Shown in pieces: positions 1-64,000 of a stretch of 64,000 nucleotides of DNA. This stretch comes from Histomonas meleagridis (lineage: Eukaryota > Parabasalia > Tritrichomonadida > Dientamoebidae). Both the position numbers and the translations under genes were made by a program. Position 1 is the first letter of the stretch. Each line of letters starts with the position of its first letter. The stretch lies in NCBI GenBank assembly GCA_020186115.1, contig WSYJ01000144.1:310001-374000 (forward strand). The letters run 5' to 3'. The notes below the pieces were generated by a model. That model had not been told where the DNA came from, searched no databases, and worked only from the letters and a program-made list of their open reading frames with translations.

Positions 1-2465
1 ATAAATGGTCATAAAGAAATATTTAAATTACTTCTTGAACAAGAAGGAATTGATGTTAATGCTAAAGATATTTATTCTTTTTATTTGAAATTTATTTTAA
101 TAATTTTTTATTTCAAAATTTTATTTGGAAATTGTGTAATTTATTTAAAACAGCACTTATTTATGCATCTAAGAAAGGTGAAATAGAAATAGTTAAATTA
201 CTTCTTGAACAAGAAGGAATTGATATTAATGCTAAAGATATTTATTCTTTTTATTTGAAATTTATTTTAATAATTTTTTATTTCAAAATTATATTTGGAA
301 ATTATTTAAAATATTTAATACAGCACTTATGATAGCATCTTCAAAAGGTTATACAGAAATCGTTAAATTACTTCTTGAACAAGAAGGAATTGATATTAAT
401 GCTAAAGATATTTATTTATTTTATTTTTATTTTGTTTTAATAATTTGGTATTTTAAAATAATATTTGGAAATTATTCAAAATATTTGAAACAGCACTTAT
501 ATTAGCATCTGAAAATGGTCATACTGAAATTGTTAAATTGCTTCTTAAACAAAAAGGAAATGATATTAATGCTGATAAAATTTATTTGTTTTATTTTTGA
601 TTTATTATAATAATTTCATATTTCAAAATAACAATTCGGAATCATTTAGAATGTTTAATACGGCACTTATTTTGGCATCTGAAAAAGGTTATACTGAAAT
701 TGTCAAATTACTTCTTGAACAAGAAGGAATTGATATTAATGTTAATAATATTTAATTATTTTATTTATGATTTATTATAATAATTTGATGTATCGAAATA
801 ATATTTGGAAATTATTTGAATTATTTATGACTGCACTTATGTATGCGTGTGAAAAAGGTTACATAGAAATAGTTGAATTACTTCTTAAACAAAAGCAAAC
901 TAAATTTAACGAATGTAGTATTATTTTCATTTTTTCATTTTAATTTATTTTTATAACTTGGGAAAATTTCAAATTTTTATTTAAAAATTATATAAATAAT
1001 TTTGTTCAGCACTTATGTGTGCATGTGAAAAAGGTCACAAAGAAATAGTTGAATTACTTCTTAATTTATCAAGATCTATCGAGATTTATGACAAAAATAT
1101 TTACTTGTTTTATTTGATATTTATTTTTATAATTTAAAGTTATAAAACAATATAAGGAAATTATTTCAAATACATGAAACTCCACTTATAATTGCATATC
1201 GAAATGGTCATTATGATGTAGCGAAATTAATTCTTGAATATAAAGAAGTATGTTTATATCTTATAAAGATTTATACATTTTAATTCGGGTTTCTCTTAAT
1301 AACTTTGGGATATTTCAAGATAATATTTGAAATATATTTAAATTAATTGAATTAGTTCTTATTGATGCATCTACAAATGGAAAAATAGAAATGGTTAAAA
1401 TACTTCTTGAACAAAATAAATATTATATTAAATTTTATGATAATATTACTTCTAATGATATTATATATTAAAATAATATTTGGAAATTATCCAAATAAAT
1501 TCGAACACCATTTATTTTAGCATGTGAAAATGGTCATATAGAATTAGTTAAATTTCTTCTTAAACAAAAAAAAATTGATATTAATGCTCATGATATTTAT
1601 TTGTTGAATTTTTTATTAGTTTTAATAATTTGGTGTTTCAAAAAAATATTTGGAAATTATTTAAATTAATTTGGACAGCACTTATGAGCTCATGTTATAA
1701 TAATCAAATCGAATCAGTTAAATTACTTCTTACATTAAACAAAATTGAAGTTAATGTAAAAGATATTTTATTGTTTTGTTTAAAATATAATTTCATAATT
1801 TAAGATTTCTAAATATTACTTGGAAACTATTTACATGATTTGATTCAGCGTTTATGATTGCGGTTTCAAATGGTCATATAGAAATAGTAAAATTACTTCT
1901 TGAATTTAAAGGAATTGATATCAATGCTACAGATATTTACTTAAAATATATGATATTTGTTTTAAGAATATTATGTTTTAATATAAGATTTGGAAATTCT
2001 TTAAATCATTTAATACAACACTAATGAAAGCATCTTCAAAAGGTTATTTGGACATAGTGAAATTACTTCTTAAACAAGAAGGAATCGATATCAATGCTAC
2101 AGATATTTACTTATAATATTTCATTTTTGTTTTAAGAATTTTATGTTTTAAAAGTAGATTTGGAAATTCTTCATATTATTTAATACAACACTAATGATGG
2201 CATCTAGATTTGGTCAGACAGAAACAGTTAAATTCCTTCTTGAACAAAAAGGAATTGATATCAACGCTAAAAATATTTGTTTATTTTATTTGATAATTGT
2301 TTGAATAATTTGATATTTTAAACTGATACCTGAAAATCGTTTATTTTAATTGATACAGCATATGTTTTAGCAACATCTTTTGGTCACAAAAAAATAGTTA
2401 ACTTACTTTCTGAGCAAAAAGGAATTGAAATTAATCCCAATTATGCATGTTGGATAAGTAAATAG
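1..2465 (+). CDS. Ankyrin-repeat gene, 3' part, every repeat separated by a 68-nt intron-like spacer
   Basis: Fifteen ankyrin units are visible, the first cut by the window edge. Each has a core of about 30 codons of the form T-A-L..A...G...EIVKLLLEQ.GIDINAKD. Cores begin (Thr codon) at 150, 320, 490, 660, 830, 1006, 1179, 1352, 1505, 1675, 1845, 2015, 2185 and 2355. None of the fourteen complete cores holds a stop codon, although they differ at many positions. Between cores lies an A+T-rich spacer that changes the frame, so no continuous reading frame exists. The last unit runs without a spacer into a TAG at 2463. Known of the family: trichomonad ankyrin proteins usually follow an N-terminal DUF3447 region, which would lie upstream of this window. 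Inference: a gene spliced in every repeat. The alternative is a pseudogene or a reservoir of silent cassettes. Confidence 0.7.
240..319 (+). other. Representative inter-repeat spacer (intron-like)
   Basis: This spacer lies between the Asp codon ending one ankyrin core and the Thr codon starting the next. It opens with GATATTTATT and ends with TTTGGAAATTATTTAAAA plus a few bases before the Thr codon. The same two blocks recur at most other spacers in all three arrays. If the 12 nt needed to complete a 34-codon repeat are set aside, 68 nt remain. The stretch contains no GT dinucleotide, so a GT-AG intron cannot lie wholly inside it. Confidence 0.55.
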
Positions 2466-2751
2466 TTAAACATTTTTAAATTCCGATGATTTTTGTATTT
2501 AAAAGTGAGATCATCAAATAAAATGAGTTAATGCGTTCAGCTTTTGACTGATTTAATAAGCAAAGAACAATGTCTATTCATAGTGTTGATGATGCTACAA
2601 CTAGAATTTGATCAACTCACTAACTTCATGTAAATTGTCAATAGTTGAAACTTTAAGATTTAAACTTATTTTAAGTGTTGAACTTAAATAGCATTGGAAA
2701 ATTTGTTAATGAAATTTGTTATAAAATGAAGAATTGACTAATGTTTACTAT
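2466..2751. other. Intergenic, convergent gene ends
   Basis: A+T-rich sequence between the stop of the ankyrin gene and the stop of the GYPQP-repeat gene on the other strand. I see no open frame, RNA or repeat in it. Confidence 0.5.
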
Positions 2752-3039
2752 TTAGTATCCTCGGTAACCTGGATAGCCTGGTTGTGGATAACCTGGTTGT
2801 GGATAACCTGGTTGTGGATATCCTGGTTGTGGGTAAGCTGGTGGAGGAGGAGCATATCCTGGTTGTGGGTAAGCAGGTGGAGGTGGAGCTGGGTAAGCAG
2901 GGCGGTACATTGTATTTGGATAAGCAGCTGGGTAACCTGCGTTGTATGTTGTGTGTCCAAACCTACGTCTTGATGAGGATGAAGAGGAAGATCCGAAGTA
3001 ACCATAGCGTCCGTGCTTATAGCGATATTTTGGTGCCAT
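2752..3039 (-). CDS. Small GYPQP-repeat protein, basic Tyr/Gly-rich N-terminus
   Basis: 95 residues starting MAPKYRYKHG at the ATG at 3039; a longer version would need a non-ATG start. Residues about 1-30 are basic and rich in Tyr, Gly and Ser, with a run of Ser followed by three Arg. From about residue 45 onward the protein is built of Pro-Gly-Tyr units (AYP, PQPGYP), with four near-identical PQPGYP copies close to the end. It has no signal peptide or membrane segment. Similar low-complexity tails occur in annexins, rhodopsins and scramblase-like proteins, but here no folded domain is attached. Function unknown. A TAACGGTC-type promoter motif lies 15-22 bases upstream of the ATG, which favours this start and a real gene. 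Confidence 0.65.
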   Translation of the reverse strand: MAPKYRYKHGRYGYFGSSSSSSSRRRFGHTTYNAGYPAAYPNTMYRPAYPAPPPPAYPQPGYAPPPPAYPQPGYPQPGYPQPGYPQPGYPGYRGY

Positions 3040-3053
3040 TCTAAAAAATGATC

Positions 3054-3061
3054 TAACCGTC
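3054..3061 (-). promoter_or_regulatory. Myb-type AACGGT core promoter motif
   Basis: GACGGTTA on the minus strand, just upstream of the ATG at 3039, followed by TCATTTTTT, which resembles a trichomonad Inr. The core matches a Myb recognition element. I recall a Myb-like factor binding a core promoter motif (M3) in Trichomonas vaginalis; assigning this site to it is inference. Confidence 0.45.
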
Positions 3062-3251
3062 ACATTACTGAAAATTCGAATTTTGTGTTATTTGAAGTAA
3101 TTTTCTGATTTCTATGAAACCGCAAAAAATTCATTGACCGCTCATTTCAAAAAAGCCACAAACCGCCGGAACAAGCACTGAAATTTCTTATTGGAAAAAA
3201 AATTGGAATTGTAAACCAATCAAAACCTCAAATTGAACAGCAGTCAATAAA

Positions 3252-3273
3252 AACCGTCGGAATTCGGACGGTT
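3252..3273. promoter_or_regulatory. Palindromic pair of AACGGT-type motifs
   Basis: AACCGTC and GACGGTT face each other around a central GGAATTCG, forming a near-perfect 22-bp inverted repeat. It sits about 215 bp upstream of the GYPQP-repeat gene and 75 bp beyond the stop of the large minus-strand gene at 3348. It could serve as a paired Myb-factor site; nothing else is visible here. Confidence 0.35.
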
Positions 3274-3347
3274 ATGGGTAAATATTTACGCTTTTGAAAT
3301 AAAATTTTATCAAATTGTTCAAACCAAATAAATTTATTAATTATAAC

Positions 3348-6300
3348 TTAAAGAAGATGCGCAATCAAAGGAATGGGAACTTTTAAGCTTTTCTGTAGGG
3401 TTAACTTTAAAGTTGTCACGAACTGGAAGTTATTTTCTTTTAATTCTATTTGTAATTTATATTTTTCTTCTTCTTTATCCTTGACGAAAGCGAATCGTTG
3501 GTTATGTCTCTCAAAGATTTCTTTCATCTCCTGAAATGCCTCTTTCATCACTGCCGCGGGTATGAATAAGAAATATGAAGAAGGATATTCCGATATCAGC
3601 TTATGTATCAAGAATGGCATCTCACAGAAGTCTGCGTACGTGAACACGAATATTGCAGAAGACATATTCAGAATTTTCGGAAATGAATTTGGAAGTACAT
3701 CTACGAAATCGCAGAATGTATATTTCTTTGCGTGATCACTTTGTTCATTATTTAATGACAATGGGAACGGATAACACAAAGACTTCTTACATTTGTCCAC
3801 TGTTAATATCGGATTCATATTTGAGTTACAAACATCGCAAAACAAATTATAAACATTTTCGATGATTCGTTGCGTTGGGTTATCAATACATTGACATGAT
3901 ACAACTCTTGGAACGTTTGTATTACATATTAAAGTTTTCAGAATTAAATATGAAAAATATGGACATGAAATCGTTAATGAATTTGGTAATAAGAAATCGA
4001 AAGGAATCATTTGTAAGTCTGCGGAAGTATTAATAATCACTGGATGAGAACCAGTGTTTAATGTATATAATGCGCCTTTATTATTTTTATTAAATATATG
4101 TGAGTTATTAAATGATAAATCATCAGGATAAACATCATAAATGAAATCTTTGAAATCATCTTCGAAAAATGTTTGTGAAATATTATTAATTTCATTTATA
4201 TATTTTGTTTTCAGTTTAATTTTCTCTTTTAAATCGAAACTAATTAATTTAATAATATAACGAATTAAATTCGGAGTAAATAAATTCGATTGTGTATTAA
4301 ATGAAATCGAATTCTTTAAATATATATAATTAACTTTTTTGATTGGATTCTTTGTATTAATTAATGGGATTTTCCGTATTTTACCTTTCGATGGTATATA
4401 AATATAAATGTTTTGGAATATTCGTTGTATAAATATTAATCCATTTAATATCGGATGCGCTTGAATTAAATATTTAAATGATGTACATGAAGGTATATAT
4501 GACTTACGTTGATAACGCTCTTTATCTGTAAGTTTCTCAATGTTTCCACATATGGAACGATTTCGATTATTCATTTCTTCTTGTGTAATTTTCCCTTGTT
4601 TATAAAGTCGAACATTTGTATTTATTAATGAAAGATATTCCGGAATTTTTAATGAACGAGTTTCGAGATATTCATCAATGAAATTATAATCTTCTAATAT
4701 GTTTATAAATGAAGGGAAACGTAAACTTTGAAGATTTAATATATGTTTAGAGAAATTAATTGAAGGTTTTATTAAGTTGATTGAATCGATTTTAATATTT
4801 TGTAATTTATTTTTGATTATAATTCGGATATCATTCATTATATCAAATATTAATAAATGTTCATTAATAAATTCTATTTCATACGTGAAAAGAATTAATG
4901 ACATTCTTTGTAAGATATAAAACATTAAATTTAATGTTTTTAATGGGAAATCATTTGATATTAAATGACAACCACAAACAAAAAACTTAAAGAAGTTATT
5001 ATATGAATATTCAAATAATTTTTTTGATTGTTCATTTTTATTTTTTTGTGTATTAACTATCGATGAAAGTAATTGTGAATATATAATATATAAAGGATTA
5101 AATATTAATGATGACATACTTTCGATATTAGTGTTCAAACGATTTATATCTTCTTTTTGTATTTCTAAATTAATTGGCCATTCTGAGATATTTTTATTTG
5201 GCACTTCAATTAATGGTTGATAAGGTTCTGCATGTAATTCTGGATATTCTAATAATAAATCTAACATGAATAAATTCGTACGAATAAGTTTGTTAATTGA
5301 TTCAACACGTTGGAAACAAATTTTCGCAGTAGCAAATGATGAATATGTAATATTAACTATTTCACCTATAGTATATTTTTTATTTTCGATTATATTACCT
5401 AAAGATTTATTATCATTTTCTATAATTTCGATTTCTCCATAACAATTTTTTAATGTTAAAAATAATGAAATACCTCTTAATAAAAATGCTTTCCCTAATT
5501 CTTTTAATGAAGAGAAATAACATCGTTGAATATATACCTCGGAATAAAACATTGATTTCTTATATTGATATCGTTCTAAATAAGCAATTGCTAATAATCG
5601 TAATGAAGCTACTGAAGGATCGAATTTATTTGCTGTTAATATCGAAAAATTTGTAGTTAAACTTACACGTGTTTTAGGGAATTGATATTGAGGAATATAA
5701 TTAAACATTTCTTGGAAATTATTCCGTTTTAAACATTCCCAAGCACGAAAATAAGAAATAAGTCTTTTCATTTGTAATTTATCTGTATTTTCATAAGTGT
5801 TTAATAATAATTTTTCTGATTGTACAAATAAATTTAATTTACAAAATATAATAGCTAATGTAACACTTGAAACTATAGTTGTAACTGAGTTTTGATCTGG
5901 TGAAAAGTTTCCATTCCCATTTTGGAAATGATTTAAAATTTTTGGAGTTTTAAGTGAACCTCCAACAGTTGCAGCTAATGTTAATCTTCTTCGTTTATTT
6001 ACTTGTACGTCATACGATTTATGTAATAAATACATTAATACTGAAGCAGCTTCTGAATAATAACCTTGTTCAATATATATCGAAGATACTATTTGTCCGA
6101 AATATATTGATTCTTCCATTGAATTCTTTGCATAAAAATATTTTAATGATTGTGTATAATAAAATAATGATCGAATAATATCATTATTCCGAAATGATAT
6201 TTGAGCTATTTGTGATGAAAATGATAATTGTCGAATATCTGTTAAGAAATAATTATCCATTACATCTGCACAATAATAATATTTATTAGTTTTATCAAGC

Positions 6301-8180
6301 ATTTCACCAAAAAATAATAACGCCGAATGTACAAATATTATTCTTTTAAATACTGAGAATCCATATAATAATATATAAAGTGCTTCGAAGATAAATGAAC
6401 ATGAAAGTTTAGGATTTCGTTCTGATAAATTAATAGCTAATGCAAATGCAATACGAAATGTTATATAAGGTGAATAATTGTTTTTAAGATATTCCGAAAA
6501 TAATATTTTCGAACGCCATTTTTCATTACATATTAATGAATTCTTATTTTTTGTAATCGGTATCGATAAAACTGAATATATTAATGGTGAACGTCCATTA
6601 ATAATAAATTCATAATCACAAATATACATTAATTCTTCAAACGTTTCATTTAAATCAACAATTAATTCAGGATGATTCCGTTTCTTTTGTAAATATTCAA
6701 CTTCAATATCATCAATTGAAGTTTCGATAATTTTCGATTTCTCGATTTTGTTTATGATAATGTCTAATATTTCTTGTGTATGATTCTCATCATTAATTGA
6801 TAATGAATAATGTGCTTCACGTTCGATCTTTAACATATCAGGGAATAAGTCGCAAGGAATTTCATTATTCTTTACACTATTCATCACATGTAATATCGGT
6901 AATAACATTGGATAATATTCTTTCGGTACATTTCGAGGTAATTGTTGTACTGATAAACGTGATTCAGTCAATGATTGATATAAATTAAAATATGTTCCAA
7001 TGTTTTCCCATTTTAACTTACTTTTCTTTTGGCGATTTGTATTTTCATTTTCGATAATACGTTTTTGTATAATTGGATTCTTCGTATATATAATCTCTGA
7101 TGTAATACTTGCGTTCGCACTATGTATAAACTTCGGAGATGTTGGAATTTCACATCGAATAGATAATATCCATTTCTCAAATTGTATTGGCGACATTTGA
7201 TTCGATCCGTCTTCAAATAAATATGTGACTGTTTGTGGTGGCTCTGGTAATGCAACTGGTTCAAATCGTGGCGCTGCTGTTACATCTTCAAGGACATCAC
7301 CAATTTCTTCATTAGCTATTTCTAATACTAATACTGGAGCACGTTGTTGTACTGTTCCAAGATCCGCAAAGAAATCATCAGAAAAATCATCGTCGTCATC
7401 ATCACTATCATCTTCTGGTATTAAGTTTAATACTTCTTCAACTTTAGGATTGAAATTACTAAATTTCGTAACCGCCGATTGTAAAAAGGGATGTCGCGGA
7501 AACTCTATAACAATGTCTTTACATAACGAATAAACAAGATTTTGTAAAGTATAGTTGGGGAAAAAATTGGAAATCGGTAATGGATTTGGATTTTTTAAAA
7601 AGTCTTCAATGCTACAAACAAGTTGATAGATGGCACATTGTTTGTCATTGTCATCAATTAACGCATAATGAATTAATGAAAGGATTCGTGAATCAAGATC
7701 TTTCGAAATATAATTCTTAAGATTTTCATTGTTATTTTCTTTGTAAAATTTTATTAAGTCAATCTGCGCTAACAAAATGTCTGGGAGATCTGGATTTGTA
7801 AGATAATTAATAATGGTATTGTATGCTGTTTGATTATTTTGATCTTCTATAAATGTAGTTAACGCTTTCGATAATTCGGTAGGTACAATGTTTTCGGGTA
7901 TTAAGCAAATGTTGTTTGATTTTGGTGGTGATTCAAAAGTTTCTAACAAATTTGAAATTGAAGATATGTTTGATAAAATTTCATTAAATGAGGTGACTCG
8001 TCCGAGATCTTGTTCAAGTTCCCTGGGTACAGTAAATGATGATGGCGTTACTTTTGTTGTTAAAATTAATTCTGAATTATCATCATCTGACATTGAAGAA
8101 AAAAAATCGGATAAGTCACCTCCTGCATCAAAGTCTGTTTTAAGACCCAGCAGTACGGTGTTTCTTGACATTATACTCAT
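3348..8180 (-). CDS. Large helical-repeat (TPR-like) protein with CHAT/separase-like C-terminus lacking visible catalytic residues
   Basis: 1610 residues in one uninterrupted frame from the ATG at 8180; a second ATG lies three codons downstream. Residues 1-90 are Ser/Asp rich and an acidic run (DDSDDDDDD) lies near 255. The middle about 1000 residues are helical with TPR-like pairs (for example around 640-720 and 830-900). Near 1380-1430 the segment with SADLQMIPFDFLLP resembles the strand leading into CHAT or separase caspase-like folds (dLqmiPfe.L). I cannot find the His-Gly or Cys catalytic motifs expected of an active peptidase, so it would be an inactive relative or unrelated. Separases are likewise long helical proteins with a C-terminal peptidase, so degenerate separase is possible; a ciliary TPR protein is another option. 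Intact despite its length, while many neighbours are frameshifted. Confidence 0.6.
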   Translation of the reverse strand: MSIMSRNTVLLGLKTDFDAGGDLSDFFSSMSDDDNSELILTTKVTPSSFTVPRELEQDLGRVTSFNEILSNISSISNLLETFESPPKSNNICLIPENIVPTELSKALTTFIEDQNNQTAYNTIINYLTNPDLPDILLAQIDLIKFYKENNNENLKNYISKDLDSRILSLIHYALIDDNDKQCAIYQLVCSIEDFLKNPNPLPISNFFPNYTLQNLVYSLCKDIVIEFPRHPFLQSAVTKFSNFNPKVEEVLNLIPEDDSDDDDDDFSDDFFADLGTVQQRAPVLVLEIANEEIGDVLEDVTAAPRFEPVALPEPPQTVTYLFEDGSNQMSPIQFEKWILSIRCEIPTSPKFIHSANASITSEIIYTKNPIIQKRIIENENTNRQKKSKLKWENIGTYFNLYQSLTESRLSVQQLPRNVPKEYYPMLLPILHVMNSVKNNEIPCDLFPDMLKIEREAHYSLSINDENHTQEILDIIINKIEKSKIIETSIDDIEVEYLQKKRNHPELIVDLNETFEELMYICDYEFIINGRSPLIYSVLSIPITKNKNSLICNEKWRSKILFSEYLKNNYSPYITFRIAFALAINLSERNPKLSCSFIFEALYILLYGFSVFKRIIFVHSALLFFGEMLDKTNKYYYCADVMDNYFLTDIRQLSFSSQIAQISFRNNDIIRSLFYYTQSLKYFYAKNSMEESIYFGQIVSSIYIEQGYYSEAASVLMYLLHKSYDVQVNKRRRLTLAATVGGSLKTPKILNHFQNGNGNFSPDQNSVTTIVSSVTLAIIFCKLNLFVQSEKLLLNTYENTDKLQMKRLISYFRAWECLKRNNFQEMFNYIPQYQFPKTRVSLTTNFSILTANKFDPSVASLRLLAIAYLERYQYKKSMFYSEVYIQRCYFSSLKELGKAFLLRGISLFLTLKNCYGEIEIIENDNKSLGNIIENKKYTIGEIVNITYSSFATAKICFQRVESINKLIRTNLFMLDLLLEYPELHAEPYQPLIEVPNKNISEWPINLEIQKEDINRLNTNIESMSSLIFNPLYIIYSQLLSSIVNTQKNKNEQSKKLFEYSYNNFFKFFVCGCHLISNDFPLKTLNLMFYILQRMSLILFTYEIEFINEHLLIFDIMNDIRIIIKNKLQNIKIDSINLIKPSINFSKHILNLQSLRFPSFINILEDYNFIDEYLETRSLKIPEYLSLINTNVRLYKQGKITQEEMNNRNRSICGNIEKLTDKERYQRKSYIPSCTSFKYLIQAHPILNGLIFIQRIFQNIYIYIPSKGKIRKIPLINTKNPIKKVNYIYLKNSISFNTQSNLFTPNLIRYIIKLISFDLKEKIKLKTKYINEINNISQTFFEDDFKDFIYDVYPDDLSFNNSHIFNKNNKGALYTLNTGSHPVIINTSADLQMIPFDFLLPNSLTISCPYFSYLILKTLICNTNVPRVVSCQCIDNPTQRIIENVYNLFCDVCNSNMNPILTVDKCKKSLCYPFPLSLNNEQSDHAKKYTFCDFVDVLPNSFPKILNMSSAIFVFTYADFCEMPFLIHKLISEYPSSYFLFIPAAVMKEAFQEMKEIFERHNQRFAFVKDKEEEKYKLQIELKENNFQFVTTLKLTLQKSLKVPIPLIAHLL

Positions 8181-8845
8181 GGCTGGTTCTTAATTATGTT
8201 TTTTGCAACAAGAATTTTAACCTTTCAATCTGCAACGATAGGCAAGTTTTTCTGAATTCAATGAAGATCTTTCAATTTTTGAATATGTTTGTTCGATAAG
8301 ATTTTTTGGAGGCAAACGGTTGCATGACATCCATTGATGAACGTGCTCATAGAAAAAATTGAATTAAAAGCGATGTTCTTTTTTGTAAGTTCTCAAAAAG
8401 TGAAATAATTGAAAATAAATTTTTGAAAAAAATTACAACAAATTCGAACTGTGAATACCTATTTAGTAATAAATCAGAGAATGCAGCAGGAGGCCAAAAT
8501 ATTTTTAGCCAGATACTTAATTTTTTTTTTAATCTGATAGAATTTAATACCCCCTCAACATAGATGAACAGTTATTTTATGATTCCACTTTTTGATTAAA
8601 TTAAATGTTTTGGTCATACAATATTTTCTATGAGCACACTCAAATTGAAATTTTAAATGAAATGATATCATGATATCAACATTTCTTGTTGATAGGACTT
8701 TATGAATGCAAAAATTCTATCATCTGTTTGAATAATCCTGTTATCAAATTTCGTTTCCATTTGCATGATTTTAACTTTAAGATAATTTGTTAATGAAATA
8801 CTCAAATAAGAAAACCAAATACTTAAAAATTAATTTAAGAAATGT
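8181..8845. other. Intergenic
   Basis: About 665 bp between the start of the large minus-strand gene and the stop of the S27a fusion. It contains an AAACGGTT at about 8318-8325, the only promoter-type motif I see, rather far (about 140 bp) upstream of 8180. No open frame or RNA gene recognised. Confidence 0.4.
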
Positions 8846-9271
8846 TTACTTTGTGATTGTTAAGTGGCAGTTTCCACAATAAAGACGACCATCTTTGTGC
8901 TTTGCCATGAAGCAGCCTTTACAGTTTTCACATTCCTTACGTTGTGGTTCAACTGAGCCGTCTTTGCCAATCTTGAAGAGTTTAAGAAGCTTCATCTTTT
9001 CCTTCTTACGTGTATGTGGAACCCTCTTCTTTGTTGTAAAGCTCTTCTTCTTCCTCTTCTTCTTCTTACCTCCATCACATTCTGGAATATCATAAAGAAT
9101 TGAATCCTCGATGATTTCGTAATCTTGAAGTGAATAACCTTCAACAAGTTCTTCACCGCCGAAAACGAGAACACCATCTGTTGAGAGAATGGACTTGATT
9201 TCTTCAACCTTGGTTGTCGCTTCGACTTCCAAGGAGATAGTCCTTGAAGGTGTCTTGACAAACAGCTTCAT
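8846..9271 (-). CDS. RPS27A: Ubiquitin-like domain fused to ribosomal protein eS31 (S27a)
   Basis: 141 residues from the ATG at 9271. Residues 1-68 are a very divergent ubiquitin-like domain: the MKLFVKT start and the length fit, but it lacks the ubiquitin core sequence and the LRLRGG end, keeping only Gly-Gly at 67-68. A Lys/Arg-rich block (KKKKRKKK) follows directly, as in S27a precursors. The C-terminal part carries a zinc-binding CxxC...CxxC pattern (CENCKGC and YCGNC) typical of eS31 of the small ribosomal subunit. In most eukaryotes a protease releases ubiquitin after Gly-Gly; here the leader is unlikely to act as ubiquitin. A CCTTTT run lies directly before the ATG, like the pyrimidine start element of other trichomonad genes. 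Confidence 0.88.
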   Translation of the reverse strand: MKLFVKTPSRTISLEVEATTKVEEIKSILSTDGVLVFGGEELVEGYSLQDYEIIEDSILYDIPECDGGKKKKRKKKSFTTKKRVPHTRKKEKMKLLKLFKIGKDGSVEPQRKECENCKGCFMAKHKDGRLYCGNCHLTITK

Positions 9272-9272
9272 C

Positions 9273-9278
9273 AAAAGG
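9273..9278 (-). promoter_or_regulatory. CCTTTT start-site element
   Basis: CCTTTT on the minus strand ends one base before the ATG flank (CCTTTTGATG) of the S27a fusion. The eS6 gene has the similar CCCTTCCTTTTT in the same place. A CCTTT-type motif overlapping transcription starts is reported in Trichomonas; I apply that here by analogy. Confidence 0.35.
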
Positions 9279-9649
9279 CCATTTATTCACTAACTTCGTT
9301 TGGCCTAAAAATGAAGTGACACTTTTATTCCGGTTTGAATCAGCAAAGATATTTTTCTACAAAATAGCTTAAAAATATATTTTTTCCTTATTATAACAGT
9401 ATAATAAGGATTTTATTTTAATAGCGCTATTGTTTTATGAATATTTTGTGTTTTAAAAAATTAACAATAAAAATGTATTAAATAAAAAATAATTTTTTTA
9501 ATCACAAAATAGTTAACAAACTATTAGAGAACATAGAAGAACCCTAAAATAATGCTTTAATTTATGCATATTTAGAGTATTACAGGGAAAATACCTTTGC
9601 ATCCACCAAAAACCGAAATAACCGCAGTATATAAAGCTCGTATAACCAT

Positions 9650-10345
9650 ATGTTGCCTCCAGACCCATTTAACAACTTTCTTAACCAATTAAAAACAAAT
9701 ATTACTAATATAGAAAACAGAGTTAAAGAACTTCAAGCTCTTCGTCAAACGAATTCACCAAGTATTGCATATCTTGAAGCACAAATTCAAAATCAATATA
9801 GTGATGCACTTCAAATGAAAGAAACACTTCAAAGAACCGTTGATACTTCACGTATTGATCCAAGTAAACATAATCTTACACTAGAGCAACTCGATGAACG
9901 AGAAAATGAACTTAAGAATGCACAATCACGCTTAAATGACATCAAAAACTTATTAGAGAACAATCTCCAGCATATTACATCCCCTAAGAGTGCCCCTGAA
10001 AGTAATTATGTTAAAGCCAAACGCGAAGATAACCAAAACTTCATTGATGAAGAACTCAGATATCAAAACCAACAACTGGAACGTCAAGATCAGGACCTTG
10101 ACACCATTAATGAAGGTGTAACACAAATTAAACAAATTGGTAATGAGATAAATAATGCACTTCTTGACGACCAAGAGCGCCTTAATGACATGGATGAACA
10201 AATGGAACGAGCGCAGAATAAACTCGACAGGGCCGTCAAGAAACTTATTGAAATTGCAGATAACCCTGAGTGCTGGTTCAAAGTTGGCTGTGTTGTGCTC
10301 ACGTGCATTGCCGTGGCGCTTTTGATTTATGTGTTCTTAGTGTGA
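9650..10345 (+). CDS. Qc-type SNARE, syntaxin-6-like
   Basis: 231 residues. Residues 1-60 form a helical N-terminal segment beginning DPFNNFLNQLK, similar to the N-terminal domain of syntaxin 6. Residues about 145-205 are a SNARE heptad motif with the central Gln in LLDDQERLND, at the position equivalent to the zero-layer Gln of Qc-SNAREs. It ends with RAQNKLDRAVKKL, close to the syntaxin 6/10 consensus. A single membrane anchor covers about 211-230 at the extreme C-terminus, as expected of a tail-anchored SNARE. It would act in Golgi/endosome fusion, with alpha-SNAP (17825) disassembling the complex. Divergent from the S27a gene, with about 380 bp between starts; two ACCG-type motifs and a TATATAAAG lie within 45 bp upstream. 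Confidence 0.82.
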   Translation: MLPPDPFNNFLNQLKTNITNIENRVKELQALRQTNSPSIAYLEAQIQNQYSDALQMKETLQRTVDTSRIDPSKHNLTLEQLDERENELKNAQSRLNDIKNLLENNLQHITSPKSAPESNYVKAKREDNQNFIDEELRYQNQQLERQDQDLDTINEGVTQIKQIGNEINNALLDDQERLNDMDEQMERAQNKLDRAVKKLIEIADNPECWFKVGCVVLTCIAVALLIYVFLV

Positions 10346-10496
10346 ATTGTCACATTACTAAACGACCTATTTGTATATGTTTTTTTATTAAAATAAGATA
10401 AACGTTCATTTAAATGGAATATGTTAATTTATGTAAATTTGACTTGTAAAACTTAGTTTTATTACTTAAATGCTGGTGGAATTAATGCACAAAATT
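10346..10496. other. Short convergent intergenic gap
   Basis: About 150 bp between the SNARE stop and the end of the minus-strand ankyrin gene. Contains TAAA-type sequences that could serve polyadenylation on either strand; otherwise nothing seen. Confidence 0.4.
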
Positions 10497-12846
10497 TCAC
10501 AAATCTTGTAGTTCCTTAAGTCCTTGGTCGTAATAATTTGAACCATTCCAATTTATACTGTTGGAATGCTGCCCATGTTCCCAATTGATATTTTTAAATA
10601 ATGTATTTGAAGGTTGTGGATTCGCAACCAATTTTCCATTCCTTTCATAAGTGAGATTCTTGTGTTCTATATGTTTTTCATTAGCATTATATATAATTCC
10701 TTTTTGCTTCTTTAACAATTCTACAATTTCTGTGTTTTTATTTTTGATAGCAAAAATTATTGCAGTATTACCTAGAATGTCTTCATCATTAACATTAATT
10801 CCTTTTTGTTCATGGAGAAATTGAACAACATTTAAATGTCCATTTGCAGAAGCACCTATTAAAGAACTAATAAAAAAATGAAAGAAATTCCAAATATCAT
10901 TTTGAAATATAAAAAAAATCATGTGAAAATTGTACTTTAAAAACAGATATTTTTTGCATTTATATCAACTCCTTTTAGTTCAAATATTAATTTAGCAATC
11001 TCTAAATTACCATTAAAGCATGCTTCCATAAAAGCTGTACCAGAAAAAATTAAGAAATTCCAAATATTATGTTGAAATAAAATTTTGTAGTAATTAACAT
11101 AATAAATATTAATAGAACTCCATATAAATTATAATTAATTCCTTTTTGTTCAAGAAGCAATTTAACAATTTCAACGTTTCCTATTGAACATGCAATCATT
11201 AAAGCAGTTTCAAAAAATATAATTAAATTCCATATATCAATTTAAATCGTTGAATAATTAAATTAAATATAATATAATATAAATTCAAAAAACATTTCTT
11301 AAATTAATATCAATTTCCTTGTGATCTAAAAGAAGTTTAACAATTTCTTCATTATTTATATGACAAGCATACATCAAAGGGGTCATAAATTTTTGAAATG
11401 AAATCCAAAAATTATTAATAAAATTGAAATAATTAGAAAAAGCACTAAACAAGTTATATAAATATCAACTGTATTGATATCAATATTGTCTTGTGAAGGA
11501 AGTAATTTGGCGATTTCTACATGGTTTTTTTGAAGTGCAATTGTCAATCCTGTATATCCACTATTATTTTTCCAATCAATATCAAGATCTTTTTGTTCTA
11601 AAAATAATTTGACTATTTCAATATTATTTTCTTCACAAGCATACATAAATGCTGTAAAAAATATTCAAAACAAAATCCAAATACTATATTGGAATTACTT
11701 ACTAATTTAATGAATTTTATTTTAAACAAAAAAATATTTTTTGCATTAATATCGATGTTTTTTTGTTCAAGAAGAATTTTAACAATTTCATAGTTTCCAA
11801 AAAATGATGCTACTATGAGTGCTGTATTAAATCATTTAAATAAGTTCCATATATTTTAGTAAAATATCAAATTAAGACAATATACTATAATTTAAACATT
11901 AAAACATTTTTGGCATTATAATTAATTTCTTTTTGTTCAAGAAGTAATTTAACAATTTTATCATTACCTATTTTACATGCTTTAATTAAAGGTGTAAAAG
12001 TCAAAAAAATTTAAAAAATTTAAATATTAGAAATAATTTTTTTCAATTGAATCAAAATAACATTTTTCATATTAACATCAATATCCTTATATGAAAGAAT
12101 ATGTTCAACAAGTTCAAAATTATTTGCAACAATTGAATATGGAAGTGATTCTTTTGGAATTGTTTTTTTAAAAACATGTTTTAATGATAAAAAAATATAA
12201 ATATAAATATTTAATGATAAAAAAATTACCATTTTCAAACAGCTTGCTCATGATATCAAATTTGATTTCAAGACCATTTTGAAGCAAAAACAAAAAAATT
12301 TCAAAGTTATTTTCATCTATGGAATTGATAGCAAAGGTAGAAATAGTTTTTAATATCTTATTTTCATCATTTTGTGAGTCATCAGGTTGATTATTTTTAA
12401 TTTTTGTTCTATTAATGAAGGTATAAATTCTTCCATGTTTTTTTTCTGTTGTAATATCTATTTTATTATTTTCATAAAGATAACGAAAGATATCATTTCT
12501 ATGATATCTAATAGCTATAATGCATGCGTCTTTAAATGATGCATTATTTTGTTCGCATAAATGAATAATTTCAAAATTTCCACCTACAACTGCATAAGCG
12601 CCAGTATCTATAACATCAGCATTATTTAACAATAAGTATTTGAAACAATTAATTGATCCATAAAAAGCTGCACAATCAATTAGCGATGGTGTTTTATTTA
12701 AAGAATAAAAATCATTATCGAAAAACTTATCTAATTTTTGATTGAAGTCAAAATCATTTGCTGAAATTTCTTGAAGTTTTTCTATGTCATCGCTTTTAAT
12801 TATTTGCTCAATCAGTTGAACTTGTTCCATATTGCCAAAATATATA

Positions 12847-13253
12847 TGAAATCCATTGATTTTTCTATTAATGAACTTGGATCAAGTTTAATTAGTGACG
12901 AAATTCAGCGACCAAACAGTTCGCGAATTATCATTAACAATTGTAAATTCGAAGACAGCGAAAATATGCGAACGAATTACTTCCTGAACACGATTTACTG
13001 CGAAGCGCCGATTGAAGTCATCGACGAAAATGTTCTCTTAAATCGTCTGAGCAACGAAGAAGTTATCCTTTTGATTGTTGTTTGCGTTGCAGTTGTTGCA
13101 GAACTTGCGGAAGTGCTTTTGTATCTGTACCGAAAGAGTAACGAAAACGAAAGCGAAGAAGTGAGCGAATACGAAGAAGAGTGCGACGAATACTCCGACT
13201 TTTACTATGAAACATTCGATATGAATCCGCTGCAGAACACAGAGTACATCTGA
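12847..13253 (+). CDS. Small single-pass membrane protein with acidic tail
   Basis: About 135 residues from the ATG at 12847 (MKSIDFSINELGSS). A longer frame opens upstream only inside the opposing gene. One hydrophobic segment (EEVILLIVVCVAVVAELAEVLLYLY) at about residues 75-98 is followed by a short basic stop and an acidic Glu/Asp/Tyr-rich tail. No family recognised. Codon use is clearly more G+C rich (GCG, GAA, CGA) than in the flanking ankyrin gene, suggesting a separate origin. It lies inside the minus-strand DUF3447 gene, flanked by a 20-bp direct repeat, so it appears to have been inserted there. Confidence 0.5.
12853..12872 (+). repeat. 20-bp direct repeat, left copy
   Basis: Identical to 13471-13490. 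The right copy encodes LIEKSMV of the minus-strand DUF3447 protein; the left copy encodes the SIDFSIN start of the small membrane protein. The pair brackets a segment of about 600 bp. Confidence 0.7.
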
Positions 13254-13308
13254 GTGCGAATGCGAATTATTTGTAAATAAAATGTTTCGTAACTTTCAAT
13301 TGTGAATT

Positions 13309-13358
13309 AGTGAAATGTTTTGAATTAATAAATAAATTTAAATTACGTAATCAGCGCA
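13309..13358 (+). repeat. 50-bp direct repeat, copy 1
   Basis: Begins AGTGAAATGTTTTG and ends CAGCGCA. A copy with no difference that I can see lies at 13413-13462, offset by 104 bp. Both lie downstream of the small membrane-protein gene, which suggests a local tandem duplication of its 3' flank. Confidence 0.75.
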
Positions 13359-13412
13359 GCAGCGAAACAACTTAAGAAGTGTGCGACGCGATGCACCGAT
13401 AACGTGCAAATA

Positions 13413-13462
13413 AGTGAAATGTTTTGAATTAATAAATAAATTTAAATTACGTAATCAGCGCA
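13413..13462 (+). repeat. 50-bp direct repeat, copy 2
   Basis: Second copy of the repeat at 13309-13358, immediately before the right-hand 20-bp repeat. Confidence 0.75.
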
Positions 13463-13470
13463 TTGTTGAA

Positions 13471-13490
13471 CCATTGATTTTTCTATTAAT
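13471..13490 (+). repeat. 20-bp direct repeat, right copy
   Basis: Identical to 12853-12872. It could be a duplicated insertion target, or the remnant of a second copy of the small membrane-protein gene. Confidence 0.7.
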
Positions 13491-13959
13491 TCCATTGGCT
13501 TGTTTTGTCTCTGAAGCATTTTTATTTGATTGAAATCTTTGGGCGATGAATGACGCATTAGATTGCCAATTTTTGTGAAGGCAGCATCTGAATGATACCT
13601 TTATCAGTGAATTTTTTTTCAACCATTTGAAGAATAATATCTTTTGCACCCTCACCAAGTTTCTGAATGAGATAACTTCCAAATATTGGAAAAATTTGTA
13701 CATCTTTTTGGAGAAGCATTTTTTCGCTGGTTTCAATCTCTTTTAAAAACTGAAAATAAATGTTTATATCTTTTTTATTCAAATTGAAAGATGAATAAAT
13801 ATATTTAACAAGAGTTATGTTAAATGAAAAAGGGTAATTAACATCAAATAACTTTAGAACTGATTTAACTGCAAAATAGATGTTTTCCTGATTGAGATTG
13901 AAAATGGCTTGATCAAAATTTTGAATGTAATTTATTTGTGGCTGAAAATTAGATTCCAT

Positions 13960-14272
13960 CTAAATTTAGATAGTAGTGCTTTTTGAAAACCGTCCCTATA
14001 AAGTACAGAATTTTTTGGCCCCCAGAACATTATATAAAGTAGTTAAAAAAAAAGTAAACATATTCAAATTTGAATGTAAGTTACATGTGTGTAGTTTTTT
14101 ACGATAGAACTTTTTGAAGTAGTTAAGAATTTATGTACAAAAAAAAAAAATATAAAACAGAAATTACTCGAAAAAAATATAAATATAATTTTATACGTAA
14201 AAATAAAAATAACCATTACACATTATGTTAAAAATTTCATCAACAAATATCTTTTTAAAAAGATTATTTAGA
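13960..14272. other. Intergenic
   Basis: Holds AACCGTC at 13988-13994, 29-35 bp upstream of the minus-strand DUF3447 start, as expected of the promoter motif seen elsewhere. The rest is A-rich with no other feature that I can support. Confidence 0.4.
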
Positions 14273-14887
14273 TCAGCATCCACACCCACCCTGTGCTGGT
14301 GGTTCATGGGTTCTTATTTCAACTGTCTTTGGGGTTTCAGTTTCGTTTTCATGTGTTTGCTTATCTTTTGTTTCTTTAGGGCTTTGGAGCGGCTGTTGTG
14401 CAACATATTCAAACAATTCTGTTATGTTTATAGGGGTTCTTGCGCTAGTTTCGAAGTAAGCAGCTTTATGAGATTCGGCAAGCTTCTTGCCTTCTTCAGT
14501 GGAAACACATCTTTCTTCCTCAAGATCAACTTTGTTAGCAACAAAAATAAGAGTAGGATTTGCAAGGTCAGTTACCATATTGTACCATTTTTCAAGTTCT
14601 TCGAATGAAGTTCGAGAAGTGATATCGAAAACAAAGATAGCAACAGTAGATGTGCGAATATATGATGGAATCAAGGAATGAAACTTTTCTTGACCTGCTG
14701 TATCCCATATTTGAAGACGAACAAATTGTCCATCTTTCTGTATTGTTTTTGAGAAAAAGTCAATTCCAACTGTTGGTTGGTGCTCACTACTCGTAGATCC
14801 GTATATAAATTGGGTTATTATTGATGTCTTACCAACTGATGAATTCCCAATGAGGACGATTTTGTGGCAAATTTGGTTGGATGCCAT
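14273..14887 (-). CDS. Rab6-like small GTPase
   Basis: 204 residues from the ATG at 14887. All GTPase motifs are present: P-loop GNSSVGKT at 14-21, switch I Thr in QPTVGIDF at 39, WDTAGQEKF at 61-69, NKVD at 118-121 and ETSA at 146-149. The C-terminus is CGC, a dual geranylgeranylation motif. Switch regions (GIDFFSKT, RLQIWDTAGQEKFHSLIPSYIR) are closest to Rab6, which acts in Golgi and endosome-to-Golgi traffic. The hypervariable tail is Glu/Thr rich. The prenyltransferase beta subunit that would modify such Rabs is encoded at 39.0-40.0 kb. Intact, with no frameshift. Confidence 0.92.
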   Translation of the reverse strand: MASNQICHKIVLIGNSSVGKTSIITQFIYGSTSSEHQPTVGIDFFSKTIQKDGQFVRLQIWDTAGQEKFHSLIPSYIRTSTVAIFVFDITSRTSFEELEKWYNMVTDLANPTLIFVANKVDLEEERCVSTEEGKKLAESHKAAYFETSARTPINITELFEYVAQQPLQSPKETKDKQTHENETETPKTVEIRTHEPPAQGGCGC

Positions 14888-15200
14888 TTTATTCTAAACA
14901 AAGTTCCTCAAAATAAAAACAGTCCATAATAAATTTCATGAAAGGAAAAAAATCGTCAAAAGATGATTATAAGTAAAGAGAAGCCTTCAATATTAAACTG
15001 TTCATTTAAATGATAAGTTAAAAGTTAAAAAATATTAATCTATCAATAAATAAAATTGAAACATTTTAATTGGGAAAGATAACACCCAACATGTGCATGC
15101 AATGCTCTTGATATTCCGTGGGTCTATTTAAAATAATTAGCAAGAAACAAGGAAAATTAAAACTTTGATTTGGCGCTTTTTTTTACCGTTTACTTTTTTT

Positions 15201-15208
15201 TAACGGTC
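15201..15208 (+). promoter_or_regulatory. TAACGGTC promoter motif
   Basis: Lies 9-16 bases upstream of the ATG at 15217. An ACCGTTTA in the opposite sense lies about 15 bases further up. Same motif family as at 17809, 24735 and 39013. Confidence 0.5.
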
Positions 15209-15216
15209 AAAATCAA

Positions 15217-17430
15217 ATGAGGAAGGTTTCAAAAAATGAAGATTTAACCGATAGCGATGATATTTTTAGTTCTAAAGAATATGGGAAATCTGGAAAGCGA
15301 CGAGAAAAAGCAAAAAGCACAATTTTAGCAAATGATATTTTGAATATTTTCATCGAATTAACAAATCCTCAAGACATCATTCAAATAAATGAACTCAAAT
15401 CTCTTAAAGCAAGTTCAGACCCAAAATTAATTTTAAGCAAAATCGAAGACATTTTAGAACAATATAATTCATCAATTAATAGATTGTGTAACCAACTTAA
15501 AGGCCATACTCAATTCCTTACTAGGCTTGTTGAAACACCTGATCTCCAATCAATGTTTCTCATTTCACAACAAAATGGATCTCTTTTCCTTCCTGAAACT
15601 GCATCCAAACTTGCACTTGAACAAGCATCTCGTACTTCTCAGCTTATTTCGTCTATTAGTGATTTCACTGATACTGACACAATCATTCCTGACATTACAG
15701 ATCAACTTTTAAGTGACATTTACACCAATAACCACATCTCTCGTGTTAAAAATTTTCTTTTCAATACCCATGTTAGCTCATCAGAGTTATCTGCACTATT
15801 ATGGCAAGAAATTTTGATCAATGATATTCTCAGTCGAATCATTACTAAGTCAAAAATCGGTACTTTTCGAACCTTTGCATCTGATTCCGAAACAATTAAT
15901 AATTCAAATTCTTCAAATCGCCAAAATAATTTCGATATCAATTCAATTCGTCAACAAATAAAAGAAGAACTCGAGCAAAAAAATGCTTCCAAACTTCAGC
16001 ATATGGAATCACAACTCCGCTTGCAAATTCTTAACGAGCTCAACAGTGATGCAGCAACGGCCGAATCGAGTATTCGCAATCGAATTAAAAGCGAACTTAA
16101 ACCTCAAATCGAAGCAAAACTCAAACAGCAATTCGATAATGAAAAATCGGCACTTGAGAGAAGTCTTCGTGTTCGCATACGGAATGAGCTCGAAGCGACT
16201 CTTCGTCCGCAGATTGAGCGCGAATTACGTCGTCAAATCCACAAAGAAATTGCGTCTGATCGAAGTGAATATGAATCATCACTTCGCAAACAAATCAAAA
16301 ATGAGTTGAAGCCAAAGATCGAAGCAAAATTACGTCCGCAGATTGAGCGCGAGTGCCGCAGCCGCATTCTCGAGCGCATGCAACCGCGAATTCCAAATCT
16401 GAATGACACTGAACTCGAAACAGCGCTTCGTCGTCAGCTCCGACGCGAATTGACTCCGCAAATTGAGTCCGAACTTCGTCCAAAGATAAAATCTGAAGTC
16501 AAAGAAAAGATGTGCAACAAACACGAGCCGAAACTTCGCGAAACAATTCGAAATGAGTTACGGCCGCAAATAAAGCGCGAGCTCAAACAACGACTGATGT
16601 TCGAAGTTCGCTCTGAACTTACTCCAATTATAGAACGGGAATTACGTCCGAAGATTACAAACGAATTGCTGCCGAACATTAAACGCGACGTCAAAGCAAA
16701 ACTTGAAAACAAAATACGTGATGAACTTACGCCATTACTTACAAATGAAATACGAGCGGACCTTAAAAAAGAACTTATTCCAAAGATAACGAAACAAGTT
16801 AAAGCGCAAAACGAAATTTTATTACGCGAAGAAATTTCAAATGAACTTCGGCCACAAATTGCAAATGAAATTCGAGAAGAAGTAACAAGTAAAACGAAAG
16901 ACGAACTTCGAAAGAACATCGAAAAGGAAATAACGCCAAAGATTACGCAGAAGAATCGCGAAATCGTCGAAAATGAACTTAAGCCAATTCTCACACGAAA
17001 GATAACAGAGAAACTTCAGAAGTCATATGAAGATAAGCCGCGAATTGATCGAGAGACATTCGAATTAATACGCAAAGCTGTTGGTATTGATAATGTTGAA
17101 TACACGCGCGATAATGTAATTACATTATGTCGACAACTTGCAAACGATGTAATTAATATCAGGAAAAAGATAAATTGCGGTAATACTTCGATTGTGAAAG
17201 TGTTCGATGGTTTGATAAAGCAAATTAAACGACTGAGTAAATTACTCGCGAAGACAAAAGCGCTGCTGATGTCGCAGGAAAAGAAAATCGCAGAAACGCA
17301 AAAGAGACTGAACGAGCTCTTGAAATGGTGTAAGAGTTTGCATAAGTCATTCGAAGAAGATAAATGGAAATATGACGAAATTATTCACTTGCAGAACTCA
17401 ATCGAAGAACTTATTAACGAAAACTTATAA
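15217..17430 (+). CDS. Coiled-coil protein with ELRPQIERELR-type repeats
   Basis: 737 residues in one frame. The N-terminal about 230 residues are helical and non-repetitive. Residues about 250-620 consist of degenerate units of the type NELRPQI-ERELR, spaced at about 8-11 residues and alternating acidic and basic charges, predicting one long straight helix or coiled coil. The C-terminal 110 residues return to ordinary coiled coil. No catalytic domain, signal or membrane segment. No family recognised; such proteins are candidates for the trichomonad cytoskeleton (costa, pelta-axostyle), which is inference only. The repeat region is more G+C rich than the rest of the window. A TAACGGTC motif immediately precedes the start. 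Confidence 0.8.
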   Translation: MRKVSKNEDLTDSDDIFSSKEYGKSGKRREKAKSTILANDILNIFIELTNPQDIIQINELKSLKASSDPKLILSKIEDILEQYNSSINRLCNQLKGHTQFLTRLVETPDLQSMFLISQQNGSLFLPETASKLALEQASRTSQLISSISDFTDTDTIIPDITDQLLSDIYTNNHISRVKNFLFNTHVSSSELSALLWQEILINDILSRIITKSKIGTFRTFASDSETINNSNSSNRQNNFDINSIRQQIKEELEQKNASKLQHMESQLRLQILNELNSDAATAESSIRNRIKSELKPQIEAKLKQQFDNEKSALERSLRVRIRNELEATLRPQIERELRRQIHKEIASDRSEYESSLRKQIKNELKPKIEAKLRPQIERECRSRILERMQPRIPNLNDTELETALRRQLRRELTPQIESELRPKIKSEVKEKMCNKHEPKLRETIRNELRPQIKRELKQRLMFEVRSELTPIIERELRPKITNELLPNIKRDVKAKLENKIRDELTPLLTNEIRADLKKELIPKITKQVKAQNEILLREEISNELRPQIANEIREEVTSKTKDELRKNIEKEITPKITQKNREIVENELKPILTRKITEKLQKSYEDKPRIDRETFELIRKAVGIDNVEYTRDNVITLCRQLANDVINIRKKINCGNTSIVKVFDGLIKQIKRLSKLLAKTKALLMSQEKKIAETQKRLNELLKWCKSLHKSFEEDKWKYDEIIHLQNSIEELINENL

Positions 17431-17824
17431 ATAAAATATTGGATTTGTTGTGTATTAAATGTAAATTTATTATTTGTTGGAACTTTAATTGGATTCATTT
17501 GTTTATTGGAATTTTATGTATGATTCAATAATAAATAAGTTATGTGGATATAAACAATGATACAGTATCTTCATATTTTGGGTTTTCATGGTGTTACATA
17601 AGTCTCTTTAAATATGTGCTTCAAGATTAAAACAGACTTATGATAATTAAAAATAGATTGATTGAAATAATAAATCAGAAATATGTGAAAATTTTCGATG
17701 CAAACCAATTAGAGCAAAAATTAAACGAACGATGAATTGAAGCTTTTGTTCAAATATCAGCAAATTGAGAGCACTTTTCAAAGAACGATAATATGCTATT
17801 CAATATCCTAACGGTTATTAAAAA
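17431..17824 (+). other. Intergenic with promoter of alpha-SNAP
   Basis: About 390 bp between two plus-strand genes. The only signal seen is the TAACGGTT at 17809-17816 before the alpha-SNAP start. Confidence 0.4.
17809..17816 (+). promoter_or_regulatory. TAACGGTT promoter motif
   Basis: Ends nine bases before the ATG of the alpha-SNAP gene, the same arrangement as before the coiled-coil gene at 15217. Confidence 0.5.
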
Positions 17825-18685
17825 ATGACTTCTCGCGGTGAAGAACTTTTTAAAGCAGCTAAGCACCTCCAAGAAAAAAAATCTCTATTTGGAAAAACCA
17901 AAAACCTTCAAGAAGCATCAGATAGATATACTCAATCAGCAAATGCTTTCAAAAATGAACGAAATTTCAAACGTGCAGGTGAAGCGCACTTAATTTCAGC
18001 CAAAGTTCATCAAGAACTAAAAGAGTTTTCAGCATCAGCGTCATCTGCCATGGAAGCAGCTAAATGTTTTACCAAAAGTCCAGATACATATGATCAAGCA
18101 GTTGAAGCATATAAATTAGCAATTTCTGTTTACCAAGAGAAAAAGAACGACACCATGGTTGCTGACATTAAATCCGAGATGGCTAGTCTTCTTTTCAAGC
18201 AACAAAAAGTTGACGAAGCTATTAATCTTTGGAACGAAGCCATCAATATCTACAAGGAAACATACAATGAACCTAAAGCAGCTCGTCATCTTGAAGAAAT
18301 TGCTGATATTATATCTGATACTGGTCGATATTCCGAAGCCGCTGATCTTTACATCGAAGCCTCAAAGCTTCGTTTCAAAGAAGCCCTCACACAAACAAGT
18401 GCCGGCCCGCTGTTTGCTAAAGCCATTCTTTGCATTCTCGATACAGGTGATACAATTGGCGCGCGCGTGAAACTCGAGGATTACCTTCAGGAAAACCCTG
18501 CGTTTCGAATGCACCATATGTACAAATTTGTTGACGAGCTCATAGACAAAATTGAGGGGCAAAATATCGAAGAATTCGACGACTTCATCGAGAAATATAA
18601 GCAATGCACAATCGTGGACAATTGGACAAACAACAGGATTCTGGATATGAGGCGTTATGCTGACTCTGAAGAAGGAATTCTCTAA
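17825..18685 (+). CDS. Alpha-SNAP
   Basis: 286 residues, close to the 290-295 usual for the family. The opening (hydrophilic helix then LFGKTKNLQEASDRYTQSANAFK) matches the alpha-SNAP N-terminus. TPR-like helical pairs continue through AGEAHLISAKVHQEL, DQAVEAYKLAISVYQEK, ARHLEEIADIISDTGRYSEAADLYIEAS and GDTIGARVKLEDYLQENPAF. The C-terminal segment with EEFDDFIEKYKQ and a final acidic-Leu end resembles the part that stimulates NSF. It would bridge NSF to SNARE complexes in the cytosol, including the Qc-SNARE encoded at 9650. Intact. Confidence 0.9.
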   Translation: MTSRGEELFKAAKHLQEKKSLFGKTKNLQEASDRYTQSANAFKNERNFKRAGEAHLISAKVHQELKEFSASASSAMEAAKCFTKSPDTYDQAVEAYKLAISVYQEKKNDTMVADIKSEMASLLFKQQKVDEAINLWNEAINIYKETYNEPKAARHLEEIADIISDTGRYSEAADLYIEASKLRFKEALTQTSAGPLFAKAILCILDTGDTIGARVKLEDYLQENPAFRMHHMYKFVDELIDKIEGQNIEEFDDFIEKYKQCTIVDNWTNNRILDMRRYADSEEGIL

Positions 18686-19040
18686 ATCAAGAAATCCCAA
18701 TAAACATGAAATTAAATTTAAATGTTCAGTAAAGTCGAACTCGAAAAATGTTCTTAACTCAAATTTGTTTCATGTGATATTTAATTAAGTTAATGTTTTT
18801 CAATTATAAAAAAAAAATATTCTAATTGTAGGATGTAAATCATTCAAAACAAAACCTCAAATTATTAATAAATGATTTCATGCACTGAAGAATTGGTGTG
18901 TTCTCAATAAACTCCATTGGAAATGAATGGCATAATGACACTATATTTGAAACCGAGACAGAACCATCAAGCTTGAAAAGCTAGATATGGTATTGATAAA
19001 ATATGTTTTAGTCTTAAATTTATAACTAAATTTTTATTAA
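18686..19040. other. Intergenic
   Basis: Sequence following the alpha-SNAP stop. No frame, RNA or promoter motif recognised. Confidence 0.35.
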
Positions 19041-19480
19041 AAGCTTATGCATGGATCTGATCTTCCTTCAAGCAATTTAACAATATCTTCATGAGAACAT
19101 TTGGATGCAAGTGAAAGCGGTGTATCAAAAATTATAAATAAATACCAAATACAATTTTAAAAAGCTATATTATCAAAATAAATTTTAAATTTAATGGATG
19201 CATATTTTTGGTATTTGTTTTAATACCCTCTTGTTCAGGGGGTAACTTAACAATTTGAGTATGGCCACCTTGAGCAGGAAGCAAGAGCTGTATTAAATAA
19301 TTTAAATAATTTCCAAATTTCATATTGAAATCCAAAATTTATAAAATACATTTGATATTAAACAAATAAATATCTTTACCATTAATATCAATTCCGTTGT
19401 GTGCAAGAAGTAATTTATATATAGCTGTATACAGCCTTTCTGAACTACTAAAGTGAGCGATGTATGGTTTGATTAGATTT
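19041..19480 (-). pseudogene. Decayed ankyrin-repeat remnant
   Basis: Three ankyrin units are recognisable on the minus strand, with Thr-position codons at 19463, 19291 and 19123 (spacing 172 and 168). The last reads TPLSLASKCSHEDIVKLLEG and runs to the end of similarity. The first two contain frameshifts inside the unit core, unlike the three better preserved arrays, so this copy looks truly dead. Spacers of about 70 nt are still present between units. Confidence 0.6.
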
Positions 19481-19924
19481 TATTTTTGATTATGAAACCT
19501 TAAATTATTACAAGAAATATCATATATAACAAAAAAATATTATTACAATTTACAATTGACCTTTTGATGAATTTACTCAAAATTTTTTTGAATGAAATAA
19601 ACGTTGGTTTTTAGCGTTGTTTTATTCCAAAACAAATCAAACATACCCAAAGACTTGTATACTTTAAGTTGAGTTTATGAAAAATTTCCACGATTGGATG
19701 AAAATCTTTTTATTGATCTGTAATTTTTAAGTGGTGAAAATGGATCAATTTTTTCTCATGTATCTTTAGAACAAAAATTTAACTTCAATGATTCTTTTTT
19801 TTCTTTTACATGAAGGAAGCGATAACTTAAACAAATACAGAGATAATAAAAATACAATAAACAAAAATTTGATTATATAACGCACGAATACTATTTAATA
19901 ACGCCAAAGTTATTTTTTACTTTG
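19481..19924. other. Intergenic
   Basis: A+T-rich, no recognisable feature. Confidence 0.35.
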
Positions 19925-21622
19925 CTATGTTTGCACTATTGTTGGCGGCCTCCTTCCTCTGTTTGGACGTACATTTCTTATAATTTGCTTTCCAGGTATC
20001 ATCACTTCCTGCGCAGGTTGTGTCGGCTGCTTAATGGAACGTAATTGCATATTCATATTGCCAATTGGGTACATTTGCTGCGGTGCTGCATTCGCATACT
20101 GACTCATACCCGGCTGTGTTGGGCGCGTCTTCACTTGTCTTACGCCGCCACTCGCGAGTGCTTTCTCGAGTCCCGAGTTACGTAGCATTGCCATACGCTC
20201 TTTGATTGAACTTGTTGTAAGTTGCTTATCAACAACAATTGACTTTTGCACCGGCGCTTCCTCTTTCTTCTTTTGTGCTGGCATAGCAATTGGCTTTGGT
20301 GTTGCCGTTGGTGCTGGCGTAGGTGTCGGCGCGAATGATATTGTTTTGGTTTGTCCATTTATAGGCGTTTGTGGCTTTGCTGTCGGCGGCTGAAGTGGCA
20401 ATGCAGCAGGCACAGGTGATGGCGCTGGTTCCGGAGTTGGCTGCTTTGCACTTGGCATAAGCGGCAGCGACCCTTGTATTGTGGACTGCCAAAGGTGGCG
20501 CGGCGTCGAAGGTGTAAGCACAGAGTCGTCTTGTGTTCGCTGTGGCACTTCTTGGCGTCCAAATTCTGACTCCTGTTCTTCCTTTAGTGGCCGTGGCGGC
20601 GGCGGAGTAAATGATGGAACTGTGGGGCACTTGTGGATGAGGCGTTTTGGCCCTGTGTTACGTGCGACTACTTTACGTGGTCGACGTATTACGCGTGTAA
20701 TAACTTTGGGCTTTATAAAATAAAACTCAATATTGAGAAGTTTTTGTTCTGATTTATTTTGTTGTATTGTTGGTGTGTAGACTTTTGGTTGTTCAATTTG
20801 CGGTGTTTGGATTGTTGTGGTTTCCTTTGTTTGATCGATTGAATTAATTTCACTTGGAACAATAATTGATGATGAACCGCGTGAGCCACGCGAACTATGC
20901 GAACTGTGGTGATGACGCTGACGCCTCGATGGATCAGCGACACCATTATTTTGTGCAATTAATGGAGATGTGCCACTGTCGAGACTTGAAGCAGGCAAAT
21001 TTGAATGCTCAGGTAATGAATAATTGTTTTGAGGAATCGAATATGAAGTCGATAAGGACTGCATAAAATGTTGCGATAACGTCTGTGGAGTAGCAGCTTG
21101 CGGTGTTATGTTTAGCTGTGGAACTTGTGGAGCAGCAACTGATTGTGAAATACTTGCATTAGGTTGCGACATGCATGGAACAGTGTTTTGTTGTGGAATT
21201 TGGGGTACTGCAACTTGTTGTGAAATACTTGCATTAGGTTGTGACATGCATGGAACAGTGTTTTGTTGTGGAACTTGTGGAACAGCTGAAGGTGGCGGAA
21301 TATTTGATACAGCACTTGGTTGGGGAATAGTAGCAGGCGATGCGATATTTGAAACCGCACTTGGTGGTGGAATATTTGGTAAAGCAGTAGGTGGCGGTAT
21401 TTGCTGTACTGAAGTTGGCTGAGGTATGTTTGGCATTTGAGTTGGTGGTGGAATATGTGGAACTGTTGCTGGTAGTGGAATGTTGCTTACATTAGGAATT
21501 GGTGGGAGATTAGTTGGCAATGGAATATTTGGTGGGATTTGTGGAAAGGAATCTGGTGAAGAAATAGGTGGAGGAATTGTTAAACTTGATGGTGGTAATA
21601 TTTGGGTTGTTCCAATGCTCAT
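19925..21622 (-). CDS. Proline-rich scaffold-like protein with possible capping-protein-interaction motif
   Basis: 565 residues from the ATG at 21622 (MSIGTTQILPPSS). Residues 1-190 are PP-IPP-P repeats (NIPLPT, NIPPPS, PQIPPP), including two near-identical 25-residue units. A basic segment follows (RRQRHHHSSHSSRGSRG), then VIRRPRKVVAR, further Pro-rich stretches and a helical motif SSIKERMAMLRNSGLEKALA. The end, IIRNVRPNRGRRPPTIVQT, resembles the RPK...RRPP core of capping-protein-interaction (CPI) motifs of CARMIL, CD2AP and FAM21. The PP-rich part could bind profilin or SH3/EVH1 domains. I infer an actin-regulatory scaffold; no globular domain proves it. Confidence 0.65.
   Translation of the reverse strand: MSIGTTQILPPSSLTIPPPISSPDSFPQIPPNIPLPTNLPPIPNVSNIPLPATVPHIPPPTQMPNIPQPTSVQQIPPPTALPNIPPPSAVSNIASPATIPQPSAVSNIPPPSAVPQVPQQNTVPCMSQPNASISQQVAVPQIPQQNTVPCMSQPNASISQSVAAPQVPQLNITPQAATPQTLSQHFMQSLSTSYSIPQNNYSLPEHSNLPASSLDSGTSPLIAQNNGVADPSRRQRHHHSSHSSRGSRGSSSIIVPSEINSIDQTKETTTIQTPQIEQPKVYTPTIQQNKSEQKLLNIEFYFIKPKVITRVIRRPRKVVARNTGPKRLIHKCPTVPSFTPPPPRPLKEEQESEFGRQEVPQRTQDDSVLTPSTPRHLWQSTIQGSLPLMPSAKQPTPEPAPSPVPAALPLQPPTAKPQTPINGQTKTISFAPTPTPAPTATPKPIAMPAQKKKEEAPVQKSIVVDKQLTTSSIKERMAMLRNSGLEKALASGGVRQVKTRPTQPGMSQYANAAPQQMYPIGNMNMQLRSIKQPTQPAQEVMIPGKQIIRNVRPNRGRRPPTIVQT
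21110..21290 (-). repeat. Two tandem 75-bp units in the proline-rich gene
   Basis: Encodes two copies of VPQxPQQNTVPCMSQPNASISQ plus three residues. The nucleotide copies are almost identical, so the duplication is recent. Confidence 0.8.
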
Positions 21623-22123
21623 TATCTGAAATTTGATATCTTTTACTTTCAACTCGTAAGTCCGCTTCAATTTTGAATACGCTATTCAATTAATTCTAAT
21701 GAGACGGATCAAATTTCACACATTACTTTGTAAAACAACCAATTCGTTCAATTAATTGAGTAATGAATTGGTCATCAACGTCATATTTTTGAAAAAAGGA
21801 CTTAATGTGGTAAATATGGGTAAATAAAATTACGAAGGCGAGGACATTAATATTCACATGATTTCCGACTATTGAAAGTCCGAAAATATAAAAAATTAAG
21901 AATTCGAAATATCTTCTTTTAATTAGCTTTTTATCATTATTAAATGAATCTTTGTTATTCTTTCTTACAATACATCAATAAAAATTATGTTTTATAATAG
22001 AATTTGTCAAAAAAATTTTTGATTTTTCCTTTCTTTTTGAATCTATTCTGATATTAAAATGTAATTAATCACTTATAAAAAAAATTTTTTTTTATTTAAT
22101 ATAATGACTAGAAAAAAGTTATT
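21623..22123. other. Intergenic
   Basis: About 500 bp between two minus-strand genes, very A+T rich. The proximal part is open upstream of the ATG at 21622 but has no in-frame ATG. No other feature seen. Confidence 0.4.
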
Positions 22124-23997
22124 TTATTTTCTTTTCCTACCGCGAATAATATCGAGTTTATTGTATTGTGTTTCAATATCGCTTTTACGTGCTTGAAATG
22201 TTTGAGAAGAAGTTACTCTTTTTACTTTACAAAGAATTGGTTCTGAGACGTCTTTCATGAATTTAATATTTTCTTTCAAATAATCATTAAATGCATTTAT
22301 ATCTTTTGTTGTATATTCTCTAATTCCTTGAAGTAATTCCTTGAAGAATCTTTCGATATACTTTTTATCTTGAAGATTATCTTGAATTTGTTTTGGTGAC
22401 TTAGAAATATAATTTGTAATGTTTTGGATTTCTTTATCTTCTTGAAATGTTGAACAAATTTCTTTAAGTTTATCAATTTTCTTTCCTTTATCTTTTTGGA
22501 TTAAATCCAGAGCATTTCTTTTAACTAATTCAAGATGAACATTTTCATATAAATTCGAAAGTAAAGGATGTGGAGTTTCGGTAAAATTCGGAATCTTTCG
22601 ATTTTGTTCTTTATCTTTTAATATTAAATTTGGTAAAATTTCAGTTTTATCAACAGTTTGATATAAATATGATTTACTAAGTAACTCCGTAAGTTTAAAG
22701 ATACATGAACCAGATTTCCATATTTTTTGGAATTCTTTTCGATTACGACAATGTATTTTATATAATTCTTGACATTTTTGCGAAAGATTTATACTTTTAT
22801 CATTTATTTGTTTATATTCATTTGTAATTTGTTCCAACATTTCATTTAATACTTGCTTTGAATTATTTGTTGTTTCATTTTGTTCTTGTAATGAATGTAC
22901 TTCCGTAAGTAAGCGTTCATGTAGTGAATGAAGTTTTTCAAATCGTTGATTTTCGATTTCTGTTAAAATTTTTTCTGAGTTACGTCGTAATGTAAGTTCA
23001 GAACGAAGACGTTGTGTTTTTTCTTTTATTATAGAATATTGGTTATCAAGATTAATCAGTTGATAATCTGTTGGATATGTTTTATTATTTATATTTTGAT
23101 TTAATGATTCGATTATTGTTTCATTAAATTCAATTGGCTTTTCTATTAGGTTTGGAAGAGGTTCCGAAAATGAAAACATTGGTTTTGTTAATATAAGTTC
23201 AATATTTTCTGTCTCATCTGTAAAGTTTAAAATATTTTCTTCACTTTGCTTTTGCATTTTATTTATTTCATCACATAAAACTGATAATTCATTTTGTAAT
23301 GCGATAAAAAATGTATGAAGCGTTTTAGGTTCGCATTTAGTAAATCTTCTTAATTTTAGGAGAGATTCATGCGAAAATCGAATTTGACGTACTTTAAGCT
23401 TTTCATTTTCTTTTTGAAGTTGTTGAAATTTATTAATCATATTGGTAATACTTCCAAATTCATCAATTACAATTGACGCACATTCAAGTCGTTGTTCTGA
23501 TATTAAAATTTTTTGCTTAAATGCTTCAACAAGTTGTTTAAGGCGAACTTCACGAAAATTTAATAAATCAAGATATAAATGTTTTTCTGATTTTGATGAT
23601 GAAATAATTTCTTGAAGTTTATCTTTATTTGGTAATGTTGATATTTCTGATATATCTCGTTCTATTCTTTTAATTAGTTTTTCCATACTTGAAACATCTG
23701 GTGCTGCTTGATAAAAATCGAGCTCTGTTAAAAAAGAAACTGAATTTTGTAGTTCAGTATATTCCTTATTAATTTTATCATTCAAAGCTTTAGCCTTAAT
23801 AATTTCTGAGTCAATTCGTTCTCTTTCTGTAATTGCTAAAGAATAATCCACCGAATGTTTTTTTAATAATTTTTTTAATTCATTTAAAAACGTGTTTTTT
23901 CACGTGCTGAATTTGCGTCAAGTGCCTTTTGAAAAAATATCTCTATTCTTTTTGAATCAGAGTTTTGTTGATCATTTTTTTCATCCATTTGGTTCAT
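22124..23997 (-). CDS. Coiled-coil protein, one homopolymer frameshift near the N-terminus
   Basis: The main open part covers 22124-23851 (about 575 residues) but has no ATG of its own. Upstream in another frame an ATG at 23997 (MNQMDEKND) leads through KRIEIFFQKALDANSAREKTRF into a five-T run at about 23890, where one missing T would join the frames (FLNELKKLL...). The joined protein is about 620 residues of nearly continuous heptad-like helix with a basic end (RGRKRK). No family recognised; it has the look of a centrosome or kinetochore coiled-coil protein, but this is not evidence of function. An AACGGTCGTT motif lies about 25 bases before the ATG. Confidence 0.65.
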
Positions 23998-24020
23998 AAC
24001 GTATTTGAGGTGCCCGAACG

Positions 24021-24026
24021 ACCGTT
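24021..24026 (-). promoter_or_regulatory. AACGGT promoter motif
   Basis: AACGGT on the minus strand, about 24 bases upstream of the ATG at 23997. It supports that ATG as the start of the coiled-coil gene. Confidence 0.45.
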
Positions 24027-24066
24027 TATACTCAGTTCAAAAAGTAAAAATAAAAAAATTGAATTT

Positions 24067-24717
24067 TTAATGTTTCAATCCTCTTTGTTCAAGTAATGCC
24101 TTATATGCTTCAGCTTTCTTGGCTGCAGCTTCTCTACGTGCTTTCTTTTCTTTCAAGAATTTAGCTTTACGTGCAAGACGACGTGGTGTGATTAAACGTT
24201 GAATCTTTGGTTGTGTGAATTTGCCTGGCTTGACTTCACGACGAAGAACAAGTTTGGTAACATCGGCTTTCTTATCTGCGCCAAAGATTGCACGAATTCT
24301 TGTGGCACGCTTTGGACCATAACGACGTGGAACAACTTTATCTGTAAGACCTTCAATTTCTGCTTCACCTTTCTTAAGAACTATAAGATGAAGTGCAGAA
24401 ATTTCGGACGAAATAACACAACCACGAACTGTTTTTCTTTTACGTTCACCATCTTTACGTGGACGATAGCATGATGTACCTGCACGAAGAAGAAGGCGAA
24501 CACGACGTGGTGTAAGAACTCCTTGTTTCATTGGGAAACCTTGTTTGTCAAATCCACCACCAAGACGGAAAAGATATCCTGCAAATTGTTGTCCAAGGAT
24601 AGCGCCATCAATATCTTGGCCTAAACGATGATCGTAAAGACTGTTAAGTGCGACTGGATCTTCTACATCGATACATATTTGTGTTCCATGATCTGGGTAA
24701 GCGAGCGTAAGCCTCAT
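24067..24717 (-). CDS. RPS6: Small-subunit ribosomal protein eS6
   Basis: 216 residues, full similarity from the start. Diagnostic segments include DGAILGQQFAGYLFRLGGGFDKQGFPMKQG, RRVRLLLRAGTSCYRPRKDGERKRKTVRGC and the basic C-terminal helix. Animal and plant eS6 is about 249 residues and ends in a Ser-rich RRLSSLR-type tail that is phosphorylated by S6 kinase. Here the protein stops at YKALLEQRGLKH and lacks that tail. The gene is divergent from the ubiquitin-like gene at 24821 with about 100 bp between starts. Confidence 0.95.
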   Translation of the reverse strand: MRLTLAYPDHGTQICIDVEDPVALNSLYDHRLGQDIDGAILGQQFAGYLFRLGGGFDKQGFPMKQGVLTPRRVRLLLRAGTSCYRPRKDGERKRKTVRGCVISSEISALHLIVLKKGEAEIEGLTDKVVPRRYGPKRATRIRAIFGADKKADVTKLVLRREVKPGKFTQPKIQRLITPRRLARKAKFLKEKKARREAAAKKAEAYKALLEQRGLKH

Positions 24718-24734
24718 TTAAAAAGGAAGGGCCA

Positions 24735-24750
24735 TAACCGTATTAACCGT
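24735..24750 (-). promoter_or_regulatory. Twin ACGGTTA motifs in a bidirectional promoter
   Basis: Two TAACCGT elements (24735-24741, 24744-24750) lie 18-33 bases upstream of the eS6 ATG. A pyrimidine stretch CCCTTCCTTTTT lies between them and the ATG. On the other side, 71 bp away, the plus-strand gene at 24821 begins. Confidence 0.5.
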
Positions 24751-24820
24751 ATTTGGTTTAACGTTTTCTTCTTTTGCCAGCCGTAAAAAGTGCCGTTTTT
24801 AGTGGCAAAATTTTTTGTAA

Positions 24821-25426
24821 ATGATGAAAATTCATGTTGAAGAAATAAAACAAAAGAAAATAACTACCCTAGATGTTTCTGATGACTCGACTATATTTGA
24901 CATAAAGAAAATGCTTAATGACTATAATGGTTATAAAGTTGAAGATACAAAATTATATTTCCAAAAAAAGATTCTTCAAGATAGTATGAAACTAAAAGAG
25001 ATAGGCATAAAAGATTCTTCATGTTTGAAAGCTTATTGCCGTGATATTCGTTTTCCTCAAGCCTATACTTTTCAAAAAAGTAAATTTGATCAAACTTCAT
25101 ACGAAATCATTCCAAAAAAGAAAGAAAGTGATTATATAAATTCTGTTTTTCTTGCGGATGTAACAAAAGCAAGTGTAAAAAGCCTTTATGATATATTGGA
25201 TGGCAAATATACTATGCTTCAATGTCAATGTCTTCTGGTTGTTTCTGATTCTGACACAGGGACAGCAATATCATATGCAAGTAAAGGTTTCTTCGATGAT
25301 AAAGAAATTAATTTCATGAAAGAATTAAAAATACTTTTGAAAGCGAAAGATTTGCAAACTGCATTGGAATCAAGAAACAAAATTTCTCAAAAGCTTCATG
25401 AATTCAAGCTTAGATATCTTGTTTAA
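24821..25426 (+). CDS. Ubiquitin-like-domain protein
   Basis: 201 residues (second ATG one codon later). Residues 2-75 read as a ubiquitin-like fold: KIHVEEI, DVSDDSTIFDIKKMLNDYNGYKVEDTKLYFQKKILQDSMKLKEIGIKDSSCLKAY, with the usual I.dlK..l...L.f.gk.L.d...l...gi.d spacing. The C-terminal 120 residues are helical and not recognised. No Gly-Gly end, so not conjugated; more likely an adaptor. Shares a bidirectional promoter with eS6. Confidence 0.7.
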   Translation: MMKIHVEEIKQKKITTLDVSDDSTIFDIKKMLNDYNGYKVEDTKLYFQKKILQDSMKLKEIGIKDSSCLKAYCRDIRFPQAYTFQKSKFDQTSYEIIPKKKESDYINSVFLADVTKASVKSLYDILDGKYTMLQCQCLLVVSDSDTGTAISYASKGFFDDKEINFMKELKILLKAKDLQTALESRNKISQKLHEFKLRYLV

Positions 25427-25688
25427 AAGTAAACTGCATCTTTTTTAATCATTTTTATTTACTTATTTTGAATAATGGAAAACATGAAAGTGATATATTG
25501 GAAAAACTTCTAATCAAAGTGATACAGTTACAATTTTTTTAATTGAAGACATTGGATCACTTAGGGTGTATCATAAAAACCAAACTTAAGTTGGTACGTA
25601 AAAAGTATGTTTATTTGGATTTAGTTTTTTTTGAGTAAAAAATAGTCACTAATATAAGATCAATATTTATACATTATCATTTTTCTCA

Positions 25689-27311
25689 ATGAATATTAAA
25701 TTTACATATATAATGTTTGTTATCTTTTTTTATCATTCACTCCAAATTTTTGACAATGCAACATTAACATTAAATATTTCGAATTCGAGTGAATTTAATA
25801 ACAACTACAAAAACAAAGCCAAACATGTTATCATTTCAAGTGGAATAACTGATATTCCAAACAAAGCTTTTTATGAATGGCCTTTATTGATTACTGTTGG
25901 TATTAATAATTCAGTCAAATCAATTGGAGAAAGTGCATTTTCTTCTTGTATTCTCATAGAAAATATTTCATTTGGAGAAGGTATTACAGATATTGGAGAT
26001 TGTGCATTTCAATCTTGTAGTGCATTAAAAAGTGTATTATTTAAAAGTCCGATTGCAAAAGTTGGGAGAAAGGTATTCTTTGGGTGTAATGCTCTTGAAA
26101 GTGTATTTTTCGATGAAGGTGTGAAAACAATTGGATTTTTAATGTTTCATCTTTGCACAAATCTAAAATATGTTAAAATTTCAAAAACAGTTTCTTCGAT
26201 ATCATCAAATCCATTTATTGCATGTAAAAGTCTTCAAATTATAAATGTTTCAAAAGAAAATCCATATTATTCTAATTACAATGAAGCTTTGTGTGATAAA
26301 AATCTTACAAAAGTTATTAGTTACCCAATTGGTAATACAAATAAAACTTTTAAATTTCCAGATTCTGTTACTTCAATTGAATCATATGCATTTTTTTCAT
26401 GCACTAATTTAATATCAATTTCATTAGGAAAAAATGTAACTATGATAAAAATTTTTGCATTTTTTGAATGCGTATTTACGAATTTCACTATTCCAGATGC
26501 AGTTGAAAATATTGAATTTAAATCTTTTTTTTCTTGTAAAAAATTAGAAACAATTATCATTGGAAAAAATGTTAAATATATTGGTGGTTCTTCATTTTCA
26601 GAATGTACTTCACTTAAATGTATTTATTTTTATGGTGAAACTTCTCCAACTTTTGGAGAAAATTGTTTTCTTTCAATCATAGCAAAGTTTGTTATGGTAA
26701 GTGAAAAATATCGAAACGCAACATTTGAAGAATTAAATGTAACCAAAGAGACAATTGAAGGATGTAATCCATTGCCCACACAAACATTTACACAAACTAA
26801 AACAAATACTTTTACTAAGTCAAGTTCAAGTTCACATTCAAATACACTTACTAAATCGAATACATTTTCATCATATACCACATTTACAGAAACATATTCT
26901 TCTGATGTAACTTTAACACATTCATATTCAGTGACATATATTTTATCATTTACACAAACATTAAGTATTTATAGTTCATTTTTCAATTCATTTATTCTTA
27001 CGAATATTAATTCAATATCCACATATATTTCAACATCAGTTATATATTATGATTATACAGTAAGTCTTTATTCTGATTATTTCATGTCTTATTCAGGTTT
27101 TAATATGGATAAAAATAGTGAAAATAAAAATGACGATAAAACACATATTTATGTTGGAGTTGGAGTTGCAATTGGATTTGTTGTTGTTGCTTCATTAATT
27201 ATTATTTTTTTGGTTTATATTCGAAATAAAAGAAATCAAAGCAATCAAAGTAATGAAGAATCAAATAATGACGATAATGAAGTAAATTCTCTGTCAAAAG
27301 AATACGAATAA
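25689..27311 (+). CDS. BspA-like TpLRR surface protein (intact)
   Basis: 540 residues. A hydrophobic leader covers 1-20 (MNIKFTYIMFVIFFYHSL). Residues about 25-330 are TpLRR/BspA-type leucine-rich repeats (SVKSIGESAFSSC..LENISFGEGITDIGDCAFQSC). A Ser/Thr-rich stalk of about 140 residues follows (TFTKSSSSSHSNT...). One membrane segment at about 478-500 (VGVGVAIGFVVVASLIIIFLVYI) precedes a short charged Asn-rich tail. Known of the family: large trichomonad families of such proteins sit on the cell surface and are thought to act in adhesion. The stalk DNA is almost identical to that of the genes at 27545 and 40359. Its 3' flank has the ATTGAATAAAACATC element shared by its relatives. Confidence 0.88.
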   Translation: MNIKFTYIMFVIFFYHSLQIFDNATLTLNISNSSEFNNNYKNKAKHVIISSGITDIPNKAFYEWPLLITVGINNSVKSIGESAFSSCILIENISFGEGITDIGDCAFQSCSALKSVLFKSPIAKVGRKVFFGCNALESVFFDEGVKTIGFLMFHLCTNLKYVKISKTVSSISSNPFIACKSLQIINVSKENPYYSNYNEALCDKNLTKVISYPIGNTNKTFKFPDSVTSIESYAFFSCTNLISISLGKNVTMIKIFAFFECVFTNFTIPDAVENIEFKSFFSCKKLETIIIGKNVKYIGGSSFSECTSLKCIYFYGETSPTFGENCFLSIIAKFVMVSEKYRNATFEELNVTKETIEGCNPLPTQTFTQTKTNTFTKSSSSSHSNTLTKSNTFSSYTTFTETYSSDVTLTHSYSVTYILSFTQTLSIYSSFFNSFILTNINSISTYISTSVIYYDYTVSLYSDYFMSYSGFNMDKNSENKNDDKTHIYVGVGVAIGFVVVASLIIIFLVYIRNKRNQSNQSNEESNNDDNEVNSLSKEYE

Positions 27312-27544
27312 GATAATTTTGTTGTTCATACATGTTGAAAAATTTTATTGAATAAAACATCAAAATTATTTTTAATTAATTTAATTAAATATTGAGAAAA
27401 TTTGTATTACAACAAGTGAAAGCAATGAAATTATTAATTTTTATAAAATAAGAAATTACATGAATACTTCTCAACAATTTTCATAATTTTGATCATATTT
27501 AATGGACCAAAATTGATGTGTATTTTTCATATTGTAAGTCCTCT

Positions 27545-28835
27545 TTTTAGGGTTGAATCAAATGCATTTCTTTTATGTTCTGGCCTTGAAACAGTAATTT
27601 TTGATGAAGGTGTTCAACATATTGGAGAATTTATGTTTCGCGATTGTAAGAATTAAAATATGTTAAAATTTCAAAAACAGTTTCTTCGATATCATCAAAT
27701 CCATTTATTGCATGTAAAAGTCTTCAAATTATAAATGTTTCAAAAGAAAATCCATATTATTCTAATTACAATGAAGCTTTGTGTGATAAAAATCTTACAA
27801 AAGTTATTAGTTACCCAATTGGTAATACAAATAAAACTTTTAAATTTCCAGATTCTGTTACTTCAATTGAATCATATGCATTTTTTTTCATGCACTAATT
27901 TAATATCAATTTCATTAGGAAAAAATGTAACTATGATAAAAATTTTTGCATTTTTTGAATGCGTATTTACGAATTTCACTATTCCAGATGCAGTTGAAAA
28001 TATTGAATTTAAATCTTTTTTTTCTTGTAAAAAATTAGAAACAATTATCATTGGAAAAAATGTTAAATATATTGGTGGTTCTTCATTTTCAGAATGTACT
28101 TCACTTAAATGTATTTATTTTTATGGTGAAACTTCTCCAACTTTTGGAGAAAATTGTTTTAGGAATATTTTAGCAAAATCTGTTATGGTATTTGAAACAT
28201 ATCAAAGCAAAACATTTGGCGAACTAACTGCCACAAAAGGAACAATTGAAGGATGTAATTCAATACATACACAAACATTTACACCAACTGAATCAAATAT
28301 TTTTACACAATCAAGTTCAAGTTCACATTCAAATACATTTACCAATTCAGGATCATTTTCAATTTCAAGTACAGGTTCGCGTTCAAATACACGTACTGAA
28401 TCGAATACATTTTCATCATATACCACATTTACAGAAACATATTCTTCTGATGTAACTTTAACACATTCATATTCAGTGACATATATTTTATCATTTACAC
28501 AAACATTAAGTATTTATAGTTCATTTTTCAATTCATTTATTCTTACGAATATTAATTCAATATCCACATATATTTCAACATCAGTTATATATTATGATTA
28601 TACAGTAAGTCTTTATTCTGATTATTTCATGTCTTATTCAGGTTTTAATATGGATAAAAATAGTGAAAATAAAAATGATAATAAAACAAACATTTATATT
28701 GGTGTTGGAGTCGGAGTTGGAGGAGTTGTTATTGCTTCGTTAATTATCGCATTTTTAATTTACATTCGAAATAAAAGAAATAAAAGTAATGAAGTAAATA
28801 ATGATGATAATGAAAATGAAATATATATTTTTTGA
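27545..28835 (+). pseudogene. BspA-like gene, 5'-truncated tandem copy with frameshifts
   Basis: No leader is present; similarity begins around 27545 inside the LRR region (VESNAFLLCSGLETVIFDEGVQHIGEFMF). One missing T near 27652 and one extra T near 27888 break the frame. From about 27655 to 28170 the DNA is nearly identical to 26160-26690 of the upstream gene. The stalk, membrane segment (VGVGVGGVVIASLIIAFLIYI) and a shorter tail ending EIYIF are all present. It appears to be a partial tandem duplicate. The single-base breaks may be assembly errors, but the missing 5' end is real in this sequence. Confidence 0.75.
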
Positions 28836-29384
28836 ATAGAGTATTCATAGTGACAATAATGAAGAAAATTTTCGAAGAATTCAAACAAAATAATTTTGCT
28901 GTTTACGCATATCATTAGGAATATTTTTAATTAATAAACATCAAAATTATTATAATTTTTTTCCAAATTCAAGAACAAAAACATTAAGATACATTTAAAA
29001 AGATTGATTTATTCAATATCTTGCATATTACAATTCCATTAATTTAAATAAATTTTATGATGATGAATGCAAGTCCTGCTCCGATTATATCTTTGCAGGA
29101 GGAGCCATCTTCCATGTGCGAAAATAATAGAGAAAAGACCGAAAGCCTTCTGCCGAATCCCTGTAAATTGCACATAAGGTACTCACCATCCTGGAATAAA
29201 ATCAGATGATTTTATGCCCATAATTCCCTTTTATTTCCATATCATTTTTTGTTAGGGATAACCATTTAAAAAGTGTACATAAACAGCCGAATACCAGAGA
29301 CCGTTAATTTGGAGACCAAACGAGGTCTTAGTGCCAGGGTACCCTAACTTGCTGTCACTTTTGGGTCATTTGACAATTAATTAT
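28836..29384. other. Intergenic with a G+C-elevated unexplained island
   Basis: 28836-29050 is ordinary A+T-rich flank. From about 29060 to 29340 the composition rises and several hairpins appear: TAAAATCA-GA-TGATTTTA near 29194-29211, and GAGACC...GGTCTT near 29313-29330. On the minus strand a short open stretch reads GRWLLLQRYNRSRTC. Neither an RNA family nor a protein family is recognised. Confidence 0.3.
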
Positions 29385-31510
29385 ATGGAAGGAACAAAGA
29401 ACAAATTTCAGAACGAATTGGACAAACTTATATCCATTAACAATGCAATTTTTAATTTGAGCAAAGAAAATATAACTCAAATGATAGGTTTAATAATTAA
29501 TAAATTTGATTTTACAAACGCATTATCATTTAATTCAATTATAAGTCAAATGGTATATATAATTTTCTGTATAAAATTAAATTCTTCTGATATATATTTA
29601 GAATTTCTAAAAGAAATAGAAGAATTTGAATATAAAAATAGTGTTGAATCAAAAATAACATCAGTATTCACAAATTATCTTCTTAAGCAAAACACACAAG
29701 AATCATATTATCTTCTTAATTGTATGATTGAACATAATTTTATAGAAGCAAATAATGTTCAAAATCTAAGGTTACCATATTTTATACATTTAATGTCAGA
29801 TGAAGAAACAAAAAATCTCATCTTCTGAATCAATTCAAAGAAAATTATGATAAACTTTCAAAGAACGAATGGGAACTTCATAAGATATATGTTAAAGAAG
29901 GAGTTAATCCAAATGAAATTGCGAAAATAATTCGAAATGATGATATAGAGAAACTTCAAGAAATATCATCACAAAATAATTTTGATTTTAATCAAAAAAT
30001 TGAGCCATCACTATATGAAAGATGTTCATTCATTAATAAGAACAAAGTTTCTTTATTGATTATGCAGCATTTTTTTCTTCTATTAAATGTTTCAAATATT
30101 TACTTATGAATGGTGTTATTGTAGAAAATACAGGTAAATATGCAATTGCAGGTGGAAACGAAGAAATCATTCATTTATGTGAACAAAATCATTCATCATT
30201 TGAAGATGCGTATGAAATTGCAATTAAATTCTATCGAAATGATGTTTTTAAATATATTTATGGAAATAAATCAGAAAAATCTGAGGAAAATAATCAACAA
30301 AATCCAACAATTTCATCTATTTATGGAAATAAAAATTTTGATATAACTAGGCTAACAGCTCAAATTGTGAAAACCAATAACTTAGAAGAATTAGGAAAGA
30401 AATGTATTTTATATCATAATTATGAAATTTTAACATTTTTGATTGAAGAAGGTATGAAAATTAATGATAATATTATTAATGAATCAGCAAAAATTGGAAA
30501 CATATTTCTTTTGAAGTATCTTCTTGAAGGAAATCAAATTCCGAAAAATATTTTACTTATGTCTTTAGAAACCAAAAACATTGAAATTGTTAAATATGTT
30601 TTAGAGCAAAAAGGTATTGATATCAATTATAAAGGAATTTATTAAATTTCTTTGGAATTTATTTTGATGATTTTGGATTTCAACTTAATATTTGGAAATT
30701 ATTTTAATTGTTTAACACGGCGCTTACATATGCATCTTCTAAATGTAATATAGAAATCGTTAAATTACTTCTTGAACAAAAAGAAATTGATATTAATATT
30801 AAAGATATTAATTTGCTTTATTTGATATTTATTATAACAATTTTTTGTTTCAAAATAATATTATATGGCAATTAATTAAATTATTTTTTACACCATTTAT
30901 ATTTGCATCTCAAAGCGGAAATATTGAAATTGTTAAATTACTTCTTGAACAAAAAGGAATTGATATTAATGCTAAAGGAGTTTATTTGTTTTATAAAAAA
31001 ATATTTTAAAACAATATTTGGAAATTGTTTATATTATTTTATAATGCACTTATATTTGCGTCTAAAAAAGGTAATTTAGAATTGTTTCAATTACTTTTTG
31101 AACAAAAAGGTATTGATATCAATGCTAAAACTATTTATTTTTTCATTTCGAAATTTATTTAAATAATTTTCTATTTTAAAATAATATATGGAATTTATTT
31201 AAAGTATTTGAAACAGCACTTTTCTTTGCATCTCAAAATGGTCATACAGAAATAGTTAAAATACTTCTTGAACAAAAAGAAATTGATGTTAATACTAAAA
31301 ATATATATTTGTTTTCTTTGAAATTTATTTTAACAATTTTGGATTTCAAAATAATATTTGGAAATTATTTAAATTATTTTGGACAGCACTTATTTATGCA
31401 TCTAATCATGGAAATGTAGAAATAGTTAAATTACTTCTTGCACATGAAGGAAATGATGTTAATGCTAAAGATTATTTATTTGTTTTGTTTAAGGTCTATT
31501 TTTAAAACTT
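29385..31510 (+). pseudogene. DUF3447/ankyrin gene with inter-repeat spacers and two frameshifts
   Basis: N-terminal helical region from the ATG at 29385 (MEGTKNKFQNELDKL). DUF3447 part with KLSKNEWELHKIYVKEGVNPNEIAKIIRNDDIEKLQEIS, and GGNEEIIHLCEQNHSSFEDAYEIAIKFYRND further on. Frameshifts lie near 29825 and at about 30053 (one A missing in SLIDYAA). Ankyrin units start at 30547, 30717, 30890, 31043, 31213 and 31383, spaced 170, 173, 153, 170 and 170. All cores are open; the spacers have the same sequence blocks as in the array at 1-2465. The last unit ends around 31480 without a recognisable C-terminus. It may be a living spliced gene with assembly errors or a dead copy. Confidence 0.6.
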
Positions 31511-32436
31511 TATATCATAAAATAATATTTGGAAATTATTAATAATATTTAAAAAGGAAATATAGATTTTGATTTTGGACATTGACTTCAATTTTCTCAT
31601 CATCTAGTAAACGAAAATCTGAAACATAAATATAAAAATGTAACGCTTTTATTAATGAAATATTAAAATCATCCAGTAACAAATTAATTGAGTTCTTAAT
31701 GAAGTTATTAATATTCCTTTTTAATCCTTCGAGTGTTTGTTGAATAGAACCAGATTAATTATCAAACAATGTTTCCAATACAACATTATGGTTATTACTA
31801 ACTATGTAACATTTTATCTATAAATGGAAAACATGAACTCTAATTAGAGATAATTTTTTTACACAGGTATTATTAGTTGTTGTAATAACTTTTTTTAATA
31901 GAAACTCATTAATTGTTGTTGATATCTTATAAAACATTTGTAATATGATGTTAATATCAACGGATGTTATAAATTCTTACTTTGTATAATATTTTAATTC
32001 ATGTAACATTAAAAAATTGGATTAACTTTTACTGATAGATTTTCGAGTACTTTTAATCATGGTAATATCAAAAACATATTATTGAGTTAAATGATGTTCG
32101 CATTCTTAAATGTATTAACTAATATTTCAATGACAAATTCAATCAATCATCTTGAAAAATGTAAATTTTTTTTAATTTCATCAAAATTTATTATGTTTTC
32201 TTTTGCCGTTTGCGTTTTTGTTAATTTTTCGGCATTAAGGAATTCAAGTGATTTTGGTTAACTTTGTTTATTGATTTCATAAGATTCTTGTTCTTTATTA
32301 TTACATATTTTTTTAAACATTGAAATCTTTTCTTACGTAACATACTTAAATCATAAATTAAATGGTTCTTGTATAAATTAGACAAAATCGAATTATTTAA
32401 TGATGAATTGGTTTTGGTGTACGTTTAAAATTAAAA
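31511..32436. other. Long A+T-rich intergenic region with a coding-like minus-strand remnant
   Basis: Between about 31565 and 31760 the minus strand is open for about 60 codons (SIQQTLEGLKRNINNFIKN...), with protein-like composition but no ATG or recognised family. The remainder (31760-32436) shows only short diverged repeats of the type AACATTATG/TTGTTGTTG and no gene. Confidence 0.3.
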
Positions 32437-32865
32437 ATGGAAGAAACAGATTCAGATAATTTTGATCAAAGAGAATTATATTCACCAGTTTCTTCTACAA
32501 GAAAGCATATAAATGAACTTAGTTATAAAACACCAGTTAAAGGTTTTCTTTCGATTAATGGAGATTATTTTCCTCCTTCACCACAAATTCCAGAAAGTGC
32601 ATTTAAATCACCACAAACATCAGCATTTAATACGCCATTTATAAGAAAGAATTATTCACGTAATTATAATAATTTTCTTTTCAACTTACAAAAAGAAAAT
32701 CAAAATTTAGCCAAACAAGAATCACCAAAAAAAAAAAAAAAATCATTTTCTATTAACAAGATTTTAACATTTATTATTATATTATCATTTTTCTTTATTT
32801 ATATTTCACCTATTTTTTCGATTGTTTTCATTATTTCTATTATTATATATTTATATAAAAAATAA
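32437..32865 (+). CDS. Small C-terminally membrane-anchored protein
   Basis: 142 residues. The N-terminal 95 residues are polar and disordered with many SP/TP sites (YSPVSST, YKTPVKG, PPSPQIP, FKSPQ, NTPF). A Lys-rich block (PKKKKKSF) precedes a hydrophobic stretch at about 105-140 long enough for two closely spaced helices or a reticulon-like hairpin. No family recognised. It could be a nuclear-envelope or ER protein regulated by proline-directed kinases; that is inference. Confidence 0.6.
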   Translation: MEETDSDNFDQRELYSPVSSTRKHINELSYKTPVKGFLSINGDYFPPSPQIPESAFKSPQTSAFNTPFIRKNYSRNYNNFLFNLQKENQNLAKQESPKKKKKSFSINKILTFIIILSFFFIYISPIFSIVFIISIIIYLYKK

Positions 32866-32989
32866 AAAAAAAAAGAAATTAAACAAAATATTCGGAAATA
32901 ATAATAAAACACAATCACAAATATTGTTTTAATTTAATAAAAATAATTTTTTTTTTCAAACTCTTTTTATATATAATAAATAATAAAAT

Positions 32990-34464
32990 TTAACCAATTA
33001 AAGCTTTGATTTCATCGATTGACATTGGCTTATTTGAGTCAGCAATTTTGTTTTGCATTTCTTTGTTTATTTGATTTCTTGTTGTATTTTGACGTGAAAT
33101 TGTATCTATTGAAGTAACTGAAGAAAATTTACTGATTCCACTGTTAATATATTGGATTTTAGTCTTTTCTGCAACTTTATTCATTATTAGCGCTATTTTA
33201 TTCTCTATAGAAGATAAAGCGGCCATAACATTGATTTTCGTAATTTCGTTATTGTCATTCGTCGTTTCATTATCCCATTCACATTTAAGTGTATTAAATA
33301 ATTTATTAATTTCATTATAAATTACTGTGAAATCTTTTGCGATTTTTTCTTTTTTATCTTTTAATGTTTCTAATTTTTGATTTATTTCTGTTAATGTTAT
33401 TCGTAATTTCGTTTAATTCATTGTTATTATTTTCTTCTTTTTCTTCACTTTGACTTTGAAGTGATAAATATTGTAATTGAAGTCCTTTAATTTCTTCTTC
33501 AAGTTTCGTTTTATTATTATTATATTCAATAACACAATTAAATAATGAATAATTTTCGCGTTCAAGTTGTTCTGACTCTGAAAACAATTCTTCAATGTTC
33601 TTCACACCTAACAAGTCAAATACTCTTTGATTAGATGTATATAATTGTTCAGTTTGTTGCACAAGTTCTTCTTGTTGATCTGTTTGCGAACTAAGTTGAC
33701 TACTCATCGATGGAATTTGCTGTTGCTGATCACGTGGATGATTTTGTGTAATGCGCTGTCCTTCGATTTGTTGATTAATTAATAAAAGATCTGTTTCATA
33801 GTTTTGTATCGATTCTTTTTCTTTCTGTTTAAGTTCTGCTAAGTCCATTTTCATGCGATCACGATCGGAATATGCTTCGTTAGAATCGGAAATAAGTCGC
33901 GCCATTTCTTGGTCGTTACGTTCGCGTTCGATTTCTGCTTTCTTAATGATATGTTGAAACGTGTTTTTCTCTTTTCGATATTCATCTATTTCTTTGCGTA
34001 ATTCTCCTAATTTCGTTAAATTATTATTATATCGAACTAATGCTTTGTCTAATCGATTTTCCATGGTCCGAAGTCGTGCTTGAATTTCTTCATTCTCATG
34101 TGTTTGTTGAAATAAACCTCCTGTCTTGGAATTAGCTTTACTTACATCTTCTTCAAGTTTTTTTACGTTTAGATTCTTCAACGGCTAAATCATTATTTAA
34201 AACACTTAACTTATTACTTAAATTCTTTTTAAGTGTTTGTAATCGTTGTAATTCTTCATCTGTCTTATATTTCTCAATGGATTGATTAATTTTATTAATT
34301 TGTGCTTCATATTGTGTAATTTCTGTTCGAATGGTCTCATTCGCTTGTTTTTGTTTATGAATTGCTCGTTGTTGTTTTCGAACTGTATTTAATATCTCAT
34401 CTTGAGGGAATTTCATCATTCGTAATTTATTCCTAATTTCTTGAACTTCTGCTGGATTTTCCAT
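32990..34464 (-). CDS. Outer dynein arm docking complex protein, ODAD1/CCDC114/DC2-like (frameshifted)
   Basis: Starts at the ATG at 34464 (MENPAEVQEIRNKL). It changes frame at about 34170 (one extra A in KRKKLEED) and again near 33385, reaching the stop at 32990; the combined length is about 490 residues. The block TMENRLDKALVRYNNNLTKL...LRKEIDEYRKEKNTFQHIIKKAE matches the hallmark of the CCDC63/CCDC114/Chlamydomonas DC2 family (RLDKALVKFN...LREQID...F..I.KKLE). Almost all of it is coiled coil. It would anchor outer dynein arms on axonemal doublets, fitting a flagellate. Both breaks are at or beside short A-rich runs. Divergent from RRP7, with 100 bp between starts. Confidence 0.8.
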
Positions 34465-34498
34465 TGATTTTTTTTATATTTATTTTATTTTAACGAAT

Positions 34499-34506
34499 AT
34501 AACCGT
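34499..34506. promoter_or_regulatory. TAACCGTG motif between divergent genes
   Basis: Sits in the 100-bp gap between the ODAD1-like gene (start 34464, minus) and RRP7 (start 34565, plus), about 35 bases from the former. Same core as the other ACCGT/ACGGT sites. Confidence 0.35.
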
Positions 34507-34564
34507 GCTGAATTAACGTATTCCATGCTTGACCAAAAAATTTTATCTTTAATTTCTTATTTAA

Positions 34565-35268
34565 ATGGATACAGAATGGAAAATACTTCAAATACCTTAT
34601 CAAGATTCAAAATATTCACATAGTATCTTTTATAAGATGGAAAGTGCATTAGAAATTCAAGTTTTTAATTTACCTTTATCTACAAATAAAGAAAATTTAA
34701 CAAATCTTTTAGAATCAATATTTTCATTATTTGGTCACATTGAAGAAATTACATTTCCTAATAGTGATACAGCGTTTGTTAAATTTCAAAGTATACGAGG
34801 TTTAGAACGAGCATTAAATCAAAAAAAAGAAACATTCACGTGAAATCCCTTATGCGAGTTCAGGAACATTTGGATTAGAACGATATTTAAATAAATATTC
34901 CGAGTTACATCCAAGTTTAGAAGTGTTAGAACGAGTTTCAAATGAATATATCAAAGAATTTGAGAAAGAAGAAAAAGAAAAAAACAAAGGTATCAACAAA
35001 CGTAAAGTTATTCGATTAACAGAAGCAGAGAAGAATGAATTTCGAGGGAAATATTTACAGAAAGTTAAGCGCATGCAATCCAATGATTTTTATTCATTTC
35101 AAATGCGTGGGAAAATTTAACTTAGCGACAGGTTTACTTTCAAACGAAGGTCCAGCGCCAAGGCATCTCAAGAAGAAACCAAAAGAAAAAACATCATTAC
35201 ACACAACCACCAAAGAAAGAAACAACACAAGAAAATGCACAATAAATAAAAATAATATTTTTAAGTAA
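34565..35268 (+). CDS. RRP7: Ribosomal RNA processing protein 7 (RRP7) homologue, frameshifted
   Basis: The ATG at 34565 opens with WKILQIPYQDSKYSHSIFYKM, the RRP7 N-terminal pattern. An RRM-like domain follows (EIQVFNLPLSTNKENLTNLLESIFSLFGHIEEITF...AFVKFQSI). After a one-base shift near 34843 it continues SGTFGLERYLNKYSELHPSLEVLERVSNEYIKEFEKEE. After a second shift near 35113 it ends with a Lys-rich tail. FYSFQMR matches the conserved NFYrFQ.R motif of the RRP7 C-terminus. Known role: small-subunit pre-rRNA processing in the nucleolus. Total about 230 residues, shorter than human RRP7A (280). Confidence 0.75.
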
Positions 35269-35396
35269 TTTATTATATATTTTTTTTAATTAGGAATAAT
35301 AAATAAAAATCAAATATTTAGAAGTTATCATAATTCTTTATTTAATTTTTAGTGTACCCTAAATTACGATAAGAAAGTGTCATTATCATTAAATTC

Positions 35397-36000
35397 ATGA
35401 GGAAAAATACAACAGAAGAAGAAAAGAAATTTTCACCATCATATGAATTACCAGAAATTTCAATTAATAAGATTGGTGGGATGTTTTTTTATTAATGATT
35501 TAATAGGAAATGGACAAATTTTACATAACAAGTTTGGTTTTGGAAGATATCTTAATGAACTTTTAATATTAAGTCCTTATGAAGTATTTTTTTTAAAATT
35601 ATTAAAAGGTGATATTGGATTATCATATACGATTGAAGAATTATGGGAAATTTGTTGTGAACTTTGTGGACCATTAATTTTCCCAATTCATTATTCAGTT
35701 TATCATTATTATCGGACTAATTTATGGATTATTCGAGATGGCTCATTATTTGGGACTGATTTTGTATTATATTGTGATCATCAAGAACTTGTTCATTCAA
35801 GTTATATGATCAGTATAATTCAAGATTGGGAAGAAATTCATCAACTTTCACGAACATTATCACGTATTTCATGGAGTATTAAAAAGACAATTATATTAGT
35901 TCATGTAAAAGTACCAAAAGATATTAATATTAAAGATTATAAATGTATTCAAAATTTTCAAATAGAAGCAATTAATCTTAAAAGAATTAAACTTAATTAA
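35397..36000 (+). CDS. tRNA-splicing endonuclease catalytic subunit (Sen2 type), one frameshift
   Basis: The ATG at 35397 (MRKNTTEEEKKF) reaches a seven-T run at about 35483, where one T too many stops the frame; skipping it gives a protein of about 200 residues. The C-terminal half is the tRNA-intron endonuclease fold: VYHYYRTNLWIIRDGSLFGTDFVLYCDHQELVHSSYMISI. It carries the catalytic Tyr in FVLY, His in VHSSY, and Lys in SWSIKKTIILV. It would cut introns from pre-tRNA in the nucleus. Short compared with yeast Sen2 (377 residues). The presence of all three catalytic residues argues that it works and that the frameshift is an assembly error. Confidence 0.8.
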
Positions 36001-36029
36001 TAAATATAAATATAAATTTTTACTTTATT

Positions 36030-37001
36030 TTATTTTTCTCTAATCATATAACAATAAACATCACCTGATTCATAACCTGTGACAAAAGAAGCACCAAAAG
36101 GTGAAACATTAATTGATGTAATTAATGATGAATTAGGATTTATTTGTCCAATTAAATTACATTTTGGATAACTAAATATTTCAGTAATGCTTGAACTTAC
36201 ATCACTTGTAATGATGACCATTCCATTTTTTTGATATTTTAACAATATTATTTTGATATATTTTTTTCATTATTTATGTTATTTTGTAATGGAATTGAAT
36301 ATATTTTTTTACCCTTTTTGATAATCCCAAAGTTCAATATATTTCTTATCTAAATATGAAATTGTAAAGAGAATATTATCATAAATATCTAGGCCTTGTC
36401 CTCGAATATGTGTTCCTTTAATTGAACGTTCTGATGTACCTGTTCGAATATCCCAAACTAAAATATAATTATTAATATTAGAAAATAAAATATTAGAATT
36501 GTTTGGATCATATATTAATGATGAAATATTCGATATGTTATGTTTCTTCGTTTGATTATTTAAGATAGTGTTTCTTTGAAATGTTTCCATATCATAAATT
36601 CGAATAGAACCATCTGAACAACCTATAGCAAATGTGTCGCCAAATGTTTCAATATTCATAGTAAGTAATTCACTTCCTAAATGTCGAATCTTTTTACAAA
36701 TTTCTCTTTTGTTAAAATCATATAAAAAAATGTTTCCATCTTTACTTGTAATTAAAATTTGATCTTGATTATTATTCGTTTGAAATTTTAATCCTGTTAT
36801 ATTTGTTTGTGTATATTTTTGTGTAATATTTTCAATAATTTTCCCTTCAAATGAATCAACAATAAAAACTTGACCTGGTTCGTTTGAAAATCCAACCATA
36901 GAACCATCTTGACTATATTCTAAGATTGTGGTTGGTTTATTATTACCTTTATAACACCATGCAAATTTTTCACATATTTTTAAATTATCATTTAGAATCA
37001 T
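36030..37001 (-). CDS. WD40-repeat protein, frameshifted near C-terminus
   Basis: I place the start at the ATG at 37001 (MILNDNLKICEKFAWCYKG), because the longer open stretch upstream is low-complexity Phe codons. About six WD-type blades are visible: ILEYSQDGSMVGFSNEPGQVFIVD, GLKFQ..QILITSKDGNIFLYD, GDTFAIGCSDGSIRIYD, SSLIYDPNNSNILFSNINNYILVWD and others. The frame breaks near 36310 (KKGKK run) and continues to about 36030, with VSPFGASFVTGYESGDVYCYMIREK as the last blade. The exact subfamily is not recognised. Convergent with the tRNA endonuclease gene, 30 bp apart. Confidence 0.7.
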
Positions 37002-37118
37002 AATAAAAATGATAAGAAAAAAAAATGAAAACAAATTTGAGTAACTTTGTTCGAATGAGGGGCACCCTAAAAAACAAATAGAAATAAAAAAGAAGAAGAA
37101 AAAAAAATATTTGACCAA

Positions 37119-38978
37119 ATGTTATTTTTCATCCAATTTATTGTTTCAATTGAACAAATAGAAAATAAAACATATCTTTTTCATGATATTATCATGAAAT
37201 ATGATTCAGAAGGAAGTAAAATTGAAAGTTTAAAAACATGTTTTCAAAACATATCAATTAAATATGGAAGGATTTATCGTGAAGAATTTTTAAAAGCCAT
37301 CAATAATGAAACTAATATTAATTTCACCGTTATTGAAAATTTAGGAGAATCTTCATATCCACCTGCATTACATTTGCTTGGTAATTATTATTTGTATGGT
37401 ATTCCACCATATCATCAAGATTTTAAGAAAGCCAAGAAATATTTTAAAGAATCGATTCGAACTGGTTTTGAAGCATCATATTCCAAATTAGGATTTCTTT
37501 ATCATTATGGATTAGGGGTCACACGCGATTATACTAAATCAAGTATTTATCATAGTATTGGGTGTCAAAAAGGTAATTCGCATAGTTGTTTAAGTTTATC
37601 ATATTCATATGCGTTTGGATATGGTGCGCCACATTCCTATAAATATTCATCTAATATTTTATTACCTATTAGTAGTTCTATCATTGTTGAAAATCTTGCA
37701 GGTCGATTAACTCAAAAACATATTAAAAAACTTAATAAAGAATTAAAATTTGAAGAAATTGAAGATGAAGAAAGTGATTCATCCGCATTTTCATTATTAA
37801 AATATAAGATATCACTTGGCGATAAAGAAGCAGAAATTGACATGGGTAAAGTTTATTATTATGGTAAATTAGGCCAAGAAGTCAACAAAGAAGCTGCGCG
37901 CCAAATCTTTGAGAAGCATCAAGACGACGCGATCTCGCTTGTTCACTTGGGTCGCATTCATCATTTAGGCGAAGGTGTTCCCGGTAATCTTGACAAAGCG
38001 AAAGAATATTATGAACGTGCTGTTGAAATGAATGAGCCGAATGCCATGAACATATTAGGCGTCATCAAAAAGTCCGAAGGAGATCCCGAAGGCGCCAAAC
38101 TCATTGAACGCGCGTCCGAGTTAGGGCATGACGGCGCGTCATTTAACATTGCGATTAGTGAAATTAATAATCCAGAAACGCGAGATAAAGCATATAAAAC
38201 GTTAAAAAGTTAACACGAAAAGGTATATTAGAAGCGAATCATTACGTTGCAGAGATGCTACTTCTTGGCTCACCGAAATTTAATGATCGAAAAGCATTAA
38301 GTTATTTATTTACTAATATCCAATTTGGTCCATGGATTGATAACACTGAAATTGCGGAAGAATTTTATAAAAAACGACGATATGAAACGTCATTAATATT
38401 ATGGCTAGAACTATCGGAGTGCGGCATTCCTGTCGCGGCATATAATTCGGGCTTAATGTTATATAAATGGGAAAAGCTTTCGAAAGAAAACATCGTAAGT
38501 TATCCCGAAAGACTAAAGATATCGTTAGAAATGTTTCGAATTATTAATAGTATGACTACATTAGATGTCAGTGAATATTTATACCAAATTTACATGAAAC
38601 TTAACAAAACAGAAAAAGCGAAAAATGGAATTATTGAAGCATCGAAAACGTCGACAGGTTACTTCCATATTATATTACACACGCTTGAAGGGAAAATTCC
38701 ATTTAATCTTGAAATGTTATTTAATAACATTAGTAAAACTATTGAAGAAGATAACAAATCGATATTACCAATCATATTAATTCTTCCTAAAATAATTCGA
38801 ACAATTCTTCTTCAATTTCTTCAAAATAAAGAAAAAATTTATGACTGTTGAAAGAAATTATATGAAAGATTTAATTATAAGAGATATTCGAATATATATT
38901 AATAATATTCTTTTAATTATTAATTTGATTATTTTAATTATATTGCTTCGGAAACGAGTATCTACATTATATAAATAA
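37119..38978 (+). CDS. SEL1L/Hrd3-like ER membrane protein, two frameshifts
   Basis: A hydrophobic leader (MLFFIQFIVSIEQ) starts the protein. Sel1-like repeats follow (YPPALHLLGNYYLYG..KKAKKYFKESIRTGFEASYSKLGFLYHYGLGVTRDYTKSSIYHSIGCQKGNSHSCLSLSYSYAFGYGAPHS, later ALVHLGRIHHLGEGVPGNLDKAKEYYERAVEMNEPNAMNILGV). The frame breaks in an A run at about 38206 and again near 38835. Beyond the second break the protein ends with a membrane helix (NNILLIINLIILIILLRKR) and stops at 38978. Leader, Sel1 repeats and one C-terminal membrane helix is the plan of Hrd3/SEL1L, which recruits misfolded proteins to the Hrd1 ubiquitin ligase in ER-associated degradation. The part at 37880-38150 is more G+C rich than the rest. 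Confidence 0.75.
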
Positions 38979-39012
38979 AAATATTTTTATTTTTATTTTA
39001 TTTTTTCTTTCG

Positions 39013-39018
39013 ACCGTT
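39013..39018 (+). promoter_or_regulatory. ACCGTT promoter motif
   Basis: CGACCGTTTA about 36 bases upstream of the ATG at 39054, in the reverse sense compared with the sites at 15201 and 17809. Confidence 0.35.
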
Positions 39019-39053
39019 TACTATTTATTTGAGAAGTTTATTTCAACAAAAAA

Positions 39054-40007
39054 ATGAAATTCGAAAAAGAGAAACATGTTCAATTCCTTTTAAATTCTAT
39101 GAAAGATAAAGAATCATCACAATATATTATCTCTATTCCTATTCGAATGAATACATATTATTGGGTTTTTAACATGTTTATATCTTTTAGATTCTTTAGA
39201 TCGAGTTAATAAAGAAGAAATTATTGAATTTATTCTTAAATGTCAAAAATAAAGATGGAGGATTTGGAGGGAATATTGGATATGATTCTAATATTCATTC
39301 AAGTTTATCAGCAGTTTATTGTTTAATATTGTTTGATTCACTTGAAAAAATTAATGTTAATTCGCTTATTTCATATGTTTTTTCGCTTTTAAATGAAGAT
39401 GGGTCATTTAAAGGTAATTCTAAGAATGAAGTTGATACACGTTTTACATATTGTTCATTATCAATCTTATCATTATTAAATCAAATAAATTTAATTTATA
39501 AATATAAAGAAAAAATTATTCAATGGCTTTTTACGATGTGAAAATTTTGATTCAGGTTTTGGATGTTTTCAAGGATGTGAATCACATTCAGGTCAAATAT
39601 TTACAGTTGTCGGATCTTTATCGATATTAAATTCTGTTAATGTTATTAATCAAGATTCACTCGGTTTTTGGCTTTATGAACGACAAACTTCAACAGGAGG
39701 TTTTAATGGAAGACAAGAAAAGACAGCAGACGTGTGCTATTCCTGGTGGGTCGGAGCATCACTTAAAATGATAAAACGCCAAAATTGGATAAATGTTCAA
39801 AATCTTCAAAATTTCATTCTTTCATCACAAGATTTAATAAATGGCGGAATTTCAGATAAACCTAAAAATAATTCAGATCCGTATCATACATTTTTTGGTT
39901 GTGCAGGTCTTTCATTAATAAATTTCCCAGGTATTAAAGAAATAGATCCTATCTATGCTTTACCTAAAGATATATTAAAAAAACATTTTTCTAAAATTAA
40001 TTCTTAA
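39054..40007 (+). CDS. Rab geranylgeranyltransferase (GGTase-II) beta subunit, several frameshifts
   Basis: The ATG at 39054 (MKFEKEKHVQFLL) starts the protein. Breaks near 39168 (T run), 39248 (A run) and 39538 are needed to follow it; the total is about 315 residues against 331 in human RABGGTB. Prenyltransferase repeats are clear (CQNKDGGFGGNIGYDSNIHSSLSAVYCL, ILNEDGSFKGN, DSGFGCFQGCESHSGQIFTVVGSL, STGGFNGRQEKTADVCYSWWVGASL). Zinc ligands appear as Asp and Cys in ADVCYSWW and His in SDPYHTFFGCAGLSL. The ending DPIYALPKDILKK fits GGTase-II beta rather than farnesyl- or GGTase-I. It adds geranylgeranyl groups to Rab C-termini such as the CGC of the Rab6-like protein. Confidence 0.82.
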
Positions 40008-40358
40008 ATAAATTTTTATTTGAATTTGTTTAATTTTTAAATGATTTTATTCATAATAAATTTCAATCTGAATTTAATTTAGATGATTTCAATATTATAT
40101 ATCTTTATTTAATATAACTATTTATTATTAATAAAAGTTAAACAAATTTCATTCAAAAAATAATTTATTTAATTTAATTAAGTAAAATAATTATTAATAA
40201 ATAAGATCAAATAAGTTTCCTTGATATATCATACCGAATTTGTCAAACTTCAAATCAAAAATAAAATTTTATTTAAAACTTTCAATAAATTATCAAAAAA
40301 ATTATAATTCAAAACATTAAGAATAATTTTGTTGTTTTATTCAATGAAAAGGGTATTT
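40008..40358. other. Convergent intergenic
   Basis: A+T-rich sequence between the prenyltransferase stop and the end of the minus-strand BspA-like gene. The minus-strand part carries the ATTGAATAAAAC...CAAAATTAT 3' element common to the family. Confidence 0.4.
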
Positions 40359-42464
40359 TTATGCACGAACACCAAAATTTTGTTCTTTGTTATCATCATT
40401 GCTATTATCATCTTTAATAATAATCATTTTATCATTATCATTAAATGATCCTTCATTAATTTGATTTCTTTTCTTTCGAATGTAAATTAAAAATGTAATA
40501 ATTAATGAAGCAACAATAACGATTCCAATTGCAACTCCAACACCAATATAAAGTTTTGTCTTATCTTCATTTTTAATAACATTGTTTTCAATAATATAAA
40601 AACCTGAATAAGACATGAAATAATCAGAATAAAGACTAACTGTATAATCATAATATATAACTGATGTTGAAATATATGTAGATATTGAATTGATATTCGT
40701 AAGAATAAATGAATTGAAAAATGAACTATAAATACTTAATGTTTGTGTAAATGATAAAATATATGTCACTGAATATGAATGTGTTAAAGTTACATCAGAA
40801 GAATATGTTTCTGTAAATGTGGAATATGATGAAAATGTATTCGATTTTGTAAGCGTATGTGAATATGACCTTGAACTTGACTTAGTAAAAGTATTTGTTT
40901 TAGTTGGTGTAAATGTTCTTGTTGGTATTGGTTTACATCCTTCAATTGTTTTATTCGTAACATTTAATCCACCAAATGTTTTGTTTTGATATGTTTCATA
41001 TACCATAACAGAATTTGCTAAAATATTACTAAAACAATTCACTCCAATTGTTGGAGAAATATCACCATAAAAATAAATACATTTAAGTGAAACACAAAAA
41101 CTAAATGCAAGAGCTTCAATATTTTCCACATTTTTTCCAATGATAATTGTTTCTAACTTTTCACTTGAAGAAAAGGCACTTAATCGAATTTCTACAACAG
41201 AGTTAGGAATTGTTATGTTTGTAAATAAACATTCAGAAAATGCATTATTTTTTATAATTTTTACACTTCTTCCAAATGAAATTGATAATAGCTTTTTACA
41301 CATTTCAAACGCACTTTCTTCTATTGATATAACTGAATCTGGAACTTTAAATTCTTTAGATGAATTTCCATATGGATAACTTATGAGTTTTGTAATACTC
41401 TTATCATATAAAACTCCATCACGTTCTGTGTAATATGGATTTTCTTTGGAAATATTTATAATTTGAAGATTGTCACAACGAATAAATGGATTTGATGATA
41501 TTGAAGAAACTGTTTTTGAAATTGAAACAGTTTTAAGATTCAAACAGCCGTGAAACATGAGAGCCCCAATTGTTTGGACACCTTGATCAAAAAATACACA
41601 TTCAAGGTTTGCGCACCCAAAAAATGCATTTGACCCAACTGTTGTAAGAGGGATTTTGAATTTCAATTTTTTTATTGCATTACAAAATCGAAATGCATTT
41701 GACCCAATACTTGTTACACCTTTTCCATATGAAACATTTTCTATGTGAGGACATGAATCAAATGCATTTTCTCCAATTAAGGTGACTGAATTTGGAATTG
41801 TAAATGTTTTATTGGCTTTTCCAAATGGATAAATAATGAGTTTTGCAATATTTTTGTCATATAAAACTCCATCATGTTCAGAATAATATGGATTTTCTTT
41901 GGAAATGTTTATGAATTTAAGATTTTGACAGTAAATAAATGGATTTGTTAATATTGAAGAAACTGTGCTTGAAATTGTAACATCTTTTAGCGCATAACAA
42001 TTGTAAAACATATAAGATCCGATTGTTTGAACACCTTCATCAAAAAATACACTATCAAGACCAGTACATCCTATGAAGACATTAAACCCAACCGTTGTAA
42101 TAGGACATTTGAATCTCAAATTTTTTAATGATGTGCAATAACTAAATGCATTTGACATAATAATCTCTATACCTTCTCCAAATGAAACATTTTTCAAGAT
42201 ATAACAATAAGAAAATGCACTTTCTCCAATTGATGTAACTGAACTATTAATTACAGCAGTAATTAATAAACTCCATACATAAAAAGCTTTACTTGGAATT
42301 TCTGTAATTCCACTTGAAATAATAACATGCTTTGTCTTGTTTTTGTAATCGTCATTAAATTCACTCGATTTCGTAATAGTTAATGTTGACGTTTTATTAT
42401 CAAAAATTTGGAACGAATGAGAAAAAAAGATAATAAATATGATGAAAATAAAGTTAAAATTCAT
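40359..42464 (-). CDS. BspA-like TpLRR surface protein, long (about 19 LRRs), intact
   Basis: 701 residues from the ATG at 42464 (MNFNFIFIIFIIFFSHSFQIF), chosen because it aligns with the leaders of the relatives. The frame stays open 136 codons further upstream but without homology. Leader, two consecutive LRR blocks separated by the SKENPYY...DGVLYDK...KLIIYPFG insert (which occurs twice), then the Ser/Thr stalk, one membrane helix (YIGVGVAIGIVIVASLIITFLIYI) and a charged tail of about 40 residues. The duplicated insert shows internal doubling of the LRR domain. The stalk DNA is nearly identical to that of the genes at 25689 and 27545. A fragment very like its second LRR block lies at 57690-58184. 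Confidence 0.88.
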   Translation of the reverse strand: MNFNFIFIIFIIFFSHSFQIFDNKTSTLTITKSSEFNDDYKNKTKHVIISSGITEIPSKAFYVWSLLITAVINSSVTSIGESAFSYCYILKNVSFGEGIEIIMSNAFSYCTSLKNLRFKCPITTVGFNVFIGCTGLDSVFFDEGVQTIGSYMFYNCYALKDVTISSTVSSILTNPFIYCQNLKFINISKENPYYSEHDGVLYDKNIAKLIIYPFGKANKTFTIPNSVTLIGENAFDSCPHIENVSYGKGVTSIGSNAFRFCNAIKKLKFKIPLTTVGSNAFFGCANLECVFFDQGVQTIGALMFHGCLNLKTVSISKTVSSISSNPFIRCDNLQIINISKENPYYTERDGVLYDKSITKLISYPYGNSSKEFKVPDSVISIEESAFEMCKKLLSISFGRSVKIIKNNAFSECLFTNITIPNSVVEIRLSAFSSSEKLETIIIGKNVENIEALAFSFCVSLKCIYFYGDISPTIGVNCFSNILANSVMVYETYQNKTFGGLNVTNKTIEGCKPIPTRTFTPTKTNTFTKSSSRSYSHTLTKSNTFSSYSTFTETYSSDVTLTHSYSVTYILSFTQTLSIYSSFFNSFILTNINSISTYISTSVIYYDYTVSLYSDYFMSYSGFYIIENNVIKNEDKTKLYIGVGVAIGIVIVASLIITFLIYIRKKRNQINEGSFNDNDKMIIIKDDNSNDDNKEQNFGVRA

Positions 42465-43420
42465 TTTATTTTTGATTTGTTGTTTAATTAATTGACGTTT
42501 TATCAATGAATAAATAATAACGATTGATATAAATATATTAGAATATAATTTAGTATTTATTTGAAAAGATTTAAAAAGATTGAAGAAATTTGAAAAGAAA
42601 GATGATAAACATTCATTTACATGTTCAAAATAAATAACCAATTGATATAAATTATGATAAAGATATGAATTTCGAATGTTTATTTGTAAATATTTAAATG
42701 TTTCATTACTTTTTAATGAATTATTAAACATGTCATTATGATTTACAGGATAATTATAAATATAATTAAGTTCTTTGTTTTCATTATTTAAAGAATGTTT
42801 AAAATTAGATACTAGCATGTAAAGATAATTTCCAATTACCATTTGTATTGATATCATTGCAAAATAATACAAAATATAATTTTGATTTTTAATTATATAA
42901 TAATTTTTTGACTCAAAAACTACTTCAAAATAAACATGCTTTTTACATTCAAATATATTTATTTGATTTTTTTAAATGACGTATCAATTAAATAAAAAAA
43001 CATATTTATAATTATGTAGTTGGTGATTTATAAGTAGCTAAATAATTAAATTGTGCATTTTGTTTCAAAGAGTTTTTTTAGAAATCATTTTTTTTGTTTT
43101 TTTTCATTTTAGCGATTTAAATAAAATTTAATGTTTGGTTATATTTATTTTTGATATCATAAATACAACTACAATTGGTGAAAATGAAATTATTGTAATT
43201 TCTCTCTTGAGGATTTTTTAAACAATATAATATTTCACTTGAATAACAATATTAATATGGGATATGAAAAAATCTTATTGCGAAGAAATTCGTTTTAAGA
43301 TTATGGAAAAATTTTAATATATATAAGAAATAATATTCCAAAGAATTATTTTAAAATCATGAAATCCAATAAATATTATAAGTTGGAATTTTAATGTTTT
43401 ACTTATGAAATCCTTTTATA
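42465..43420. other. Intergenic between two BspA-like genes
   Basis: About 950 bp, strongly A+T rich. The 30-60 bp directly upstream of the ATG at 42464 match those upstream of 45034 (encoding KQQIKNK in frame), so the 5' flank was duplicated with the gene. No other feature found. Confidence 0.4.
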
Positions 43421-45034
43421 TCATACGTATACGACAAATTTGTCTTCTTTGAAATCTTTTGCAAATGGATCTTCTTCAACATTATGTTTTGCATAGTCTA
43501 ATGGAAGATGTGTTTCTATTACTTCCATATCATTATCGCTATCTCCAACTTCACTTGTATTTTCTATCGTATCTTGACGATTATTTCTAACACGAACTAA
43601 TAGCAAAATAATCAATACAATAATAACAACCAAAGCAGATGTAACTCCAACTCCAATATAAAGATTTGTATTATCAGTATTTTTATTTTCGCTATTTTTA
43701 GCATAAAAATTAAGACCTGAGTAAAAAGTGAAATATTTAGAATAACTAATAAGTGTATAACCATAAAATACAATCGGTGTTAGAATATATGTTAATGATG
43801 AATCGATTTGGGTAAGAATAAATGAATTTGTGTATGAACTATAAAAACTTAATGTTTGCGTATAAGATACAATATATGATAATGTATATGAACATGTTAC
43901 ATCAGAGTCAAATGTATTTGAATATGTAAATGTAAGTGATGGTAATGGGTTACAATCACTAATTATTCCTTTAGTGATTTTTAATTCTCCGAATGATTCA
44001 CCTTGATATTTTTCATATACCATAACAGTATCTGCTAAAACATTTGTAAAACAAGTACCATTAATTGTTGGACAAGTTTCGCCATAAAAATAAATACACT
44101 TGAGTGAATTACAATCTGAAAATGCATTTCTTCCAATATCTCTTACACTTTCTCCAATGATAATTGATTCCAATTGTTTACAGGTTGAAAAACAACTTAC
44201 TTGTATTTCAACAACAGAGTTTGGAATTGTGAAGTTTGTGAATGAACATTCATAGAATGCATAACTATGTATTGCTATTACATTATCACTTAATGTAATT
44301 GAAGTTAGTTTCTTGCACCCTTCAAAAGCATGTGCTTCAATCGAATTTACTGAGTCTGGAGCTGTGTAGCTTTCTGTGGTATTTCCACATGGATAACAGA
44401 TGATTTTTGTGATTCCTTTATCATATAAAACACCATCGCATTCATAGTTAGAATAATACGAATTTTCGCTGGAAACATTTATGAATTGAAGTTTTAGACA
44501 ACGTAGAAAAGGATTTGTTGATATCGAAGAAACTGTGCTTGGAATTGTAACAGACTTAAGTTTAACACAATTTTGAAACATATAAGTTCCAATTGTTTGA
44601 ACATTTTCACCGAAATATACAGTTTCAAGATCCGAGCAATCATAAAATACATTGGATCCAACTATTGATAGAGGACTTTTAATTTTTATCTCTTTTAATG
44701 ATCGACAATATTGAAATGCATGGCCGCTAATATTTGTAACACCTTCACCAAATGTAATATTATCTAATTTATTACAATAATAAAATGCTCTTTCCCCAAT
44801 TGTTGTAACTGAGTCATTAATTACAGCTGTTATCATTGAGGTCCATCTATAAAAAGCATTGTCTGGAATTTCAGTTATTCCGCTTGAAATGATAACATGT
44901 TTCGTTAAGTTTTGATATTCTTTTGTAAATTCACTCGAATTCGTAACAGTTAATGTTGATGTTTCATTATCAAAAATTTGTAACGAATTAGAAAAAAAAA
45001 AAATAAATACTATGAGAATAAAGTTAAAATTCAT
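43421..45034 (-). CDS. BspA-like TpLRR surface protein, intact
   Basis: 537 residues from the ATG at 45034 (MNFNFILIVFIFFFSNSLQIF). Leader, about 12 TpLRRs, a short stalk (TFTYSNTFDSDVTCSYTLSYIVSYTQTLSFYSS), a membrane helix (YIGVGVTSALVVIIVLIILLLVRV) and an acidic tail ending FKEDKFVVYV. The stalk differs in DNA from the other three genes, so it did not take part in the homogenisation seen there. The frame is open further upstream without a supported start. Confidence 0.88.
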   Translation of the reverse strand: MNFNFILIVFIFFFSNSLQIFDNETSTLTVTNSSEFTKEYQNLTKHVIISSGITEIPDNAFYRWTSMITAVINDSVTTIGERAFYYCNKLDNITFGEGVTNISGHAFQYCRSLKEIKIKSPLSIVGSNVFYDCSDLETVYFGENVQTIGTYMFQNCVKLKSVTIPSTVSSISTNPFLRCLKLQFINVSSENSYYSNYECDGVLYDKGITKIICYPCGNTTESYTAPDSVNSIEAHAFEGCKKLTSITLSDNVIAIHSYAFYECSFTNFTIPNSVVEIQVSCFSTCKQLESIIIGESVRDIGRNAFSDCNSLKCIYFYGETCPTINGTCFTNVLADTVMVYEKYQGESFGELKITKGIISDCNPLPSLTFTYSNTFDSDVTCSYTLSYIVSYTQTLSFYSSYTNSFILTQIDSSLTYILTPIVFYGYTLISYSKYFTFYSGLNFYAKNSENKNTDNTNLYIGVGVTSALVVIIVLIILLLVRVRNNRQDTIENTSEVGDSDNDMEVIETHLPLDYAKHNVEEDPFAKDFKEDKFVVYV

Positions 45035-45429
45035 CTTATTTTTGATTTGTTGTTTAATTAATTTATGCTTTATTGATGAATGGGTGATAAATAATAAATA
45101 ACAAAGATAATTTATGGAAAAAATATTTAAAAAATTATTAATAAAATTGAATTTTTGGTTCAAATAATACTTAATTTTTTCATTTTTTAAACAATGCTTA
45201 AAACTATTTATTGGCATGTAAAAATTTGCACCAAATGATAAATAACCTAGCATCCAAAACCTACCTTAGAAAAAAATGAATTACCATCATACTGTCTAAA
45301 AAACCAAACAAAATAAATTTATCTTTTAAGAGTTGGTTCAGTCCTTTTTGGTTTTTGTAAGACGTGATTTTAACGGTCTCGAATTATTTTTCTTCTAACT
45401 AAAAATAAATTTTATTATTGAATCAATTC
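45035..45429. other. Intergenic
   Basis: Contains a TTAACGGTCTCG at about 45371 on the plus strand, of the promoter-motif type, without a clear downstream plus-strand gene. Otherwise nothing seen. Confidence 0.35.
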
Positions 45430-46020
45430 GAAATTTTATTGAGATTATAATGGAATGCTCCACAACCAAATGCGCCTAAAATGATATGGTCAACGTTATT
45501 CTAAATACAACATTGAAAAATTGTTTGAATACGTGAATCTCTCTATTAAGTTGATCAATATCGATACCTTTTCGAACGCTAAGATAATCAACAGCAGATG
45601 TAATAAGTGTTGCAAAAATTGGTTTGTCCAAAAGTGTAAAATCTAGTAATTTTTCCTTCAAATTGTACATTTGGACTGAAAATTAAGTAACTGGATGCTT
45701 CGCCTTTGGTATTATATATGCTTTATTCATAAAATTCATTCTTTTGTATTAAGGAATAATTAATTTTATGAAAGTTGTCCTGGTATATAATCTTCTTGTG
45801 AACTTACTTTTCTTGTTATGGCTGGTACATTCATTGTAACAGGTGCATTGAATACTATTTGGAAGATTTCTCTGGTGACTGAATCAGACGAAAACTTTAT
45901 TGAGTCGATGGTTGCTTGTAACGTTTAGATAACCTATTCAATTTTCGCTTTTTGAATGCGCCGATCATAGCTAAAGCGACCTGGTATTTTGTTTCACTAA
46001 ATTTTTACTTGTCCTGGACT
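45430..46020 (-). pseudogene. Degraded PARG-like (TIGR02452/DUF2263) gene
   Basis: Read on the minus strand in shifting frames. The pieces are VTREIFQIVFNAPVTMNVPAITRKVSS, then SIYNTKGEASSYLIFSPNVQFE, then LLDKPIFATLITSAVDYLSVRKGIDIDQLNREIH, and finally NVDHIILGAFGCGAFHYN. The SPNV and LGAfGCGaF motifs are those of the microbial-type poly(ADP-ribose) glycohydrolase-like family (TIGR02452, macrodomain fold). At least three frameshifts and a stop separate the pieces, more than the homopolymer breaks elsewhere, so I call it dead. Confidence 0.5.
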
Positions 46021-46189
46021 TTGCAAAACAAAAATGAACAATTCAGTTTATTCAATAAAAAATATTTTTCTTAAATAAAGAAAATGTTGCTCAAGTAGTT
46101 CTTTCAGTGTTTGATATATTTGATAATAATTGTCAGTATTCATTAGTAAAATAATTTATTCACTATTTGTAGCAGGAATGAATAATTCA

Positions 46190-46900
46190 AAAGTCTATAT
46201 GAATATCATTAAAGAAATAAAAAAAATTTGAAGATAACAAACAGATACAAAGTAAAATACATAAAGTTTTCTTGAAAAATGATTTTGAAAATATGTTATC
46301 AAGAATCAAATTATTTTCTTGAGAGAATGATTCAAGAAAATTTATGTGAATCGAACATAATTGAACAGGTGAGAGAAGAATCATATTTTATACCTTACAT
46401 GTCCAAAAATTCCAGAAGAGAATGACTATTTGAAACCAAAAATGGGAAACATTAAAGAACTTTCAAAGAATGATTGGGAAATTAACAAGAAATTAATCAA
46501 AGAAAGTGTTAATCCAAATGAAATTGCAAAAATAATTCGAAATGATGAAATAGAAAAACTTCAAGAAATATCATCACAACCAAATTTTGATTTTAATCAA
46601 ACAATTGAACCATCACTTTATGAAAGATGTTCATTTATTAATAAAAAAAATGTTTCATTAATTGATTATGCAGCATTTTTTTTCTTCTATTAAATGTTTT
46701 AAATATTTACGTATGAATAATGCAAATGTAAATAACACATGTAAACATGCAATTGCAGGTGGAAATGAAGAAATCATTCATCATTTGAGGATGCATATGA
46801 AATAGCAATTGAATTCCATCGAAATGATATCTTCAAATACATACATGAAAATAAAATATGTCATATTAAAAAAAAAAAAAAAATTAAAAATTTAAAAAAT
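46190..46900 (+). pseudogene. DUF3447-domain pseudogene (copy 1)
   Basis: Similarity to the gene at 29385 starts around 46215 (FEDNKQIQSKIHKVFLKNDFENML) and continues through ERMIQENLCESNIIEQ, KMGNIKELSKNDWEINKKLIKESVNPNEIAKIIRNDEIEKLQEIS and NVSLIDYAAF. It has several frame changes, an extra T in the run at about 46679, and a 22-bp deletion at about 46775 between two ATCATTCAT copies. It ends in an A-rich stretch near 46880 with no ankyrin units behind it. Confidence 0.7.
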
Positions 46901-47302
46901 GAAAAAATTCCAAAGATCTGGCTAGCAGATGCTCATTTGGGAAAGTATCTAATAACAACCCGCTCACCTCATGTTTTTGGTCTTTTCTTTTATCAATTAT
47001 AATTTTTACACGCATATTTTTATAGTTTTTTTAATATTAACACATTAACAAATTTTTTCAATCCCAATATTTTTTCTATTATACTCATTTCTTTTTTATA
47101 ATTTTATATCTATATCTTAATAAGTTTATTTTAAAAATTTCTTATTGTTTGCTTCGCTTTGATCCGCAAACGGCGCGAAGCGCATTCTTGTTATGATAAG
47201 ATTCTCAATTAAAATATCTAAAAATCAATCAGAAGAAATTCAAAAATGCATTATATTTGGAATAAATAGCTATATTATATTACCATATTATACAGAAACC
47301 TT
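46901..47302. other. Intergenic with a hairpin
   Basis: T-rich sequence. At about 47154-47184 GCTTCGC and GCGAAGC form a 7-bp stem around a 17-base loop, in the most G+C-rich stretch of this interval. No gene seen. Confidence 0.35.
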
Positions 47303-48260
47303 TTGAAAATGTTGAATCGAGGATACTCAAAATTTTATTATTTATCTTTCCCAAAAAGTGGTTTCAACTTGTTATTGATGAAACTCTCGAAATCATTAGA
47401 ATCAATTGTCTTTAATTTAAACGAAAATAATTTAGAAACATCAGTTCAAGAAACAATTAATTTATTTGTTGATGTACTACCATATACATTTAACTATCTT
47501 GTTACCATACTTATATTTCAGTATTTGTTTCTCAAGCTTATGATGAAAATACATATATTAAATATTTATTGATTTTAAATGCAAAAGAAGAAGAAGAAGA
47601 AGAAAAAAAAAAAAAAAAAAAAACCAAAGTAAAACTGAAGTTAATATTGTTCAAATATTTTGTAAATATTTACTGAAAATAAAAAAGCAAGAATCATATT
47701 TCCTTCTTGAAAAGATGATCGAAGAAGAAATAGGTGAACCATCTTCAGTAAAGAATGTGAACACATTATATTTTTCTCAATATAAAACAAAAGAAGAAAT
47801 AAACAAATTAATGAACAAATGGGCAGAACCTCATAAATTATCAAAAAATGCTTGGAAATTTCATATGCAATATGTAAAAGAAGGAGTTAATCCATTAGAG
47901 GTTGCGAAATGATGATTTAGAAAAGCTTCAAGAAATATCATCACATAATGAATTTGACTTTAATCAAATAATTGAACCATCACTTTCTGAAAGATGTTCA
48001 TTTGTTAATACTAAAAATGTTTCATTAATTGATTATTGTGCATTTTTTAGTTTGATTAAATGTTTTAAATATTTATTATCAAATAATTCTAATATTAAAA
48101 ATACATCTAAATATGCAATTGCAGGTGGAAACTTAGAAATTATTTATTTATGAGAACAAAACAATTCATCATTTAAAGAAGCATCTGAAACAACGATCGA
48201 ATTTCATCGAAATGAAATTTTTCGTTCTCTTTATGAAAATAAAATTAACATTTTTTTTCC
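47303..48260 (+). pseudogene. DUF3447-domain pseudogene (copy 2)
   Basis: N-terminal part from about 47380 (SKSLESIVFNLNENNLETSVQETINLF). An A-rich break lies near 47600, then IVQIFCKYLLKIKKQESYFLLEKMIEEEIGE, LSKNAWKFHMQYVKEGVNPLEVAK and NDDLEKLQEISSHNEFDFNQIIEPSLSERCSF...SLIDYCAFFSLIKCFKYLLSNN. An 11-bp deletion at about 47908 removes the IIR of AKIIRNDD. The conserved Cys of IIHLCEQN is a TGA at about 48151. Two copies of the same family lie within 2 kb, in the same orientation. Dead by several independent lesions. Confidence 0.72.
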
Positions 48261-49085
48261 ATACGTGCTTGCCACATTTTTAGAATTTCAGGTGGCAATG
48301 AAAGAGTTTAAGTATATAAGTGGTCCAAGAAAATTTAAAACGAGAATATCTCGAAAACGATCCATAGGTGTATAGTAAAAATTTAGTGACATTGCTTCTA
48401 TTATGTGTAGAGTATAAATAATTCAAAAAATCGAATTTAAAATCTTGATCATTCCATGCTGGCAGATGCGCATCTGTAATCTCAAAATGTTCATTTTCAA
48501 TTATCTGTAAGAACAACATTTCTATGTAGCTAGTCATTCTATATATCAAGCATCAACATGATTCTTTCTCTCCTTTCATGAAAAATCAATAGATCAACTT
48601 GATTTACTTATAGAGAAAGATGTACCACTACAAATCGCTTAGCCACACCTATTAACGTAAACTATAAACCTAAGTCTAAACTATATATCAATGTTGAAAT
48701 GTTTTCAACGTCCAATATCAAGAAAACTAATAACAAAATCATTTCATCATGTCTTTTAATATGTAACTAGAATAAAACTTCTATATTTTTTATAATTAAT
48801 TGCATGCAATTGGATATCTTTTAGCATAAGTGTGAAGTTCACTGTTTATATATTCTAGGAAGATCAATTCACGGTAATAAAAATTAACAATCGAACACTG
48901 TGCTTTTTATGCAATAAAATTACATAGAATGATACACCATCACTCTTTGATCAAATATATGTTATAAGCGTAGTGGCAAGTGAAGAAGATAGGTGCAAAA
49001 GCTTTTCTTTTCACTGCTTCTTAACGTATGAACGATAAGTCTTTCAATTCATAACGATCATGTCAAATCAATTTTAACAAATTTA
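48261..49085. other. Intergenic with a minus-strand coding-like fragment
   Basis: Between 48280 and 48549 the minus strand is open for about 85 codons (EHFEITDAHLPAWNDQDFKFDFLNYLYSTHNRS...). No family is recognised and the AAAACGAGAATATCTCGAAAAC stretch region looks like transposon-derived non-coding DNA. 48550-49085 holds nothing I recognise; it would include the left end of the transposon that follows, but I find no terminal inverted repeat. Confidence 0.3.
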
Positions 49086-51065
49086 ATGAGCAAAAAAACA
49101 GAGAAAGCAACCCTTTCCAGGCAAATTGGTAGGCTAAAAAAGGATATTTCTAATCTTGAACAATCATTGGGGTACTACAAGAAAAGAACCCAGATACTCG
49201 AGAAAATAATAGAAGATCATGATCCCACATTACTTCCACCAAGATCTTTCAAGGGTCAAAGGGAGTTCTATGAAGAATATTTGAGGAAATAAAAATCGGT
49301 TGACGAGCCCGTATACAAACCCATACCTTTTGGGGAACAATTATCATTTGAATCACAGAACAATTCCAATCGTTTTCCTAAATCTCGGCAATGGAGTCCC
49401 AATGTAATTATATTTTGTTTCATATTAAGAACTCTCAGAAGTAAGTGTTATGACTATCTTCGCTCCGTCATAACATTGCCATGTAAACAGACGCTGTACA
49501 ATCACTTTAGCCATATTCAAAATTCGTGGAAGGAGTGTTTAACCATATGTTCGGAAACAATCCGCATTATCAACCTATTTAGAAGAAGACATAACATTCA
49601 GTATTCTGAGAAAGTGGATATTGTTTTGGGTATAGATGCTATGTCAATGGAACCTGTTACAAAAGAAATTTATGATGCAAAGAGAGGGGACAATAATGCA
49701 TTTTTAATACATTTACAACCTTTATCATGCAAGTATAAATGTCTTCCTTTACATGTGTTACCATACAAGAAGGGCAATGCAGATGAAGATGTCAGAATTC
49801 GGCTAAGATATCTTGCTGATTTTTTAGATGCAAATGGTTTCAATGTTCGCTGTATAGCAAGTGACGGTGATTCTGGATACTCTATAATTCATCGCGAACA
49901 GTTCAACAAGTGGTGGCCTATTTTTAGAAATAAGGGAATTGAAGATGCACTTGGGATTCTGCAGAATGATAGATTGATAATTGGCGACTTCTTACATCTA
50001 TTGAAAAATGCTAGAAGCAGGATATTGAATGGACAAATCTCAATATGTACAGACGGTAAGCTAGCCTTCACCGCGCTTGATATGGAAAAAGTACTACAGC
50101 TTGGAGCTCCATTAACAGACACGTCACCAAAGGGAAGGATGAAGGATCATTATTGTTTGAAGATCTTTACTATGGAAAACTTCTTCCAATTGTTACATTC
50201 TAGCCACATTAACATGGCGTTTTACATACTTCCGTATGCTCTATGGTCACATGCTATTCGTAATTCATCGCTGTCACCTCAAACACGACTGGATTATCTT
50301 TGTTCTTTACTTGATATTTTTGCATATCATGCAAAAAACTTAGACAGGCTAACACCAAATGTACAACAAGTGAAACGTGGTCATGGTACGCAATATTGTT
50401 GTTCACTCAATCAATGCATTCGAATTATGAACACATTGATTGGTGTTTTGAGAGAGTTAAGAGCAAGGTCTGATGATCTGTGTCTGGAAAGATTGGGAAC
50501 ACATAATGTTGAATGTCAGTTTGGTTTAATACGTATTATGTGTCATAACAAACACAGCTGGGAAAAGATTATGAGTGCATTTTCACGTCTCACCTTAATG
50601 AATGATTTGACAACTGTGATAGGTCGAAAGATCAACATAAGAACCAGGATGAATGTAGGTGGAGTGAAACTTACTGAAAAGCAGGGCAATGTATTTGAGG
50701 AGTCACCCCAAGAGCTAACTATGGAACAAGTGTTTGAGGCTGTTAATGTCGTCATGGAGAGACAAGCTGGAAGTGAAGATATACCATTTGAAACTGCTAT
50801 TGAGTTATGCCCTGACCTGGCAGAGTTTGTGATGTGGTTGAATAGAATTAATGCTCAGTGGAAGGTGACAGGTGTTAGGTTGGAAGAAACCTACCAAGGA
50901 AGTCTAATCAGCAATTGTACAATCTTAGCCAGACTCATTTCATTTTGCAAAAATGAGCCTATAAATGATGCAGACCTTGGAGATGAGGATACCAAAGAAC
51001 AACAATCAGTAAGGCTGAAAGAAAATTTGTTTTGTGAGACAACCACACCTACCAGAAACGAATAA
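49086..51065 (+). pseudogene. DDE transposase (P-element/THAP9-like) with one in-frame TAA
   Basis: One reading frame of 660 codons, interrupted only by TAA at 49290. Residues 1-68 form a coiled-coil region (SRQIGRLKKDISNLEQSLGYYKKR). After the stop the frame continues SVDEPVYKPIPFG...SRQWSPNVIIFCFILRTLRSKCYDYLRS.ITLPCKQTLYNHF, the P-element-type region before the catalytic core. Candidate catalytic acids are Asp in VLGIDAMSM, Asp in IASDGDSGY, and the Asp in IIGDFLHLLKNARSRIL; a later GTHNVECQFGLIR could give the Glu. No terminal repeats or target duplication found. Codon use is less A+T biased than neighbours, suggesting recent arrival. Confidence 0.75.
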
Positions 51066-51584
51066 TAAACGACCGTTTAAAGTATAAATTGGGAAAATCA
51101 AGCATGTTTTCACTTGTTTGAGTAACAAAGACACGATAACAGGAATAATGCTTTTTATAAACAGAATTAGAATATGAATTGAGAGTTGAAGAATATAAAC
51201 AAATTGCGATTTATTATCTTCCAAACCAACGTTCTCATATATGATATCAACATAACTATTTAACATACTGAGGTATTAGGTGAGATATTGCATGTTCTTT
51301 TTTACTTTCCAAGTCATTTGGTGGGTTGGACCACGTATTTTAAGTATTTTTATTTGAATGGGCATTACTGATTAATAAGTAAATTTGATTATTTAATGTG
51401 AAATAAAGTTAATTAAAATCTTAGATAATTAAAATATCTTCATTATTTTTTATTATTATATGTTCAAAATCATTTTTTCTAAATTTAATTGTAATATAAG
51501 GAGTTATCAAAAGCGTTTTCGAATTTAATAATATATTGAAACGTTGAAGGTGTACACGTTTATTTACAAGTGGCCGTTTACGAA
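51066..51584. other. Intergenic
   Basis: Sequence between the transposase stop and the PRP38 stop. It includes AACGACCGTTTAAAG at about 51069-51083, of the promoter-motif type. The right end of the transposon should be here, but its boundary is not visible. Confidence 0.35.
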
Positions 51585-52380
51585 TCATTTCAATGGTTTT
51601 AAGCCCAAAAGCGCGCGGATACGATTTTCTTCTGCGATTTCATCAACAATAACAGGTTTCTCTTTTTTGTGTTTTTTCTTTGACTTGAACTTGAGCTTGC
51701 CTTTCAGTTTGAGTTTCTTTTTTTCTTCTATTTCTTCAAATAGTTGGCCATCAGGGGCCATTCCCATTTCTGCAAAAACTTCTTCACGAAGGGCTTCATT
51801 AAGATGATTTAATGGTGAATGGCGTGGAGGCAATCCAACCCTTGGCGTAAGAGGAGGAAGTGAGACACCACACCAAAATTCATCATGAATAAACGAATGA
51901 ATAATCTCATCAAAATGTGTAATTTGAAATTCATCATCACGAAGGATTGCTACTTGATTGTATTGCATAAGAAGTGGTTCAAGAACGATGTAAACTTCTT
52001 CTGGTGGAAATGTGAATCGAACATAAAGAGCTGCAAGCAAACGAAGATGTTTCATTTGCCAACAACGTGTGTTTAAGAAATATAAAATGATGTCTCTAGA
52101 TGGTTCAAGTTCAAGAAGTTTGAGAAATAAGCACAAAAAATTCGCATGGATGTTTAAGATGTCCATAAAGACCGCCAACGCCTTTAATCATTTGTGCTCT
52201 ATCAACAAAAACGACTGAATTAACACCAAAACAATATTGAAGCCAATACACTGAATTATAAATTTTGTGTCTAGTTTTTGGGTCAAGCAAATGTTGAGGT
52301 GCTGTGCCTCTAACACTTTTCTTATAGTTTTGTATTGGGCTCCAAGAAGGATGAACATATTTACTTTTGCTTTCACTCAT
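51585..52380 (-). CDS. PRP38: Pre-mRNA splicing factor PRP38, one frameshift
   Basis: The ATG at 52380 (MSESKSKYVHPSW) leads into the PRP38 domain: RHKIYNSVYWLQYCFGVNSVVFVDRAQMIKGVGGLYGHLKHP. After a break near 52140 it continues NFLCLFLKLLELEPSRDIILYFLNTRCWQMKHLRLLAALYVRFTFPPEEVYIVLEPLLMQYNQVAI and DEFIHSFIHDEFWCGVSLPPLTPR. The tail is Lys-rich and ends with EENRIRALLGLKPLK, a motif found in several tri-snRNP proteins. PRP38 is needed to activate the spliceosome, so a working major spliceosome is expected. About 265 residues in all. Divergent from the phosphodiesterase gene, about 100 bp apart. Confidence 0.85.
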
Positions 52381-52483
52381 TTACAAAAATTTCTTGTCGC
52401 TTTTAATTGGTAATTGAATTGTTTACATTTCGTTCGTTATTTTATTCTTCTGGCAATTGTTGTGCAATCAAACGTGATTTTCT

Positions 52484-55400
52484 ATGAGGAAAAATGTTGT
52501 ATCACTTGTCTTTTCACAACCTAATAGAATGAAGAAAGCAAATAGAAGATCTAAGCCAACAGCATATTCACAAAAATATTCACTTGTAAATCGAAAACCT
52601 CCAAAAATTTCATCACCAAATTCAGCCATATCAAGGCCAAGCAATTCAAAAAATAAACAAAAACAAAATATATCTCCAAAACAAACAAATACAGTTATAA
52701 ATTGTTATCAAGACATTTCTTTTGACACTGTTTTTGATAAAATGGTAGAAAATCTTCAAATAATGCCTCTTAGTGAATGTTTTGAAAAATTATTAGAAGA
52801 AATATTTAAAACGAAATATGTAATTTTTTGGGAAATTTCATCAACAGAAATATTTTCAGCAACGCACAAGAAAAAAATTCCAAAAGATGACTCTATATTA
52901 TGGCGAGTATCCGAGCTTAAAGAATTTCTTTTTATAAAGAATATAGAAAGCGAAGAAGCATTTAATCACACAGAAGCTGATACATTTTTTATTCCAAAGA
53001 ATTATTCAATACTTTACATACCCGTTTTATATGATTCCAAAGAAAACCAATTTATTTTTCAAATTGGTAAACCAGAAGAAGACTTTGTTGAAGAAGATTT
53101 CCAAAACTTAGATAAATTTTTAGCTAAGATTTCAATATATGGTGATTTTCTATTTCAACGTAAATCATTATTACAAATTTCATCGGAATTAGTTAATCCA
53201 CATCAAAGTTCCAATTTTTTTGTAATAAACTTATTGAATATTTTCATTCACGTTCAGCCGAATTTTATTGTTATAGACCGAAAACTAATCAAATCTTTCA
53301 AATCACTAAAGATTCGACAACAAATTCAGGCGAAATATTATCAACAGATAAAATTGGGTTTATATCATATTCATTTAAAACGCAAAAAATTATAAATGAA
53401 GAACATATTTCTAATGTTCCATCATATAACAAAGAAGTTGATGGTGAAGAAGATGAATCAATCTTAGCAATACCATATAAAGATGAAAGTGAACAATTAT
53501 GGTGTTTTGTATTGCGAAGAAAAAAACGATTTTCATACATGAGTGAAATAATATTTTCAGTTTTTATACCATTCATAGTTCGAACGATTACATTTGTAGT
53601 ATCACCACCACAACTTGAAATGCAACTTGATAATTTTGAGAAAAGACTTAAAGCATTACTTGAAGTTGCCGAAATTTTAAGTGGTGTACTTGATATTGAT
53701 GTACTTTTACCTACTATTATGGATCGAGCATGTAAATTATTAGATGCAGAACGTTGTTCATTATTTTTAGTCGATGCAACACATAATGAATTAGTTACAC
53801 GTTTTCATGGCGGATTAGAAAATGCGATTCATGTTAAAATAGGAAGAGGTATTGTTGGTATATGTGCACAATCAGGTGAAACAGTTAATATTCGTGATGC
53901 TTATGCAGATCAACGATTCGATCGATCAGTCGATATAGCAACAGGCTTTATGACACGTACATTATTATGTATACCGATTTATAATAACAGAGGTGAAATT
54001 ACAGGTGTTACCGAAATGATTAATAAGAAGAATGACGGACATTTTGATGAAGATGATGAGAAAATGCTTATGGCGTTTAATGTATTTTGTGGTATTTCAC
54101 TTGATAATGCACGATTATATAAAGCATCATTAGATTTAACAAAACAATTACGTACATTTATCCAAATGTCAGTAGCTATAAATAGTACAATTTCACTCGA
54201 AAATACACTCGATGGGATTATGATGAATATCCAAAGTATAGTTAATGCTTCAAGAGTTACTGTGTTTTTAAATAATGAAAACGAAAATAATTTATATGAA
54301 TATCATACTATAGGTACACCTTCAACTTATGGTACTGTTTTTGCTGAAGAAACAGTACAAAATAGAAAATTCATGTTATTTGATCATCATGAAGTTTTAG
54401 GGAGAGCACAAACACAACAATTAAATAAGGCAATTGAAAAAATATTAGCTGCAGGATTAGATGCAGATATAATGGTCTTTGGTGATGAAGATGGATATTA
54501 TATTGAAGAAGAAGAAGAAGAAGAATATTTACAATATGAAGATGATGAATTTTCTCGTATTTATCCCGAAAGTTCTAAAATTAGTACACAACATTCACGA
54601 ACAATGAATTCTAATAATAATAATAATAATAATAATACGTCATCACATAACTCTACAAATGTATTTGATTCACAAGTTACAAATAAAATTAATGCGGACG
54701 AAAATACAGAAGTTATTTGTTGTATTCCTTTATTTAGTTCCGAATCTACAATTCTTGGCGTTATTGAGTTTTCTTGTAATTGGAAAGTTATGGGCGAAGA
54801 TATTAAATTACTTGATTGCTTTTCAGTATTCGCAAGTGTTTCTATTGAAAGATCACAACTTAAAGAAAGAGCAAAGTTTGGCGAAATTGAAGTCGAATTA
54901 AAAAATTGGATAACAGAACGAGAACGAACTTTAACCAATAAAATTCCAAGTAAACTTATGATATCAATGGATAAACTTACTCAAGTTTTATTGGTACAAT
55001 TCGATGCGCCTGAATGGGATGGAATTGGACATGTTAAAGTATTGTTTTCGATTTTCGATATTTTCGATTTAATGAATCACTTTAATATTACAAATGAAAA
55101 ATTATTTCGTTTTATATTTGAAATTAGAAATACATATCGTAAAGTTCCTTATCATAATTGGCGTCATGCAGTTGATGTCACACAATTTACTACATTCCAA
55201 ATACTTACAGGTGGTCTCGATACAGTTCTTACTAAATTTGAAATTCTCGGATTAATAGTTTCTGCTATATGTCATGACGCTGATCATGATGGGTTTAATA
55301 ATGCATTTAATATTAAAGCCGAAACGCCACTTGGGATTTTTATTTAAGAACCAAAGTGTTTTAGAAACTCATCATTGTTCAGTAGCGATTAATGTTATCT

Positions 55401-55913
55401 CTAAAGATGAATGTAATCTTTTTCATTCATTATCACCTGTTGAAAACAAAAACATGTGGTCATTAATCATCTCATTAATATTAGCAACTGATATGGCAAA
55501 GCATTTCGATATATTAAAAGAATTCGATAACATTTTCTCGGAAGGTAAATTTACTATGAATGATTCACATTGTAGAAATCTGTTGTTACAATTAATTTTA
55601 AAAGTGTAGCGACGTATCAAATGTTGCGCGACCGTTTCAATTGGCTGATAAATGGAGCGAAGTTCTTTGCGAAGAATTTTTTCGTCAAGGAGACTTGGAG
55701 AAAGCACGCGGAATGGAATATACGTCTGACCTAAATGATAGAGCGCACCTTGATAAGCCAAAAAGTCAAATTGGATTTTATACGTTCGTTTGTTTGCCTT
55801 TGTTTCAAGCAGTAGCTAAAGCTGTGCCGAAACTTGAATGCAATGTTCAACAATTGAATTCAAATCTTGAAAAGTGGAAAGAAGCAAAGAAACAAGAAAA
55901 TCAAAAAGAATAA
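52484..55913 (+). CDS. Multi-GAF class I cyclic-nucleotide phosphodiesterase, three homopolymer frameshifts
   Basis: About 1140 residues. A basic, disordered 80-residue N-terminus is followed by a divergent GAF-like region (about 52700-53600) with a break in a seven-T run near 53221. A typical GAF domain follows (LDAERCSLFLVDATHNELVTRFHGGL...GIVGICAQSGETVNIRDAYADQRFD), then a second one interrupted by an acidic loop and an Asn run. The catalytic domain has YHNWRHAVDV, ICHDADHDGFNNAF, VLETHHCSVA and CSDVSNVARPFQ, the metal-binding set of class I PDEs. Frames break at about 55336 (five T, four expected) and 55602 (four A, three expected); the inverted copy at 62.1-62.8 kb has the expected runs at both places. 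It would hydrolyse cAMP or cGMP under GAF control. Confidence 0.85.
54497..54640 (+). repeat. Glu codon run and Asn codon run inside the GAF region
   Basis: GAA repeats at about 54505-54525 and AAT repeats at about 54610-54638 encode an acidic loop (EEEEEEE) and a poly-Asn stretch in the second typical GAF domain. Such simple-sequence insertions are usually disordered loops. Confidence 0.8.
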
Positions 55914-55982
55914 ATGTATGAATAAAATGTTTCTATATATTAAATTTTTATTTTGATTTGATATAAGTTATTAGTATGTGAA

Positions 55983-56026
55983 GACAGCATGCTGTCTATC
56001 CTTAATTAAACTTAAGTCTAGACTTG
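55983..56026. repeat. Cluster of short perfect palindromes
   Basis: AGACAGCATGCTGTCT (16 bp, 55983-55998), TTAATTAA and AAGTCTAGACTT (12 bp, 56015-56026) follow the phosphodiesterase stop within 45 bp. The cluster recurs in the right arm (about 61945-61990) and a third time at about 62845-62892, where it ends at a rearrangement junction. Confidence 0.7.
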
Positions 56027-56210
56027 AATCATTTGAAATCATTTAGTAAAGTATTGATTTCACACGAATTTTGTGTTGCTTTAACTTCTTGAAATAATCA
56101 AGAAAAAAAAAAAAAAATCAAACTATTGAAAATAACACGTAAAGGCATCTTTCTTTCGAAATATTTTTTAGGTCACAATTATTATTGCTTCTTTGAACAA
56201 TATGATCTCG

Positions 56211-57362
56211 ATGAATATGAAATTCACATTCATGATGTTTATCATCTTTATTTCTCATTCAGTACAAAAATTTGATGACGCTACGGCAACACTAACAATT
56301 ACAAAGTCAAGTGAATTTACAGACGAATACAAAAACAAAGCAAAGCATGTTATCATTTCAAGTGGAATAACAAATATTCCTAATAAAGCTTTTTATAATT
56401 GGCCTTTATTGAGTACTGTTGAAATTAGTAACTCAGTCAAAACAATTGGAGAAAAAGCATTTGGTTCTTGTTATGTTTTAGAAAAAGTTTCAGTTGGAGA
56501 AGGTATTACAGATCTAGGAAAATCTGCATTCCAAGATTGTAAAGCATTAAATCGTGTTACTTTTAAAGGTCCTCTTACAACAGTTGGATCAGAAGTATTC
56601 TATAGGTGCACTAGTCTTGAAACTGTAATTTTTTGAAGAAGGTGTTCAGTCAATAGGTTACTTTATGTTTTATAAATGCTCTAATCTTCAATATGTTACA
56701 ATTCCAAGTACAGTTACTTCAATATCAATCAATCCATTTACTTACTGCAGTAAACTTCAAATGATAAACATTTCAGAAAACAATCAGCATTATTTACAAG
56801 TTGATGGTGTTTTATTTGATAGGAGTTTGACAAAGATTATAAGTTACCCAACTGGAAAACCATCAAAAGAATATAAACTTCCTGATTCAGTAATTTCTAT
56901 TGAAAAATGTGCATTTACAAATTGTATTAATTTATTATCAATTACATTAGGAACAAATGTGAATACTATAAAAAAATTTTGCATTCTCTGAATGCGCGTT
57001 TCCAAGATTAGTAATTCCTGACTCTGTTATAGAAATTAAAAAACAAGCTTTTTATGATTGCCATCAATTGGAAACAATAGTCATCGGTAAAAATGTAAAA
57101 GATATTCAAACTCTTGCATTTGGTTATTGTAAAATACTGAAATGTATTTACTTTTTTGGTGAAACTTCTCCAAATATTGAAATGTATTCCTTTAGAAATG
57201 TTTTAGCGAAATCTGTTATGGTAAGTAAAACATATAGAGATAAAACATTTGGAGAATTAAAAAATAACCAAAGATACAATCGAAGGATGTACTTTGAATC
57301 CAACACCAACATTTACACCAAATGAAACAAATTCATTTTCACATACAAATGATGATAATTAA
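56211..57362 (+). CDS. BspA-like TpLRR protein without membrane anchor, left-arm copy
   Basis: The ATG at 56211 (MNMKFTFMMFIIFISHSVQKF) matches the leaders of the relatives; an earlier in-frame ATG lies at 56202. About 380 residues of leader plus TpLRRs follow, ending in a short stalk (TPTFTPNETNSFSHTNDDN) and TAA at 57360. It therefore lacks the long Ser/Thr stalk, membrane helix and tail, and would be secreted or is truncated. Frames break at about 56632 (six T), 56974 (seven A) and 57258 (six A). The right-arm copy has the in-frame run lengths at the first and third, and a different error at the second. Confidence 0.75.
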
Positions 57363-57689
57363 GTAATCCTCTCAAAAAAATTTGATTAAGATAATTTTGT
57401 TGTTCACCCATGATCAAAAATTTTATTGAATAAAACATCAAAATTATCCCTAACCTTTGCATTTTATTTTATTTATTATTATTATTATTATTATTTGAAA
57501 TGTTCTAAATTGAATTAAATCACTTTTAATCACCAAAACCTTTCTTAATTTTCTTCTGATTACTCTCTGATAATTTTAATCTTCATTTCGGATATTAAAT
57601 ATTCCTTGTATAACTAGCTTTCAATGTTATAATTTTTTTATCTATTCAATGTCAGACCATAAAAATCAATCAACTCAATTAAATGAAAG
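57363..57689. other. BspA-like 3' flank and arm end
   Basis: Holds the family 3' element (ATTGAATAAAACATCAAAATTAT at about 57425-57447), a short TTA microsatellite at about 57476-57495, and the end of the left arm at 57646. Confidence 0.5.
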
Positions 57690-58184
57690 TGTGAAAACAA
57701 TTGGATCTTATATGTTTCAATTTCAAAAACAGTTTCTTTGATATCATCAAATCCATTTGTTGATTGTGACAATCTTCAAATTATAAATATTTCCAAAGAA
57801 AATCCATATTACACAGAACGTGATGGAGTTTTATATGATAAGAGTATTACAAAACTCATAAGTTATCCATATGGAAATTCATCTAAAGAATTTAAAGTTC
57901 CAGATTCAGTTATATCAATAGAAGAAAGTGCGTTTGAATTGTGTATAAAGTTATTATCAATTTCATTTGGAAGAAGTGTAAAAATTATAAAAAATAATGC
58001 ATTTTCTGAATGTTTATTTACAAACATAACAATTCCTAACTCTGTTGTAGAAATTGGAATAGGTGCTTTTTCCATATGTGAAAAAATTAAGCACGATTTT
58101 CATTGGAGCAAATGTAAAAAGTATTGGTAGTTCTGCCTTTAATTTTTGTACTTCACTCAAATGCATTTATTTTTATGGTGAAAC
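57690..58184 (+). pseudogene. BspA-like LRR fragment
   Basis: About 165 codons (NPFVDCDNLQIINISKENPYYTERDGVLYDKSITKLISYPYG...VVEIGIGAFSICEKI), nearly identical to the second LRR block of the gene at 40359 but with no leader, stalk or membrane part. It ends abruptly at about 58184 after FYGETE, next to unrelated DNA. It is a displaced gene piece in the spacer between the inverted arms. Confidence 0.75.
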
Positions 58185-58207
58185 AGAGATTAGACACAGG
58201 GTATTGG

Positions 58208-58236
58208 CATAACGGTCGTCATAAACGGTCGCATCG
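58208..58236. promoter_or_regulatory. Two AACGGTCG motifs next to a fragment junction
   Basis: AACGGTCG occurs twice within 25 bp (about 58212 and 58227), directly after the truncated LRR fragment. The motif core is that of the start-proximal sites elsewhere, but no plus-strand gene follows, so this may be a transplanted promoter piece. Confidence 0.3.
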
Positions 58237-59300
58237 GTGGTAAAAATCCTTATCAAATTCTTTCATTACTTTAATTGCATCACCAATAAAATCAATTTCA
58301 AGAGAAGTTAAAGGTGTTAAATAAGATGTATTATCAATAAAATTACAAAAATCGATATAATTATCAAGATCATTTGAATCGTTTTCAAATTTTTTAAAAC
58401 AGCCATTAAAAATCATTTGTAATATATTTATTTTATATGATGTTAATTCATTAATTAAATCAAATAAATCATTTAAACATTTATTTGGAATTTGTACTAA
58501 ATTCTTTTGAAGTTTTCTTGAATCAATATAAAGTGAACCTCTATCAGCACAAACTCTAAATCGTGTTAAAGTTTCTATATCTTTTTTAAATTGTTTTATA
58601 TCATTTTTTACTTTATTAAAATCAAAAAATTAGATCTTTTTGTGAATCGAATTCTATTTCATCCAAATTTTCATCATTTTCAAATAATTTAATAATTTTT
58701 GTATTTCCACCTCTTTCAAATAAATAAGAATTTGGATCCCAAATTTGTCCAACGTGATATATTGGATAATATTCATTATATTGTTGAGCTAAAGCTTCTG
58801 CATCTTTATAAGATATTTCAATTGTATTTAAAACATGATATTTAATACTATCGAATAAAATATTTGATGAAACCATTTGATTGAAATTTGGTCCATTTTC
58901 AAATAAATCATTTAAGTCATTTATATTTTCTTGGTGTTGATTCCTTAATTGTTGGCTTTGTATAATTCGTGATAAATTTTTTACATGAAAAATTGTTTCA
59001 TTAAACGAACATCGAGTTAAATTTAATAACTCTATTAATGATGGAGTAATAATAATTTTTCTTCATTAAAACAAACTTCGACTTTAAAAATAGAGAAAGT
59101 TCCGCAGTTATATTATTTTCGGCTTTTTTCCAACATTCTAATAAACCTTTCGCTAAATTTTCAAGTATTGTTATATCGATCATTCTAAATAATTGACATG
59201 CAGTAAATATTTCTTTTTTTACCACTGAATTCTGATATAATTTAATATTTCTTTTGCTCGAGAATTTTTAATTGTATCATGATCGGATTTCTTCTTACCA
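58237..59300 (-). pseudogene. Unidentified coding remnant, several frames
   Basis: On the minus strand, protein-like stretches follow one another in shifting frames. These are a helical piece at 59225-59001 (MVKKEIFTACQLFRMIDITILENLAKGLLECWKKAENN), 58876-58622 (ILFDSIKYHVLNTIEISYKDAEALAQQYNEYYPI), and about 58620-58219 (FKKDIETLTRFRVCADRGSLYIDSRKLQKNLVQIPNKCLNDLFDLINELTSYKINILQ). The last looks like part of a large helical protein; a dynein-heavy-chain tail crossed my mind, but I cannot support it. No start or stop is convincing. Confidence 0.4.
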
Positions 59301-59980
59301 TTAACTATAACAGAAAGGATAAAACACTTTACAATATTTATTAAATCAATACAGCAATGTTTTATATATGTTTAATCATAAATAAAGAACAAGATCCAAC
59401 AAATTAATTATGATATTCCATCGATTATTGCAGAAGAATATAGAAATGTTGATGAAATCAAAACTCTTCGTGGTACATGTGACGCGGCGCATTTTTTGGT
59501 ATTATCATCCATGAAATAGAATATTATCCTGACGCACAGAAAGATTACCCTTTTTTGTACGTTAAACCAAAAGTAACGTATTTTTTGATCATTTTTCTTC
59601 AATATCTCTAAATTACGAAATCATCCAAATGTGAAAATTTAACAAACAATTTTCCTCATTATTATGGATAATTTAACTCTGAAAGCTTTCCAATTTATCA
59701 ATATTAATATTTTTTTCTATGTAATAATAATAATTTTTATGTTTCTCACTTTCTAATGCAAATCAACACTTCTATTTATTCTAAAAAATATTTTTCATAT
59801 ATAATCCTTTTCATTGCCAAAGAAAAAAAAAAAAATAAAAAATTCATAATTATCAGATATTAAAGGAAGTTAAAACTCGATGGTTTTTTAAAATTATTTT
59901 TTTGTTATTCTCATCATATACATAAAAGGGTAAAAAGGGATAATGAAATCTATTGGTGTATTCAGTATCATCTATTGCAA
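59301..59980. other. Intergenic, spacer between inverted arms
   Basis: A+T-rich. A short G+C-richer patch at 59450-59500 (GGTACATGTGACGCGGCGCA) is open on both strands for about 30-60 codons, with no recognised product. Nothing else seen. Confidence 0.3.
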
Positions 59981-59984
59981 CACA

Positions 59985-60205
59985 ATATATAATCGTAATA
60001 ATATATATAATCGTAATAATATATATAATCGTAATAATATATATAATCGTAATAATATATATAATCGTAATAATATATATAATCGTAATAATATATATAA
60101 TCGTAATAATATATATAATCGTAATAATATATATAATCGTAATAATATATATAATAGTAATAATATATATAATAGTAATAATATATATAATAGTAATAAT
60201 ATATT
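59985..60205 (+). repeat. 18-bp minisatellite, about 12 copies
   Basis: Unit ATATATAATCGTAATAAT. Nine copies carry CGT and the last three AGT. Because 18 is a multiple of three and the unit lacks stops in several frames, two plus-strand frames and one minus-strand frame stay open through it. I do not regard these as genes. It ends 110 bp before the right arm of the inverted duplication. Confidence 0.92.
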
Positions 60206-60608
60206 ATTTATAATCCTGATATTAGCATATATCATATCAAAAGCTTATAAAAAATTCATTTAATTTATTTTATTCACTGATACAAAATATAATTCACACT
60301 AATATTTCGAAAAATAAAATAGATAAAAAAATTATAACATTGAAAGCTAGTTATACAAGGAATATTTAATATCCGAAATGAAGATTAAAATTATCAGAGA
60401 GTAATCAGAAGAAAAATTAAGAAAGGTTTTGGTGATTAAAAAGTGATTTAATTCAATTTAGAACATTTCAAATAATAATAATAATAATAATAATCAATAA
60501 AATAAAATGCAAAGGTTAGGGATAATTTTGATGTTTTATTCAATAAAATTTTTTGATCATGGGTGAACAACAAAATTATCTTAATCAAAATTTTTTTGAG
60601 AGGATTAC

Positions 60609-61760
60609 TTAATTATCATCATTTGTATGTGAAAATGAATTTGTTTCATTTGGTGTAAATGTTGGTGTTGGATTCAAAGTACATCCTTCGATTGTATCTT
60701 TGGTTATTTTTAATTCTCCAAATGTTTTATCTCTATATGTTTTACTTACCATAACAGATTTCGCTAAAACATTTCTAAAGGAATACATTTCAATATTTGG
60801 AGAAGTTTCACCAAAAAAGTAAATACATTTCAGTATTTTACAATAACCAAATGCAAGAGTTTGAATATCTTTTACATTTTTACCGATGACTATTGTTTCC
60901 AATTGATGGCAATCATAAAAAAGCTTGTTTTTTAATTTCTATAACAGAGTCAGGAATTACTAATCTTGGAAACGCGCATTCAGAGAATGCAAAAATTTTT
61001 TATAGTATTCACATTTGTTCCTAATGTAATTGATAATAAATTAATACAATTTGTAAATGCACATTTTTCAATAGAAATTACTGAATCAGGAAGTTTATAT
61101 TCTTTTGATGGTTTTCCAGTTGGGTAACTTATAATCTTTGTCAAACTCCTATCAAATAAAACACCATCAACTTGTAAATAATGCTGATTGTTTTCTGAAA
61201 TGTTTATCATTTGAAGTTTACTGCAGTAAGTAAATGGATTGATTGATATTGAAGTAACTGTACTTGGAATTGTAACATATTGAAGATTAGAGCATTTATA
61301 AAACATAAAGTAACCTATTGACTGAACACCTTCTTCAAAAATTACAGTTTCAAGACTAGTGCACCTATAGAATACTTCTGATCCAACTGTTGTAAGAGGA
61401 CCTTTAAAAGTAACACGATTTAATGCTTTACAATCTTGGAATGCAGATTTTCCTAGATCTGTAATACCTTCTCCAACTGAAACTTTTTCTAAAACATAAC
61501 AAGAACCAAATGCTTTTTCTCCAATTGTTTTGACTGAGTTACTAATTTCAACAGTACTCAATAAAGGCCAATTATAAAAAGCTTTATTAGGAATATTTGT
61601 TATTCCACTTGAAATGATAACATGCTTTGCTTTGTTTTTTGTATTCGTCTGTAAATTCACTTGACTTTGTAATTGTTAGTGTTGCCGTAGCGTCATCAAA
61701 TTTTTGTACTGAATGAGAAATAAAGATGATAAACATCATGAATGTGAATTTCATATTCAT
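60609..61760 (-). CDS. BspA-like TpLRR protein without membrane anchor, right-arm copy
   Basis: Minus-strand twin of the gene at 56211, start at the ATG at 61760 (also in-frame at 61769). Frame breaks are at about 61637 (six A in EYKNKAKH, five in the left arm), near 60998 (five T in NTIKNFAFSEC) and near 60927. Where it reads VIFEEGVQSIGYFMF and GELKITKDTIEGC, the left arm is broken. Each copy thus corrects some of the other's breaks, implying an intact protein of about 385 residues. Confidence 0.75.
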
Positions 61761-62058
61761 CGAGATCATATTGTTCAAAGAAGCAATAATAATTGTGACC
61801 TAAAAAATATTTCGAAAGAAAGATGCCTTTACGTGTTATTTTCAATAGTTTGATTTTTTATGTAAGTCCTTGATTATTTCAAGAAGTTAAAGCAACACAA
61901 AATTCGTGTGAAATCAATACTTTACTAAATGATTTCAAATGATTCAAGTCTAGACTTAAGTTTAATTAAGGATAGACAGCATGCTGTCTTCACATACTAA
62001 TAACTTATATCAAATCAAAATAAAAAATTTAATATATAGAAACATTTTATTCATACAT

Positions 62059-62778
62059 TTATTCTTTTTGATTTTCTTGTTTCTTTGCTTCTTTCCACTT
62101 TTCAAGATTTGAATTCAATTGTTGAACATTGCATTCAAGTTTCGGCACAGCTTTAGCTACTGCTTGAAACAAAGGCAAACAAACGAAAGTATAAAATCCA
62201 ATTTGACTTTTTGGCTTATCAAGGTGCGCTCTATCATTTAGGTCAGACGTATATTCCATTCCGCGTGCTTTCTCCAAGTCTCCTTGACGAAAAAATTCTT
62301 CGCAAAGAACTTCGCTCCATTTATCAGCCAATTGAAACGGTCGCGCAACATTTGATACGTCGCTACACTTTAAAATTAATTGTAACAACAGATTTCTACA
62401 ATGTGAATCATTCATAGTAAATTTACCTTCCGAGAAAATGTTATCGAATTCTTTTTAATATATCGAAATGCTTTGCCATATCAGTTGCTAATATTAATGA
62501 GATGATTAATGACCACATGTTTTTGTTTTCAACAGGTGATAATGAATGAAAAAGATTACATTCATCTTTAGAGATAACATTAATCGCTACTGAACAATGA
62601 TGAGTTTCTAAAACACTTTGGTTCTTAAATAAAATCCCAAGTGGCGTTTCGGCTTTAATATTAAATGCATTATTAAACCCATCATGATCAGCGTCATGAC
62701 ATATAGCGGAAACTATTAATCCGAGAATTTCAAATTTAGTAAGAACTGTATCGAGACCACCTGTAAGTATTTGGAATG
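62059..62778 (-). pseudogene. 5'-truncated phosphodiesterase copy
   Basis: Contains the last about 235 codons of the phosphodiesterase catalytic domain (from FQILTGGLDTVL to the stop at 62059). The frame is correct at the two places where the full-length gene is broken, and has one extra A at about 62455 (ILKRIR instead of ILKEFDN). It lacks the HNxxH motif and everything upstream, so it cannot encode an active enzyme. Confidence 0.85.
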
Positions 62779-62784
62779 CTCTAG

Positions 62785-62910
62785 AGCAACACAAAATTCG
62801 TGTGAAATCAATACTTTACTAAATGATGATCACGATTTCAAATGATTCAAGTCTAGACTTAAGTTTAATTAAGGATAGACAGCATGCTGTCTTCGCAAAG
62901 AACTTCGTTG
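62785..62910 (+). repeat. Chimeric junction made of two pieces of the right arm
   Basis: 62785-62894 repeats 61891-61990 in direct orientation (AGCAACACAAAATTCG to GCTGTCTTC), with a 9-10-bp insertion GATCACGATT. At TCTTC it switches to TTCGCAAAGAACTTCG, which is found at 62299-62314. The sequence then becomes unrelated. Confidence 0.75.
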
Positions 62911-63120
62911 AAACCCAAAACTGAATAAATTTTAGAATATAGATTCTAACTCTAGATTTAGCCTGTTAGCGCTTCCAGTTCACTCGTAGCACAAAATTAT
63001 TGTGTAGTTTATATTTTAACACGCCCTGTCATTTGCCTTTATTTGTTTGAATTTGACGTTACATTTATTTGAATTTGTTATCAATTCAAAAAGTGCTTTT
63101 TTTGGTCTTGGGGTATTGTA
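62911..63120. other. Intergenic
   Basis: Sequence between the rearrangement junction and the last BspA-like gene. No feature recognised. Confidence 0.3.
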
Positions 63121-64000
63121 ATGAAATCGGTTTTTTTCATTATATTGACTTTTTGTTATTTTAAGAGGTTCACCATGATGAAGAAATATTCCCTTGTTTT
63201 GGCTTTGCTTGCAGTGCGAATAATCTTTTTATTTGATATCTCCAATCAAGCAGTGATTAAAAATTTTGATTATATATTACAATTAGATGATGTTAAATCA
63301 GAATTTTCTTTTATATTTTTACAATTTGAGCCACACACAATAGGTATAATAGTTAATGCAAAAGAAAATGATTCATATTCTAATAAAACACAATTACCTT
63401 CGACAATCAAATATTTAAACTCAATCTTTGCAACCACTTCGATAAGTTTTAATTTAAATCATCACATTTATCTTATTTACAGGTGCTTTAAAAATGAAAT
63501 ATTTTTAAGAATTTTTTTTTTTTTTTTCAAATTTCCAATTATAATTTCATATATTTTTCTTGTGTTTATATTTAGCTTATACTTAAATAAGTCTAAAATA
63601 TCATTTTCAATTCAAAATCTTTTATTAAATGAAAGTTTAAAAGTTCCATTTGTTTTTGCATTATTTTTTATGAATGCTTTTCAAAAATTTATTGGTGAAA
63701 ATTCTACATTGATCATCAATGATTCCAATGATTTTGAAGATTCAAATAAAAATAATGCTTTTTATGTTATTATTAATGGTGTTGATGAAATTCCAAATGA
63801 AGCATTCAATAATTGTAAAACTATAACTCAAGTTAACATAGGAAATGAAGTTACAAAAATTGGAAATAAAGCATTTTACTTTTGTTCTGATTTATCAGTT
63901 GTTAACTTTGGTGTAAATATAAAAACAATCGGAGAAAGTGCATTCTCAAGTACAAATCTCGATAACATTACAGTTCCAAATTCAGTTGAAACAATTGGAT
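63121..64000 (+). CDS. BspA-like TpLRR protein, N-terminal part, runs off the window
   Basis: Open from 63121 to the window end with ATGs at 63121, 63175 and 63178; I cannot decide between them. The N-terminal region is unlike its relatives: about 200 residues with a hydrophobic leader (KKYSLVLALLAVRIIFLF) and a second strongly hydrophobic stretch near 63500-63590 (FFFFFKFPIIISYIFLVFIFSLYL), before the TpLRRs begin around 63770 (NGVDEIPNEAFNNCKTITQVNIGNEVTKIGNKAFYFC). A 16-T run codes for the Phe stretch, so a length error there would change the picture. It may be a multi-pass variant, or a fusion of an LRR gene to upstream sequence. Confidence 0.65.
   Translation, partial: MKSVFFIILTFCYFKRFTMMKKYSLVLALLAVRIIFLFDISNQAVIKNFDYILQLDDVKSEFSFIFLQFEPHTIGIIVNAKENDSYSNKTQLPSTIKYLNSIFATTSISFNLNHHIYLIYRCFKNEIFLRIFFFFFKFPIIISYIFLVFIFSLYLNKSKISFSIQNLLLNESLKVPFVFALFFMNAFQKFIGENSTLIINDSNDFEDSNKNNAFYVIINGVDEIPNEAFNNCKTITQVNIGNEVTKIGNKAFYFCSDLSVVNFGVNIKTIGESAFSSTNLDNITVPNSVETIG

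Follow-up and report, generated by a model that had tools for sequence, protein, structure and literature searches.

Frame-breaking spacers in nearly every ankyrin repeat of a Histomonas meleagridis gene family as candidate unconventional introns

In the parabasalid poultry parasite Histomonas meleagridis, ankyrin repeat genes are interrupted in nearly every repeat by a short AT-rich spacer which breaks the reading frame. The ankyrin cores are coding and the spacers between them are non-coding, as follows from the counts of stop codons, from the counts of insertions and deletions, and from the failure of read-through in 24 of 29 genes. This combination leaves three routes, namely removal of the spacers from the RNA, skipping of the spacers by the ribosome, and indirect selection on silent cassettes, of which removal from the RNA is favoured here because it needs the least and fits the fixed spacing at the right-hand side of the spacer. 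We consider it moderately probable that one unconventional intron of 68–71 nt is removed per repeat at the RNA level, probably by a route unlike that used for the cell's ordinary introns; that removal occurs, that it occurs in RNA, and what its machinery and exact ends would be we infer from the DNA.

The window analysed is a stretch of 64,000 nucleotides (contig WSYJ01000144.1, positions 310,001 to 374,000), of which array 1 occupies positions 1..2465 on the forward strand with a partial first core followed by 14 ankyrin cores and their spacers. This is the 3' part of a DUF3447/ankyrin gene, and the original prediction, which had confined the feature to 1..2465, drew it too narrowly: the ATG of the gene (C80:308574, L050:1575) sits 1,427 nt upstream of window position 1 (C80:310001). 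The N-terminal frame is intact over 390 codons until a TGA shortly after the start of the first spacer closes it, and at L050 it lies within the Pfam cut-offs for DUF3447 (1.6e-10) and Ank_2 (2.3e-11), which places it in the DUF3447/ankyrin protein family. The cores start at 150, 320, 490, 660, 830, 1006, 1179, 1352, 1505, 1675, 1845, 2015, 2185, and 2355, all 14 exactly where they had been predicted. The threonine codon said to open each of them is present in 11 of the 14 units, with serine at 1006 and 1845 and leucine at 1352. The proposed period of 170 bp was confirmed, nine of the 13 intervals being exactly 170 nt and Tandem Repeats Finder reporting a period of 170 with 13.7 copies and a score of 1268 at positions 3–2322. 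The other intervals are 176, 173, 173, and 153 nt, so that the predicted exceptions of +3, +3, and +6 hold and a fourth, which at −17 is no multiple of a codon away from 170, had been omitted. The cores had also been described as free of stops, which is correct up to the last codon, where the unit at 660 has a TAA (codon 32 of a 32-codon core). Their ankyrin pattern is borne out by the three single cores scanned, which match Pfam Ank with 9.6e-8, 4.8e-9, and 2.7e-7. The second of these values belongs to positions 320–415, which contain an example core of 31 translated codons at 320..412 (+ strand); in the ankyrin numbering which we assume, we take this core to run from Thr-6 to Ile-2. The spacer behind it has its longest likely extent, as judged from substitutions and stops at its edges, at 413..483 (+ strand; nt 94–164 of the 170-nt unit, 71 nt), with ends uncertain by a few nt either side, and carries the TTTGG of a conserved block at 464..468 (+ strand), 26 nt ahead of the core start at 490. 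The last core, 2355..2465 (+ strand), ends in ...NPNYACWISK at an in-frame TAG (2463–2465).

Two further arrays were found in the window. Array 2, on the forward strand, consists of five cores with spacers at about 30717..31554, at intervals of 173, 153, and then twice near 170 nt, behind an N-terminal DUF3447/ankyrin part at 29418..30633 that was recovered by tblastn in three pieces in differing frames. Array 3, on the reverse strand, consists of diverged cores and spacers at 10776..11995; one of its junctions is spacer-less (102 nt, 11655 to 11553), as is the last one, after 10868, and its N-terminal part at 12062..13911 is broken, again in three tblastn pieces. Two units and the spacer separating them survive as a remnant at 19202..19461 (−), and decayed, frameshifted copies of the DUF3447 N-terminal part with no array downstream lie at 46360–48250 (+). 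The window also holds two genes with BspA-type leucine-rich repeats (LRR_5) at 25689–28835 (+) and 40359–42872 (−), one of which contains a 453-nt internal repeat, a small frame rich in YPQPG-like repeats with tandem units of 15 and 36 nt at 2756–3038 (−), and an 18-nt tandem repeat, ATATATAATCGTAATAAT, at 59985–60204 (12.2 copies, 99% matches).

One 170-nt unit has at least 168 matches within the same genome, where many paralogues are filled with such units, and the repeat architecture is thus not due to chance. Among 296 neighbouring units (25 loci and the window; L003 was dropped as it overlaps L048) the interval is 170 nt in 238, 153 in 11, 171 in 8, 173 in 6, and 150 in 5, the rest having other values; this and the occurrence of the same unit in many paralogues support the predicted joint amplification of repeat and spacer. 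An enlarged set including later loci, restricted to lengths of 140–200 nt, comprises 332 distinct units, 252 of them of 170 nt, 25 of 153 nt, and 10 of 171 nt; the loci had been picked by similarity to the unit or for open frames (L051–L053, L056, and L057) and are a non-random sample. From array to array the gene extends over an N-terminal DUF3447/ankyrin frame and then units of about 33–34 codons. The genome contains 101 matches to P0004, which is related to the N-terminal part, and 92 of them cover most of that part; 61 of these 92 are stop-free, and some of the other 31 continue into the first spacer. A rule-based call, applied to the 41 array rows that have three cores or more, gave an intact N-terminal part in 23, a broken one in 8, and an unknown state in 10; for five of the 23 the locus used starts inside the N-terminal part, and array 1 is counted twice, as L050 (intact) and as the window (unknown). 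A search of viral contigs found no relatives, and a search of genome contigs gave L075, a shortened relative without an array, and the distant L076. L075 (CALUSQ010000040.1) is a trichomonad contig inside a bacterial metagenome-assembled genome, with an N-terminal DUF3447 frame, a mariner-like frame recognized by eye, and also the start of P0001.

The coding nature of the cores is seen in what they avoid. In 225 distinct units of 170 nt the core frame has seven stops versus 124.3 ± 6.6 in column shuffles, six of the seven being the last codon changed from TAT to TAA, and the other two frames come near to expectation (391 stops versus 422.7, and 1215 versus 1211). As column shuffles ignore kinship, near relatives were compared as well, along 180 edges of a tree, none with more than 25 differences and each taken both ways: five stop-making differences were found in the core frame where 168.9 were expected, and 140 versus 232.6 and 122 versus 209.1 in the other frames. 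The hypervariable codons 5, 8, and 9 and the codon before the threonine are each without a stop in the 225 units, with 34.0, 45.5, 13.5, and 20.4 expected, about 113 in total if columns vary independently. According to the ankyrin numbering which we assume, these are presumably for the most part surface positions, as expected for a diversifying binding family. Frame-changing length differences occur in 2 of 296 cores and in 36 of 291 spacers; a stop within codons 1–31 was found in 6 of 289 cores from units of all lengths, the core is open in 325 of the 332 distinct units, and substitutions are least frequent at the second codon position (14.8 changes per site versus 24.7 and 22.2). Two claims of the original prediction, that the cores hold an open frame which the spacers do not and that the array is not dead DNA, are thereby upheld, neutral decay being rejected by the stop counts, by the stop-making differences between near relatives, and by the frame-changing indels. 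The suggested comparison of dN/dS between cores and spacers discriminated poorly, the N/S ratio being 0.72 for the core frame and 0.78 and 1.54 for frames 1 and 2 (0.59, 0.53, and 1.48 when the hypervariable codons are left out); since these ratios are weak, the case for coding does not lean on them.

The spacers behave differently. In the 225 units, 127 spacers have stops in the frame of the upstream core and 66 in that of the downstream core. The last 45 nt of the spacer are open in 233 of the 332 units; among the units with a length that is a multiple of three, the spacer tail is open in 29 of 47 and the entire unit is readable in 25 of 47. Stops in the downstream frame of the spacer number 97 versus 141.1 ± 5.4 in shuffles, which points to some constraint on the spacer sequence. 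Of 29 genes with a readable N-terminal end, 20 have the first core in another frame and 4 have it in the same frame but after a stop, which leaves 5 in which read-through can get to it (L016, L031, L053, L056, and L057, the last three from loci picked for open frames). P0011, a protein from another source, reads through one in-frame spacer, and the resulting peptide resembles those of the 153-nt units found here. The left half of the spacer (nt 89–118 of 170-nt units) contains ATATTTATTT twice, 20 nt apart, which would account for units of 150 and 190 nt through slippage, and it is from the same stretch that 17 nt are absent in the 153-nt units.

At the left edge substitutions are few up to the codon ATT at nt 91–93 (12, 3, and 9) and climb at nt 94–96 (25, 26, and 18), where 6 of the 225 units have TAA. 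At the right edge TTT is retained at nt 165–167 in 203 of the 225 units and the following codon is hypervariable and stop-free, and nine stops fall on the codon at nt 162–164. This pattern suggests that the removed piece starts after nt 93–96 and finishes at nt 161–166, and a length of 68 or 71 nt would be needed to preserve the frame; the 68-nt element originally proposed fits the spacer-less junction of L059, and the substitution and stop pattern permits 68–71 nt. At this junction L059 reads KNV-L-F-E-SPL with a 102-nt period ahead of units of 170 nt, and P0004, with its best match in this genome 60% identical, reads KNV-M-F-E-SAL, so that natural spacer-less junctions coincide with the edges deduced for the spacer. 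The matches shown by a pattern search for such junctions were mostly the right ends of spacers themselves. Eight of the 14 best relatives (P0001–P0014) terminate at the left edge of the spacer (...KDI, KDV, KGI, QDI, QNI), among them P0013, a Histomonas meleagridis protein annotated to end at the first spacer, and we infer a stop codon at that end point in all eight. Among the remaining relatives the comparison with this genome covered P0004 (60%) and P0011 (51%), both of which stem from other sources. Units with a spacer have Phe in place of the ankyrin Gly-4 and are nearly invariant at positions 2 and 3, while the spacer-less genes L054 and L055 keep Gly-4 and vary at positions 2 and 3; the needs of the spacer itself may keep the adjoining sequence constant.

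The reading as a conventional intron found no support, as the intron signals of this genome are nearly absent from the spacers. In 291 spacers read from codon 31 onward, the trichomonad spliceosomal 5' end is represented by GTATGT in two and GTAAGT in one; 27 have no GT at all and 58 none within their first 20 nt. As to a 3' end of the ACTAACACACAG type, ACTAAC occurs in 0 of the 291 and AG in the last 12 nt of 36. The motif CTAACACACAG has 11 genomic occurrences, its reversed control 4, and in 6 of the 11 a GTATGT stands 65–113 nt ahead of the end of the motif, so that ordinary GTATGT..CTAACACACAG introns are present in this genome and the spacers, nearly all of which lack such signals, are of another kind. 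A pattern GTATGT..ACTAAC was found at 31 places versus 239 for the reversed control. In L069 and L064 introns of the ordinary type interrupt kinase-like sequence, and CTAACACACAG stands at the same place before such sequence in L069, L064, and L070 (G000 C92, C36, and C103), which looks like ordinary Histomonas introns at a shared position; we take the sequence to be kinase-like from a motif that we assume to be diagnostic. A U6 snRNA match scored 43.7 bits, just below the cut-off of 44, and Rfam gave no U1 match in this genome, nor in the control genomes.

What the spacers do share lies at their right-hand side. TTTGG is found exactly 26 nt ahead of the next unit in 252 of the 332 units, is shifted in 5, and has no nearby copy in 75; the 26-nt distance is kept in 204 of the 252 units of 170 nt and in 48 of the 80 units of other lengths, from 146 to 190 nt, and the differences in length are absorbed by the distance from core to TTTGG, which ranges from 24 to 68 nt. 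In 61 diverged units TTTGGA is present in the right-hand stretch of 59%, versus 0.3% of shuffled spacers. Another TTTGG sits further left in some spacers. A search for spacers outside ankyrin arrays gave 15 places where the right-hand block precedes a codon continuing with C or G, and all six of those fetched turned out to be ankyrin units with a changed first codon. The spacing recalls the fixed distance from branch point to edge which is described for trichomonad and diplomonad introns (PMC6679479). RNA structure gave no signal in 62 diverse spacers (mean z −0.18), a candidate AT helix paired at 0.788 versus 0.770 ± 0.009 in permutations, and the consensus fold, at 0.0 in both data and null, carries little information. 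A structure pairing the spacer ends found no support.

At the array ends, the last cores of 31 arrays stop at codons 9–28 in 10 cases and by codon 37 in 19; six more stop at codons 40–43 and six have no stop in the stretch read, in some because the locus ends. The early-stopping ones have short tails such as KLLNSQI, KLIKKK, and KLLEQKRNII, and KDIL or KNIL ends are found among those stopping by codon 37. The internal cores of the same arrays have six stops and one frameshift in 306. Internal cores are disrupted in 4 of 82 with a broken N-terminal part versus 3 of 224 with an intact one (p 0.086), a trend in the direction expected for linked decay which is not significant.

As proposed here, the arrays would be parts of protein-coding genes in which an N-terminal DUF3447/ankyrin frame precedes the run of units and an in-frame stop often falls inside or just past the last unit. 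The spacer would be cut from the RNA ahead of translation in nearly every unit, resulting in an uninterrupted ankyrin solenoid, and would represent a small unconventional intron amplified along with the repeat; the likely recognition parts would be the left edge, ATATT followed by TATTT, and the right-hand block TTTGGAAAT at its fixed distance from the right edge. The chances are about even that this amounts to a second class of nuclear introns in Histomonas and its relatives, with no GT-AG borders, no pairing of ends, a TTTGGAAAT block whose distance to the right edge is constant, one copy in nearly every ankyrin repeat, and up to some 30 per gene. Several observations speak against removal. 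The Phe at ankyrin position 4 would not by itself be explained by it, 25 of the 47 multiple-of-three units are readable with P0011 reading through one such spacer, and a broken N-terminal part does not go with significantly worse cores. P0013 is annotated as ending at the first spacer, and the published models give no gene more than one intron. The lack of GT-AG borders and of an RNA structure signal, the weak N/S ratios, and the stops in 6 of 289 cores count on the same side.

An alternative is a protein that stops at the first spacer, with downstream cores that stay open as silent cassettes because they are occasionally copied to a site of expression, in the manner of antigen cassette arrays. 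Annotated and predicted proteins do finish at the first spacer, some genes, such as L059, express the first extra core, and codons 5 and 8 show 50 and 58 multi-base differences, as recombination could produce. We nevertheless regard silent cassettes as unlikely, since an acceptor is not evident when the first core fails to lie in a readable frame in 24 of 29 genes, and since the 10 of 31 last cores that stop at codons 9–28 resemble natural protein ends.

Ribosomes that skip every spacer in an unspliced mRNA would have to perform many efficient hops in a row per gene, and we know of no bypassing in a nuclear gene of this sort. The matching TTT (nt 100–102) and TTT (nt 165–167) of the consensus would moreover require coding codons at 94–99, where the codons ahead of the pair contain stops in 6 and 3 of 225 units; bypassing thus seems very improbable to us, even if the fixed distance from TTTGG to the right edge could serve for landing and frame-breaking non-coding inserts are skipped at 81 places in Magnusiomyces mitochondria (PMC5009743). 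Still less probable is a translated spacer forming a protein loop, with a −1 frameshift or an RNA base insertion in each unit. It could draw on in-frame units of 153, 156, and 171 nt, some of them open, on the somewhat reduced stops in the downstream frame, and on a slippery-looking TTTAAAT in the consensus, but tail stops are found in 99 of 332 units and in-frame lengths fare no better (18 of 47), set against cores open in 325 of 332; translation with a frameshift or a missed base was rejected on account of the spacer stops. The lowest probability of all is assigned to dead DNA, spread in satellite-like manner from a broken gene, or to an assembly error losing one base per unit. The N-terminal part is broken in 8 of 41 array rows, decayed copies occur at 46360–48250, and the assembly is nanopore-based with short-read correction; against this, stops and frame-changing indels are avoided in the cores, the restoring of one base leaves the spacer stops in place, and 7 of 13 related proteins from other sources, which are known as proteins only, end at the same codon.

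Removal from the RNA, the reading preferred here, would add hundreds of unannotated mini-introns of a hitherto undescribed type, and a long ankyrin protein family absent from the current gene set. The Histomonas genome paper counts 573 introns among 11,119 genes, no gene having more than one (PMC8529796), and the main text of that paper does not mention ankyrin. One proteomics paper lists the ankyrin-repeat protein KANK1 as quantified, and two other proteomics papers are without mention of ankyrin; in the open-licence literature on Histomonas or Tritrichomonas introns and ankyrin and on parabasalid introns, no title or abstract reports such spacers. Up to some 30 introns per gene, if true, would contrast with the one or two per gene that have been taken as the upper limit in this lineage. 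The arrays provide hundreds of natural variants of one small element in a known frame, which makes its signals readable and testable. Should the spacers not be removed, hundreds of ankyrin frames are being kept open by some other cause although they are not translated, and that would be equally odd.

Genes with one exon per protein repeat, in which repeat and intron were amplified together, are familiar from animal ankyrins and collagens, whose introns are conventional and of varied length, unlike the spacers described here. The spliceosomal introns of trichomonads are likewise short, AT-rich, and non-coding, and their internal signal keeps a constant distance from the right edge (PMC12316389, PMC6679479); those of Trichomonas vaginalis have GTATGT and ACTAACACACAG-type ends and number at most two per gene (PMC12316389), whereas the spacers are without these ends and occur in nearly every repeat. 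The nonconventional introns of euglenids and diplonemids resemble the spacers in lacking GT-AG borders and in coexisting with ordinary introns (PMC6221363, PMC12621601), and a paper from 2018 stated that such introns had not been seen outside these two groups (PMC6221363). Their ends pair in a stable structure, of which none was detected in the spacers here, and their removal is proven, in an unrelated lineage, whereas the spacers are known from DNA. The bypassing elements of Magnusiomyces mitochondria are also short and non-coding, and they too disrupt the frame of genes that are conserved in other respects (PMC5009743), but they are mitochondrial and scattered, whereas the spacers of Histomonas are nuclear and take one fixed place in each repeat.
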